From Galdieria sulphuraria (taxonomy: Eukaryota > Rhodophyta > Bangiophyceae > Galdieriales > Galdieriaceae): 64,000 nucleotides of DNA. The notes beneath the pieces were generated by a model. That model ran no database searches and was not told the DNA's origin. It worked only from the letters and a program-made list of their open reading frames with translations. Shown piece after piece: positions 1 through 64,000 of this stretch (the stretch's first letter is position 1; each line of letters begins with the position of its first letter). The stretch is taken from assembly GCF_000341285.1 (NCBI RefSeq), contig NW_005178447.1, positions 141,376-205,375 of the forward strand, in the 5' to 3' direction. A program made the translations under genes and the position numbers.

Positions 1-442
1 TAGAGCTTCTATGCTCGTTGGTTCTCTAGCAAAGATAATTGCCCCGTATTTGGATCTCTCTCACAACACTGTAGCAGTACATCCTTTAACTGTGGTTGGA
101 TATACTGGTTTACTTATCAACGCTCTGAATTTGCTACCTATTGGAAGGTTGGATGGAGGTCGAATTGTACAATGTATCTTTGGACGCTCTACAGCTTCTA
201 GGGTGGGGGGTATTACACTGTTGCTACAAGGCCTTGGTGCTGTACTGGGTAATTCTCCATTATTGCTTTTCTGGGGTATATTTGTAGTTCTCTTTCAAAG
301 AGAGATGGACCTTCCTTGCGAAGATGAGTTGACTGAACCAAACAACAAACGAAGTGCACTAGGTCTCGTCTTGTTGTTTGTTATGCTTTTCACTTTGATT
401 CCGTTTCCTGATGCTTTAGGGAATTTGACGGGTCAGTATTGA
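1..442 (+). CDS. M50 site-2 metalloprotease, EGY-like, C-terminal part
   Basis: The reading frame is open from the left edge and ends at the TGA at 440-442, so only the C-terminal ~146 residues are present. The motif NLLPIGRLDGGR (around bases 130-165) is the NxxPxxxxDG signature that supplies the third metal ligand of intramembrane M50 zinc proteases; the HExxH motif must lie upstream of the window. Several hydrophobic segments follow, as in plant and cyanobacterial EGY proteins, which are plastid-envelope or thylakoid proteases. The short polar loop rich in Asp and Glu after the third hydrophobic segment is typical of that group. Family assignment is confident; whether it is EGY1, EGY2 or EGY3-like cannot be told from this fragment. 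Confidence 0.82.
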   Translation, partial: RASMLVGSLAKIIAPYLDLSHNTVAVHPLTVVGYTGLLINALNLLPIGRLDGGRIVQCIFGRSTASRVGGITLLLQGLGAVLGNSPLLLFWGIFVVLFQREMDLPCEDELTEPNNKRSALGLVLLFVMLFTLIPFPDALGNLTGQY

Positions 443-618
443 AGAATAAAAGCGCCAAAGTGATTTTAGCCTCCAGAGAAAGAGACACGCCCCGCTCCCT
501 GATTGGCTCACCAACTTGGCTTTTTATGTAAATGGCCCGTCGCGCCATTTTCTTTTCCTCATTTTTTTTGTTTTGATATTATTGGCCTTCTTTGGTATTC
601 TTACAATCAAACGTCAAC

Positions 619-3000
619 ATGGTTAACAAAGCAACAGCTACAATCGGATATCCCAGAATTGGACTCAATAGAGAAATGAAAAAGGCTTTGGAAGCCTACT
701 GGGGAGGTAAAAGTTCGCTCGATGAACTTTTGAAAGTTTCCAAACAAGTTGAAGAGGAATCACTGAAGGACCAAATGGTGAGTGGAAGCTGAAGCCAAGC
801 GCATATAGGCTAATCTGAGTGAGTAGAATGCTGGTATTCAACTTATTGGAGTGGGTGACCATACAATGTATGATCACGTGCTGGATTGGACATTCCGTCT
901 GGGTTTGATTCCAGACCGTTTCAAGCAGGTTCAGAATCCGAAAGATAAATATTTTGCAATGGCGAGAGGAAACAAAGAAGGTAACTGACTGTTGAAACTG
1001 AGTTTTCGTACTGGTTCGTGACCATTGGTTTGTAGGTTTACAAGCACTGGACATGAGTAAATTCTTCGACTCCAACTATCACTACTTGGTCCCCGAGTTG
1101 AACGCGCACTCCAAACCTTCTCCTAGTTTTGAAGAGTTTTTGGATGAAATTTCCAGAGCTCAGCAGCAGATTGGAAAGGAACGAGCAGTGCCCATCGTTT
1201 TTGGTCCGGTTACGTATGCACGTTTGGCTCGTTGTGAAGGAGTTTCTGTAGATGAGATGATAAGTCGTTTGGTGCCTGCATATGTTAGTCTTTTGAATAG
1301 TCTAAAATCACTTCAAGTTCCTGAGGTACAGTTGCACGAACCTGGTTTTGTTCTGGGTGATGCAGAGACTTTGCAAAAGGCTGCAGAGGCAGCTTATCAG
1401 GAGCTAGCTAAAGTGCAGGTACCTATCAATCTGGTAACTTATTACGACGACTTGGGTAAAACGTATCCCTGGGTTGTCAAGTTACCAGTTCAGACAATTA
1501 GCATGGATTTTGTTCGTGGTGATAACTTGTCTCTTGTGAAGAAGCATGGCTTCCCTGCAGATAAGAAACTTGGTGCTGGTGTATTGGATGGTCGTTCTGT
1601 ATGGAAGGATACAGGATACGCTGCACAAGTAATCAAGGAACTTGAGGCTATTGTCAAATCAGCTATCGTTGTTCAACCATCTTGTTCGTTGATGCATGTT
1701 CCTCTAGATGTCAATTCCGAACCTTCCTTAGATAGTAGTTTGAAGTCTCGCCTGAGCTTTGCTCGTCAAAAGATCGCCGAACTTGGTGTGGTTGCCAGTG
1801 GGAAGTCGGATGGAGCAAGTAGTGGTTCAAGTGGGGCAACTAGTCAAGATCTAGAAGCTACTTTGGACAAGTCCATGTTTTCTCGTTGTGAACCATTTAG
1901 CAAGCGTCGCAGTCAACAATTTACTGTTCCTGGTGGTTTTGGTACTACCACTATTGGTTCATTCCCTCAAACTCCTGCGGTTCGAAAACTTAGACTTCAA
2001 TATAAGAAGGGTCAAGTTTCTGAAGAAGAGTATCAGAGACAAATTGATCGCCATATCTCATTTGCTATTGGTGTACAAGAGGCTTTGGGATTGGATGTTT
2101 TTGTACATGGAGAGTCAGAACGCAGTGATATGGTGGAATACTTTGGCCAAAAGCTTCGTGGTTTTACCTTTACAGAAAATGGTTGGGTCCAGTCTTATGG
2201 TTCAAGATACGTGAGACCTCCCATTATTTATGCCGATGTTTCTCGTATTTCACCCATGACAGTTCGTGAGTTTGTGGTCGCACAGTCTATGACGAACAAG
2301 CCAGTAAAAGGCATGTTGACTGGTCCAGTTACGATTCTCAACTGGTCTTTCCCACGTAAGGACATTCCTCGCAAGCAACAAGCTTTACAGATTGCGTTGG
2401 CTCTTCGTGATGAGGTTGCTGATTTAGAAAAAGCCGGATGTGCTATTATTCAAATGGATGAACCAGCACTACGTGAAGGGTTACCACTCAAGAAGGAACG
2501 ATGGAACGAATATTTGGACTGGGCTGTGAAATCATTCCGTCTTAGTACCGTCGTTGCGGCACCCAAAACTCAGATAGTTACCCATTTATGTTACAGTGAT
2601 TTTCAAGATATTTTAGAAGCCATCGATCAGATGGATGCGGATGTATTGACTATTGAAAATAGCCGTAGTGATGATGCTATGTTGCGTGCACTCGCTCAAT
2701 ATGGGTAAGTCTCCAATGGTATTTGTTTTGAATGAGAGATTGAACATAGTTTGTTGGTATAGTTATGCTCGTGATATAGGACCTGGAGTTTACGATGTGC
2801 ATTCACCAGCTGTTCCCAGCACCGAATTTTTAGTGAAGAAGATGGAAGGATTCAAAAAGTCTGGGATTCTTTTGGAACGTTTGTGGATCAATCCAGATTG
2901 TGGTTTGAAAACGAGACAATGGGAAGAAGTGATTCCTTCTTTGAGAAATATGGTAGATGTTGCTGTTCAATTACGCAAAACCACCAAGAATGGGATATAA
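619..3000 (+). CDS. METE: Cobalamin-independent methionine synthase
   Basis: Transfers the methyl group of methyltetrahydrofolate to homocysteine, the last step of methionine synthesis, without vitamin B12. Four exons: 619-777, 827-980, 1036-2704, 2763-3000, giving 739 aa, close to the usual 750-770. The start is the ATG that places the family N-terminus ([19 protein letters not shown]) at residue 5. The zinc/homocysteine ligands are visible: His and Cys in THLCYSDF (about 2580-2595), Glu in TIENSRSD, and the last Cys in NPDCGLKTR (codon 2899-2901). A Gly/Ser-rich linker (about 1800-1850) separates the two barrel domains and is longer than I would expect. No B12-dependent synthase is seen here. 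The gene is followed by 209 bases before the next start. Assignment is very secure. Confidence 0.96.
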
Positions 3001-3209
3001 ATGCCAATAAATGCTTTTTTGTTTGTTTTACCAAAATGAATAGAGAGAGAAATTAGAAAATAGTCAAAGAGAGACTTGTAACCACCATCGTTTGCATTTC
3101 TTCGAATTTGGATTCTTCTTTCACAAAAGTGGAAAATTGAAACCATCTTAACTATGCAGTGTTGGTCATCCTCCTTCAAGTATATCATATCTAGTGGTTT
3201 GAAACTAAT

Positions 3210-4954
3210 ATGGAAACGATCTTTTTGGGAAAAAGCCCAAGGTATTTTATACTTCTTTTCCATACTACGGACAGTCGTTTATCCATCACTCGGATAGAAT
3301 ATGGTTCCAAAACTGCCATCGTTTCTAGGAAAAATAACTATTCATACCATCAGTTGTTACGTGATGCCAAACAGTAGGCTAGTGATTGAGTGAAAGGTGA
3401 AATAGTGTTGAACCTCTTTTTATATATATCTATAGGAAAGCGTTGTTGTTAGCAGGTGGTAAGGATTTGGAACAAGCACGAGTAGCCGTATTGGTACCTC
3501 CTTCTTATGCTTATGTGTCATGGCAGTGGGCTATATGGTTATCTGGGGGAGTATTTGTACCACTGAGTCCTTCTCATCCACAAGAAGAATTGGAATATTT
3601 CGTTCGCGATGCGGAAGCCACACACATTGTTGTATCAGCAGAGTTTCAAGATAAGTTGACGCAACTGGCTGGAGAATATTGTTTACCTTATTTAAGAGTG
3701 AGTCCAGTGGATGGTAGTTTGTTGATGGGTTCAGAAAGAAAGAAGCCGAATGTGGACACCATCGAGTTTCCAGTCATCGATAAGAAACGCAATGCGATGA
3801 TTATTTATACATCGGGAACGACGAGTCGACCCAAAGGAGTGTTGTATACTCATGATATGATTGAAGCTCAAATCAAGTCATTAGTGGAAGCTTGGCAATG
3901 GACTTCAAGTGACCACATTTTGAATGTTTTGCCGTTACACCACGTTCATGGCATCGTCAATGTGGTTTGTTGTGCACTTTATTCGGGTGCTACGTTGGAA
4001 ATGATGGAAAAGTTTCAAGCTCAACCGGTGTGGGAACGTTGGATGTTGAACTTGATACCTCAAGGATCCCATATCAGTTTATTTATGGCAGTTCCTACCA
4101 TTTATCATCGACTGATTCAAATGTATGACGCAGCACCACCAGGTATTCAACCTTTGTTATCGGATGCTGCCAAATCGTTGCGATTATTTGTAAGTGGCTC
4201 AGCAGCTTTACCAGAAACAACATTTCATAGATGGAAAGCTATTACGGGTCATCTCATATTGGAACGTTATGGAATGACGGAAGTGGGTATGGCGTTATCC
4301 AATCCGTTGAAAGAAGAAGAAAGAAGACCAGGTTGGGTTGGTTATCCATTACCTGGTGTACAAGTTCAACTCAAAGATGAAGAAAGCAATCAGTGGATTA
4401 CCGAAAAAGCGTAAGCAATAGATTCCACTGATAGAGATGACTGAACCAAGATTTTGTGTATATATATATATATATATAGTGGAAGAGGAGAGTTGTTGAT
4501 AAAAGGTCCCAATGTATTTCGTGAATATTGGAATCGACCCAAAGCAACTGCTGCTGCATTTGAAAAGGGTTATTTTTTAACAGGAGATATAGCACAACGA
4601 GATGAAAGTGGATTTTATCAAATCATAGGTAGATCAAGTGTGGATATTATTAAGAGTGGTGGATACAAATTGTCAGCGTTGGAAATAGAACGAGTCTATT
4701 TGCAACATCCAGCGATTCAACAGTGTACTTGTGTCGGTATTAAGGACGACGAGTGGGGAGAGTCTGTTGGGTTAGTGATTGTGTTGAAGGATGGACAAGG
4801 CGATGACGTGAGCTTGGAAGAGTTGAGAGAATGGGGAAAGGATAAGTTGGCACCTTACAAGCTTCCTAAAAAAGTAAAAGTAGTGAAAGAAATACCAGTA
4901 AATGCGATGGGCAAAGTACAAAAGAAACAAGTAGCTCAAGAAATGTTTGGTTAA
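3210..4954 (+). CDS. Malonyl-CoA synthetase (AAE13/ACSF3 type)
   Basis: ATP-dependent acid-CoA ligase of the ANL superfamily, probably activating free malonate to malonyl-CoA for fatty acid synthesis or malonate detoxification. Exons 3210-3373, 3436-4410 and 4480-4954 give 537 aa. Adenylation motifs in order: YTSGTTSRPKGV (phosphate-binding loop), YGMTEVGM, the TGD aspartate, and AMGKVQKK with the catalytic lysine near the C-terminus. The stretch GRSSVDIIKSGGYKLSALEIE is close to plant AAE13 and animal ACSF3 sequences. The first exon is short; its ATG at 3210 is the first in frame after a stop, and the first 25 residues are compatible with an organelle signal but do not prove one. The second intron ends in a long TA run just before its AG. 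4-coumarate ligase is the alternative; the overall pattern favours malonyl-CoA synthetase. Confidence 0.85.
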
Positions 4955-6272
4955 GACTCGATCATACTTTTATCCGTTACAAAGTGAAGTGGATGTCTTC
5001 TATAAAATGGCCAACTAGGAAGTACCCACTAGAAGAGAATGAACTGAGTTTGCTTTTCTCATACAGACAGAAATAGTATTTGGACAACCTACCAAAGCTA
5101 CTAAAAAAACTCCAATAAGAAAGCCTTTGAACGTGGTTTTATAATCGTCTGTTACAATCGCAACAACTAAGGAAACCACCTAATAACTTTTAAAAAAACA
5201 AGTCCACCACAAGTCTTCACTTTTATACTTGCCGTTGTAAGAAATATTCCTCTTTTTGTATATCTTTCACAAATGGCTTGTCCTTGTAAATCCATGACAA
5301 AATCCCACAAGTCTTTGCTCTATCATATTAGGAAATGAGAATATGTGGAGACTCAACTTTTTTATGACTACATCATAGAGAATGGCTTGCAGTCCAAGAC
5401 TAGACAATCCTTTGGTTGACAACATATTTGAGCAATCATAACTCTCGCCATGATGAGTATAAGGATACATATAATCTTCAAAAGTGAGAGTTGTATTATC
5501 TCTCTCTCTCTCTCTCTCTCTCATTAACTGTAAGTGTGAGATATTGCGTAATGCGTTCAATTCAGAAACACTCAATTAGTAAGAACTAACAAAATAGCTC
5601 CAAAGTCTACAATACCGATATCAACCTCTGGTAATGCAAGTTAAGTTGATGGAACCTCCTAATCAATACAATAAAAAACAATTAGGAAAATTGGCAAAAT
5701 GAAGAGAAACACTGGTAATACTCTCTTTCTCTCTCTCTCCTCCTATCAATTATTATTATTATTATTAGTAGTAGTAGTACTTGTACTCTTCTTATCCATC
5801 TTGAATAGTAATAAAGGAGAAGAACAAAACAACTTGCAATGCCAATAGTAACAAAATACAACAGTAGACAACTTTCATGTTGAATATATCCCAAAAACAT
5901 CTAATTGTGTTGACTTGTTGTTTCTTAAAAAAGCAAATGATAGCGTCAGTCTATTCGACGATCCCATGGAAACATATTTGTTGTCTCCTTGTCTTGCTTT
6001 CCTAAGCAATCAGAAAGTTGATTCATGACAAGTTTCCATATTGTTTTTATTTCTATATAAAAAGAGTAGAACAAAACGGGTAAACGACAAACTTCCTATT
6101 GTTTTTATGATTGTATCAACGAAGAAGGAGTTGAAGACAACATATTTTCAAGAGAGAATATAATATAGCTTGGGAGGAATAACATGCATTGAAAACACTA
6201 GAATTTCAAGAATAGTTCTAGAAAGTTTCAGTGTTGGTTGAAACTATGCAAAGTTTCAAGTGGGAATGGACA
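4955..6272. other. Gene-free stretch with microsatellites
   Basis: I see no supportable gene in this 1.3-kb AT-rich interval. It contains a TC run at 5499-5522, an interrupted CT run at about 5720-5740, and adjacent TTA and GTA trinucleotide runs at about 5750-5780. Open frames on the minus strand here are low-complexity translations of these runs. It presumably includes the 3' UTR of the malonyl-CoA synthetase gene and the promoter of the next gene. Confidence 0.6.
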
Positions 6273-6903
6273 ATGCCCATTCATTGTTTAGAAATCAAAG
6301 CTTCGTGTTCTCCCAACGTACAAAACTTAAGAGAAGAAAATAGTTACATATGGCATTTGCAGCTACAATGTATGCAATGCAGTGAAAAGACAGGATGGAT
6401 TACAGTCGATCCTAGTCAAGAAATGGCTAGAGTGAGAAGTGGAATTTGTCACGTGTTGTTGCACTGTCGACTATGTGGTAGACAGGTATGTTTTGATGAC
6501 TGATCAAAGACGGATGACAGAAAGTGGCCATAGTGTACCATAACAATATTAGAAGAACCTCACGTGTATGACAAAAACGAAGAGTTTCAACAGTTTGCTT
6601 CTTTCGACTGTCGGTAAGCTTAGCCAAGAGAAAAGATGGGTTTATGTCGGTTAAAGTAGTTTGCATAGAGGACTCGAGCCAATAGATTGGAATCCTGTAG
6701 GAACCGATTTCATTGTGGAGTTGAACTCTGGTGTGGTTATGAGACAAGTTTCTTTTGAAGAAGGAGAATATTATGGCAAGTATAGAATAGAATAAACACA
6801 ATCGATGAGAGAAAAAAGTAAATTTGTTTTTGCAGACTATGATGAGAATCAAAAAGAACAAGTTTTTATCACTTGTTTGGAATGGCAATGGAAGAGAGTC
6901 TAG
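6273..6903 (+). CDS. CXXC zinc-binding protein, CZIB/C1orf123 (DUF866) family
   Basis: Small conserved eukaryotic zinc-binding protein of poorly known function. Four exons, 6273-6485, 6534-6613, 6669-6775 and 6836-6903, give 155 aa, the family length (about 160). The two CxxC pairs are visible as CMQC (exon 1) and CRLC (end of exon 1), and the family motif CRGLEPIDW is formed across the second intron, which fixes that junction. The third intron starts GCAAGT and ends GCAG, a GC-AG intron: using it restores GEYYDYDENQ, matching the family C-terminus, and no GT donor there keeps the frame. The start at 6273 aligns with the family N-terminus; an in-frame ATG at 6246 would add nine residues. The first exon alone looks like a 90-aa orphan, so the gene is easy to miss. 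Confidence 0.85.
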
Positions 6904-7093
6904 CATGAAAAGTTTACCATAAACAACACAACTAGATAAAGATATCATTCTCTATTACAAACTTTTGTGACAACTATATATAATAAACAACAACACAAAC
7001 AATCACAATTATCACAATATACAAAAGTATAAGAATCCAAAATATTTTCTATTCTACACATTTTTCAACGTCGTTGATTAGTCACTTGAGTAT

Positions 7094-9814
7094 TTAACTA
7101 CAGCTTTCAGGGAATCGCCTCACTATCTTACTATAAATACGCTTCCCATAAGGAGTCGACTTTAAAGATGACAAGTGTGGTCTAATAATTTCACAAAACT
7201 GTTCCAACTGAGGAGATTGAGCCAATTGTAACGCTCGTTGTACGACATAATTTCCATATGCATCATGTAAAAGTCTTCCAAGCAGCTCTCGATCGGACAT
7301 CAACTCGTAGATGAGATGCTTACGAGTTTCTGGGTCAACTTGTTGCAAACACTTTTCAACCACATTAGATGAAAACTTCTGAACAGATAATTCATAAAGA
7401 TGACCAGCCAACTGAGCAATAATCTTGGCAATATAAAAGCGATTTTTTAGGTCCAATACATATTGAACTACATAATTGCCAAAAGCATCTTGAACCAAAG
7501 TAAATGCATTCTCACAAATTTCCATACAGACTTGCTCTTTCTGTAAAGGAATTGCATAATCCAAACATCTTTGGATGACACAACAGCCATGACGATGAGT
7601 AGCCAATTCCACACAATGCGAAACGACGGCATCAAAAATGAATTGATTGTGAGTCGGTGCCACTTTTTGCAAACAACGCTGTATTACATGATTTCCATTG
7701 ACATCTTTCATCAATTGAGAGGCAAAGGGAGTCAACGCTGTACATACAGTGCTTATTTGATCTTCACCTTCCATACATTCTATGATTCTTTGAACAACAC
7801 GAGTTCCATGCATATTCATGGAAACTTGTGCTAAAACACTACAAGTGTTTTGCAAAATAGAAAGCCTTTGTTGAAAATTACAGCATTCAAACAATTTTTG
7901 ACAAAGATAATTGCCAAAAGGATCGACCATCAATTCTGGCAAACCATCAAAACATTCCGCTAGAATCATTGCAATATATGCAGGATTTCCTTCTTCCAAT
8001 TTCATCTGAAGGAAGCGACATCCGTGTTGATCCTTTGCCAGTTCGAAAATACGTCCAACAATCTCTTCCATGCTCCATACCTTTGATGTCGAAACATTTC
8101 CTGTCAAGGAGGAAATAGAACCAGTTGATGGTGAAACTGAGAATGGTATTATGTTTTTACGATAATTATTTCCAGAAAGCATAGGATTCTGATGAAGTGA
8201 AGAGTTTGTAGTCACCCATGAATGAGAGGAAGATATCGAAGAATAATGAGAAGAATCTGTCGAGGACAAGTAATTGGCGTTCATTCCTCTCACAGCTTCT
8301 AAATTATTCAAATTACCAAATATTTCTGAGGTCATCGAATGGCTTTTGACTGTTCTTGGAACAGACTTGTTCGCTGCTGAAGCTGCAGATGCAATTGCCG
8401 CTGCTGCTGCTGCTGTTGTTGGTTTCAAACCATCTCTATAAAATAAGTTGGGCTCTGATTCATTGGATAATGTTGCGCAAGGCATACTTGAATGAATGAC
8501 AGCATTTTGACTTTGTAAAGAAATAGAGTCATTTCGACAATTTCCTAACAATTTGGAGTTGTCCAAAAAGGAAGGTGATGAAGATGATACACCTCGAGAT
8601 AAAGAACTGGATATATCTCCTTCAAAACAGAGTGATGAGTTGCTTTGAACATTGGAAATATCAAATGATTCGCTCCATAAAGGACCAGAGTTGATAGGTC
8701 CTTGCATATACATTCCATTCCAACTAGCTTGTTCCCAAAGAGGTCCCTTTGCTGCACTTCTTGGACCTATATGAGAGTCTTGTTCTATTATAGGATTGAG
8801 AACGCCAGCTGAAGAGCCAAAGTAAAGACTAGCCATAGGCAAGTGTTGCTTTTCTGAGCCACAAGCTATATTTTCATGATATTCTATACTCAAAACTTTC
8901 TGATCCCAACTTCAATACAAACAATGTTAAGCTTACCTTTGATATTATTATTATTATTATCTGTCAATACGAATGTTCCTTCAACATGACTAGAGTCTTC
9001 TGCAGCATCTATTTTCAAGTTGGACACAATACCTTCATCCAAATGGATACGCTCTCCATCTATAGAAATTTCTGACTCTGTTCTCGGTAAAGAAGCCAAA
9101 GATGCCATAGAGTCGTCTCTTAACAAACTAGTTCTTGGACGCATTTTCCTCCACTCTCGAAAAATAAGGTCGTCCACCGACGCATCTGAGTCTTGTCTCC
9201 TTAGGCTTCGTTCAACAACATTTGTAGAACTTTCCAATCCCAAACCCTATCAAACAAACCATATATGAAAACTCGTCTTCTTTACAAACAACAGTTCCTT
9301 ACTGGTTGACTGTTTGATGAAGACTGCTCGTGAAGATCATCGGCAGTGGACAAAAAAGCCCCAGAATAACTAGCCTAAAGTACAAGAAATGAAAACATAA
9401 GTTGAATACTTGCGCATTAACCAATTTTTGGCTACTCACTCTGAACGCAAAAAGCGAGTGAGACTGTATCTGTAAGTTGGAAGGGGCCGAGTATGCTTCT
9501 GTCTGTTTGAGGGGCAACAGAACACTGTGTCGATATTCATATTCCGGTGCTGAAAGACTTTGAGGTTGTTCTTCCTTTTCCAAAGATACCTCCACTTCCG
9601 AAGTTGCCATATAATCCGAACTTTTCCAATCTGGTGACAACGAAAATAGCATGGGTGAGGTTCTTGGATCAAAAGAGCCTGTCTGAAGAGTGCTTGTTTC
9701 GGGAGAAATAGAGTTTGCGTTTTTCGCACCCCCAACGTCATCTTGAAAACGTAGAGTGGGGTTACTATAATCCTGCATGGTTAAGTCTACCATAGGTTTC
9801 AAGCCAACGTTCAT
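7094..9814 (-). CDS. Pumilio-family (PUF) RNA-binding protein
   Basis: Sequence-specific binder of mRNA 3' UTRs that usually represses translation or promotes decay in the cytoplasm. Exons, in gene order, 9814-9440, 9374-9303, 9246-8937 and 8883-7094, give 848 aa. The C-terminal part, from about residue 520, holds eight PUF repeats whose RNA-contact helices can be read in order: CRFLQ, NYLCQ, TRVVQ, NHVIQ, CCVIQ, NYVVQ, SNVVE, NYVVQ. This is the classical eight-repeat array with the usual SNxxE at repeat 7, so it should recognise a UGUA-type element. The N-terminal 500 residues are low-complexity Ser/Asn/Ala, including a poly-Asn run coded by a microsatellite near 8943-8960 and an alanine run near 8360-8410. 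It is transcribed away from the UTP21 gene. Confidence 0.93.
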
Positions 9815-10734
9815 AACAACATAAAACCAGTCCAGAAGCTCTTAATGTTTGGTTTTCTTGCAGTTTCAACGTACAAAAGTTTTCAAACTACACAACACGA
9901 TACAATTTCGGAATGTAGTCTCAATGGCGCAAAGCAATACTACAAAAGACTATTCGAAAACACTTGGAAGCTCTATCTATTCCAAAGCCACACAAGCCTA
10001 ATTGCTTTCAATGCAGAAGAGCCTTTTTGTTCGCTACACTTTCCACCTTTGTTGTTATACTATTTTTATGTCGCCACCAAGTCGAGTGAAACGGTTGTAC
10101 CCAATAGCGGCGTGGAATCAAGATGGAGATTACAGCTCCACTTTAACTGAATGTGCTATTTCCCCTTTGCGTTTCTTCTTCTGGGATTATTTGGGTTTTT
10201 AGGCTGGAAAAGGAACACGTGCATTTTTCTCATGCGCGCCAAAATTCATTCAATTCGTGGCTATTCTTTCCCATTTGGAGAATTCGCTTCCTCATATGGG
10301 ACTTCTCATATCTATAACAATTGCCTTTTACTGAATGAGACTGTTTCTTGTTGAAGAAGAAGAGATGAAATCATCCTATTATTATGATATTTCCTGAAGA
10401 GTTTGTATGGACATAGAATATGGAATGTCACAACCTATGGCTTTATACAAACTTATCTATTCTGCAATAATAGAACTCATTCCATTCAATATTCAAACCA
10501 TTATAGAAATAATTGTATTTTATCCAACTTTTCATATACTGATAGCTTTTCCTTTTATTCATCTTTTGAATGGTAACTAGCCCTTTTGCAAAATAGTGGT
10601 CTTTACCAAGTCTTATTACAATACTTCAAACTACAAAAATATGTTATTGGTATCTTGATTCTACATATTTTGCTTCCAAGTGCATCAATTTCCAAAACTA
10701 CCGTTCAATCATTCTCTTATTGCAAGTAAATGAA
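9815..10734. promoter_or_regulatory. Divergent intergenic region, Pumilio / UTP21
   Basis: A 920-base gap between two divergent starts. It is longer than nearly all other gaps in the gene-dense part. Short open frames occur at 9845-10354 but they overlap in different frames, have no recognisable motif and no consistent splice path. The interval therefore probably holds both promoters and 5' UTRs. No specific element was recognised. Confidence 0.4.
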
Positions 10735-13649
10735 ATGTTAGAACCCTATCGGACGCTCGGCCTAGTCAATGGCAATACCGCCAAACCCTTCTTGCAACGC
10801 CGTTCTACAGAATACTTTATCACTTGTGCAATAGACTCAGTCTTACAGTTGTATGATATATCCAAATTGAGATTAAAAGGATGTTCTCCTATTCTCGTTT
10901 GTGGTGATACAGAGACCGTCATTAAGAGCATAGTCTGCTGGAAAGATTGGACGTATGTCGCTTCCTTCGATACCATTTTGGTATTTTATCGCTTGCAATT
11001 GAAGGAGAATTGGAAGGAACATACGAAAGAAATTTCTCACTTGTTAATATTTGGTACTGTGCTGCTAAGTGTTTCTTCTGCAGAACAAAGAGTCATTGTG
11101 TGGGATCTGACTTCACATGAGAAAGTTGCAGAGTTTTATTTATCCGTAGGCTTTGTAGTTACTTGTGTTGAACATCCAGAAACGTAAGAGATTGTTGGTT
11201 TCAAGTTGAACTGTCCTGTACTTACCCTTTGTTCAGTTATCTCAACAAAGTATTATTAGCAAGTGAACAAGGTCATTTGCAGCTTTGGAACGTACGCTCT
11301 TGTCGCTTGCTTTATGAATATGAAAGTTTTGGTTCTACTATTACGAGTATGCGTTCTACGCCAGCTCTTGATATTGTCGCTTTGGGTCTCGCAGACGGCC
11401 GTACAATATTATTCCACCTTAAAAGAAACCAAACCGTCATGGAATTTTTTCACCAGAAAAGTAATCAAAATGTGAATACGAGTCTCTCAAGGAATCATCT
11501 TTCTATGGATCAAATGCCTTTTGATGGCTGTCCTGTATTGGATATTGCGTTTCGTTCCGATGGCTATTCTGAAATGGCAGTTTCTTATTCTGATGGTTCC
11601 ATCGTATTCTTTGATTTGAAGCAAAGAGAAGTAAAATACAAGTTAAGCAAAGTTCATTTAGGAGGTGCTTGGTTTATCCAGTATTTACTTGGTGAACCTT
11701 TGTTGGTAACTGCTGGACAACGAGATAATTGCATCAAAGTTCATATATCAGATAGAGTTATGGAACCTCCCAGACTATTGCGTTTTAGAGAAGGACATAT
11801 GATGCCTCCCATTCGTTTACGTTTTGCAGCAGATAATCCTCGAATACTTCTTTCTTGTAGTATAGATCGAGAGTTGCGCCTCATATCCCTATTTCGAGAT
11901 GCCCAAAGTAAAGGACTTTCACAACAAGTATCATCTTTGATTGGAGGAAAGAGAAAGAGAAAGCATTTAAGGAAACAAAAAGGAATAGAAATTGGAGCTC
12001 CTTTGCGCATTCAAGAAGATGTTCGAGGCATACTTCCTCGCATTTGTGCGATTGCAGTAGGATCTCTTAGAGCTCGAGATGCTGAATTTGCAGATATTGT
12101 TACCTGTCATGAAGGTTGTTTGGAAGCATATTGTTGGAAATTGGAAAATGGTACTCTTACTCATAAAGTGTTATCCAGAAAGCTATTAACAAAGGATGCC
12201 TTTCATAAGAATTCTGTTGGAAAGAAGAAGCATTCGGGATATCGTTTAGAACAAGCTAATTGTGTTGCAATATCTCCATGTGGGAATTTCGCATCTATTG
12301 GTACCGATTTAGGAATGTTGGACTTGTACAATCTACAATCAGGTTCATATAGAAGTTCCTGGACAGATGATCAGTGCTCTTCAAGAGCTCATTTACTTGC
12401 AGTTACTGGGGTTGAATTTGATAATCTTGGTGAGACACTTGTTTCTGGAAGTATCGATGGGTTGTTGAAGTTTTGGAGTCGACAGGAACTCAAGTTGTTG
12501 TATACCATAGAAATAGGCATTCCTATTGTGCAAGTCGTTTGGGGTTATGTTTGCAATTTGTTAGCCATACTTTGTGATAATTTTGAAATTCATTTGGTTG
12601 ATCCTGAAACGAAACAACTTGCTCGTCGTTTTATAGGGCATCAAGGTCCTTTAACGGATGCTCAATTTTCGGGAGATGGATACTTTTTATTATCGTCATC
12701 TTTAGATGGAAGTTTAAGAGTTTGGAATATTCAGTTGGGTCGGTGTGTGGATATATTTGAATTTGAACACGCTCCTATTTCTATTGCTTTTTCTCCCAAC
12801 AATGACTTTATTGCAACTTGTCATTCCAACTGTATAGGCATTGCATTGTGGTCTAATCAACATCATTTCAAAACAAATGCAGTCGAAAGCCATTCTTCCG
12901 TTATAACAAACTCAAAAGAACTTTTAGGTAGACTTCCACATATTGGAGAATTTCAATGGCGTTCTCCATTGTCCATTCAGAATACTCTTCAGGATCATCT
13001 TAATAGGATGCCAAAGAAGGAGAATTTATCATCTTTTACTTTATCAGGAAAACCTCTCCATTATTTACTTACTCTTGTGAATTGGGATATTGTGAAGAAA
13101 CGTAGTCAGCCACAACAACCAGTGAAGAAACAAGCAGAGGCACCTTTCTTTCTATCATCTCATGTATTGGGAAAGGAATCTACTTTGGATACTTTTCATT
13201 CTACTGAAAATATGCATCAGAAAATGAGTGATCATAACGCTTACAGTTTGACCGCATCTCAGTTGATGGCATGCCTTTATCAAGGAGGAGATATGGATAA
13301 TCTAAATGATGGCATTCGAGATGAAGAAGCTTTGCAACTGTTGAGAAAAATGAATCCAACGAGCATTGAGTTGGAAGTGGAAGGATTGAAAGACTATGAT
13401 AATGGCAAAGAATGTCGTTTGTTTTTAGAATTTCTCATTCGTCAGTTGCATGCTAGGAGAGATGTCGATCTTATAGAATCTGTATTAGCAGTATTTCTCA
13501 AAAAACGAGGTTTAGAACTTATTTCTTTCGCAGAAATAGGTAAAGAGTTCCATGAAGCCTTACAAGTACAAACCGAGGTAATGGACCAATTGGAATCTCT
13601 TTTAGATGAAATCGATGGATGGACCGATGGATTGTCATGGATTTCTTAA
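10735..13649 (+). CDS. UTP21: UTP21/WDR36, WD40 subunit of the SSU processome
   Basis: Component of the UtpB complex in the U3 snoRNP/small-subunit processome, needed for 18S rRNA processing in the nucleolus. Two exons, 10735-11183 and 11237-13649, give 953 aa, almost exactly the family length. The N-terminal two thirds contain many WD40 blades (for example LWNVRSC, VTGVEFDNLGETLVSGSIDGLLKFW, SLDGSLRVWNI), and the last ~220 residues form the Utp21-specific C-terminal domain ending in WTDGLSW. A basic stretch (GGKRKRKHLRKQKG) lies in a loop between the two propellers. The start used is the first in-frame ATG and gives the family N-terminus LGLVNGNTAKPF. Highly confident. Confidence 0.92.
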
Positions 13650-13725
13650 TTGTCTGGAAGGAACGCATTCCAACCCATTATTTTGATTGGAATGAAAGAA
13701 TCATTATAAGAAAGAATAATATAAT

Positions 13726-14382
13726 ATGGACCAAGAACAGACAAAGTTCCGGGTAACTTGTTATAAACCAGTAAACACTATGACTACTTTCTCTCCTACT
13801 ACTCTAGCTCCGTATACGCTTGTCAAGGTGATAGGAAATAACCGAACAAAGAGTCTTTGGATTGGTCAGTTGGGTTTGGTTGTGGGTCATCATGCATTGG
13901 GTGGTTGGCACAAAGTATTCTTAGACTTGAATAATAACAAGCCTATAGTGAAGATACAAAGAAACGCACTGAGAGTAGTGTATTCGCATGATAAATGGGA
14001 AAACTTGTTCAATCAACTAAAACAATATCGAAGATGGATATCGGAGAAAAACAAAAAACAAGCGATTCCCAAAAAACCAAAGCCTTATCAGTCGATATCA
14101 TTTTCTGCTTCCGATTTAGGTTGTTTTTCTAAAAGTTTCATTTGGGAGAAGAATAGTTTCAGTCCAACTGCAACTAGGCATACTTGTCTTTCTTATGACT
14201 GTTTGGAAAGATTATCCGATAGTTCATTGGAAAAATATTGTATACAGTTTCATCTTCCTTTGGAGAAAGGATATAAAAGACAACAACTCATCAACACTAT
14301 CTTGAATCATTTTCAACAACAGTTCAGTGTAAACGAAGAGGATACGATTGTAAACTTTCTTTCCATGATAATGAAAACATAA
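13726..14382 (+). CDS. SAP30-like candidate chromatin protein
   Basis: Single-exon gene coding for 218 aa. The C-terminal third (about residues 160-200: CLERLSDSSLEKYCIQFHL followed by GYKRQQLINTILNHF) resembles the Sin3-binding fold of SAP30 proteins, where a helix ending in a Leu-x-x-Tyr pattern is followed by a QLIxxIxxHF helix. The central part has GGWHKVFL followed about ten residues later by QRNALRVV, the look of a small beta-barrel chromatin module. On that basis it may be a subunit of a Sin3 histone-deacetylase complex, in the nucleus. This is inference from short motifs, not a firm family match. It lies 76 bases downstream of UTP21 on the same strand. Confidence 0.55.
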   Translation: MDQEQTKFRVTCYKPVNTMTTFSPTTLAPYTLVKVIGNNRTKSLWIGQLGLVVGHHALGGWHKVFLDLNNNKPIVKIQRNALRVVYSHDKWENLFNQLKQYRRWISEKNKKQAIPKKPKPYQSISFSASDLGCFSKSFIWEKNSFSPTATRHTCLSYDCLERLSDSSLEKYCIQFHLPLEKGYKRQQLINTILNHFQQQFSVNEEDTIVNFLSMIMKT

Positions 14383-14426
14383 AGACAAACACATATTGCT
14401 TTATGAAGTGTATCATTTCCTTTCGA

Positions 14427-15537
14427 TTAAGAATTGACAGCTAAATTCCAATACTCTTTGGTATCACAAACGATTTGTTGTTTATCCAATGTGGCAAGTT
14501 GTTGCATCATTTCGGTTGTTAATGCAAAGCCACAATCAAAGTTTTCTTCTATTCTTTTGGGTGTAACACTTTTGCAAGATTCGGTTACTTTTGATTTCAT
14601 AAACATATATATATGATTTTACTTACCTTTTAGGTATCACAGAAACTCCTTTATTGCGAGCCCAAGCCAAACAAACTTGAGCAGGAGTCTTTCCAAGTTG
14701 TTGTGCTATTTTCTGAACGAGAGGATCTTGCAAAGGTCCCATTCTACCACTTCCCAAAGGTGAATATGCAGTTACATGAATATTATGTTTGGCACAAAAG
14801 GCTCTCAAATCTTCTTGTTGATTGTAAATGTGCATTTCTATTTGATTCACTGCGGGTTGAATCTGTCGTGAATTGAGTCTTTCTCTGGGACAATGAAGTA
14901 TTCAAGACATACGAACCTCACAATAAGTCATCAAGTCCAACAACTCGACAATATGAAAATTGGATACTCCAATATTCTTCACGAGTCCACTATGCACCAA
15001 AGACTCCATCGCTTGCCAAGTCTCTTTCAAAGATACACTAACAAGTCGAGGCTTTCTGTTGGAGTCAAGTGGCATAGCAATATCTCCTGTAATAGGAAGT
15101 CCAGTATATTCAAAAGCAACTGGCCAATGCTGATAACCACATAACTTGTAAGAATATTCTCTTAAACGAGGCCATTCATAACTTACCACAAGATACAAGT
15201 CCAAGTATTCCAATCCCAAATCGCTCAAGGTCTGTTTACAAGCAGCAACGACGTGCTCCTTCTTATGACAAGTGTTCCATAGTTTGGAAGTGACAAATAA
15301 ATCCTCTCTTTTACACTTTCCACTGGAAAAGATGGTTTGAAAAACTCGACCAATTTCTTTCTCGTTACAATAAGCAGCAGCACAGTCAATATGACGATAA
15401 CCAGTCTGAACAGCAAGATCAACTGCTTCTCCTACAACTCCAGGTTCAGCTTTCCAGGTACCAAAACCTATCATAGGTATATCATGTCCAGTATAGCGGC
15501 TACCTGAATAGAGTTTGGCTGATAAACTACTCGTCAT
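14427..15537 (-). CDS. Aldo-keto reductase
   Basis: NADPH-dependent reductase of the AKR superfamily, cytosolic, reducing aldehydes or sugar carbonyls. Four exons in gene order, 15537-15187, 15129-14917, 14862-14627 and 14568-14427, give 313 aa, the family length. The catalytic tetrad is visible: Asp in GYRHIDCAAAY, Tyr in CNEKEIG's preceding AAAYC, Lys in VTSKLWN, and His in LVHWPVAF; the last is created across the first intron. PAVNQIE, AYSPLGSGRMG and VIPKSVTPKRIEEN (spliced) are the usual substrate and cofactor motifs. The second intron has a weak donor (GTTCGT), chosen because it yields CEIQPAVNQIE. Mannose-6-phosphate or aldose reductase activity is possible; the substrate cannot be read from sequence. 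It shares a 119-base divergent promoter with the next gene. Confidence 0.9.
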
Positions 15538-15656
15538 GACAATTGATAACAATACTCCAAAATGACGCCCTTACATGACTTGTCCACGAGTCAACTGTTA
15601 TAGACTTGGTGAGGGAAGAAGAGATCGGTTGCTGTTGGTAACGATATTGTGAGACG

Positions 15657-17181
15657 ATGAGTTGGAAAGAAGAGCAATCTCCTTTATTATCTATCAACTT
15701 GAGTCCTCCTAAAAATATAAAGAGTAAGGCTTGTATGTGGACGTGAGGAAAAAGAATAAAGTGTGTTACTAGTTGCGTCGTTCGAACAAGGAAGAAGAAC
15801 AGGTGCACCCCAAATATCCGTACGAAGTGATGCAACGAAAATGAAAGTAACTGAGTGTTATAGAATAGGATACAATTGCTTCTCGTAGAGCTGCATATGG
15901 TGGAAAGAAAAGACTGGAACGTTTACGAGCACCTGTTGAAACGGGACAGGAAATGCCTTGGACAGGAAGACTCAGGTTGGAGCTATTGAGATGAATAACT
16001 TTTTGAATCTGAAGATATTATCTTTTTCTTTGTAGTGTCTATTGTACTTGCAATACTTATTCTCTCCGTGATCTATTTGGAAACTTGTTAAACAAATATC
16101 CTGAAGGTGCTCGAAGGTTTGGTACTCGTGACGTTGTCCATTTGAGGTTGGTTGAGTTTGGTTACCACTTAGCCTTTGTCATGGCCAAGTTGTGAATAGA
16201 CTTCCTAGAATAGATGGCCAAGACGGTGAAGACGACGCTGTTTGGTGGGTAGGAATTGAAGACCCTCGTGGTTCCGACGTTTTCTTTTTTTCATATGGAG
16301 TTGTGGTGCTATGGGGACTTTCAGAAGGTGCTGAATGGCAGTTGTTAGATTGGTTGAAAAATTTTGAAAATGGTCGTCTTGAAGGAGAAGCCGAGAAGGA
16401 ATTTCTCGTTTATAGTTATGATCAATTTTCAGTGAGTGCCCAAAGATACTTCTGAGTGTATTTTCAACTACAAGTGTATTAGGAAGAGGAACTTGCGAAA
16501 GTCTTAGAAGATCAAGTTTGCCTTTCTTCTTTGCTTTCCGATGAGACTTTGGTTCGTGTGAAACTTGCCTTGTCACATGGAGCAGCACAGTCAACCAAAC
16601 TGGGAGCTTTTGAGACTGCTATTGATAATGTGATTGATAGAACTCAGGTATTTTTGCTTTGAAATGAATATGGAGCTAGTCATAATGGTAACTATTTTTT
16701 ATTTTAAAGGCATTACCAGCACAAATGGCAAATCAAGGCAAACTGAATATTAGTCAACGAGAACTGTTAAAGCTTAGTGGAGAACTTTATATGTATAAGG
16801 CTTATATTCATTTGCAATCGGATGTTTTGGATATTCCAGGTATTTTAACGAGTATATGAGTGCTTTGTTCCATCTCAATGAACGGAATAGATTGGTTTTG
16901 GGATAATGAAGATGTTGAACCTTTGTATGGAAAGATGGCAAGATATTTAGATATCAAACCTCGTGTCAATGTACTCAATACTCGTTTAGAAACTATCAAT
17001 TCAATGTGAGTTGAAAGCGTAGTACGTAGAAGTGGAAATAACTTGTTTTAGGTATGATTTATTTCGAACAGAGTTACATGTTCGTACTGACCAAAGATTG
17101 GAGTGGATAATCATTTGGCTTATTGTTATCGAAGTAGTTTTACAAGTTTTTGGCATGTTTATAGGAGTGACCACGATATGA
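15657..17181 (+). CDS. RMND1/Rmd1-like (DUF155) protein
   Basis: Member of the DUF155 family (human RMND1, yeast Rmd1/Rmd8/Sif2-like), associated with mitochondrial translation or with membrane sites in yeast. Nine small exons (15657-15723, 15773-15819, 15869-15975, 16036-16146, 16200-16431, 16483-16647, 16710-16839, 16891-17005, 17052-17181) give 367 aa. Family landmarks: the beta strand VYCTCNTYSLRDL, the core DVFFFSYGVVVLWG, the helix QGKLNISQRELLKLSGELY, IPDWFWDNEDVEPLY, and a C-terminal transmembrane segment after RTDQRLEWIIIW. The first three exons are the least certain: they join a Ser/Pro-rich leader to a basic stretch and depend on a GTACGA donor. No single exon exceeds 80 codons. 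Confidence 0.82.
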
Positions 17182-17190
17182 ATAAATGAA

Positions 17191-17214
17191 ATATATATAT
17201 ATATATATATATAT
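17191..17214. repeat. AT dinucleotide microsatellite
   Basis: About twelve AT units just 3' of the RMND1-like stop codon. Similar AT runs sit in introns at about 4459-4478, 18748-18766 and 21711-21729. Confidence 0.9.
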
Positions 17215-17469
17215 GCTATGCTAGTTGTGTTTTATTCTAGTTATTTTCTTATGACTCATTATGGATGTATAACATTTTTAGACTTTTTAAAATAGCTAGT
17301 ATGCAGATTGGTATAATGATGGAAAAGGATGTTTTTGCCAAGAAGAATGATCGATTGATTGAGGGTGCGTAAAGATGTCCCTTTGGAAATCTCTCCACAA
17401 AAGATTTTTTAAGAGAATTTGTCATATCCTTCTTTTATAGCTTCTGTTTGATTATTTGTGGGGCGTCGA

Positions 17470-18177
17470 ATGTTGGATGCAGTCTCACCATTTGGAGTCG
17501 TGAGATATTCATCCTTGTACAATGGAAATAGGAGAAGAAATAATAAAAAGTTACAGGATGGAAAATATGATTATCATAAAGAATTAGAAGAAAGGTCAGG
17601 GTATTTGGATACTATTCCCGAGGAAACCAGGGTGAAGGAGGCCCTCAAGTTGGAGGAGGAACCAACTTTGGAAGAGTGTTCCTGTCCGTTATCACAACAA
17701 CAGATATGTAAAGAAGAAGAACAGTTTGTGAAAACTCAAGAAAAGGGATATAAGTGGTCACAGAGGACCACCGAAGGTCGTAGTGTATGGACTGATCGAT
17801 TGGAACTGGAAGAGGAGACACTAGCAGCCCCCCAAACGAGGATAAACCTAGTTTCTCAAGCAGTTGATATAACACGGAATACAATCTACTCTATCTCAGA
17901 GGATAGTTATGGCAATAATGAGAGGAAAGAACCGTTATCACCTTCGACAGATTGGCAAGGATGGTTGTTATTACCCAAGGTATCTATGCTTGTGTATATA
18001 GATATATATTGTATATCTGAATACTCTTTGTGTTATTAGATCAAATCTTTGGCACTTGATTTTCTACTATGCTACATTGAAGGTGTTACTCTTCGTCCAG
18101 AAACCATTCAAATGATAAGAAGGAAATATACTAATAGCAACGGGAAGGAAACGTTTAAGAAGAAGAAAAACAACTAA
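17470..18177 (+). CDS. Uncharacterised protein, 215 aa
   Basis: Two exons, 17470-17979 and 18040-18177, joined in phase 0 by a GTATCT...TTAG intron. I do not recognise the family. The protein is rich in Glu and Gln with a charged middle region. The only conserved-looking block is at the C-terminus, WQGWLLLPK joined to IKSLALDFLLCYIEG and ending in a strongly basic tail. This looks like a small folded helical domain after a disordered leader. The start chosen is the first ATG of the open stretch; an upstream leader exon within 17300-17360 is possible but not supported. Confidence 0.5.
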
Positions 18178-18411
18178 GTATGGTTTGTTGTGAGTGTATT
18201 ATGTTGTGGGAAAGAGGGTTGATTGGAAATGCTCTGTAGACAAACATCTGTTGTTGTATTATTATATGAAATAGTTGATAATATTGTTTGTAAGGATTGT
18301 TGATAAATGTACTTTTGAACCACCGACCTTTGAAAGTATTGTTTTTCCAGTTGAGAAGAAGAATATTCATTTGGCCTTATTTCCATTTTCCCTTAAGCGT
18401 TGGTGAAGAAG

Positions 18412-18834
18412 ATGAGTGCCACTGCAGCCACGGGTCAATATTCAAGCTTATTAACCGTAAGTTGGTTATACACATTCAATATGGTTCGAATATGAACAAA
18501 AGAAAACCCTTAGTTTCTAAGAATTGGCGCCTTTGTGTTTGGGGTAGCAGCGGGTTTTGGAAGTGCAGTGAGTTGTATATTCCTCTTAGAGTGAAAGATA
18601 TATTCAAGTTGGTATTCTAGTCTGCTGAGCATCGTAAAAGAGAGAAAATCTTGATTTCTAAAGTTCGTGAACGAGATGCCAAAATTGAATCGTTGGAAAG
18701 TGAACTTAAGCAGTTGAAAGGTATTTGGGTTATATAAAGTCTTCGATATTATATATATATATATATTTGTTGTAGGGGAAATACCAGTCTCTACAGGTGA
18801 TCCGGTTCAAGATTGGTTGAACCAATTGGAATAA
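18412..18834 (+). CDS. Small membrane protein, possible ATP synthase subunit e
   Basis: Four tiny exons, 18412-18456, 18514-18567, 18621-18720 and 18776-18834, all with GT-AG junctions, give 85 aa. Residues 16-33 form one hydrophobic segment with glycine spacing (GAFVFGVAAGFGSA), followed by a strongly charged helix (about residues 34-66, HRKREKILISKVRERDAKIE) likely to form a coiled coil. This size and layout match mitochondrial ATP synthase subunit e, whose GxxxG helix helps dimerise the enzyme in the inner membrane. The match is structural rather than by a diagnostic motif, so another small inner-membrane protein is possible. The exon structure itself is well supported because every phase agrees. 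Confidence 0.55.
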
Positions 18835-18906
18835 GAACTTATGTAGAAGAACTGTTCTTGTCAACTATTCTTATCATATGAAAATAAACAGTTGTGACCA
18901 ACATTT

Positions 18907-19827
18907 ATGAATAGTTTTATTATTGAAAGGAAGGAGTGGTTGGACTACTTTTATACTTTTCCAGTTACTTGTTTGGTCATAGCCATATGCATTATTGTTT
19001 GGTAAAAGGAAACACTCCTTTTATTTTCCTAAACTTGACAAGTCTTCTTTAGGTTGGTTATTACTTATAAAGGTTGGTCCTATTATGATGTTGGTTGTAA
19101 CTACGATTGCGTGATTGTGGACAAAGAAACTTGGCGATGGATTTCCTCTACTCTTTCACATATTTCGTTGATGCACCTGATCCTGAATATGTATAGTTTA
19201 TGGTAAGTTGCTTTATGGATTGTCAAAGGGATTGTATACATTGAGAAGCAAGGAATTTGAGCTGGATGGAACAACGATTGGGTTCCTTGGTATATTTGAC
19301 TTGGAACGTTGTGATTGCTTTCTTATCAACTTGTGTTACTTTGTTTATCAACTACTTGCAATTAACTGTTTTTCATTCTGAGCAAGTACGACACGTATAT
19401 CTCGTTGGTTACTCTGCAGTACTATTTGGTCTATTTGTTATTGCCAGTCAACATATAAAAGTTGCAAGGATTTGGATATTAGATGAAGTTTTGATTTCGC
19501 CTATTTGGATACCTTTTATTTCTTTGGGAGTTGTAACTTTATTGGTTCCTGAAGCTAGTTTTGTAGGTAAGTAGAAAGTCCATTTCATATTCATCTGAAG
19601 AATATCTTTTAGGCCATTGTAGTGGAATTCTGATAGGGTAAGTCATTTCTGGTGAGTCTTTTTATACAAAATGAACATTAGATTGGGCAAGGTTTCTTAT
19701 CTGTTTAGATAAGTACAATGACTGGTTTCAGTTGCCATGGTGTTGGATATGGTTGTTAGGAATAGGATGGACAACATTCATAACGATGCCTTGGACTATT
19801 CAAAGAAATCGATTTATTCGAATATAA
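18907..19827 (+). CDS. Rhomboid-family intramembrane protease
   Basis: Five exons (18907-19001, 19053-19202, 19253-19566, 19613-19637, 19692-19827) give 239 aa with about six hydrophobic segments. Rhomboid landmarks: HISLMHLILNMYSLW (the HxxxxHxxxN motif), LGSLVYL, the serine motif VGYSAVLFG, and the catalytic-histidine motif GHCSGILIG, which is built across a 25-base micro-exon (19613-19637). The order and spacing fit the RHBDL4/plant RBL subgroup, which cleaves membrane proteins in ER or organelle membranes. The residue after the catalytic serine is Ala rather than the usual Gly. The stop codon lies 10 bases from that of the convergent ketopantoate reductase gene. Confidence 0.85.
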
Positions 19828-19837
19828 AATATTTTCT

Positions 19838-20956
19838 TCACTCGTTCATATTTTCTTTACGATGCTCATATTTCTTACGATTGGCAATCTCAGTTGGCAA
19901 TAAAATGGCATAAATGGCACTTAAATAAGGAGTACTTACTCCATATTTATGTCCTTGTCTCACAACTGCACCCACTTGCCACTCTAATTCGGAAGGTTTG
20001 CCACCAGCAATATCACGAAACATACTTGGTGTTGCACTATCCTTCACATGATGTACCAAATAGTCAATAGATGAACGAACGACTTCTCTACCAATCATAA
20101 TTCCTCGAGCTTTAGCAACATCTACCACTTCATTCATACAATTCTCTACCAAAGCCAAAGTTTCTGGTATACTTCTCAATTGGCCCAAATTACAACGTGC
20201 TGCTGAACAAACACCGGAATAGGCTGCCATGACTGTCAACTTTCTATACATATTCTGTAAAACGTCCTGATGTATAATTAATCGAGTCTCTTTGGCACCA
20301 ACAAAGGCATATTCTAATTTCCTCAACTGCTCCAAAACAAAAGGAGCAGAATCAGTCAACATACCCGTTCCATAAATGGTAGGACTTATGTCTAATGGAA
20401 ATACAATATATCATGAATACTATTATTATTATTCCACTTTTGACCAACCTTCATGTAAAATAACTCCAGGTGTCGATATATATGCCAATACTTGAACATA
20501 ACCTCCCACCACTCGTTGTGAACCAACCACTTTGGCCAATACTTCTGGAGCTTCCACTCCGTTCTGTGTAGGAAGAGCAATGGTCTTTTCACTAAATAAA
20601 GGTAACACTGCTTCCGCTGCTGCAGCTAATTGGTCCATTTTACAAGTAAATATCACTGCGTCTACTGGAGTTGTGGCAGTCTTTAATACACTTTCTACGG
20701 TATCCCCAATACTATCTAACTGTGGATTGCAATCACCATCAATACTCTTTAAAATGATGCGGTTATCATTCTCTTGAATTGCTTTCAAGTGAGGTCCTCT
20801 AGCGATGACGTGGACATAGCTGTGTCCACACTCTGCCAACCTTGCAGCCAAATAACCACCCACACCTCCAGCACCAAATATAACCACTCTAGGTTTCTCT
20901 GTTACACTGGCGTTGTACAAGTTATTATTCGTATCTTCCTTTTGAGTATCGCCCAT
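19838..20956 (-). CDS. 2-dehydropantoate 2-reductase (ketopantoate reductase)
   Basis: Reduces ketopantoate to pantoate with NADPH in pantothenate and CoA synthesis. Exons 20956-20449 and 20391-19838 give 353 aa. The Rossmann motif FGAGGVGGYLAARL is near residue 28, the catalytic lysine is in FTCKMDQL, QNGVEA is the usual active-site loop, and the second exon carries KLTVMAAYSG and the substrate-binding Glu in PSELEWQ. The donor chosen (GTTGGT) gives a 57-base intron and an uninterrupted frame; a stop codon in the intron excludes read-through. The length is somewhat above bacterial PanE, and there is no clear organelle signal. Confidence 0.9.
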
Positions 20957-21126
20957 AACTTTTACTTTCTATCCACCAACACAACCAACTCTTTACCAAG
21001 AAAATGACAACTCCATCCTATGGACTCATTATTTCTTCTGGAAATCCTTTGGAAATGTGCATTTGTAGGTGAATTTCTTATCCAATCTTTTCAGAAACAA
21101 GAATATGTCGAGTATACTTGTATTTA

Positions 21127-21692
21127 TTAATCCAAGTCTTCTTCTCCCCATTCTAAACCACTACTGCTAGTAGCACCAAAACCACTTGGATAACTCATGA
21201 GGTTTCCAGGGTCTTCCATTTCCGATATATCAGCACTCACCAACTCCACATCAAAAATAAGCAAAGCATTAGGAGGCAATACATCACCAAACAATTCATT
21301 CATTCCATTTGAAGCGTCGGGATGCACATAAAGAGTTCGATCTTCTCCTTCTCTCATTCCCTCAATACCTTTTCTCAATGCATAAGGTGCATTGGTTAAA
21401 GATAATGTCAATGGATGGACGACTTCTCCACTTTCATCAGCAGGAGGACAAGAAAAGAATACACGACCATCTAATAATCGACCTTGGAGAATAATCATCA
21501 CATTAGAATCCTTATGAGCTGCAGGTGCCTGAGTATCTGGAGTGGTTTCTCCAGACTCCCAAACAATCTTTCCCGACTCAATCACATGAATATCGGTGTC
21601 ATTGGCAATTTCTTCAAAAAACTGATTAGCTTCCTTCCAATTGACTTGAGAAACAAACTCTTGAGCAACCTATTCTCATCATCAATACGTAG

Positions 21693-21729
<37 letters not shown>

Positions 21730-22963
21730 AAATATTCTACAACGAAAAAAGGAAATTTTTTTTCAACTTACCGACTGTAATAGACTCATTTGTCTTTCAT
21801 ATTCAGATAAAGACATTGGAAAGTCTTGTCCAGTACATGCCATTTTGATACCTTGTACTACTTGTTCATAGTCCAAACCTAAACCTGAATTGATAAGTGA
21901 TTGACCTAATGCATGTCCATAGGATTGAGCAAGCAACTTCAAGTCGACAGGAAGCCTCTTTACTCGTTCTTGAGCTGCTTCCAATTTCTTACGTGCCGCT
22001 TCTCCAACAAATAAAGAAGCTTCTGCTGCACTTGGAATAGTTTTACTTGTCGACATTCCTGAACTAGAAGATGCAGCTATTCCTCCGCCGACTCCTCCTC
22101 CACTTGAATTATTGTAATGTTTCATATTATCTGAACTCGATAAACCCATACCACCACCTGTCTTGGAAAACATCATTTTGGCAGCTTCCATACTTTCCTT
22201 CCAACGCTCGGGATCATTCAATACTTTGGAAAATTCTGGGTCAGCTTGTATCCAAGGCTGTAAAAAAGGATTGTTTTTCACTGCTTGCCTACTAGCTTCC
22301 AATTTCTCAGGATCATTTAAGTATTCTTGCATAGCTGGAGTTTGCCAGATACTTGAAAGCATCTCACTCATCGAACCCATATCTCCACTACCACTCTGCG
22401 CTCCGCCCATCAAAGACTGAACTAAATGGCTCAATTGGCTTTGATTATCTGTATTAGGAAAGGTACTTGACATTCCTAAATTCTTCATATAAGAACTCAA
22501 AGTATCTTCTGTTATTGTACCCAGTCCAACGCTAGCCGAACTGGAAGAAGCTTCTGTTCGCTTTTTGTCTTCTGAAACGGTTTCCGAAGAAGATGATACA
22601 TCCGAATGGTTTTTAGAATTATTTCCACTTGGCTTGGCTCCTACTCTTCTCACCACGTTGATAGTAACACCATCGGATACACTGTAATTGGCTAAAGGAG
22701 CATCAGGATCCAACACTTGCCCTTTGTATAAAAGTGTTTGTCTATCTGCTACAATACCTGAAACTTCCTAGTACAACAGAATGTTAGTGTTCCCTTTTTT
22801 AAAAGATGAGGGTATGTCGGTAGAACAGACGCCACCAACTTGACAAAACACTTACTGCAATCTTTTCTTGTAAAGAGTGGACAGTATAAATATTGGTAGA
22901 TTCTCCCACCGATACGTCAAACTGTTGTTTATTAAATGTCTTTACTTTGATCGTATATGCCAT
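21127..22963 (-). CDS. Ubiquitin-like / STI1-like / FKBP fusion protein
   Basis: Exons 22963-22856, 22767-21772 and 21669-21127 give 548 aa. Residues 1-79 read as a ubiquitin-like domain (YTIKVKTFNKQQFDVSV ... LLYKGQVLDPDAPLANY ... GVTINVV). Residues about 165-237 resemble an STI1/ubiquilin-type segment with repeated LNDPE, NNPFLQ and ADPEF turns. Residues about 314-395 match the helical dimerisation domain found before Mip-type FKBPs (GHALGQSLINSGLGLDYE). Residues about 420-515 form an FKBP domain (GRLLDGRVFFSC ... GIEGMREGEDRTLYV ... LPPNALLIFDVEL). Key FKBP active-site aromatics are replaced (FFS for FDS, LRKGIEG instead of a Trp), so isomerase activity is doubtful. A chaperone or shuttle role in protein quality control is inferred. 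The second intron holds a CA/TA microsatellite. Confidence 0.8.
21693..21729. repeat. Compound AC/AT microsatellite in an intron
   Basis: An AC run (21693-21710) directly followed by an AT run (21711-21729) lies in the second intron of the FKBP fusion gene. A similar TC/AC compound run lies at about 22998-23025, just upstream of the same gene. Confidence 0.9.
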
Positions 22964-23105
22964 CACAAAGACTGCACAATACAAAAAATGCTCACCACTC
23001 TCTCTCTCTCTCACTCACACACACAAAATCGGTATAACGAATAATCACACGATCAACCAACCATAATATTGTTGAGTTGATGAGATCTTTTATTCTCACT
23101 ACTCC

Positions 23106-24147
23106 TCAAGTATGCTTCTTTTTGGAATGTTGTGCCTCTTGTGAGGAACAATGTTGGCTCAATAACTGTATCCATTTCATTCCACTTATCCATGTCACTG
23201 GAAAGATAGCCAACATAACCTTCCAAGTTTTTAGAATATTCCAACTCAACCAAAACTTCACCAAGCAATACACAAAACTTGCAAGACTCATATGAAATAT
23301 GATAAACCATATAGTGGATAGACCTGTGGGCATTTGTAATGGATAAATATCAGATGTCGTTAATAGCTAGTTACCAAAAAGTATTTAGTTTTTCCGATTC
23401 CAATATATATTCAAATAATCAACATACCCAAAAGATATAAACAATCAGAGGCAATATGACCAGACCAGTAAATAAAAAAGATAAGAATATAGGAGCTCGC
23501 TTCATGGGTGGCTTGAATAAGTGTTCAATCTCCTCTTGTGGATAAAACTTCCAACTTATATCAAAGTCAAATATGCCCTTTGGTCGAGGAGTATTCTTTA
23601 CTCGATAGCTCAAGTTGACAGAATCAATAAGCAACTGATGAATACCTCGTGACACTCGATGATCACCAATCACCAACTTTGCCAAAAAATCCCCTTGTTT
23701 ACCTTCAAAGCTTTCAATAACTGAAGCATCCATCTTCTATATAAATTGAATCATAAAACAAATGCACTATAGGAAAAGCTTCAATATACTTACGACTTCA
23801 AAAAGAAGGGATCCGGTACCGCGTCTACGAGGTAAAAACAAATATTCACGTTTGGTTGACTTTTCAACAAAACTTATCCAAACTTGTTGCAAGTCTTCTA
23901 AATCAACTAAAGAACCGGTATTACTCAAATCAACCAAAATATCAAGTTGTTGACCTTCTTCAAGTGGTAAAGGCAAAGTCACTGGTAACGGATCTGAAGT
24001 GACGAGTTGTTTCTGAAATAAAGTTTGTGTACCGTGGGTATGTGATATTTCAACTCGTTGTAGGACAAACTTGTTTTCTATAGCAAAAACACTCCAACTC
24101 AACTGAAACAAGCAAAACCACCATATCCGTCTTGATAAAGAACCCAT
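23106..24147 (-). CDS. Oligosaccharyltransferase subunit, ribophorin II/Swp1
   Basis: Subunit of the ER complex that transfers the N-glycan precursor to nascent proteins. Exons 24147-23794, 23736-23428 and 23366-23106 give 307 aa, close to yeast Swp1 (about 286) and half the length of animal ribophorin II, so only the membrane-proximal part of the larger protein is represented. The N-terminus (MGSLSRRIWWFCLFQLSWSVFA) looks like a signal peptide. The family motif HLFKPPMKRAPIFLSFLFTGLVILP marks the first of three transmembrane helices; the others are in the last exon and end with a basic KKK tail. The first in-frame ATG gives the signal peptide directly. Confidence 0.85.
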
Positions 24148-24665
24148 CAATAACAACTGAAAATGAACACGGCGTTGCGTTTTAAAAGAAATAACTATGC
24201 ACAACAATCATCCTCCTAAGAGATTAAGTTTGCTTTATTTTGCAAGTCCTATTCATCATAAGTGATACACATTCAAGAAAATTCTATCAGTCTATTAAAG
24301 ACACTTGAACAGCGTTTCATTCTCAAGCAAAATAATAAATATAGCATGGTTGTCCTATTCTAAGAACTCCAAATGTTGATTTTAGAACTGCCACGAGTCA
24401 TGTTTCATGAGAATTCATTAAACACGTGGAAGATACGAGGAGTATTAGAGAATGTCCTTGAAAGGACGGGTCTCCTGGTGTCCCTTATCGATACATCTCC
24501 AAAGCCAACGTGGTTGCATAATTTCCTTTCCCGCTCATGAACAAGGACATTCCGACGTATAGCAATTGCAATTAAAAGGTCCCATGTGGAACCAAACTCT
24601 TTTTGTTATTTTGAAAACAAGATATTGTCTAGTTCAAACAGAAAACTTCATTACAAATTATCCAA
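24148..24665. promoter_or_regulatory. Divergent intergenic region
   Basis: 518 bases between the starts of the oligosaccharyltransferase subunit and the secreted-protein gene. No RNA gene or other coding frame was recognised. It probably contains both promoters; the pyrimidine- and A-rich stretch just before 24666 would be the 5' UTR of the secreted protein. Confidence 0.4.
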
Positions 24666-26693
24666 ATGAGAAATTATCATTTAATTTTGACTATATTGTG
24701 CTTAACTAGTGCTATTCTGCCTCTAGTGCAAGCACAAGGTAAGACTTGTCAATCTCAAGCAGGAGCTGAAGTTTCATGGACATATGATGGTTCTTCAAAC
24801 TCTACCATTATATGGAACTTTACTAATCCAACCAGTGAAGAGAGATCTGTTGTACTGATTCGTGGTGCCACAGGTACTTCTTCTAGTAGTGGTGTTCCTG
24901 CTTATGCGTTTGGTAATGCCTATTTTCCGGCATATGCAGTGGATGGACTGGCAGAGTTTTATTCCAAGCCTACAGCATCAGATACTAAGGATAGTGATAC
25001 TCCATTAATGTTGTTGGAATATTTAACGAGTAGTTCTTCTACTACATATCACAAAGGAGTTGCATTTGTGTTTATTCTGAAGCCTGGTACAACCTTTACT
25101 ATATTAGAAGGAGGCTTCGATGACATTGTGCCATATTGTCAAACATTGTTGGATGTGGAATATTATGACACAAAAACAGTGAATATTGATTATGGCTTCC
25201 TTTCTCAATGCTTAGAATTTGGCTTTATCTGTGAACCGGATCCATTTAATGTGACTACAGCTATATATCGACCTGTGAATGGTTCCTATTTGAGTCAAAG
25301 TGATTTTTGGCCTTCTGAAGGAGACACTATAACTATTTATGGTAGCAGCAGTAGCAGTAGTAGTAATACTAGTCCAACAAGTACACCTACTCCTACTCCT
25401 GTTCCATCTCCTTCTCAAACCATACTTGCTACATCAACATTGGGAGACTTCTCATATATGCAATCTTTGGGTAGTATTTCCAAGAATGTCACTTATGCTT
25501 TTTGTCCCAATGGTTCTGTGGTTACTGGTATTGAAAATTATGTTGAAACGAGCAGAAGACTGAAAGCAATACGTTTGTTATGTAGTGATGGTAGTGTCTC
25601 TGGAACCATTGGAGTTTCTTCCTTGAACAGTCTTACGAAACAAGAACAAAAATGTCCTAGTCCAGGTATTCGATCCATAGGTGGAAAAAGCCATACCATG
25701 TACTCCACGAATATTCCAGTACGAGCTGTATGGGATATACAAACATTCTGTTCCAATGGAAACTATTCATCATTGACAAGTCATGAACAAGAATTTGATA
25801 CAATGCAATATACTATTTGTCCTTTTGGTACCGTTGCTAATGGCATCAAGGCGGAGATTTATCAATCCTATGATATTATTGCTACCATTACTTTGGAATG
25901 TGAGACGTTGAATGCAACTTCTTCGAAAAAGAATAATCCAACCCCAACTCCTGTGCCATCTACGCCTACAGCAACTCCCGTACCATCTACTCCAACGCCA
26001 ACTCCAACAGCTACATGTGTTTCTATCTTAAAAGAGACAAGTTCTTCCAAAGGACAATGGACAATTGGCACTGCTGGTACATACGGTGTGGAAACATTTG
26101 GATTAGGAGGAGCATCGAAGACCTATGCACAAGTCTTTTGTGAAGAAAATGCTACAGTTTCTGGAGTAGAAAGCTATATTCGATCTGGACATTTGGTTGC
26201 TTTTCGTTTATTATGTAGCGATGGTAGTCAAACATCCTTGCTGGGATCACAAAATACTAGTGGAACTACCCATTCTCGTTTCTATTGTGACTCTTATGGA
26301 GTTTGGGGATTGGGAGGAAAATCCAATCAAATATGGCCTGGATTGTTGGCAGAAAATGAACTATGGGACATTAGAGTACTTTGTCAATCCGGAAACTATT
26401 CTTCATTGACGAGTCATACCAATGAATATGATGGTCCAGAAAGTTACGCTCTTTGTGCTACCAATCAAGTTCTCCAAGGTGTACATGTGTCTCAATATAG
26501 TGATGATAACTATCTAGGCAGTGTACGTGGATACTGCGTTGCAGTCAATACTTCTTTGGCAACTATAAAGAATTCTGGTCTCACCATGTTGAAGAGAACT
26601 CCGGTTTCCACTAGAACGATTAGAGCTCATTCACGAGATGTTGTGGATCATTATATTCAGGCATCGATATCTCGTCAAAGAGGAGGAATTTAA
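24666..26693 (+). CDS. Secreted Thr/Pro-linked two-module surface protein
   Basis: Intronless gene of 675 aa with a clear signal peptide (LILTILCLTSAILPLVQAQG). After an N-terminal module (to about residue 225) come two copies of a ~165-residue module separated by proline-threonine linkers (TPTPTPVPSPS; PTPTPVPSTPTATPVPSTPT). The copies share IRLLCSDGS / FRLLCSDGS, IGGKSH / LGGKSN, a WDIxxxC element and NGNYSSLTSHE / SGNYSSLTSHT, with cysteines in matching positions. Numerous NxS/T sites suggest heavy glycosylation. There is no C-terminal membrane anchor. I do not recognise the module; its pattern of glycine turns and short strands could be a beta-prism or jacalin-like lectin fold, but that is a guess. 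Extracellular or cell-wall location is the safe conclusion. Confidence 0.8.
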   Translation: MRNYHLILTILCLTSAILPLVQAQGKTCQSQAGAEVSWTYDGSSNSTIIWNFTNPTSEERSVVLIRGATGTSSSSGVPAYAFGNAYFPAYAVDGLAEFYSKPTASDTKDSDTPLMLLEYLTSSSSTTYHKGVAFVFILKPGTTFTILEGGFDDIVPYCQTLLDVEYYDTKTVNIDYGFLSQCLEFGFICEPDPFNVTTAIYRPVNGSYLSQSDFWPSEGDTITIYGSSSSSSSNTSPTSTPTPTPVPSPSQTILATSTLGDFSYMQSLGSISKNVTYAFCPNGSVVTGIENYVETSRRLKAIRLLCSDGSVSGTIGVSSLNSLTKQEQKCPSPGIRSIGGKSHTMYSTNIPVRAVWDIQTFCSNGNYSSLTSHEQEFDTMQYTICPFGTVANGIKAEIYQSYDIIATITLECETLNATSSKKNNPTPTPVPSTPTATPVPSTPTPTPTATCVSILKETSSSKGQWTIGTAGTYGVETFGLGGASKTYAQVFCEENATVSGVESYIRSGHLVAFRLLCSDGSQTSLLGSQNTSGTTHSRFYCDSYGVWGLGGKSNQIWPGLLAENELWDIRVLCQSGNYSSLTSHTNEYDGPESYALCATNQVLQGVHVSQYSDDNYLGSVRGYCVAVNTSLATIKNSGLTMLKRTPVSTRTIRAHSRDVVDHYIQASISRQRGGI

Positions 26694-26919
26694 GACCCGA
26701 ATATTGTTGTGGTATTTTTCGATTATGGTTACTTGCAACATTTTGGTTTGCAAGTCGGCTTTTTCGTTGATGTTTTCGTATTTTTGCATCAAAAAAATGA
26801 TAGGAAATATAGTTATCTTGCTTGTAGAATGATTTGTTGCATGTATAAAATTGCGTTGGAGTGAAAAAGAATAATCATCTAGATTTTCTCTTCACATAAT
26901 GATTCCAAAAGGAACTTTT

Positions 26920-28440
26920 TCAATATCCTAAACTCCATAAAGGAGGAGGTGGTGCATTTCCTTTAGCACTTTGGTACCGATAAACAGCCAGACGTTTCAA
27001 TTCTCCAACTAGAGTCGATAATCAGTTAAAAGAAAACATTTCATACCACTTCAGAAACTTACAAGGCAACAAGCAACCCATTGCTTGTAACTCCTGTGCA
27101 TAAGATTCTACTTTAGATTCCATCACTCGATCTTTGTTGGATAACAATGTCAAGTCTGTTACTATTTCCAAAATCAAAAACAAAAATTGCAAAACTAATG
27201 TTCCTTTTTTTACCTAAAGACGAATCTCCACGAGACTTGGCTTCTGCAATCAAAGCTTTATATTGACTATTAAGAATGAATACATTGGGTGGTTTGGAAT
27301 GCTATCAAAGTAATGATGACATAAATAGACGCTTTCAACATACAACACAAATAACTCTTACCAATATATTCAACACTTGTGAACGATCCATTTGTTTTTC
27401 ACGCAACAAGCCCAATGCATATTGAAAGTAGATAAAAGGCATAGGATGAATGCCTTGTTGAACAGATTTGTGAAACAATTCAAATACTAGATTCCACTGT
27501 CGATGCTGAATACGAAATCATCTATAAGACAACGTATCGATAACAAAAGACATTACCTTGATTACCGTATCTAATAACAAAGAGATTGAAATTTCCGAAA
27601 AGGTCAACTGTTCTGTACAAAACTGTCCATAATAATACATAGCTTTGGAATAGTCATTCATATCACGACATATACCAAACAACACTTGAAAAGTACGATG
27701 TGTTCTAGTCAATGGCATATTTTCAAATATACTCAATCCTAAAAACAGTCCATCCATGAAATCTAAAAGTAGATATATAAATCGCTACCTTCTTCGTAGT
27801 CCTGCCGGATTCGACAACATTCCATAAGGATTGCATGGCAAGTTTCATCGAGAGACAAACCTTCTTTCTGCATCAACGCCACAACATACTTGATTCTATC
27901 GGAATCACCCAAAACTGCACAACAAAATAAGAGAGAGCGGTATAATAAATAATCAGTTGGAACTCCTTCGTGAATGACTTCCTGATAAAATCGAAAAGCA
28001 GAGTTCCAATCTTTGCGACAACCACACAGTGTAATAAGGTTGGAATAAAAAGAGCTTGCAGGACGTAAGCCTAGTCCTCTACTCAACTCGTAATAAAAAT
28101 AAGCATCTTGATAGAGTCTCCAACGAGTTGCTATACCCAGTGCTTTTAAAATTACGGTACCGCTAGGTTTCTTTCCTTCCACATAAAGGTCTTCCACAAG
28201 TCTCTTTGTAAAGTGTGGAGAAGACTTGCGAAGATCTAAATAACGTAACAGTGCCTGTTCTTCTATAAGCGTGAGTTGAGAATAACTTGACGAAAAGTTC
28301 TTGTCAAAAGTACTGCAAGTAAACAATCTTTTGATACAAAGACAAGTATTGCTGTTGAAAACATGCCATAGTCTAATAAAACTGTTTGTTTTCATCTTTC
28401 GCAATGTAGACTTGAAATATCTTGCAGATTCCGTAAGCAT
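26920..28440 (-). CDS. Pentatricopeptide-repeat-like protein
   Basis: Six exons in gene order: 28440-27789, 27762-27557, 27505-27362, 27301-27214, 27161-27063, 27008-26920, about 425 aa. Helical pairs with PPR spacing are visible (SFYSNLITLCGCRKDWNSAFRFY, YLLYRSLLFCCAVLGDSDRI, CHAILMECC, FYFQ-like helices downstream), implying an RNA-binding organellar protein. The N-terminus is basic and could be a transit peptide. The first intron is uncertain: a GTAGCG donor gives a 26-base intron, whereas a GTCGAA donor 27 bases upstream gives a 53-base intron in the same frame. The start codon lies only 10 bases past the stop of the upstream gene on the same strand. Confidence 0.65.
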
Positions 28441-28450
28441 TTCAACTTTA

Positions 28451-31386
28451 TCAATTAGAAGAGGTACCACCGTAAGTTTTCAAAGATTCCAAAAATTTGG
28501 AACCAAAACGTCCCATTTGTTGACCAACAAACTGAGAAGCAAAGTCTACAACAGATGTATTCGTATATTCTTTCTTCTGCTTGTTTTGCACATTAGAAGA
28601 AACCTGTTTCCATGTTTTGGTTTCTGAACTCTCGAACAACTTATTTTCCGATGCACGTCTATTTCTATGTCGATGTAATAAAGAAGGAGTTGGTGCAGGC
28701 AAATAAGGAAATCGTGCCACAACTGGTAAGATAGGTGATGAATAAGCTTCCTTGAATGTTGCCTGTTTTACCTTGCAACATAACAGAGAACGATAAGCAT
28801 TATTCAATATTCAAAACAATGGTTCGACTTACTTGTGCAGTTTGTTGTTTTGAGTAACTTGAAATACTTAGTCTTCCCAACAAATGTCCCATTCTATCAA
28901 AATGGAAACAAGTATTCGACTCTAGTTGCTCTTTCCAATTACTTGGAAGATTTTGTGTATTTAGAAGAGTCTCCAGAGTAGTTTTATATTCTTTCCATTT
29001 GGAATAAACATCATTGTTGGTTTCTTGCTCTGTATTGCTTGTCTCATGTTGTGAAAAACAAATATCGCCCATCCATATAAGGTCCATATACAACTGCAAT
29101 GTGATGGATAGATTGGTTAACTTACCATCTTTCAAGTTCTTCATGACACCAAAACATTCTAACCATTTCATAAAATGAGAACAAGTAAAAAGACGGAATA
29201 TTTGTATATCCTCTGTAAAATGTAATGCATCCAGCAGTTGAGTATATTTGCCAAGCTCCATAAACCACTGAATGAGAGATTCTGAAGGATACTTGGAGTC
29301 CAACTCAATACTATCTTCACTGGAATCAGAACAAGTAGAAATGTTTTCCAAAGAACAATAAGTAAGTGATTGTGTCTTCAACGATTGAAGAATAGAAAGA
29401 AATATCATATGATGAATGAGATGATGTCGAAATTTGAGTTCCATTTCCGTGAAAAGTTGATTTCTTTTTCCTATCCATTCGGAACCTAACTCTTCTATGG
29501 AAGATGGAAAAAGATTGAGATGTCTCAAAATTCGAACACAACGATATAAATATAATAAACCAGATAAGACAAAATCCTGTTTTGTAAGGGACTCGCTAGT
29601 TTCCATTTCTTTTTCTTGGCAAAGCAAACAAATATGTGACATTATTCCATCCAATTGCCTAAATATATTCCGGTCATTCTATTCTTTACAAAACATAAGG
29701 AATGCAACTTACTTTTCTAAAGACTGCAAGAATTGTGAATAGCATTGCAAAATTTGCTTATGAATCCTATCTAATACCGATTGTCTTTCTTCATGTAAAA
29801 GTAACGATAACAAGGAAGGAAAGGTTTGATGGAATAACCGTTTCAAATGCTCAATAAGTGGATCATACCAAATACGTATATTCATATCCTTCATAAGAAA
29901 CTCATCTATCCACACTTCCCATGTGCATTTATCGGATTCTAACAAGGAACAAGTAAAAATCTTTCGATTGTCATTTCTTTCCTGATCTATATACATCCAA
30001 AATGTTCCAGCCCAATCTCCACAATGTTTCCAATAACTTTCAGTTTGTAGACAAGTGGAAATATTGTTCCTCATGATGCCTTCCATATGTGCTTTAATGA
30101 ATTGTTCTGCATTTGTAAAACTAGCATTCAATATCGTTTTGAAAACGTGACGAATACAAGTAACTAAAGACATTGACCATATTCGTTTCAGATTCTCTAT
30201 TTGTTCCCAAAAATTTCTTCGGTTCTGCTCAATGGAAAAAGAATCCAACTTGGATATATGAAGATGAAAAATCTCAATCAATCTATCCACATTTTGTTCT
30301 GTTGTCACTTGCTTCAACCATTCTTCCAAATTACATTTCATATCTTGATTCACATTCTCAAGCCACTTATTCATACCATCCTCACAAACTATCTCCATGT
30401 TGGGGTCGTTGATATCTTCCAACTGTCGATGTAAAAAATGCAAAGTCATCGAGTCAAGTTGACGGTTGTATAAACTTTGTATCGTTTCCATTACAGTTGG
30501 CGTTTTTCGTTCTTGAAGTAGTTTCTCATAAATTAGCAATGTTGTCATAATACTGTTCATTCCTGCCTCAATCAGTTCTAAATTATAAGAGGAAGTCTTA
30601 TCTGATGATATTGCTGAGAAACAATCTGACAAGCATCGATATCGCAAATCTAAGAATAGTTTCCATTTTTCAACTAAACTCGATTGGTTGCTATGACTCA
30701 ATAATAGTAAAAAAACAAAGCCAGAGAAGATATCCAACTTGGCGTTAGTTTTCAACAACTCCGATACTTTCTTCTCCAATCTATCACTTACACTCTCACA
30801 ATAATCCCAAAAACTTGCTAGAAACTGCTTTAGTGGCTGCGTTGTCAATAATAGTCTTTGTTCCAACTGCTCTTTCCTTTGTCTCACTGTAAGCAAACCC
30901 AACTGACAAGCTAAATAGTCACCACTATCCAAATCTTTGTCAGCTTGTTCCTAATGACTCCACTATAAAAGACAAATCCTCTTTACAGTGTTCCAAATGA
31001 CTTATGATAGACTCTTGTATTGGACATTGTCTTAACAAGTGCTCATCTTTATCCACTGTTGTTGTCGTTGTTGTTGAAGTTCCCAAAGCATATCGTTTAG
31101 TTCCCTGTTGCTCTTCATTCCACTTTTGACAAAACGAAGAAAGCCTTTTTGTGCTTTGCGTGATACATTTGGTATTTTCTTTTTGTTGCACTAAGGTTTT
31201 GAAAGCCTTTGTTAGATCCGCTAGGTGACTCTGATAAACTTGTTGCAATCTTTCTCTTTGTTCTCTTTCCTTTTCTTCCAACTTTTTGACCTGTTGTCTC
31301 AATTGTGTTACATTCATACTGGATAATAACTTGGCTGCTTCTTTTTCTGCAGTGGTTTTCCATAACGAATGTTGTTTGTGTTGCAT
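28451..31386 (-). CDS. COG1/Vps51-like Golgi tethering subunit
   Basis: Large helical protein of about 925 aa. Likely exons in gene order: 31386-30987, 30943-29713, 29658-28833, 28771-28451. The N-terminal part (LLSSMNVTQLRQQVKKLEEK followed by a coiled coil ending in LADLTKAFKTL) resembles the start of COG1, where a short motif precedes a long coiled coil that packs in the COG complex. The rest is alpha-helical without a catalytic motif, and the C-terminus contains LPVVARFPYLPAPTPS, similar to the proline-rich ends of COG1 proteins. If correct, it acts in retrograde traffic within the Golgi. The first intron (43 bases, GTAAAG donor) was chosen to keep the frame; a 29-base alternative exists. 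Divergent from the J-protein gene with 89 bases between starts. Confidence 0.55.
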
Positions 31387-31475
31387 CCTGTTTATGGGAA
31401 GAATTGTGTAAATGCCGTTCCTTGAAAGGCTGTTGTGAGACAAAGACTTGTCAAGAATATGAAACAAGTTTAATA
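31387..31475. promoter_or_regulatory. Short bidirectional promoter, COG1-like / J-protein
   Basis: Only 89 bases separate the two divergent start codons. A longer minus-strand frame with an ATG at 31488 exists but would overlap the J-protein start, so 31386 is preferred. No specific element was identified. Confidence 0.35.
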
Positions 31476-32455
31476 ATGGAACAACCATCTTCTTTTCCTG
31501 ATAAAAACTCGGAAACTGTGACTGAAAGTGAAAGATGGAAACCTCCTTTTTTTCTGTTGTTTGGTGCCTTTATGATTCTAGGAAGTTATGCTGCAGGAAT
31601 GTTAGGTTTAAGAACTTCTAAATTTGCCTTTGGAAAAGACTTGTACAGAGCTTGGGAAGCACATGAAAAAATAAGAGGAAGAAGACCCGAAGACATATTC
31701 GGAAAGTCTGGTGAAGAAAGTACTAGTCGAGCTTCACAAGGAGAACCATTTGGCAGCACGTGGGAACAAAGAATGGACCAAGCAAGACAAAAGGAACAAG
31801 CAGATAGAGAACGTAGAGCAAGGTAAGCACTTTGGAGTTTCGTGAAAAGAACAAAAAAGGCAAATAACTTTATAGGGAAGAGTTTCGTTTTCGTATGGAT
31901 GAAGCTATGAAAGAACAAATGAAGCAAGCCTATTATCGCTTTTATCGTCGAAGTGGTCCTCATCTGAATAACATTCATTTTGGTTCAGGAAGTGATGAAG
32001 AATGGAGAAGGAAGATATTCGAAGAGATATTGAAAGAAGTACAAGAGTCGATGAAAAGAGCACAATACAAAAGTTATCGTTCACAAAAGTCAGATAGTGA
32101 CTCTTTTGAGGCTTGGTTTGGTGGATTGGGTGGAAACAGATTTCAAGGATATACAAGAGGTTACTTTTATGAACAAGCAAAAAGAGAACAACAAAGACAA
32201 AGAGAGGAATCAACTTCTGGAGTCTTTTCTGCACCTCGCGGGAATATGTATGAAAAACTTGGTTTACCTTTTGGTGCATCGATGGAACAAGTTAAGGAGG
32301 CTTATAGGAAAGCTGCACGATTATGGCATCCTGATACTTATCAAGGAAATGATCCAAAAATGGCAGCCTCTCGTTTTAGAGAAGTAAATGAAGCTTATGA
32401 ATATTTGAAAGACCCAAGTCGAAAGGAATCTTATGATCGTAATAGTCGAATGTAG
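31476..32455 (+). CDS. Membrane-anchored J-domain protein
   Basis: Hsp70 co-chaperone with its J domain at the C-terminus. Exons 31476-31822 and 31876-32455 give 308 aa. One hydrophobic segment lies near residues 25-45 (FFLLFGAFMILGSYAAGML). A long highly charged linker (many Arg, Glu, Gln) follows. The J domain (about residues 240-305) contains YEKLGLPFGASMEQVKEAY, the essential HPD in LWHPDTYQG, and YEYLKDPSRKESYDR. An anchor at the N-terminus and a distal J domain resemble ER or mitochondrial inner-membrane J proteins; which membrane cannot be decided. The start is the first ATG in frame downstream of the divergent gene's start. Confidence 0.85.
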
Positions 32456-32536
32456 AAGAAATCAAGTTGAACAAAAACAAAAATATTTGGAATTGTTTAT
32501 TATTATTATTCTTCTTCTTATTATCCAACCGAGTAT

Positions 32537-34397
32537 TTAGGTAAGGTTGCCATTGGCAGTTGTACATTCTTCCAAAGTCTTTTTCAACAGTTTCATAGTT
32601 TCCGGATTTCCTCTGCTTAAGACATACAACATATTCTCTTCATCTAAGGAATCAATCTTGTCGTTATTATTAACTGACACATTGGATGACTTTTTGTTGA
32701 CTTCTTCTTTTCCAGCATTAACTTCATGAAAATGGGCTACCTTACTAAGTAATCTAGCATAAGTATTTCCATTCAATTTCTGTTGAGCATAGCGTTCACA
32801 ATCTTCTCTTCTCTTCTTATTCCAATAAGAAGCAGGTAATATCTTTTTGGGATCACAACGATATGCATATCTTTGTGCTACATTGACTACCTCATCTAAT
32901 AAGCCTTCTGATAATAGAATAGGCTCATATCCCAAAGAACGAAATTTTCTATTAGAAACTTGCAATTCATTCTCTGCCGATTCTTGTCTTGGATTACTAA
33001 CATAAACAATATCTACTTGAGTCATACGAGATACCAATTTAGCCAAGTCTCGAACGCGATGACATTCTGCCACTTGATTGAATATTGCAACTCTTTCACC
33101 TTGATTGGGAGGATTGGCAACAGCCAAAGCAATACATTTAGCAGTATCTTGAATATGAATAAATGCCCTTGTTTGACCACCTGTTCCATATACCGTAAGT
33201 GGAGCTCCTAATGCAGCCTGCATCAAAAATCGATTAAGAACTGTTCCATAGTCACTATCATAATCGAAACGATTGATAAGACGCTCATCTCTTCTAGTTT
33301 GTGAAGTATTGGTGCCCCAAACAATGCCTTGATGAAGGTCAGTAATCCGAATAGCATCATTTTTCTGATAAAACTGAAATAGTAATGCGTCCAAACACTT
33401 CGTAGTATGATAAACAGAACCCTAAAATCAGATATTCTATTACTGAAAACTACCCATCGATCGATTGAATACTTACAGGATAGGAAGGATGCAAAATATT
33501 AGAAACTTGACCACCTGGCAAAACAACATCAATATAGCCTTCTGGAATTTCTTCTCCACTTGTCCCATAACCATAAACTCCCATTGTTCCCAAATGTACC
33601 AAATGAATATCTAAATTGGATTCCACAATAGCACAAAGTAGATTGTGAGTGGCATTCACATTATTATGGACAGTATAACGCTTTTGGGATGAACCTTTCA
33701 TAGAATATGGAGCTGCTCGTTGTTCAGCAAAGTGAATGATAGCATCTGGTTTCTCTTTCAACAACAGTTGTAACAGACGATCATATTCATTTGCTATATC
33801 CAAACGTTCAAATCGAAGTTCACGACCAGATACTTGTTTCCAAGTCTCTATTCTTTCAGTAATAGGATAAATGGGAGTAAGGGAACCAGCTTCCAACTCG
33901 TTATCGATATTCCGACGAGATAGATTGTCCACAATCAACACTTCGTGTCCTACCTCTGAAAGAAAAAGAGAAGTAGGCCAACCACAAAACCCATCACCAC
34001 CACAGATGATTATTTTCTTTGGAGTTCCATACATCATAAAGTTATGTTCTCCGTTCATGGCGCCATTGACGAGGTGGATTCCATCATCATGATGAGTGGG
34101 GTTGGAACCTACACCAGTTCTCTGTGAAATATCGTTATGTTCCCCAAAATAGTTGTTATATTCTACACCGCTGTGCTCTGATTGTTGTGCCATTATAAAA
34201 GATAAATAAAACGCAAGTCTGCCTGTTCTCCTCCACTGACCGTGAACAGCTTTGTTCTGAACAACTCGTTGACGAGAGCAGCTACTACAGCGAATACCTT
34301 TAAGCCGAACAGCAAACTGCAGTTCCTTGGTATAAAATCTTTCAACATTGCCAATGGTAGGGTAGGCATTAGTCACAAAACACGAATAGTTATTCAT
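32537..34397 (-). CDS. SQD1: UDP-sulfoquinovose synthase
   Basis: Makes UDP-sulfoquinovose from UDP-glucose and sulfite, the first committed step of plastid sulfolipid (SQDG) synthesis. Exons 34397-33477 and 33421-32537 give 601 aa, about 120 longer than plant SQD1. The NAD-binding motif GGDGFCGWPTSLFL is at residues 133-146; the catalytic Thr is in LGTMGVYG and the Tyr-x-x-x-Lys pair is in SVYHTTKCLD, formed at the exon 2 start. Substrate motifs GIVWGTNT, RFDYDSDYGTVLNRF and QTRAFIHIQDTAKCI follow. The basic 120-residue N-terminus is compatible with a plastid presequence. A Ser/Asn-rich extension of about 60 residues at the C-terminus is unusual. It is divergently paired with SQD2. Confidence 0.95.
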
Positions 34398-34547
34398 ACC
34401 TGACGAGAGAGTAATGTGAAATCGAAGAATAAGGCCGTTTTATGGGATAAATTGATTCATAAAAAGATTCTTTTTCTTCTTCCACACACAGTTAGGTGAA
34501 AGAAGTGAGTATTAGCAACTGTATTGAAATAGGCTATTCACAATAAT
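34398..34547. promoter_or_regulatory. Bidirectional promoter between SQD1 and SQD2
   Basis: 150 bases separate the divergent start codons of the two enzymes of sulfolipid synthesis. It contains a CTTTTTCTTCTTCC pyrimidine tract on the + strand near 34470-34483. Co-regulation by a shared promoter is inferred from the arrangement; no known factor site was recognised. Confidence 0.55.
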
Positions 34548-35906
34548 ATGCAACAACTACAAGAATGTCACAAAATTACAAAAGCTTCAAGTGGACAAGC
34601 CGTTGCACTTTCTTGCTATGGTCCTGAAGACCTGAATCTGTGCAAAACTTTGCCCAGAAAAGTAGTAATGATAATTGAGCCAACACCTTTTACTCACATT
34701 TCAGGATACTCCAACCGTTTTCGAGAAACTTTGAAATATCTAAAACAAGCAGGAGATGAAGTGCTTATTATTGTCCCCGACAACTCTTTCGATGCACCTC
34801 AAGAAATTTATGGATTTCCTATCATCTCTATTCGAGGCTTTCGTTTCTTTTTGTATCCCAAAATAACTTTATCTTTTGGTTTGTTTGGAGGAATATTTTC
34901 AGCGCTTCGACGCTTTAGACCAGACATTGTGCACGTTTCCACTCCGGGGTTTATTTCCTTTGCAGTATTGTTTTATGTTTGGTTACTCCGAATTCCGCTG
35001 CTTTTTTCTTATCATACACACCTTCCAGTTTATGCACGTACTTATGGTTTGGGACTTTTAGAACGATTCTCTTGGAGACTGATTTCCTTTGTACATAACA
35101 AGGCCGACCTATCTATTACAGTATCTCCTCAACTTTGTCAAGAACTGGCTGACCACGGAATAAAGCATATTGACTGTTGGAGAAAGGCAGTTGATACCGA
35201 AACTTTTCATCCGCACTTTCGAAATGAAGCTATGAGACTTCGTTTAACGGATGACCATCCAGACTGTGTATTACTGATTTATGTGGTTGGTATATTTCTG
35301 GATAATTCTATCAGTTTCTCATTGTGTTTTTCTATTTAGGGAAGATTGGGTGCTGAAAAGAATTTAACTTGTCTCAGAACTGTGATAGAAACTATTCCTA
35401 ATGTTCGTTTAGCGCTGATTGGAGATGGACCTTTTGCAAAGTATTTGAGAAAATATTTTGCTGGTACGCGTACGCATTTTACTGGACAACTCAGAGGAAA
35501 GGAGCTATCGGAAGCTTTTGCTTGTGGTGATGTATTTGTGATGCCTTCAGAGTCGGAAACGATGGGATTTGTAGTCATGGAAGCAATGGCAAGTGGAGTT
35601 CCAGTTGTAGGTGCAGCAGCCGGAGGTATTCCTCATCTCATTCAACATCAAGTGACAGGTTATTTATATAATCCTGGTAATATAGACCAATTGATTGGTT
35701 TAGTGAAACAGTTGGTGGATAATCCTTGGTTACGAAAGGACATGTCGATTCAAGCCAGAAAAGAGACTGAGAGATGGGATTGGTATTCTGCTACAGCCGT
35801 TTTAAGAAATGTACAATATGCTCAAGCCATTGAAAACTTTCAACAAAGCAAAAGAAGAAGAATATGGAATAAGATACAAAAGATATTATTTTGGTGGAGA
35901 AGATAG
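34548..35906 (+). CDS. SQD2: Sulfoquinovosyl transferase (SQD2/SqdX)
   Basis: GT4-family glycosyltransferase that moves sulfoquinovose from UDP onto diacylglycerol, forming SQDG in the plastid envelope. Exons 34548-35285 and 35340-35906 give 434 aa. Diagnostic motifs: MIIEPTPFTHISGYSNRF, FRPDIVHVSTPGF, LLFSYHTHLPVY, VDTETFHPHFR, YVGRLGAEKNL (restored across the intron) and the E-x7-E region SESETMGFVVMEAMASGVPVV. The N-terminal leader is about 35 residues and only weakly transit-like, so targeting is uncertain. The enzyme works directly downstream of SQD1, its head-to-head neighbour. The tail is strongly basic. Confidence 0.93.
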
Positions 35907-36063
35907 TTGAGAGTATACTTGAAAATATTTTGGATGGATAAGTTTAATAGTTACAAGGATGATAAGGCCAAGTTGAATACTTTTATTTCGGTATTAGGGA
36001 GAGAATTGGTATGATTGGTATTGTTTCTTATGAGGTTGGACTGGCTTTTGTGAGATGATATAT

Positions 36064-37521
36064 TCATAGCGTTGTTCTTGTGGGTATTACTGAATGCAGC
36101 CTAATCCAACCTATTTTTTGAAAAATAAGATACATAAGTATTCCCAATGCAATCATAACTAAAGTGGTCACTGCAGCAGCCCAATTACTTAACAATATCA
36201 TTCCACAACAACAAAATAACCCACTTGCAACTAATAACCAGACAACCCCATTTCCACCTGCAACTCGAAAAGGTCTTAAAAGATGTCCTTGTGAATATCG
36301 AAGACCTATAAAAGCACACAATTCCAATGCCAACTTGAGACTATACAAAACCGAATCAACTTGCAAAAGGCTTTCAAAACTGAAAATACTACAAAATGCG
36401 GTACCCAATGAAACCAAAAGAATACAAAATATCGGAGTTGCATATATGGAATGTAAATAACCAAGTCGTTTGGGTAACAAACCACATATAATCATTCCAT
36501 ATAAAGCACGTGATGATGTAGCTAATAAAGAATTGAGCATACCAACAGCACTAACCATTCCTCCTAACGCAATCCAATAGCCTAACCAACGTCCACTAAC
36601 TACTTGGTTACAAGCACGAGGCCAAAATGCATCCGTCCACAACTCCCAATTCTGATTATATGTTACTGTGGATAATATTGGAAGGAGAAAAGATATGATT
36701 CCCATTGCACATGACAATAAAATAGCTTTTGGATAAGTTTGAGAAGCATTTCGAACTTCTCCTGCACAAGTGCCTGCACTATCATAGCCACATAGATTCC
36801 ATAATAAAGATGCAAAATATAAACGCCAATGAGATAGTTTCCAACCTCGAAAACTTAACCAAACTTGAGGAGAAGCTCTTGGAAGACCCATCAAAGCCAA
36901 CAACAAAAAGGGAAAACATACAAAAATAGTAAACAGAATAGAAGCCCATCCCACCATATGCAGTCCAATCACATTCAGTACAGTACAAAAAGACAATATA
37001 AGTATTCCTCCCAAAGTTGTCCACCAACGAGATATGCTACTAGTTCCTATCAATACTGATAAATAATCGCTAAAGAGTCGGGGTAATAACGCATTATCCA
37101 CCAAAGAGTCCACAAACGTCCACCAACCAACTTGAAAAGAAAAAAAACTTCCAAAAGCTTCATAAACCCATAAAACAAATCCACCATCTTTAGGAAACAT
37201 GGTGGACAGTTCTGCTGTCATCAAGGCTTGAGGAACAGACCATAGCCAAGGAACAATCAAGATACCCACTATTGCAGGTAGCGGACCTGCTGCACCAACC
37301 AATGGCTCCAATCCATAACCACCTCCAGCAGTTAATAAATAAATTAGACTGGATAGTTGCCATACTCCAACACTTCGCTTAGGAAACGATTCACCAAGCT
37401 CCCAATCTTCTGATTGTTCTGTCAAGAACTGTAAGCCTTCAAAACTGGAGGCTTTTTCCTCAGTTTGTTCTTGTACAGAGTGATTATTGGATATCGTAGT
37501 AAGTTCTACATTTTCCTCCAT
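36064..37521 (-). CDS. PUT-type polyamine/amino-acid permease (APC superfamily)
   Basis: Intronless gene of 485 aa with about twelve transmembrane helices. The first helix carries TAGGGYGLEPLVGAAGPL and the next WSVPQALMTAELSTMFPKDGGFVLWV, the signature of plant polyamine uptake transporters (PUT/LAT family); the loop WWTFVDSLVDNALLPRLFSDYL also fits. It likely imports polyamines or cationic amino acids by proton symport across the plasma or an internal membrane. The chosen ATG removes a 12-residue upstream stretch that has another possible start. The N-terminal 50 residues are acidic and cytosolic. It is convergent with SQD2, with 157 bases between stops. Confidence 0.88.
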   Translation of the reverse strand: MEENVELTTISNNHSVQEQTEEKASSFEGLQFLTEQSEDWELGESFPKRSVGVWQLSSLIYLLTAGGGYGLEPLVGAAGPLPAIVGILIVPWLWSVPQALMTAELSTMFPKDGGFVLWVYEAFGSFFSFQVGWWTFVDSLVDNALLPRLFSDYLSVLIGTSSISRWWTTLGGILILSFCTVLNVIGLHMVGWASILFTIFVCFPFLLLALMGLPRASPQVWLSFRGWKLSHWRLYFASLLWNLCGYDSAGTCAGEVRNASQTYPKAILLSCAMGIISFLLPILSTVTYNQNWELWTDAFWPRACNQVVSGRWLGYWIALGGMVSAVGMLNSLLATSSRALYGMIICGLLPKRLGYLHSIYATPIFCILLVSLGTAFCSIFSFESLLQVDSVLYSLKLALELCAFIGLRYSQGHLLRPFRVAGGNGVVWLLVASGLFCCCGMILLSNWAAAVTTLVMIALGILMYLIFQKIGWIRLHSVIPTRTTL

Positions 37522-37723
37522 CAAAGTTTCAACTAACACACAATATGTGATCCACAAACTGAAAGACTTATATCATTCTATTCTCTCCCCAAATCATAAT
37601 GAATTATACGCGTTGTTGGAGTTGGACTTTGAAATTGGTTGTAGTTATTCTCCATTTTGTAGTATATAGAACATCTATTAACAAGAATTAGTAGAAAACC
37701 TTGTTTCTATACCCTTAAAAATT

Positions 37724-38405
<682 letters not shown>

Positions 38406-38485
38406 AACGATCTTTGCAACTTTAGTCCATTTCCATTCAACGTTATTGGGTGATTTGTGTGCATCGACGTCGTGCCTTTTAGAAT

Positions 38486-39169
38486 ATGGTTCGACATAAT
38501 AATGTAGTTCCCAACGGTCACTTTCACAAAGACTGGCAAAGAAGAGTAAAAACATGGTTCAATCAACCTATGAGAAAGAAGAGAAGAAGATTAGCACGTC
38601 AGAAAAAGGTCTGAATGTTTTTTTCTCATAGAGTGGATCTTTGGCTTACATTTGTCTTATAGGCAGCACGTTTAGCTCCTCGTCCAGCTAAAGGTCCCTT
38701 GAGACCCATTGTGCATTGTCCCACTGTGAAATATAATATGAACGTAAGACTTGGAAGAGGTTTTACTTTGGAAGAGTTGAAAGAGGCCAAGATCAATCCA
38801 CAATTTGCTAGAACGATTGGTATTAGTGTTGACCGTAGAAGAAAGAATCGTTCAGTAGAGTCTCTTCAGACCAACGTTCAACGCTTGAAAGAATACTTGT
38901 CGAGACTAATCTTATTCCCCAGAAGACACGGCAAGCCAAAGAGTGGTGACAGTGATCCTTCAGAACTTGCCATGGCAAAACAAGTCTTTGGAGATGTATT
39001 GCCTATTCAATCCACTACTTCGACAAGTGTAGAAACTCGGACAGTAACAGAAGAAGAACGCTCAAAGAGTGCCTATCAGACTTTGAGAGTTGCCAGAAAA
39101 CAAGCCAAAAATATTGGAAAACAGAAGAAGAAAGAAAAAGAACAAGCAGAAGAAACTTCAAAAGAATAA
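38486..39169 (+). CDS. RPL13: 60S ribosomal protein eL13
   Basis: Structural protein of the large cytosolic ribosomal subunit. Exons 38486-38608 and 38663-39169 give 209 aa. The N-terminus [20 protein letters not shown] and the core [20 protein letters not shown] are family signatures. The C-terminal tail is Lys/Glu-rich. The gene starts 80 bases after the UBC13 stop and ends 81 bases before NOP4. Confidence 0.95.
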
Positions 39170-39250
39170 ACTGAATATTTGTTGTTTTATCAACAGTTGG
39201 AAAACTCTTGTACAAACGGAAAAATATTTTACGTCTTGGCATTGGAGACG

Positions 39251-41341
39251 ATGAAGGAGAAGAAGAGGAAAATAGCTCAAGTTGTCCACTTGAACGAAAC
39301 GTATGCAGACTTGATAGATAAACATTGTTTATTTATAAATAACCTCGACTATTTAACGAAAGAAGAAGAAGTGACGTTATATTTTCAAAGTTTTGGTCCC
39401 GTCAAGCGTTGTTTGGTTATCCAAGACGCTGTTACTGGCCACTGTCGAGGCTATGGCTTTGTCAAGTTTCAACGAGCCGAAGATGCAGCCAAAGTATTGG
39501 AATGTGGACAAAGACTAGTTTTTTGTGGCCAACGTATTTTAGTTGACTATGCTTTAAGAAGAACCAAAACGGACAAATCGGATCAGCAAGAAGAGGACAC
39601 TCCGTGGGTTGCACCCAAGTCCTCCAAACTCTTGGGTTTGGGTAAAGGAACCAGTGCAAAACAATTGTTGGATTCTAAAGTATCAAGAAATTCTCAAGAC
39701 ATAGCGAAAAGAACTATTCTCATCAAACCTGTTTTACAAGTGCCTTGGTTGCAGCAATTCAAAGAACTATTGTATCCTTTAAAAGGCTTTCTCATTTGTA
39801 TTGGACCCATAAGAGGAATTCTACACTGCATATTTTCTACTCGGGAGGCAGCAAAGGAACATATTTCTTATCTACAACAATCTTGTAAAAAGTGGCAAAG
39901 CAATTTGGATGTTACCTTTGCACATGTTCCTATCACCAAACGCTGTACGGTTGTTGTTCGAAATTTACCTTTTGCCACGAGTGAAGAAGAGTTGATGAAT
40001 ACATTTTCCAAGTCGGGTCCTGTAAAACTTGTGAGACTTCCAAAGAATATCAAATATCCTAATGTATGTCTTGGTTATGGCTTTGTTGAATATTTTCTTC
40101 CTAAAGATGCAGAAAGTGCCATTAGAAACTTGAATGGAATAGAATTGAACGGTCGTATGATAGCAGTTGATTATGCGTTATCCAAAGACAAATATTTACA
40201 AGAGAAACAAAGCATTGATATGACAGAAACTTGTCAAGAAAAGTATAAAGATAATCATGTCACAGACAAATCCTCATCAGTTCATATTGATAGCAAAGAT
40301 AATCCTGACAAGAGAACCATCTTGATACGCAATTTACCTTTAGGTGTTCATGAGTCACAAATTGAGTCTTGTTTTGAAGCATTTGGTAAAATTGAGAAAT
40401 GTTGGATAGACAAAGAGAAGAATACTGGACAGAACAACGGATTGGCATATGTGCGTTTCATAAGACAACATTCGGTTGTGAATTGTCTTAGGAAAGCCAA
40501 TGAATTATCAGAAGAGTGGGAGGATCCTATTTTGCAAAAGAAACTAAGGAATTCTAGTCTTGCCAAGGAAGTGAGTGCTGGAGGTATTCGACTCGATGGA
40601 AGAAGATTGATTGTGTGCCATGCACTCAAAGTGAATTCTCAAGAAAACAAAGAAAATGAACAGAGAAAGAAAGATGCAGAAACAAGAAATCTTCATCTTC
40701 TTAAGGAGGGCTTTATAGACCCAAAAAGCAAACTTGCCAAAATGTATTCTGAGACAGAGTTACAAAAGCGTTTGGCTCTTTATGAATGGAAAAAACAAAA
40801 GGTTGAACGTAATCCAAATATAATTGTTTCTTCGACTCGTCTTTGTATTCATCAGTTGCCACGTTCTATGACTGAGAAGGAACTAAGAAAGTTGATACAA
40901 ATTGTTGCAAAAGAAGAAATGGCGAATATGAATATGAGTTTGTCATCCCAAAAAAAGATAGTAAAAAATGCATTTATTCTTCGTGATTCGAAGAGAAAAC
41001 TGAAAGATGGAAGTTTTCGTTCAACCTGTCGAGGTTTTGTGCAGTTTTTAGATCCTTTAGTTGCTGAGAAATGTTTACAACGACTGAATAGAGATTCAGA
41101 TATACTCGAAACCTTTCATGAGGAATGGAAAGGACGTCGTCTGATTGTGGAGTTTGCATTGCAAGACAAACGGAAATTATTAGCTTTGGAAAAAAAGAAA
41201 CAAGACTTGCAAATGAAGAATGATGATAGAACTAATAATGTACGTCAGTTGAACGATTCCAAACAAAAGTCCACAGCACAAACGACTCATTCCAAGCAAA
41301 AGTCACTTTATAGAAGAAAGAAAAGAAAATTGACTAAATGA
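39251..41341 (+). CDS. NOP4: NOP4/RBM28-like ribosome-biogenesis RNA-binding protein
   Basis: Nucleolar protein needed for 60S subunit maturation. Intronless, 696 aa. Four RRM domains can be read: residues about 28-105 (LFINNLDYL ... GYGFVKF), a weaker one at about 155-225, about 235-310 (VVVRNLPFATSEEEL ... GYGFVEYF), about 355-430 (ILIRNLPLGVHESQIE) and a C-terminal one (RLCIHQLPRSMTEKEL ... GFVQFL). The stretch LLKEGFIDPKSKLAKMYSETELQKR before the last RRM is characteristic of NOP4/RBM28. The tail is strongly basic (RRKKRKLTK), as in nucleolar proteins. The start is the first ATG preceding the basic leader. Confidence 0.88.
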   Translation: MKEKKRKIAQVVHLNETYADLIDKHCLFINNLDYLTKEEEVTLYFQSFGPVKRCLVIQDAVTGHCRGYGFVKFQRAEDAAKVLECGQRLVFCGQRILVDYALRRTKTDKSDQQEEDTPWVAPKSSKLLGLGKGTSAKQLLDSKVSRNSQDIAKRTILIKPVLQVPWLQQFKELLYPLKGFLICIGPIRGILHCIFSTREAAKEHISYLQQSCKKWQSNLDVTFAHVPITKRCTVVVRNLPFATSEEELMNTFSKSGPVKLVRLPKNIKYPNVCLGYGFVEYFLPKDAESAIRNLNGIELNGRMIAVDYALSKDKYLQEKQSIDMTETCQEKYKDNHVTDKSSSVHIDSKDNPDKRTILIRNLPLGVHESQIESCFEAFGKIEKCWIDKEKNTGQNNGLAYVRFIRQHSVVNCLRKANELSEEWEDPILQKKLRNSSLAKEVSAGGIRLDGRRLIVCHALKVNSQENKENEQRKKDAETRNLHLLKEGFIDPKSKLAKMYSETELQKRLALYEWKKQKVERNPNIIVSSTRLCIHQLPRSMTEKELRKLIQIVAKEEMANMNMSLSSQKKIVKNAFILRDSKRKLKDGSFRSTCRGFVQFLDPLVAEKCLQRLNRDSDILETFHEEWKGRRLIVEFALQDKRKLLALEKKKQDLQMKNDDRTNNVRQLNDSKQKSTAQTTHSKQKSLYRRKKRKLTK

Positions 41342-41353
41342 TAGTCTAAAAGT

Positions 41354-42152
41354 TTAAGATTTCTTATCTAATACCACACACCAGTTGCTCTGTTCATAAT
41401 AAGAATGTTGAATATGAAAACAATTACTTTGCAGACATTCTTCTTCCAACTCTCCTTGACGATATAAATGATAATATCTTTCCAGAGTAAAAGTGGAAGG
41501 TTGTTTCAGATTCTTCTCCAGTTGAGTTGCTTTCTTTTCGTGGTCGATGACAACCCAAGGAATCAGAGCTTCTTGTTTGTTTTCATCTAAAAATCTCATC
41601 TTTTCTCTAGCTTTTGTATTCTTTACCTCATCTTTTCCATCATTTTCGTTAGCTGCCCAAACATATAAGAGACAACTTCCACCTGGTCTTAAGACCCTTC
41701 CCAGTTCTTGTATGGCTAATATTCGTCTTTCTCGAGTACACAAGTGATGTAAAACTGCTATACACAAAACGATATCAAACTTTTCCGATTGAAAAGGCAA
41801 TTCGAGAATATCCGCTACAGCCGTTTCCAACTGACGTTGTTTACAAGTTTTCACAAGAGGAACGCACCTATATCACTCACTTGAATGAGATAATAACTAT
41901 CCAAAAGTGTACAAACCTATCGATTCCAATACAGAAAAGATTCCTATATGAGATAAGATTCTTTCCGTTTCCACAACCAACATCCAAAACAGTATCGAGA
42001 GGACTTGTCTGTTTCAGAAACAACTCTACACCAGGCCATATTCTATATCTCGTTTTCGTGAAGTGTTCTGCTATTCTATCATATACATTATGAACATTAT
42101 TCTTTTCAAACTCTACAAACCATTTTGACCCAAGTGAAGTTATTCCTTTCAT
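41354..42152 (-). CDS. tRNA (uridine-34) carboxymethyl methyltransferase, TRM9 type
   Basis: SAM-dependent methyltransferase that completes mcm5U at the tRNA wobble position, with TRM112 as partner. Exons 42152-41917 and 41867-41354 give 249 aa. The SAM motif is VLDVGCGNGKNL, followed across the intron by GIDRCVPLV, ADILELPF and IAVLHHLCTRERRILAIQELGRVLRPGG, all diagnostic of TRM9 and the ALKBH8 methyltransferase domain, ending in YVWAANE. No ALKBH dioxygenase domain is attached. The first codon lies 18 bases from the divergent start of the next gene, so promoter elements must overlap coding sequence. Confidence 0.9.
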
Positions 42153-42170
42153 TTCTAGTCAAACAACCAT

Positions 42171-44114
42171 ATGTTGCGTCATATTGGCCAATATTGTATG
42201 TACAAGACTTTTAGAACGGCTCGTCAGCTTCATGTTACTCATAAGTGGCAGCGTTTGTTTTGCTTGAAACATTGGTTTCGAATAGGTATAGGATTTGGAA
42301 CCACTATATGTATATATCAATATTATAAGAGAAAGTCTTTTGCACTTTGTAAAAGTCAGGATCCACAACCACAGTCTCACTCGTGTGTTACGAGAAGGAA
42401 AAAGTGTTTTGAGGAAGATATATTATCTTTCCTTTGTGAAGTTTCTTTTCTTAAACATAATAGAGAATTGCATACTCTTGACAAGATCAACGTTCTTTGT
42501 TTGCTTGGTCCTTCAGCAACAAAAGAAGATATACTTCCTTATCTGTTAGATTCCAATAGGATACTTTGTATGGAAACAATACAAGAAGGAACTGAACGAG
42601 TTATAGGTGAGAAGACTTGTATTCTGTTCATATCCATCGACGAGTTTTCTGAATCGTTGAAGAGACGACAACTTGCACAGATAAAATATTTGTTGAGAGG
42701 TTTAGCTACTTGGAACTGTGCAGCTATGGATGCTATAATAACAAGGAAACGTTTTCTTTTGTTTCATCGTCTTCTTTTCTATTTTGGTAATCGTTTATCT
42801 GAGACAGCTCATGCTGTGCTTATTTATTCACCATGGGATACAACAAACATCGTCCTACAAAGAACTATACAAGTAGCCATGAAAGAAGGTATCCCATTGC
42901 TGATACTTTCCGACTGTTATCGAAATTCGTTTGAGTCAAGAATAGAAGAATTGTGCTTTGAAATGAAGCGTTGTCTGATACAACGTCTCGTATTCGAACA
43001 TCCTGTCATAAGATATTTGCATCCTTTCATATATGGTCAAAACTGGATAATTTTTCTATTTCAACTCGTCATTATGGGAGTTTATTATTGGTGGAAAGCT
43101 CATTCGATGGGCTATAAGGATGGATTTGAAGATGGAGGTTACGAGTGGAATTATCGGTTGATTGGTATGGACTTGGATTCTATTCCCTATCGAGATGATG
43201 AATTGTGGGAGTTTTGTTATGGCTCAAGTTCTGTTTTCAACTGGTATGTTGGTGAATCAGAAAGAATGAGTTGCTTATTGCAATCCTTGAATAAGTTTCC
43301 TTTTCTTGGTTTGAATGAAATTTTCTTGTACAAAAAATACATTCGTTTATTGTTCGTCGATGGTTGTTCTTATTTAATTGCTAGGCTATTTGACAGTTGT
43401 TATGACCAGAATAATGATGAGATAAGACAACATCACCACTCTATGGAAAATGACTTCATTCTAGAGAAACCACACAATCGAATCTATGTTCTAGATGGAA
43501 ACATTTCTATTTGGACCTTGCCATGGAGCCATGTTATTGAAAAGGTTTCTATACGAAACTTTCTTCATCACGCAACTGTAGATTGGGGAAGCTTCGATTC
43601 GTTTGGAAATAAGCCATTCCTGTGGCAGTTTTTTATGAATGGGTTGCTTACTATTTGTCAGCCAAGTATTCTCGCATCTAGATGGAATAATAGTATGTAT
43701 CGGGATATATTGATTTCGTCTTATTATTATCATCAAAATGTATGTCGCTTTCTAAATGGAATAGATGGAATCATACTTCCTATTGGTTTCTCAAAGGGTG
43801 AAAGTTTTATGAAATTTGGAAAAGATTTGATAGAGGAATGCTTAAAGCAACAAATACCTGTATTCTTTGTGGATTGTTTCGGTAAGGAACATTCTTCCGA
43901 AATATCCAATAGATTAGGAAAAGCGATAAGAAGAACAATGATCCAAAGAGCCTTGAAGATACAACAACAAAGATACATTTCTGCTCGTACACATTTCTTC
44001 TTATGGCTATATACTTGGAGATATGATAGGGCCTATCTTCAAGGTTATCGACAAGCTTGGATGCTTCGGATGTCATCACATGAACCATGTGACAATCCGA
44101 TAAAAGAATATTGA
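42171..44114 (+). CDS. Uncharacterised 647-aa membrane protein with internal repeat
   Basis: Intronless gene; I do not recognise the family. Two hydrophobic segments are seen, about residues 37-51 (RIGIGFGTTICIYQYY) and 290-308 (WIIFLFQLVIMGVYYWW). The protein has two similar halves: LLILSDCYRNSFESRIEEL with ...RCLIQRL after it in the first, and IPVFFVDCFGKEHSSEI with ...RRTMIQRALK in the second, each preceded by a hydrophobic strand and a helix rich in charged residues. This suggests a duplicated alpha/beta fold facing the same compartment. GYKDGFEDGGYEW follows the second membrane segment, and a related GYRQAW element occurs at the end. No catalytic motif is evident. The very short gap to the TRM9 gene suggests shared expression. 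Confidence 0.7.
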   Translation: MLRHIGQYCMYKTFRTARQLHVTHKWQRLFCLKHWFRIGIGFGTTICIYQYYKRKSFALCKSQDPQPQSHSCVTRRKKCFEEDILSFLCEVSFLKHNRELHTLDKINVLCLLGPSATKEDILPYLLDSNRILCMETIQEGTERVIGEKTCILFISIDEFSESLKRRQLAQIKYLLRGLATWNCAAMDAIITRKRFLLFHRLLFYFGNRLSETAHAVLIYSPWDTTNIVLQRTIQVAMKEGIPLLILSDCYRNSFESRIEELCFEMKRCLIQRLVFEHPVIRYLHPFIYGQNWIIFLFQLVIMGVYYWWKAHSMGYKDGFEDGGYEWNYRLIGMDLDSIPYRDDELWEFCYGSSSVFNWYVGESERMSCLLQSLNKFPFLGLNEIFLYKKYIRLLFVDGCSYLIARLFDSCYDQNNDEIRQHHHSMENDFILEKPHNRIYVLDGNISIWTLPWSHVIEKVSIRNFLHHATVDWGSFDSFGNKPFLWQFFMNGLLTICQPSILASRWNNSMYRDILISSYYYHQNVCRFLNGIDGIILPIGFSKGESFMKFGKDLIEECLKQQIPVFFVDCFGKEHSSEISNRLGKAIRRTMIQRALKIQQQRYISARTHFFLWLYTWRYDRAYLQGYRQAWMLRMSSHEPCDNPIKEY

Positions 44115-44244
44115 TGACTTTTTTACTTTGAATACCCAACAAGAACCCTTTGTGCTTTACAATGTTATACAATTCCTCGATGAACACATATTTTATGTTG
44201 CAATAATATTACAAAAGATGACTTGTCTCAGTTATTGCTCTTGA

Positions 44245-47200
44245 TCATCTTATTTCTTTCTCCTTTGTGAGCCACTCTTGAAATTGTGCATCCAATAATG
44301 CCAGTTGTCGTTTCATGTCTTTTAATTGTTCTTGCAGACTTTCCATATCATAATTGCTGTTATTCATTCTATTGTATTTTGTACCATTTGTCATCAACAT
44401 ATTATCATTGGATTTCTCTCTGGAAACATTTTCATTTCCATTGCTTATTTGATACAACTGAGTCTTTAATACATGATTCAATTGCATTCCTACTTGTTCC
44501 AAAGTCCTCCAAACGGTTCGAGCTCTTTCCACTACAACGTCAGGCAAACCTGACAAACCAGCTACTTGGATACCATAACTTTTATTGGCTCCTCCAGGAA
44601 TAACCTTGTGCAAAAATATGACTTGATCATCCTTTTCGATGACTTTTACTTGTAAATTGATAACCCAAGGAAATACGGAAGCGAGTTCATTCATCTCATG
44701 ATAATGAGTAGCAAAAATACTCAAACATTGAATATTTGATGAAAGATATTCTGCTACACTCCATGCAATACTCAAACCATCTAAAGTTGTCTAAAAATTG
44801 ATCAATATTTTTGATTCATATCGAAACAATTGTATTCTTACTGTCCCACGACCAATTTCATCCAACAATACCAATGAATATTTGGTTGCTTGACGCAATA
44901 TTCTTGCAGTTTCAGTCATTTCTACCATAAAAGTACTTTGACCTGAACCAATATCATCTACAGCTCCAACTCGAGTAAATATTGCATCCATAATACTTAA
45001 TTGAGCTTCTTGTGCCGGTACAAAGCTACCTATTTGCGCCAATAATTGGATGGTTCCTATTTGACGCAAATAACAACTTTTGCCAGAAGAATTGGGTCCT
45101 GTCAAAATTACCAAACGACTCGACTGATGAGATAAATCGATGGAATTGGAAACAAAGCTTCCTGGTGAAATCATTTGCTCAACTACTGGGTGGCGACCAT
45201 TCTCTATCTTCAAGACAACTGCCGATGATGAACTATTCTTCTCTTCATCATCCAATAAATATAATTGCGGTCTACAATATTCTCTTTCCATTGCCATCCT
45301 TGCCAAACCACAAAAGACATCCAATGTTGCTACGGCCTCGGCTATTCTCTGTAATGAAGGTGCATATTGTTGCAGGTGATTACGAAAGTTATCGAAAATT
45401 TCGCGTTCCTTTGAAGCAAGACACTCTCGAACATATAAAATACTTCTTTCTCTCTCCAGTAATTGAGTAGTGGTATAACGTTCTTCTCCTATTAGTGTTT
45501 GCTTTCGAATATAGTCATTTGGAACTTTGGAAAGTGCACGTTTCGAAATGGAAATGTAATAACCCAAAGACTTGTGATAGCCAACTTTTAAATTGTGTAA
45601 ACCCAATCTCTTCCTTTCATTCCTTTCATATTCCAGCATCCATTGCATATGAAGCTTGTATTCTTTCTCCAATTCTTCCAATTGCTGATTTTTTCCACTT
45701 TGAACGAAGAGCACACTTTCGGAGTTGGATCCAGTAAAATTATCTACAACATGAGGACTTGTGGAAACTGGTGATGACAAAGTAATGTTAGCATCGATTT
45801 CTTCCACGATAACTTGAATCAACTCTTCTGACAATGGCGACAGAATAGCTGCAAGTAAATCAACCACTCTTTTTTGTCTATCAATAGAAGAAGAAATCAA
45901 TCTATTCAAGATATGTAGTAAGCGAGGGATCTTTTTCAAGGATTCTCCCAAATGATAAAAGTCCTTTTCATTCGCACGAAGAGAACCTATACGACAAGCC
46001 AATCTTTCCAAGTCATTGAAACCTTTTAGAGTGTCAACTAAACCTGATAGAATATCGCAGTTTTGAATAAGCAATTCTATAACTTCGTATCTTGCATTTA
46101 ATATTCGCCCATCTCTCAATGGATGCAATAACCATCTTCGTAACAGTCTTGCACCCATACAAGTAACTGTACGATCAACAGACCAAAGCAAGGATCCCTT
46201 CTTATTTCCTTCTCTTAGTGTTTCAAGTACTTCTAAATTCCGCAAAGTATTTTCATCTAAATGAACAAATTCATCAGCTCTATGCAATCGAAAGAAATTC
46301 AAATTGATCGGTGCTATTCTTTCAATGGTTTCTTGTAAATAATGAAATATAGCTGCACAAGCTTTTAGTAACAAGCAAGAGTCTTTTAAACCAAACACTT
46401 CAATGCTATTACAATGAAATCTTTGTAAAAGTTGTTGTTTACCCAACTGACTGTCAAAAGAGTGAACAGGTCGAGCAGTATAACATAATTCTGGTAGCTG
46501 ATACGTAATACATTGCTCTTGTAGAATATTCTTCCATATGGGGTTATCTTCCATCAAAACTTCCGAAGGAGAAATCCTTATGAGTTCTCTTATAAAAGCA
46601 TCGATATTCTTTCCTTCTAATCCTTGAAATTCTCCGGTAGAAGTATCAACATAAGCAATTGCCCAATTCACTCGGTTAAACTCTTTTGTAGATGAGCTCA
46701 TGTCTACAGCAATAGCAGCCAAGTAATTGTTTTTCTTAGCATCCAACATAGAATCTTCCGTCAAAGTGCCTGGCGTAAGTAGACGGGTTACTTGTCTTTT
46801 TACTAAAGAACCTGCTTGAGCCATTGTTGCAGGTTCGGTTTGATCACAAACTGCAACTTTGACGTTTTTCTTTAACAATATTGAAAGATATTTATCCAAT
46901 GAATGTTGAGGTATTCCTGACATAGGAACCTTGCATCCCAAATCTTTTCCTCCGCCTTTACTAGTTAGTGTCTAAACAAAACTCTAAATATCTGCTACTA
47001 TACTTGATCTTTTTGAACACTTACCACTTCCAGAGTTTCTGCTAGTATTTGGGCGTCATCGAAAAAAGATTCGTAGAAGTCTCCCACTCGATACAATAAA
47101 AGGTAATCTGGATGTTCACTTTTAGTATCCCAATAGTGCCTCAACATGGGAGATAGTTTGTTATAGTCGATCTTCTCATAGGTTGAAGGCGACAAGGTAG

Positions 47201-47372
47201 TTTGAGAATAAAAGTTTTGCTCCCTCTGTTTTCCGCAAGTCAGTATTGTGAAAAGTTTAGAATATCGACACGGTTGGTTATGACACTTTCGTGTTTTTTT
47301 AAATGAACGACAATAAAAGTAAAGTTTTTGATTCGCTGCAATTGATACACTCCAAAACGCCATCAAAGCCAT
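44245..47372 (-). CDS. Bacterial-type MutS mismatch-repair protein, likely organellar
   Basis: ATPase that recognises DNA mismatches. Exons 47372-47025, 46971-44842 and 44790-44245 give 1007 aa. The N-terminal mismatch-binding motif [11 protein letters not shown] (Phe-x-Glu) is intact. The connector, lever and clamp domains follow, then Walker [12 protein letters not shown], Walker [12 protein letters not shown] joined across the second intron to [10 protein letters not shown], and the ATHYHEM switch. It is closer to bacterial MutS than to nuclear MSH2-MSH6. The ~80-residue leader rich in Arg, Lys and Cys before the domain suggests import into plastid or mitochondrion. There is no C-terminal GIY-YIG nuclease like that of plant MSH1; instead a ~60-residue polar linker and a short coiled coil. 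The family is certain; the location is inferred. Confidence 0.9.
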
Positions 47373-47581
47373 TTTAAGTTCTGAATGGATGTCCACTCCT
47401 CAAACAAATCCATCTTCAAACTGTTCGACTGCGCTTATATATCAACTTTCTCAAACTTTGTTTTGGCATTCCGAGTCATTTAACTTTTTTTTTTTACTCC
47501 AAAGAATCTATTCAAGTCTTCATAACAGTTTTGCTATCAAAAGAACTCGTTTCTTTCTATTCGAGTTTCTATTTCATGAGC

Positions 47582-48826
47582 TCAGAGAGATAAAGAGCTT
47601 GAACTGTTCCAATTGGAGCTCGTATCTTCTCCATTTTGAGACCGTAACCGAATACTTAGTTGTTCCATTTGTTTGCGCAACATCTCAGCTAACTTTTGCT
47701 TGCGTTGTTTGCGGTCCAACCGATTGCGAAATAATATGGGATTGTATGCTTCACTCCAATTCTCCTTTTTTCTTTTCTCAATCGATGACTTACCCATAAT
47801 GATATAATAATTTCGAAGACTTTGGCTTATCTTTTTCTTTGTTTCTTCTCCAATAGGCTTTCCTGGTCGGTTTCTAGCTGCTTCAATCACTTTAGAACGA
47901 TATTCCACATCTTTCCATTTTGCACGAATAGATTCTGCTATTCTCCTTCTTGTTTCTTCTGATTTTGTCAATTTCGCTTTTGAACTGGAAGTTGATTGAC
48001 TTTTGACAGGTTCCATTCCAAAGATGATCGACAATTTTTGATTCTGACGAGAAGTTTTGATTTGAGGAAAACGCATTTTGTATTCGCAAAGTTGTAAAAA
48101 GATGCGTTGGTTTACTCGTGTTGTCGTTTCTCTGGAAAAGAAATAAGGCAAAGGACCTTTGCCTTCTACAGTCCAACTGGTCTTGGGATGACTTTTCTTA
48201 CTCGAAAGTCTTATTCGAAGCCTAGTCATGGCAGAATGCAATTTTCCCAACTGCCTTTCTCGAAGTGCTTCTCTTATCTATCGAACAACAAGAAACTATG
48301 TCATATATCTTGTCTTGCCACGAAATCAACCATTTCTCTTACCTTAGGGTCAGCCATTTTGAGTCTTAAGCTATACGATATTTTCTCTCTAGTTTCTTTC
48401 GAATGATTTCTTCCTTTATTCCAAGGAATACTACCCTTTCTAGCTGCTGCTATCTTTGCTTTGCTTTCAGGAGTGTGCACACTTCCAGTTCTCCTTGGCG
48501 TGGAGGACTCTTTGTTCACGACTACCAACGACTCGGTATTTTGGGGAGCTGAAAGTATCAAAAAAGGAAAATTTTTAAACTATTGCACACCATTCGTTAG
48601 GTTCAGCTAGAATAACAACCATTACTCAATAAAACTCTACCTTGAGAGGATTCAGAGTTGCAATACTGCGTCTACGTGAAAGGAGGTTGCTTTTGCCTTT
48701 ATACAAAGGAAAAGTAAAGTTACCAAAAGCATAAGTAAGTTGCACATTATTCCTACGCAGGACATTGGTTGTCTTATTTCTTGTCGAGTGAATCATAAAC
48801 AACAAAGAACAACGACAACATCCCAT
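47582..48826 (-). CDS. NUMOD3-motif protein, possibly plastid-targeted
   Basis: Exons in gene order about 48826-48641, 48531-48343 and 48277-47582, about 356 aa. The leader (LLFMIHSTRNKTTNVLRRNN ... SRRRSIATL) looks like an organelle presequence. The body contains NUMOD3-type helix motifs: HTPESKAKIAAARKGSIPWN, HSKETREKISYSLRL, KSEETRRRIAESIRAKW and GEETKKKISQSLRNYY, four copies of a short DNA-binding element first known from homing endonucleases. No nuclease domain is seen. The C-terminus is basic with a long helix (RKQRKQKLAEMLRKQ). The second exon's acceptor is uncertain because two AG sites fit with different phases. A DNA- or RNA-binding role is inferred. Its start is 28 bases from the divergent nucleoporin gene. 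Confidence 0.65.
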
Positions 48827-48854
48827 ATTGATATTATCCGAACATTGTTGTGGG

Positions 48855-51800
48855 ATGTCCGTTTCTACTATACCTGACAGGTCACAAAGCGGTTTTCGTT
48901 TTAAAGAAAATTGGAGTTTATACGTTGACAAGTTGTTTCAAAATGTTGAAGATGATTCTGCTAGTTTGAGGTAAATGATGTACTTTTTCTTTGGTTCAAA
49001 CTTTGTAACTTGGACTGTTATGTTTTTTGGAATAGCCGGTTGTCAGTTTGTAATGAAACTGAAGTGTTGGCAATAGTGAAAGGAAGTCAAGTTGTGGTTA
49101 CTTGGTTGAAGTCCATTCAACAATCAACGAACGAGGTTAGTTAAGAAGTGGGACAACTTTTTCCTCATTCTCAATGAGAGATCATCTAGTTGACAGAATA
49201 CAAGCGTTTAAAATTTTCCAAAGTCGTGAAGAACTTTGGTTTTGCCAAGAAAGGAAATATATTATTCGTTCATTTGCAACAAGAAGTGAAGCTTACTTTG
49301 TATTCTATCGCTGCTTTGTTTCAAAATAACACAGAACCTGTTCAAGTCATCTCTGTTTCGAGCGTTCCCTGTAAAATATGGACAGTAGAAGAAGAAGAAC
49401 ATCTGTATTGTAGTGACTATAGTCAAATAGAGCGAATACATTGGCCAAGTTCAAAGCACCAAATCTTGTTCCGTTTACCTCAACAAGTGCAGGAGTTGAT
49501 GTTTTCTCCAGAAGGTAGAAGAGTGGCCAGTATAACCAAAGACGCCAAGTTTCAGCTTTGGGATGACAAGGGAAAGGAATTGGATCAACGAATTCTTCCT
49601 TTAGAGTTACCACTTCCGACACTCGAACTATTTTGGAATCATCCCACTATTTTGTTGATAATGGTTCATCGAATGGATGGCATGTTGTTGATATGTTGCA
49701 GTATAGATGCAGAGACACATATTCAGCAAGTGAATATTTATTCTTCGCCTTTTATCGAAGCACCTTGTTCTATGAGCAATGGAATGTCTCCCTTTGGTAT
49801 GATACAAGTTATAGAAGAATGGCAACTCTTCATTCTAGGTGTTTCTTATTCAACAGATATTCAAGTTATTTACAAAGAAAAGGAACAAATATATTTACTC
49901 ATGTTGGAAGAAGGAGAAGAGATTTCTTGCCCTGTCGATGAACATGGTGGAGATACTTATCCTGTAGCTTTTGCATTAGATTGGACCAATACTATGCCTG
50001 TACCTTCCAAAATCTCTTCTGACACCAAACTTTGTGCAATGCCCAGACTAGTCTTACTGTTGAATAACGATATGTTGAAATATTATAGTGTTATTAATGA
50101 TCATTGCACTCAACCTTGTACTAGAATTAGACCATCTATAGCACCTATTGTTGTAGGTTTGTCATCATCACAAAAAGAAAAGAGTTTATCTGAAAGTCCA
50201 TCTGAGAGCCAGTTAAGCTCTCATCAGAGAAACTCATTTACGACTGTGGATATGGATTCTATGTGTGATAATCTTACAAAGAAGATGCAACGATTATTTC
50301 ATGAAATAACAAAGAAACAAGATAATTTGGATGTCTCACTTCCGCAAGAGATAATGGATAGAAGGATGCTTCGAATCGATGCAAGGTATCAAGATTGCAA
50401 AGTGCAATGTCGAAAACTTTTACAACAGTGTGACCGTTTACACAAAGAATGGATAGAACAGATTATAGGAGAATTGGAAGAATGCGAAAAGATGCGTTTG
50501 GAAGAAGAACAAATTTTGTACAACGCTGAAAACCAGTCAGAAACTTTTCTACAAGATTGGATTCACCCACAATGGAAAGAAATAGAACAACAAGTACAAG
50601 AGAAGAAACGACAAATCGAACACTCTATTGATTTCATTCAAGAATTTTTAGAGAAAACTTATCGGGACAGAAAGGCAGCACATCACATTGGTGATACAAG
50701 TGTAATTTCTCAACGCAAAAAAATATTTCAGTCATTATATATACAGCGACAACGCTTAGAAACCCTTTTTAAACGATTTCAAGAAGTAGAAAGGACATAT
50801 TTGGATAGAATTCAAAGCAGTGACACTACTTCATCATCGCCAAGTTATTCACAAAACCGGACTCATTTTCCAGTTTTATTGGCAGAGAATTGGATAGATA
50901 CAAATACTCTGATGGATACCGAATCTTTAAAGAAATCTAGCCAATTGATCTATGAGATGGCCATGAATAATGGAAGAAATGAAATAAGGCCTCAACAGAA
51001 ACCTCTGCATTTTCCAAAATTGAAACAAATTTCTGGAACAAACAACAAGGAGAAGACTTTGATCATGAATCAAGATCAAATGTCAATAGCGTCGTTATCT
51101 TTTCATTCAGTCAATAATTCCAATGAGCAATCGTTTTCGCAGTTACAGTCTTCCTCTTTGTTAGCAAATGATTCTTCTGCTTTTAGTTTCTCTTTAAAAA
51201 CATCCATGGAACAACAGAAAGAGAAGATGCCATCCAATCGTATTTCTCTCAATGATACGCCTCGTCAAGCTCCATTGGATGAGCATGAACAACAACCAGA
51301 AACAACTAAGATAGGATATCATTTAGACGCTTTCAAAGAGAACCCCAAAGAGTATGTCCGAAGCAAATCATCTTCTTTCCAACATGTAACCAATGCAAAC
51401 TCTCATTTGTATCAAGAAAAGGAAGTCCAGCAATCACATCCATCATCGGAACTTAGTTTGGTAAAACCAGATGATGCTTTGCACAAGTCATCCACAAGTA
51501 TTCAAAGTATGGATTCCCACTCGAACGAGGGACCAACAGCACCTCTGGATGGAAAATCAAAGGATACGAAAAATGAAGATACACTTACAACTCCTCCTAT
51601 GAAATCTTCCAACGATCAGCAGCATGAAGAAGTAACTCAACTGACAATCAAAACTTTGGAATCCACTGAAGCTGACAATTCGAATATGGCAACGACTGAT
51701 CATTCTGTTATGAGAGATTTTGAATCAATGGAATTTTCCAATGAAAAGCAGTCAGAGTCAAGAACAAACCCGAATAGTCAAAAGGGTGCGTTGCAAATGC

Positions 51801-52345
51801 AAAATAACCCATTTGGAAGAGGCTTTCCACAAGTTGGTACTGTCGCTGGGCCATGGAGTGGCTTCGGATCCTTGGCTTCCACCGATTCAACCTTTTCAAG
51901 TCCCAGTTCACTAACAACAGTTGTCAATTCATCGCAACAGAATGTTGCCAGCAACACTGGATTCAGTTCGGGCTTTGGATCACCTGTCAGCCATCCTCCA
52001 ATGAACAGTCCATTAGGTACAAATGTAAATACTTCAAGTTCTGGATATCAATTTGGTAGCCCTTCTCCTTTTCTTTCTCCCGTTGCAGGAGCTTTTGGCA
52101 TTTCAAACGTTACTCCTCCTACAAATAGAGCAGCATTTGGTTTCGGTATGAGTTCTTCTGATGGGTCAAATCCGTTTGCTTCTCTTGCGCAAAGAACAGC
52201 AACTTCTCCGGTATTGAGTTCAAATATTTTTGGTTCTGTTCCAAACCCATCCACAAGTCCTGGAACAAATGCTGCTTTTACATGGAGTCAGTCAACTAGT
52301 ACTGCAACATCCCTACCTCCGTCATTTAGTCAAATGCGCAAGTAA
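48855..52345 (+). CDS. NUP214/Nup159-like nucleoporin with FG repeats
   Basis: Cytoplasmic-side nuclear-pore component acting in mRNA export. Exons 48855-48970, 49036-49135 and 49190-52345 give 1123 aa. The first ~380 residues look like a beta-propeller (KVVKNFGFAKKGNILFVHL, VQELMFSPEGRRVASITKDA). Residues about 420-620 form a coiled coil (KKMQRLFHEITKKQD, EWIEQIIGELEECEKM). A long Ser/Asn/Gln-rich region follows. The last ~190 residues have FG dipeptides (NPFGRGFP, GFGSPVS, QFGSPSP, FGFGMSS, NIFGSV), the transport-receptor binding repeats. The three-part layout is the reason for the NUP214 call; sequence similarity in the propeller is modest. The two short 5' exons are needed to reach the ATG. 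Confidence 0.78.
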
Positions 52346-53342
52346 TTATATCGCCATATAGCTAGAAACTAGAAAAGTTTTCGTTTGAGGAGAGCCCATT
52401 GTGTTAATTTGCAAAGATGGTACTGAAATATTTCGAAGATGGGATTACTCGTTGGATACTAAATTTCATTGAAGTAAATACGTATACTTCTAAGCCTTTA
52501 TGAAGGTGACAAGAGAACTTTTCGCCAATGCTTAGAGAGGATATTTGCTTTTAGATGATTCGAATGTTGTAGGTATCGACAGCAAATCGGTTGCTCTTTG
52601 GACCGGAAAAATCTATGTTGTGATTGTTGTGATTGACTCTTGATACATTCATGAACATTTATTTCATTTGAAAAGTTTAAAATCTTCAAATTATTGTTCA
52701 TTTATGTGTCAAGCGAAGCTAGGTTTGACATATATATGTTTCTTCATTTTGCTTGAATATATTTATATACATGTTGATTTGCAAAGAAAATATTTGTTAA
52801 AACTAGAAGGATGAATAGTTGAGAGGAGCAGTTGTGTATATAGTGAAATCCGAAGAGTCAACTGGTTTAAGGAAAAAAGTGAGAGTAACAAGCCAACGAT
52901 GACTTGACTGAAACCAATAGATTGGATAGAACAGGTAGAATATTCTCCTTGGACTACAAAATCTCCAAGACAACTTAAGAAGACCAACAATTATAGAAGA
53001 TATGTTCACCCACCAGTCCATGATTGATTGATTATTACCGCTTCGAGGGAAGAAGAGCTAATCGATCACATTCCAAAAGAGGTTTTAGTTTCATTTGTTC
53101 AAGTGTAGTTTTGATATCCAAGCTTCTCTTTGGGTATCTTTCAAGCTTTGAATTGTTTCTGTTGTAACAGTGCAACTGTTCCTCGCAGATCTTGAGCTCC
53201 ACTTAGCCTCTAGTATCCTCTTGGATTGTCCAGCACTGGAAACCTTTGTTACCTATATAAGAACTCTTGTTACTGAAACTCTGTAATTCTATGGAAATTC
53301 TCTGTGGAGGATAGAGTCAAGGTACAGGACTCCAAGTCTTCT

Positions 53343-53520
53343 TTGAGTTTTAATACTTAACCGACTTGACTGTCTCACAAAGTCAGCGAACTTTTAGTCT
53401 TATTTCAGTATTCTTGAACTTTTATAGCTACTGTACAGAAAGTCTTGTCCTGTAAATGATGGCTAAGAATCAGACCTTGGTTTAAGATTTTTAAGGTTAT
53501 TTGTAGGAAACTAACTGAAT
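53343..53520 (+). repeat. Diverged direct repeat, copy C
   Basis: Matches 56518-56700 in order: GAGTTTTA at 53345 and 56522; GAAAGTCTTGT at 53448 and 56620; TAAGAATCAG at 53464 and 56641. Offsets of 3172-3177 are nearly constant, so this is a collinear repeat and not chance words. Confidence 0.7.
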
Positions 53521-56017
53521 TGTGAGTGGGTCTTATGTTTATTGCTTTGCTGTACTTTTCATACGTAAGTTTTTTTTGGTGAGAGAATCTTTTCAAAGAG
53601 ACGAACTATATAATAAAAATATTTCCACTTTTGGTAAAACCGATTCTATTTCGGGAGTTGCACACAGACATCTTAGGACCATCTCTGCCTATTTGTCATG
53701 GTTTTCATTTCTGTTGTGCCTTTGGGGTTGTTCACAAATTGGCACTTGTGACGGAGTGATGTTATTGTACAGTCAATATTCTCCTTTGTAAGTTAATGAG
53801 GCGTTTAAATAGGACCTTGACCATAGATAAATTATTTTTTTTATGACTTCATTTCCGATAATATTTACCTTTTACACAGCTGTCCATGAGTAGTTACATA
53901 ATTTATCAACGTCTCATAACTTTTTGCCTATGGATGATTGCTAGTCAATTCATCATGAACTTTGCTAAAATACGAATTTGGTTACCTTCTTTTCTATTTC
54001 TTTTTGTGACACCGTTTTGCACAAATTATGAAATAACTTTTCAACTAAAACTGAAACAAGGCGATGCTGGCTAGAAGCGTTGTAGCTCTTCACAGAGGCA
54101 GTACCAAAAAGTTGACAAGTAGTTAAGCAAGTCTGAAAAGCGAAAAAAAAAATTTGGTATGTGATAATATTTTAGGAAGACTTGTATCCAAAGGTAACTA
54201 AAGTCTCTATGCTCAAAAAGCTATGACAAAAAAGATCATATATACAAGTCATTGCATCTTGCTGAAAAGTCTCTTTTCTTTTAGTCAAATCTATTTACAG
54301 ATGGTTTCAAAACAGAACCATGTAGCAAACTACTTGAAAAGGGAAACAATACATAACAAGGTAGTAACCATACACTTAGCGTTGTTCAATTCTGCTTGCA
54401 GCTTCATGTTTGCAAAAACTGGAAATTCAGAAAAGTGATATAACTGTGAAGACTGATTTTGCCATTCTTAAGATTGGAAGAGAATTACCAACCTCGAATT
54501 CGCCTTGTAAAGAAACCTTGGACATCTATTGCATTATTGTCTCATACGGAGCTTTGTGATTGATGGTTTGAAGATGGAGAACAAAACTTTTGAAGCGCAG
54601 GAACATGTTTTTATTCTTTTAGCCTCGAAGCAAGTACTTTCATGTATCACAATTAAAGACAGAAGAGTAAACTTGGTATTTCAAGAGGAGAATGTATATT
54701 CTTTGTAGCTAGGATACAAAAATATAGTTAGGTTATACATATCTTACAAACACTAAGATTCCACACTCAAAAAGATTCTCTGGCATTCCAGAATAAAGGG
54801 AATGTGCAAGAAAAAGCATTATTTATGGAAGCGCAAAGTTAAAACTTTCAATAACAACACATTGAGAATTGATATCCTTATAACAATAAGACTTTAGGTT
54901 GTGTTGAGACAAGTCGATCCACTTTAAGAGTCAAAGATAACTAGTTGCGTACTTGAATAGTTGAGAAATAGAGAAAACGTCAGTAAAATAACTTGACTAG
55001 TATAATAGCAATAGAGATCTGTGTAAGAAGAAAGGAACTTGACCATTATCAAGGCATCCAAGGTTTTGAACCAAGAAAAAGAGATTCTCGAAGATTTCAC
55101 AATGTATATAAAGTTTTGCAAGAACAACTCTGCTACTGAAAAGCAATAGAAGAAGAACAAGCAAAGATCATTTACGTGATTCCAAAAGTATGCTTTGGAG
55201 AACAGCTATTTTCTAAACTCTTGTATCTCCTGCGTATTTGTAGACACTATATTATGCCCCGTATGTCGTCAGTATTTAGGATATGGCTTCTTGTATCTCA
55301 TAGCGTATTTCGGAAGAACCTTAGTGACTTTAGCGAGCTCGATTCTCGTTCTATTATCATTCGTCTGAGCTTGTCCTTAAAATCAAGAAATGAACAAACA
55401 TCAAGTCGCATGACAAAGCAACGAGTATGATATTTTTATGCACTGTAAATGAGGAAAGGCAATAGTGTAATTATCTGTAACAAAGGAATAGAAATTGACA
55501 AAAGAACAGAACAAAAGAGAAAAATAGTAAGCCTGAACTAGACTCATAATGATATTTCAAGGACAGATTCCATAAGATTAGATGTTTGAATAGTCTAAAG
55601 AGAAAAAATATCAAAATTTCAACAAAAATTTTTACTGCAAGTCATACTCGTGTTTGCTTATAAAAACCAACTCTATTTAAACATAGATGTAGAATTTGCA
55701 AAAAAAAGCCAAGCCAAAATAAAGAGAAGAAAAAAACAAAACCTGGAAAATCTACCAATAAAAAAAAGACAAAAAAGCTCGAGCAACAAAGTAGTGAGAC
55801 TAGAAACAAATGAAACCGATCATCTTGAAGAGAAAGCGGTAAAACGTTACAAGAAGATAAAGATTTATGAATAAATAAGAAAAAATTGGAGAAATCAGAT
55901 CATTGCAGGAAGTCAAGTTCCAAAGAGCAAAACATTACGAATCAACCAACAGGCTAATAGAAGAACTGCAAGAAACTAAAGGATAAGTGATGATTGCTTT
56001 GGGAAAATTTTGAATGA

Positions 56018-56490
56018 GATGGGTCGCACGGCCTTAGAGTTGTCAGTTTGACAACGAAAGCTGAAAAAAGCCATTTTTTTAAAAGCAAGGGAAAAGCTTT
56101 GAACTCACAATATGCTCAAGTTGTTGGTAACTAAGAATAAAGGAAAAAAAGCAGGATTGGAAGCCTAAGGTTGTGTTCCTGCTGGTAAAAATTTTGACAG
56201 TGGCGGTTGTAGCTACTAGTGGTTGGACTCTGTTTTGAAGGACTACTTTTTCTTTATGAACGTAAAATGTATAGAAGGTGATATTAATCCAAAAAGCTAT
56301 GTAGGTTGTGAGAGTAATGAAGGTGAAACTGTCGCCTTTGATGTTTCTGGAAGCCATCTGGTTAGAGTTGTCAATAGTCAAGGATATATAGATAGAGAGG
56401 AGGGTAGCATTAGTAGCATGTGTGAAGGGGAAACAAGGAGAATCACTCCTGGTCGTTTATAGAAATTTGAGAGCTGTATTGTCAAGAAAA
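56018..56490 (+). repeat. Diverged direct repeat, copy A
   Basis: Partner of the copy at 56977-57420. Shared words in the same order: AACGAAAGCTGAA (56053), AAAGCAAGGGAAAAG (56082) and GGAAACAAGGAGA (56429), with many shorter matches between. Offsets of 939-944 bases show collinearity. A 79-codon frame at 56223-56462 lies inside but is not preserved in the other copy. Confidence 0.8.
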
Positions 56491-56517
56491 GAGCAAAGAC
56501 AAAGGAGTTTAAGCTTT

Positions 56518-56700
56518 TGTTGAGTTTTAGTAGATTACTCAATTAATTGTCTCGCAAGTCCATTTAGATTTAGTTTTACTGATCATTGTTAGAGCAGTTT
56601 TGCGTATTTATTAGCAATTGAAAGTCTTGTAGTCGATTGTTAAGAATCAGTCTTTGGGTTAATATTTCCACGGTATTCTACAAGAACAAGAAACCGATCA
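56518..56700 (+). repeat. Diverged direct repeat, copy D
   Basis: Partner of 53343-53520. It directly follows copy A of the other repeat, so the two repeat types may be parts of one larger unit. Confidence 0.7.
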
Positions 56701-56976
56701 GCCTCTCAGTTGAGTGTTTTGTCAGTATAAAGAGTTGTATTCCTTATGGTAGTTTTTTGTCTCTTATAAAATTTTTTTCAAGATGAAAAACTTGGCCTGT
56801 AACTCTGCAACAGTTTTTATAGTGTAAACGATATTCGCACTCTTTTTAAAATTCATTCATTTTCCAGAATAGCATAGGAAAGTCTCGAGTCCATCATTGC
56901 ATATTTTTAATGGCTGTTTGTGTTGTCGAGCGTTGATCAATTCTCTATTGATTTGAGTATATATTTTGAAATATTA

Positions 56977-57420
56977 TGGATGGGGGGCTTTAGATAACGA
57001 AAGCTGAATAAACTTGTATTTTGAAAGCAAGGGAAAAGTTTTCAGTTCAAAGTATACTCACTTTGTTGGGAACCATGAAATAAAGCAAGCAAAAGGACAC
57101 TGTTGAAAAATCTTGGTTGTGTTCACCTGGGTAAAGAGTTGTGACGATGGCGACTGTAGCTATTAGTCCGTTTTGAGAAACGCCTTTGTTTTTTGGAATT
57201 ACTGGGTTTACCGAGGGTGAAATATGTCTAAAACAACATGTGAGTAGTAAGAGTGATAAAGTTGGAACTAGTATTGATAGTGTTTCTGAAAGGCATCTAT
57301 TGCAAATCGTCTTTGGTCTTGTAATATAGTTGGAAAGGAGGGTAACAGTAGTAGTACGGTATGAATGGGAAACAAGGAGACTTGTGTATAACAGTATTTG
57401 CCTCGTCAAGAGTGCTGCTG
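56977..57420 (+). repeat. Diverged direct repeat, copy B
   Basis: Partner of 56018-56490. Shared words begin at 56997, 57024 and 57368. Frames are broken differently in the two copies, which argues against present coding function. Confidence 0.8.
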
Positions 57421-57810
57421 AACTGTTTTTTCCCAACACACTGAAAGTCATGCTGTTCAAAGTAGTGGTAGTTGTAGCTGTCAAAAAGTGAAAAGGAAAC
57501 TTCACATTTTGTGCAAACAGCTTGCATTTGGATAGTATACAAAGTAGCTCTGAAAGAAACTCATGAAGGATCGGTTGAGCTTCTACAATATCACACGAGT
57601 GCAAATATTGATGCAGTCGTTTCCGACTAGAGTTTTTGGTTTGACTCTGAAGATAAAGTCCAACTTTTGGCAAATAATTCCTAGAAAGCATACGCAGACG
57701 AACAAAGTAGTTTGCACATTGACACGAACCATAAAGCATTTTTCTATTATCGCAGCAAAATCAAACCATTCGCCACTAAATGAAATTCAACCACAGCAAC
57801 AACAACAAAT

Positions 57811-58287
57811 ATGAGCCCGAGCCTAGTACAGTATGGCATAGTCATCACTTCTACAAAGAGAATGATTCCTGCTTCTATCTTTTACTCTTTTCTTCGTTGT
57901 TCGCATGAGTCGAGAATTGAAATTGTTTTATTTACTTCGAATTGTAAAATGACAGCAACGACAACAACAACAAGTGAAAGTTATACTGTAATACTGAGTG
58001 GTACATGGAATATTAATAATAGTTTTTGTGATAAAAGTACGAATTTGACATATTTTTTACCATAAAGGAAAATTGTATTGTTGACTTTACAAAATAAAAG
58101 GGCACCATTTGCACACTTACGACTATTCCTGTACCTTACTATCAGAAGGACTACAGACGGTCCTGATTTTGAACAGCGAATAGAGTATCCAGTTGCTTTT
58201 ACTGGTCGATTTTCGATTTTCTTGTATCTGTTTGAGACTAATCTTTATCTTTTGATTCTTGAAACGAACTTATTTGTTATCTCATGA
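57811..58287 (+). pseudogene. Possible decayed coding remnant
   Basis: Two successive short frames (57811-58065 and 58078-58287) separated by a stop show protein-like composition, with YTVILSGTW in the first and YPVAFTGRFSIFLYLFETN in the second. They resemble in style the remnants at 59.2-63.7 kb. No domain is recognised and no splice path is clear. Confidence 0.25.
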
Positions 58288-59227
58288 TAGTATGATGAAA
58301 CAACTAGTCGTCATTTCTTTTCCGAAAACGTCGACGTACAACCTTTCAGAAGCTTTTTTCATTGGAAATCCCGATCACAAAGAATCTCTTTGTCACGTGA
58401 TAGTTGTGTTGCATCTGGAGGGATAGGCAATTGATAGTCCAAGTGATCAATTCGAGACAATTTCGTCTGTTGAATCAATTAATCTTTGACAAGTGAACTT
58501 GCAGTATCATGAATGTGTACAACATACTGTTTCCAGTGATCTAGAATCTACTACTGATTTATCTGAACATATTGTAATGCTCTCATGTTGAAACCATCTC
58601 ATGGTTATTTGTGCTCCAGAACATTTCCATCTTACTTTTTCGACCCTAAGGCCAGCTTGATATGAAGTTAGTCATCTAGTCGATAAGGATAAGATAATGT
58701 CTCTATCTCGTTTTTTCTCTTCTTCATCGGCGTAATTGTAGAATGGTGAAGATCCTGTTCTTAAGAGTTGTAATATGTTCGAAAAACAATAGAATGCTCA
58801 TTGTACAAGAAAAGGGATGAAAATGATAAAAAGTAGTATCCAAAGACTGCGGTATGATGTAAATTCAAAGAAAGAATCAACTAGATTGCAGTTAAAGTTC
58901 TATACAAACGATCTGCTGAAAATACAAATTGAACTTGTCTTAGCACGAAATACTGGTTGTTTTCCCTTATTCATATGAATTGTCATAAAAGACAAAAATT
59001 TATGTTTTACATAGTATATACTTTTCAATGAAAGAATATAGAAAGGTCAGTTGAAAGAAATTCAAGGAAAAGAAGTAAATGAATGCTTCCCTGGCTTCAC
59101 AGGGTTAGAATATCAGACATATGATATACAGATTTTGAGGTTGATCCTCACAAAAAGCAGAATCAATTCTGTGATTTTTACACAAGTAGCAGCAAAACAA
59201 AAACTAAAAGTCTTGTTCTAATTTCAG

Positions 59228-59675
59228 GATCTTTTTGTAAATCCTTTGTTGCTTGAACTTTTTTTACAACCTTTGGTGGTTTCCTTCCCTCTTAATCTTC
59301 GACTATTGCCACAATTGATTCAAGTGATAAATGACAATGTATTTATGCCGTACCAATACCTTGTTCCTATTGATGAGTTGAATTTGAATCTTATTTTAGT
59401 GTGATATCCGAAACTATTCTGGTTACAGCTGTATTGAAGGAAGTAATAATCACTTGCTTTAGAGTACTCTGAATCTTACCACTTCTAGTTAAATCTCAAC
59501 AGGATATGGCACAATTATTCTAGTAGATACGTCAGAAAAGGTCTATTTGATTTCTTCCTTCTCTACGTATCTAGAAACTGGTAAATGTTTTATATTACTT
59601 GAATTGTATACTGAATTCAATGATTTACTGTTCAATGGAAAGAAAGTAAGATATCTCTTGATACTGCTCATTTAA
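59228..59675 (+). pseudogene. ATG-less open stretches, member of decayed family
   Basis: Right after an ATTTCAG acceptor-like site, a frame is open from 59228 to the stop at 59402-59404 (58 codons without an early Met), containing LRLLPQLIQVINDNVFMPYQ and LVPIDELNLNL. A second stretch follows another CAACAG site and is open from 59505 to 59675 (YGTIILVDTSEKVYLISSF ... LFNGKKVRYLLI). Composition is protein-like and hydrophobic. Both have diverged counterparts at 60773-61280. No start codon or complete gene could be built, so a fast-evolving spliced gene or a pseudogene are both possible. Confidence 0.35.
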
Positions 59676-60023
59676 AATAACAGCCTATATACGAGTTGGT
59701 CATATGTTGATTACTAGTCGAATATCTCATCAAGACGAAATTCTGTTTCATAAGTAAAATGAAATCTACTGCTATGATTCAACTCATGAATTCTGAGAGA
59801 TCTTACAATGAAACTGAATCGAACGAACGAATCAGTACCCCGAGAAAAACAAAATACCATATAGCATTAATAGTAGTAATAGTACTAAGGATTACGGAAG
59901 AATACAGAAGACGAAGAAATGAAGACAAAAAAACTAGAAAGAAACAGGAATGCCCAATTATTCCTCCGCAATATTGAATAAGTTTTCGTTGATCATTTCA
60001 TCCTAGATAGCTTCGCATGAATC

Positions 60024-60061
60024 GACTCAAGCGATGAATTGTAATGTATCTTTGCAGTGCC
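60024..60061 (+). repeat. Diverged copy of the NDNVF segment
   Basis: This 38-base stretch aligns without gaps to 59317-59354 at about three bases in four, and in the same frame keeps Q-x-x-N-x-N-V. Upstream and downstream similarity fades quickly. Confidence 0.45.
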
Positions 60062-60772
60062 ACGAATATAATACTACCAGTTTATATATTTTGATATGAA
60101 CTGGTTGTTTGTTCATATATAACTACGTTAACCTGTACTTGATTCAATTGATTACTACTTGTTTTGAAGTGCTTTTAGTTATACTATTTCGTTCCAACCA
60201 AGCATTACTGGGTACGCTATAGTCACTTCGCAGACAAGAGTAAGAAATCTGATGTCAATTTTTTTTCAAGTTTTCGCATCTAAATGCGTTGATTGTTAGA
60301 ACCGTTCAAACTTGACTATTGAAATATAGCCCTAATAATGAATGGAGTCAATGTGTTAGACAAGATAACGGCACAACTCGATCCACAAAAAGTTGAATCA
60401 ACGTTTTCATTCAAAACCAATGAGTTGGTCGTAAGACTAAAATACAATGTTATCTTTTTAGGGGTATCTATAAGAGAGTTGGTTGAATTGTCATTATGTG
60501 GACATTGGGTTATCCAATAGAGTTTCTGTTAGATAGTGTTTTTATAGGATGGCTTCTTTAAGGTAGAATTGATACTTTATTGACCACTAGTTGTCGAGTT
60601 GATAAAGACTTTGTACCGTTGCACTTGAAACCTCGCTGTTGTATGTACAGAGTCATCATATCCGAAGCAGTGTTTTATGTGGTCTTTAGGCTCCCTGTAT
60701 GCTTGATCCAGAATCGAATTGTCCAAGATTATCTCGAATTGCCTAAAATAATTTAGTCCTTACTCTAAAAGG

Positions 60773-61280
60773 ATGATTTACAGACTATTATTTGGATTAC
60801 GTAAAATCAAATTGAAGATCAATTCATGCGAGAATCAATACGTAAGAATCCGAATTGCAGCAAAGCATCAATGTTCCCTTGATATTTGTATGCTGTGTGC
60901 ACTACTGGACAGGTGGTCGACCATAATTCAATTTAGGTACATCTGTGGATTGACTTTCATATTGAATGACAATGTGTTCCTAGAACATTGAGAACATGTT
61001 ACTATTGATGAGCATAGATCAATCAGCATCCACCATTCTTGTATCTGTACGGAATTCAATTGAACTTTGTTTGAATCCAATTGTTCCTATCAATATTGGT
61101 GGAGCACGTTCTCGTTTTACTGCCTTGGTACCAAGCTCAACTTGCGTCATAGAATCATTATTTTTTTTTGATAAAGATACTGTGTTAAAAGTCTATTGCT
61201 TGTTTCTATTGACTGGTCGGAGAGTAGTCATCATATTGTTATCTTATCATTTCAAGAAAGTTGCAATTACTGAACACTAA
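60773..61280 (+). pseudogene. Second copy of the decayed family
   Basis: A frame at 60773-60991 ends in LTFILNDNVFLEH, matching VINDNVFMP of the copy at 59.3 kb. AATGACAATGT and CTATTGATGAG are 37 bases apart in both (59330 and 59367; 60965 and 61002). The next open stretch (60996-61280) contains STILVSVRNSIELCL, parallel to TIILVDTSEKVYLIS, and ends in a hydrophobic KVYCLFLLTGRRVVIILL. An in-frame stop separates the two parts here. Confidence 0.35.
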
Positions 61281-63489
61281 AAACTGAACTTTGAATTGAA
61301 ATGAAGTATGACAGCGATAAACTATACCATTCATAGACTACAGAATCATTTGATTTAGAACAAGATTCAACTAGGTTGTAGACGATTGGTCACAAACGAG
61401 CTGCAAAATGAAGCAGAGTAACCTTGCTGATACAAGCTATTTATCTCTTTTTTCATGTTTATATGTTATATAGTAAAAGATAAAGAAAATGATTCCTTTC
61501 ATTTCAACTTTTATACAACTCGCTAAACAAAAAATACACCAATTTGCTTTGGAAGAAAATATATGATGAAAGATATAAAGTGAAAAAAGAAAAAAATGGC
61601 TTTCTAGTTTAATAGACTACAGAGATAGTGTTATGAGCCAAAAGTCTTGACTTTGATTCTCTCTAGAAACATCAACGATACTCTTGTCGTCATTAATAGA
61701 AAAAGTATTCCCTAGTAGTATCTCATACTGGTAATAGTAGAGCGTTTATGGCATTTTGTTTTGTTTATCCATTCTACTGATATGCATGACCTGTATTTGA
61801 ACACCATAAGATAAAAAGTAGGCTGTTGAAACAATATGTTTAATGTTTGTGTATTTCATGGCATCCCTAATCGTTACAAATTGTCCAAAGCTTCAAAGAC
61901 CTGATTACTGTAGGCATTCTTTATCCTTTTCACACTCACCTTATTCTTCTTTCATCCCATTTTTCATATCGAAAATGAATATCATACAATCCTCACTGAT
62001 AGAAGACAATCAAATTTCTATTCGAAAAGGTAAAGTTTAGAATAAAGCAAGGCATATACAATCTTACTTGCAGAATCATTATTTGCATTTCTGTAGATAT
62101 TATTCTCTATATAGCTGTAACTTTCTTTACTGGTTTGGAAAGTGTAGACAACAACATTCATAGGAAGAACAATATCAAGTTTATGATTCAACTCGATCTC
62201 GACACTAGTATTCCATGAAGAAGGATATCACTCCTCATCATACTCGACGAATGGTTTTAGATTCGAACTAATCAATCTTATGTCAATCAACAACTTGACC
62301 GGAAGAAAGTTGCTTGTATTTATTTCCATTGCAAAAATCATTGAGGTCTTGGTACAAACTGGCAGAAATGATCATAAAAGCAGAATTTACTATCTGATTT
62401 GCACATTTGACGACAACAATAACAGCAACTCTTGGAAGAAATAGGACAACACTTCTCACTACACCATTGTTCTCGAAGAGTCGTGAACATAGCATTTCTT
62501 CTATAGTTCGTCATTTATTTAGAATTGTGAATGGTGTTTTACGACCACTCGCTTTGCCTATATTAAAAACTCAATACGTCCCTCAATTGTGGAACGGATA
62601 CATTTTTCTATCTAATCGACAAGACTAGAGACAATAGGGATATGAGCTAGTGTCCAGGAATCAGTTTAAATTCAACTGATTTCAAGATCATAGTTTCGAC
62701 TATGTTGAATCGAGTTTAAACTGTATTGAGTGGAGAAACAAGCGACTGTGCAAAACAGGGCAATCAACCATCAAACTAGTGAATAAGCCAGGTGCTTTGC
62801 TTGAGAGAATCAGAACAATGTCGGATTAAGAGCAATTTATTTTTTCTTTAAGCACCTTTCATTCTCTTATTCACGGAGCCTTACCTATAGAATTGCACGA
62901 GTTCGTCATAAATAGAATATTATTGGTTTCTGTCATATCATTCATGCCTAAAGACAAGCTCGATTTTAAGTTGCAGAAAGAGGGACTGTAATCTATCCTG
63001 GCCACTTTTGTATTGAACTTGGTGTCAAATAGAACGACTTGACCTTGTCCATTTGAATTCATATTTTCTTATGAATACTGTATTTGAGGAGTACCTATCA
63101 TATGCTATTTGAATTTACCCTTAGCTTTTTTTTCACTGTTTATCATACAGCTCATCCTGTAACTTAGTTCATAAAAGCCTTGGTATCGTTGAGACTATCA
63201 AGTTTTATGGCTATGAATTGTACAGTTTTGATAGAACCCAGTTGTCACCAATCTGTTTCATCAAGGATCGATTTGATAGTGGGACATATATAATGTCGCA
63301 GCTAACTACAAAATCATATTCATACGAGGCAATTCAACTCAACTGAAAGGAACTGTATGCTCAGCAACTTTAGAGATCATTCCCATTTTAAGTAGAAGAA
63401 CGCAAACATTCGGTTTTATGTTGTTTGAAAGATTGGAATCCACACGACAACTTGAGAAGATTGACGAAGAAGCACTTTGATCCTAACCT

Positions 63490-63714
63490 TTGATTGTTAG
63501 TACTTCAAGTCATGCTGAGACATATGGTTATGTCCGTTTACTTCCTTTGGTGAAAAAAGTTGTCCCTTACCTTTGTTATATTAAGCTATTACAAAATCAA
63601 GTTGATAACCTGGTACAGCTTTTACTAGTACAGGGTGCCTTTCACAGCAGACTCTTTGTTATCTTTATGGATGAAGAATTTAGTTTGGTTTGTATTGATT
63701 CATTGATTGAATGA
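63490..63714 (+). pseudogene. Third possible copy of the decayed family
   Basis: Frame of 74 codons after a TTGTTAG acceptor-like site, with GYVRLLPLVKKVVPYL, comparable to LNLRLLPQLIQVI of the copy at 59.3 kb. It then continues LVQGAFHSRLFVIFMDEEF. The similarity is short, so membership is tentative. Confidence 0.25.
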
Positions 63715-64000
63715 TTGATTGTTTTGGGTCATACTAGCCTATTTATTCATCAAGTGACAAATAATTGCACTTGGGCTGGGGAAATTGACTGATTCCAGTA
63801 TTTGAGGAATAGTAGTTGGTCAATTCTATTCAAAAAGGGGATCTAAGAATTCACTTTAGACAGATTGTTGTTTTGGGAGTCAAAGACAAGTTGTACCATA
63901 GAAAAAGATATATACAAGGTAAGTGATACAAATAGGGGTGGTTTCATTGTGCATTCTCAAGCTGAATACGGACTGGATGGACAGTGCTAATAGAAGAAAG

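What the first reader, a model, noticed from the sequence alone, without database searches (positions are those of the whole stretch)
21127..22963. Ubiquitin-like, STI1-like, Mip-type and FKBP domains in one protein
The exon chain is in frame throughout and joins an N-terminal ubiquitin-like domain to a ubiquilin-like STI1 segment, the helical dimerisation domain typical of bacterial Mip FKBPs, and an FKBP domain with altered active-site residues. I know of no named family with this order. It could be a proteasome shuttle that uses an FKBP fold as a client-binding module.
Basis: partly seen in the sequence, partly recalled or inferred. Interest (0 to 1): 0.8.

Follow-up and report, generated by a model that had tools for sequence, protein, structure and literature searches.

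The report
Red-algal ubiquitin-like–chlamydial FKBP fusion protein
A red alga carries a protein that joins a ubiquitin-like front half, of the kind that docks on the proteasome, to a rear half that most resembles a protein of chlamydia-type bacteria; the same fusion occurs in other red algae, so it is probably an old captured bacterial protein re-used in protein quality control.

Summary
Observation confirmed. One three-exon gene (minus strand, 22963-21127, 548 aa; database name Galdieria sulphuraria) encodes ubiquitin-like (UBL), ubiquilin-type STI1, Mip-type FKBP_N and FKBP_C domains, each over its Pfam cut-off. In 46 full-length sequences (this one included; 9 named red-algal species among the 50 hits listed) UBL is found in 46, STI1 in 45, FKBP_N in 44, FKBP_C in 46, UBA in none. 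Separate Dsk2, Rad23-like and Ddi1-like genes exist in the genome.

New: the Mip-FKBP half is chlamydial in type. A profile of it hits 141 of 151 Chlamydiota genomes (best 139 bits), against at most 61 bits in 785 genomes of four other phyla. Trees join it to Chlamydiota (100/99.9); both rival placements are rejected (p-AU 0.010). The isomerase pocket is rebuilt (Trp59→Leu, Ile56→Pro, Val55→Ala, 51 of 51), though Asp37 may remain. The UBL patch is kept.

Best reading: a UBA-less, ubiquilin-like adaptor, probably dimeric, whose captured FKBP fold holds clients.

The parts
22856..22963 (-). exon 1, aa 1-36 (start codon at 22963; first part of the ubiquitin-like domain)
   Evidence: splice model, GT-AG, frame; identical to P0001
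22768..22855 (-). intron 1, 88 nt, GTAAGTG...ACTAG
   Evidence: P0004 (read as G. phlegrea from its identifier) shows 16 extra residues exactly here, as if this intron were read through
21772..22767 (-). exon 2, aa 37-368 (rest of UBL, linker, STI1, linker, first part of Mip helical domain)
21670..21771 (-). intron 2, 102 nt, GTAAGTT...GAATAG; holds (AC)9.5 and (AT)9.5 repeats
21127..21669 (-). exon 3, aa 369-548 plus stop (end of Mip helical domain and FKBP domain)
22645..22951 (-). ubiquitin-like domain, aa 5-77 (spans intron 1); hydrophobic patch F10/L49/V75 at ubiquitin L8/I44/V70
   Evidence: PF00240 54 bits; patch counts
22177..22362 (-). ubiquilin-type STI1 segment, aa 172-233
   Evidence: PF23195 37.3 bits; same stretch in the genome scan, C29:163552-163737
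21571..21927 (-). Mip-type N-terminal helical (dimerisation) domain, aa 317-401 (spans intron 2)
   Evidence: PF01346 29.7 bits
21238..21519 (-). FKBP domain with rebuilt pocket, aa 419-512
   Evidence: PF00254 40.3 bits; C29:162613-162894 in the genome scan; pocket table

Best explanation
This is a red-algal protein family (UBL-STI1-Mip/FKBP, no UBA). It arose when a UBL-STI1 protein, related to ubiquilin but not ubiquilin itself, was fused in frame to a Mip-type FKBP of chlamydial ancestry. Proposed mechanism: (1) the UBL docks on UBL receptors, most likely at the proteasome, through its conserved hydrophobic patch; (2) the STI1 groove takes exposed hydrophobic helices; (3) the Mip helical domain makes the protein a dimer, so UBL and STI1 act in pairs; (4) the FKBP fold, its isomerase pocket rebuilt, holds clients or a partner without catalysing prolyl isomerisation. 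With no UBA there is no ubiquitin-dependent release of the UBL as in ubiquilins, so the UBL should be permanently free. Shown here: gene structure, domain order, conservation, replacement of most pocket residues, patch conservation, chlamydial affinity of the Mip-FKBP part. Inferred: dimerisation, loss of isomerase activity, proteasome docking, client holding, direction of transfer.
For: Domain calls over cut-off. Of 46 full-length sequences, P0001 included: ubiquitin 46, FKBP_C 46, UBQLN1 45, FKBP_N 44, UBA none at E<=0.01. Nine named red-algal species, Galdieria sulphuraria included, among the 50 hits listed. UBL patch: L8→Phe 46/46, I44→Leu 46/46, V70 Val 43/46. Pocket in 51 rows: Trp59→Leu 51, Ile56→Pro 51, Val55→Ala 51, Phe46→Leu 51, Tyr26→Val/Leu/Ile 51, Tyr82 never Tyr; Phe36 and Phe99 kept 51 of 51. 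Chlamydial affinity: Chlamydiota 141 of 151 genomes at E<=1e-3, best 139 bits; Pseudomonadota 135 of 398 at E<=1e-3, best 61; at E<=1e-8 Planctomycetota 2 of 119, best 50, Spirochaetota 2 of 120, best 54, Bacteroidota 9 of 148, best 53. Tree with Chlamydiota 100/99; with plain FKBPs added 100/99.9, rivals rejected at p-AU 0.0104 and 0.0103; FKBP_N alone 99.3, FKBP_C alone 99.9, pocket columns removed 99.3 and 100 (quick trees, SH-aLRT). Dsk2, Rad23-like and Ddi1-like genes also present. By sequence one solved chain named peptidyl-prolyl isomerase (7dek_A) matches aa 311-513 as one stretch, E 6e-7. Literature seen as passages: ubiquilin's central region binds transmembrane helices, and UBQLN1 without UBA preferentially associates with the proteasome (PMC4942676).
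Against: No structure, binding or activity datum. Asp37, a catalytic-pocket residue, is aligned as Asp in 50 of 51, although the insert beside it makes that column unsure. Ubiquitin's His68 is Ser or Asn in 45 of 46, so receptor affinity is uncertain. FKBP_N was not called in 2 of 46 and UBQLN1 in 1 of 46. The red stem is long (1.18 changes per column). The Chlamydiota rows of the trees came from the best matches, and three of the 151 genomes (G001, G003, G004) were pre-selected. The plain FKBPs used as outgroup were not one group in the best tree, and the bootstrap had not settled. Cyanobacteria were not sampled by genome search. Chlamydial Mips are closer to other bacterial Mips than to the red ones: chlamydial profile on red median 142, on others 136; profile-profile score red-chlamydial 315, red-other 171, chlamydial-other 327.
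Confidence: 0.5

Rival explanations
1. Same fusion and origin, but the protein is a folding holdase or co-chaperone, not a degradation shuttle: the UBL recruits a chaperone or other ubiquitin-pathway partner, and clients are passed to folding or membrane insertion.
For: UBA found in none of 46. In the passages read, transmembrane-helix binding by UBQLN1 does not need UBL or UBA, and UBQLN1 without UBA does not block insertion of its client (PMC4942676). Mip and FkpA proteins are chaperones (recalled; related papers seen only as a search listing).
Against: The conserved UBL patch is the surface used for proteasome receptors in canonical shuttles (knowledge; counts), and the same paper's passages say that UBQLN1 without UBA preferentially associates with the proteasome.
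Confidence: 0.3
2. The FKBP domain is still an active prolyl isomerase with a re-shaped pocket, so the protein is a UBL-targeted folding enzyme.
For: Phe36 and Phe99 are kept in 51 of 51 and Asp37 is aligned as Asp in 50 of 51. Chlamydial-type Mips have already replaced Trp59 by Phe or Leu in 39 of 39, and one of them (P0060) is named peptidylprolyl isomerase.
Against: Tyr26, Phe46, Val55, Ile56, Trp59 and Tyr82 are replaced in 51 of 51, with Pro in the Ile56 place and a six-residue insert next to Phe36.
Confidence: 0.12
3. The Mip-FKBP half is not chlamydial but an endosymbiotic (cyanobacterial), other bacterial or host FKBP that evolved fast and looks chlamydial by chance.
For: Long red stem; Cyanobacteria not sampled by genome search; chlamydial Mips are closer to other bacterial Mips than to the red ones.
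Against: A word-limited search of about 5.8 billion proteins with the piece alone gave, beside 6 red-type fragments, 10 standalone hits; the 7 best of these look chlamydial, and the 6 of those 7 put in the tree fell inside Chlamydiota. Both halves and pocket-free columns agree. Placement of red with the other Mips, or outside Chlamydiota plus the other Mips, is rejected at p-AU 0.0104 and 0.0103.
Confidence: 0.08
4. It is an orthologue of a known shuttle (Dsk2/ubiquilin, Rad23 or Ddi1) that has merely lost its UBA.
For: The UBL-STI1 half aligns with the Galdieria Dsk2 (hhalign probability 99.3).
Against: A Dsk2 with UBL, two STI1 and UBA, a Rad23-like and a Ddi1-like gene are present as separate genes, and the STI1 has a form not seen in the 7 Dsk2 rows compared.
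Confidence: 0.03
5. Gene-model artefact: two neighbouring genes joined by annotation.
For: No Galdieria transcript was seen; other splice pairings also leave open frames.
Against: Intron 2 cuts the Mip domain itself. The order recurs in the 46-sequence set, five of it with transcript-type identifiers.
Confidence: 0.01

Closest known systems
Dsk2/ubiquilin (UBL-STI1-UBA proteasome shuttle and chaperone)
   Same: N-terminal UBL, then a ubiquilin-type STI1 (PF23195), with linkers
   Different: UBA found in none of 46; a Mip-FKBP in its place; the STI1 has the form NDPEK.E.SR..I..NP, not seen in the 7 Dsk2 rows compared; a true Dsk2 coexists
Mip/FkpA-type FKBP of Chlamydiota
   Same: FKBP_N helical domain then FKBP_C; YVHP and PNALLIFDVE motifs; Trp59 already replaced; closest in score and tree
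   Different: P0054-P0060 begin with a hydrophobic leader by eye, some end in an acidic tail; the red version sits behind UBL-STI1, has a six-residue insert, and has lost Tyr26, Ile56 and Tyr82
Ddi1/Ddi2 (UBL plus another folded domain)
   Same: A UBL protein in which another folded domain stands beside or without the UBA (start of the abstract of PMC9062259 in the listing: vertebrate Ddi1/2 lack UBA)
   Different: Aspartic-protease fold instead of FKBP; a separate Ddi1-like gene is in this genome (label by eye)
UBL-STI1-only proteins P0066-P0072 (unnamed organisms)
   Same: Same special STI1 form; better scores to the red UBL-STI1 profile (E 4e-25 to 1e-14) than the Dsk2-type hits (best 4.5e-11)
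   Different: No FKBP or UBA called; P0067, P0069 and P0070 have a hydrophobic leader by eye; P0068 and P0072 lack the UBL in the sequence held; several domain scores lie under the Pfam cut-off
Chlamydial genes in Archaeplastida (Moustafa 2008, PMC2376095)
   Same: Same donor phylum, same recipient lineage (abstract)
   Different: FKBP, peptidyl and Mip do not occur in the main text of that paper or of PMC2490706 (supplements not seen); this gene is fused to a ubiquitin-pathway module and has no evident plastid leader

Membership tests
Dsk2/ubiquilin | N-terminal UBL | tested here: met
   PF00240 in 46 of 46
Dsk2/ubiquilin | STI1 segment(s) | tested here: met
   PF23195 in 45 of 46; one copy here, two over cut-off in the Galdieria Dsk2
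Dsk2/ubiquilin | C-terminal UBA | tested here: not met
   no UBA match at E<=0.01 in any of 46
Dsk2/ubiquilin | binds ubiquitin chains and proteasome | not testable with these tools
   needs pull-down
Rad23 | UBL, two UBA and XPC-binding domain | tested here: not met
   of these only the UBL is called; NCBIfam rad23 31.8 bits against cut-off 207.3
Ddi1 | retroviral-type aspartic protease domain | tested here: not met
   no such Pfam hit
Mip/FkpA FKBP | FKBP_N helical domain followed by FKBP_C | tested here: met
   both over cut-off; FKBP_N 44 of 46, FKBP_C 46 of 46
Mip/FkpA FKBP | canonical isomerase pocket | tested here: not met
   Tyr26, Phe46, Val55, Ile56, Trp59, Tyr82 replaced in 51 of 51; Phe36 and Phe99 kept in 51, Asp37 aligned as Asp in 50
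Mip/FkpA FKBP | secreted or periplasmic, leader at the N-terminus | tested here: not met
   the protein starts directly with the UBL
Mip/FkpA FKBP | homodimer through the helical domain | not testable with these tools
Gene of chlamydial origin | groups with Chlamydiota against other bacteria with support | tested here: met
   100/99; 100/99.9 with plain FKBPs; alternatives p-AU 0.0104 and 0.0103
Gene of chlamydial origin | nests inside Chlamydiota (direction of transfer) | tested here: inconclusive
   sister in careful trees; the chlamydial label needs two changes in four quick trees, as if red lay within
Gene of chlamydial origin | cyanobacterial source excluded by dense sampling | not tested
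   no cyanobacterial genome was searched; only the word-limited protein search bears on it
Gene of chlamydial origin | shared by green algae, plants and glaucophytes | not tested
   the protein search printed 50 hits, all at E<=7e-88, so weaker relatives were out of view

The most novel reading that the evidence does not exclude
The ancestor of red algae captured a chlamydial Mip, silenced its isomerase pocket, and welded it to a UBL-STI1 module to make a fourth class of ubiquitin-pathway adaptor that guards membrane-protein precursors, perhaps those bound for the plastid. The leader-bearing UBL-STI1 proteins among P0066-P0072 would be the same module sent, in algae with red-derived plastids, into the remnant of the red-algal cytosol.
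Probability: 0.17. Interest if true: 0.85.

Novelty: new variant of a known kind. Interest (0 to 1): 0.66.

Why it matters
It is a fold known from bacterial secreted proteins, re-used beside a ubiquitin-like module in a eukaryotic lineage whose early history is argued to include chlamydial gene donors. If the proteasome link holds, it shows that the UBA, thought central to shuttle factors, can be exchanged for a dimerising chaperone-like fold. It also gives the debated chlamydial contribution to algae a gene with a clear signal and a testable function, without an evident plastid leader. [quoted passage not shown]

Tried and rejected
Rejected: two separate genes (domain cut by intron 2; continuous relatives). 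Rejected: replacement of Dsk2 (Dsk2 present). Rejected: similarity to Chlamydiae driven only by lost pocket residues (holds with those columns removed). Rejected: chance domain calls (46-sequence set).

FKBP_N scan of the own genome (0 hits, but it also misses this gene, whose domain is split by an intron, so it says nothing). PDB search with the STI1 piece (three ribosomal-protein hits at E 0.55 to 0.59, chance). Rfam on 20500-23500 (0). A direct count of other lineages: one search printed 50 rows, so absence elsewhere cannot be claimed. PMC6629376 names a prolyl isomerase orthogroup, OG0001938, as a transfer candidate (passages); I could not tell whether it is this gene.

Rows and choices: of 50 hits, four shorter ones (P0005, P0048, P0049, P0050) were left out of A1. 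The pocket table used 51 rows with domain score over 300 bits, P0048-P0050, P0052 and P0053 included. In the first tree 17 red-type rows were used, 8 of them from named species; six of the seven chlamydial-type database hits were used (not P0059). L079 and L113 were dropped as duplicates of L049 and L053, and partial rows by profile coverage. Chlamydiota rows were the loci given (30, one dropped) plus four. In the second tree 11 of 33 Chlamydiota rows were left out, and L003 (long branch) was left out. The genome scan used one peptide pattern from an alignment that already held chlamydial-type rows, so it leans towards them; the profile held none.

The probability of the most novel reading was lowered from 0.20 to 0.17 for that.

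Full report
OBSERVATION. The gene lies on the minus strand of a 12-Mb, 102-contig genome. Its protein is in the databases as Galdieria sulphuraria 'Peptidyl-prolyl cis-trans isomerase Mip' (P0001, identical). Its three exons are 22963-22856, 22767-21772 and 21669-21127, with GT-AG introns and 548 residues; other splice pairings also leave open frames, and the 548-aa form is the one that matches P0001. Pfam gives ubiquitin (5-77), UBQLN1, the ubiquilin STI1-type segment (172-233), FKBP_N (317-401) and FKBP_C (419-512), each above its curated cut-off. Intron 1 cuts the UBL and intron 2 cuts FKBP_N, so the halves do not look like separate genes.

CONSERVATION. A search of about 5.8 billion proteins printed 50 hits, P0001 included (the list appears to stop at 50); 46 full-length ones were aligned. 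Scanned one by one: ubiquitin 46 of 46, FKBP_C 46, UBQLN1 45, FKBP_N 44, UBA none. Species told by name, taxid or identifier are Galdieria sulphuraria, G. partita, G. phlegrea (from an identifier), Gracilariopsis chorda, Gracilaria domingensis, Agarophyton chilense, Porphyridium purpureum, Timspurckia oligopyrenoides and Erythrolobus madagascarensis (last two checked). That all are red algae rests on my knowledge for the seven not looked up. A Griffithsia japonica fragment also matches. P0024, P0029, P0034, P0036 and P0042 bear transcript-type identifiers. Absence in other lineages was not established.

COMPANY IN THE GENOME. The same genome holds a standard Dsk2/ubiquilin (UBL, two STI1 over cut-off, UBA; C2:70238-71834), a Rad23-like gene (C8) and a Ddi1-like gene (C23) (the last two names were given by eye from the domains and the reading frame). 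The fusion is therefore additional.

ORIGIN OF THE REAR HALF. Searched alone, the Mip-FKBP piece gives 16 hits: 6 red-type fragments (P0005, P0049-P0053), seven standalone Mip proteins (P0054-P0060), then three others. A pattern scan of genomes of 84,980 species gave 21 loci, the first three being Chlamydiae MAGs; a fourth is titled Verrucomicrobiota but was drawn with the Chlamydiota phylum (the pattern came from an alignment that held chlamydial-type rows). A profile made only from eight red-type rows was then run on whole genomes. Chlamydiota: 141 of 151 hit at E<=1e-3, best 139 bits (three of the 151 were pre-selected). Pseudomonadota: 135 of 398, best 61 bits. At the stricter E<=1e-8: Planctomycetota 2 of 119, best 50; Spirochaetota 2 of 120, best 54; Bacteroidota 9 of 148, best 53.

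TREES. Maximum likelihood, 85 rows: the red-type rows are one group (100/100), and red plus Chlamydiota plus the six standalone database proteins given are one side of a branch (100/99); those six lie among Chlamydiota. Since three groups always meet at one point in an unrooted tree, plain FKBPs were added: red plus Chlamydiota remains (100/99.9). Holding red with the other bacterial Mips, or Chlamydiota with them, is rejected (p-AU 0.0104 and 0.0103). Caveats: the plain FKBPs were not one group in the best tree, though one group is not rejected (p 0.474), and the bootstrap had not settled. FKBP_N alone, FKBP_C alone, and both without 50 pocket columns give the same split in quick trees (SH-aLRT 99.3, 99.9, 100), so the unit seems to have come as a whole and pocket loss is not the cause. 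Against: the red stem is long (1.18); the Chlamydiota rows were drawn from the best hits; chlamydial Mips are closer to other bacterial Mips than to red (chlamydial profile on red median 142, on others 136; profile-profile 315 red-chlamydial, 171 red-other, 327 chlamydial-other), which I read as a chlamydial-type protein that changed fast in red algae; Cyanobacteria were not sampled by genome. Whether red is sister to or nested in Chlamydiota is unsettled.

ORIGIN OF THE FRONT HALF. The UBL-STI1 part aligns with the Galdieria Dsk2 but carries a form of STI1 (NDPEK.E.SR..I..NP) not seen in 7 Dsk2 rows. Seven proteins of unnamed organisms, P0066-P0072, share that form and score better than Dsk2 in the profile search (E 4e-25 to 1e-14, against 4.5e-11 for the best Dsk2-type hit; 21 hits in all). 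They have no FKBP or UBA call. P0067, P0069 and P0070 have hydrophobic leaders by eye, P0068 and P0072 lack the UBL in the sequence held, and several of their domain scores lie under the Pfam cut-off. The tree (26 rows, 144 columns) separates Dsk2, red and this set (100/99, 85/84, 100/98) but has no root.

POCKET AND PATCH. With a canonical Galdieria FKBP as ruler (FKBP12 position names recalled), 51 of 51 red-type rows have Trp59→Leu, Ile56→Pro, Val55→Ala and Phe46→Leu, and none keeps Tyr26 or Tyr82; Phe36 and Phe99 are kept in 51. Asp37 is aligned as Asp in 50 of 51, but a six-residue insert follows Phe36, so this column is unsure. In 39 chlamydial-type rows Tyr26 is kept in 39 and Trp59 is already Phe or Leu in 39; in 29 other bacterial rows Trp59 is Trp in 26. 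In the UBL, ubiquitin Leu8 is Phe in 46 of 46, Ile44 is Leu in 46, Val70 is Val in 43, and His68 is Ser or Asn in 45.

HOW IT MAY WORK. Shown: order, conservation, patch, pocket changes, affinity. Inferred: the rest. From passages of PMC4942676, ubiquilin's central region binds transmembrane helices without UBL or UBA, the UBA recruits ubiquitination, and UBQLN1 lacking the UBA preferentially associates with the proteasome. From the abstract and the first part of the Discussion of PMC13083955, STI1 domains bind amphipathic or transmembrane helices in a groove. A natural UBA-less protein with a Mip dimer in place of the UBA should then be a bivalent holder of hydrophobic segments whose UBL is always exposed, the rebuilt FKBP fold adding a second client or partner site. 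A pure holdase role is the main rival.

LITERATURE. Searches that found nothing describing this protein: (listings). The main texts of PMC2376095 and PMC2490706 hold no FKBP, peptidyl or Mip, and the ubiquilin family paper PMC4230246 holds no red alga or FKBP. Supplements, subscription papers and preprints were not seen.

VERDICT. Real, shared among red algae and, in the searches made, undescribed: a new variant of a known kind (UBL-type quality-control adaptors) whose rear half is very probably a captured chlamydial Mip.

Noticed in passing
P0066-P0072: UBL-STI1-type proteins without UBA or FKBP, three with hydrophobic leaders by eye and most with an acidic end, sharing the red STI1 form; organisms unnamed, possibly algae with red-derived plastids.
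   Followed up: partly
window 19838-20968, minus strand: Ketopantoate reductase (ApbA 97 bits, ApbA_C 96 bits) in two adjacent open frames just downstream of the gene.
   Followed up: partly
window 23419-23736, minus strand: Weak Ribophorin_II_C match (17.7 bits, below the cut-off of 27) in an open frame upstream of the gene.
   Followed up: no
P0004 (gene model with a G. phlegrea identifier): Sixteen extra residues exactly at the intron-1 junction, as if the model reads through the intron.
   Followed up: partly
window 21693-21729: (AC)9.5 followed by (AT)9.5 microsatellite inside intron 2.
   Followed up: no
[quoted passage not shown]
   Followed up: partly
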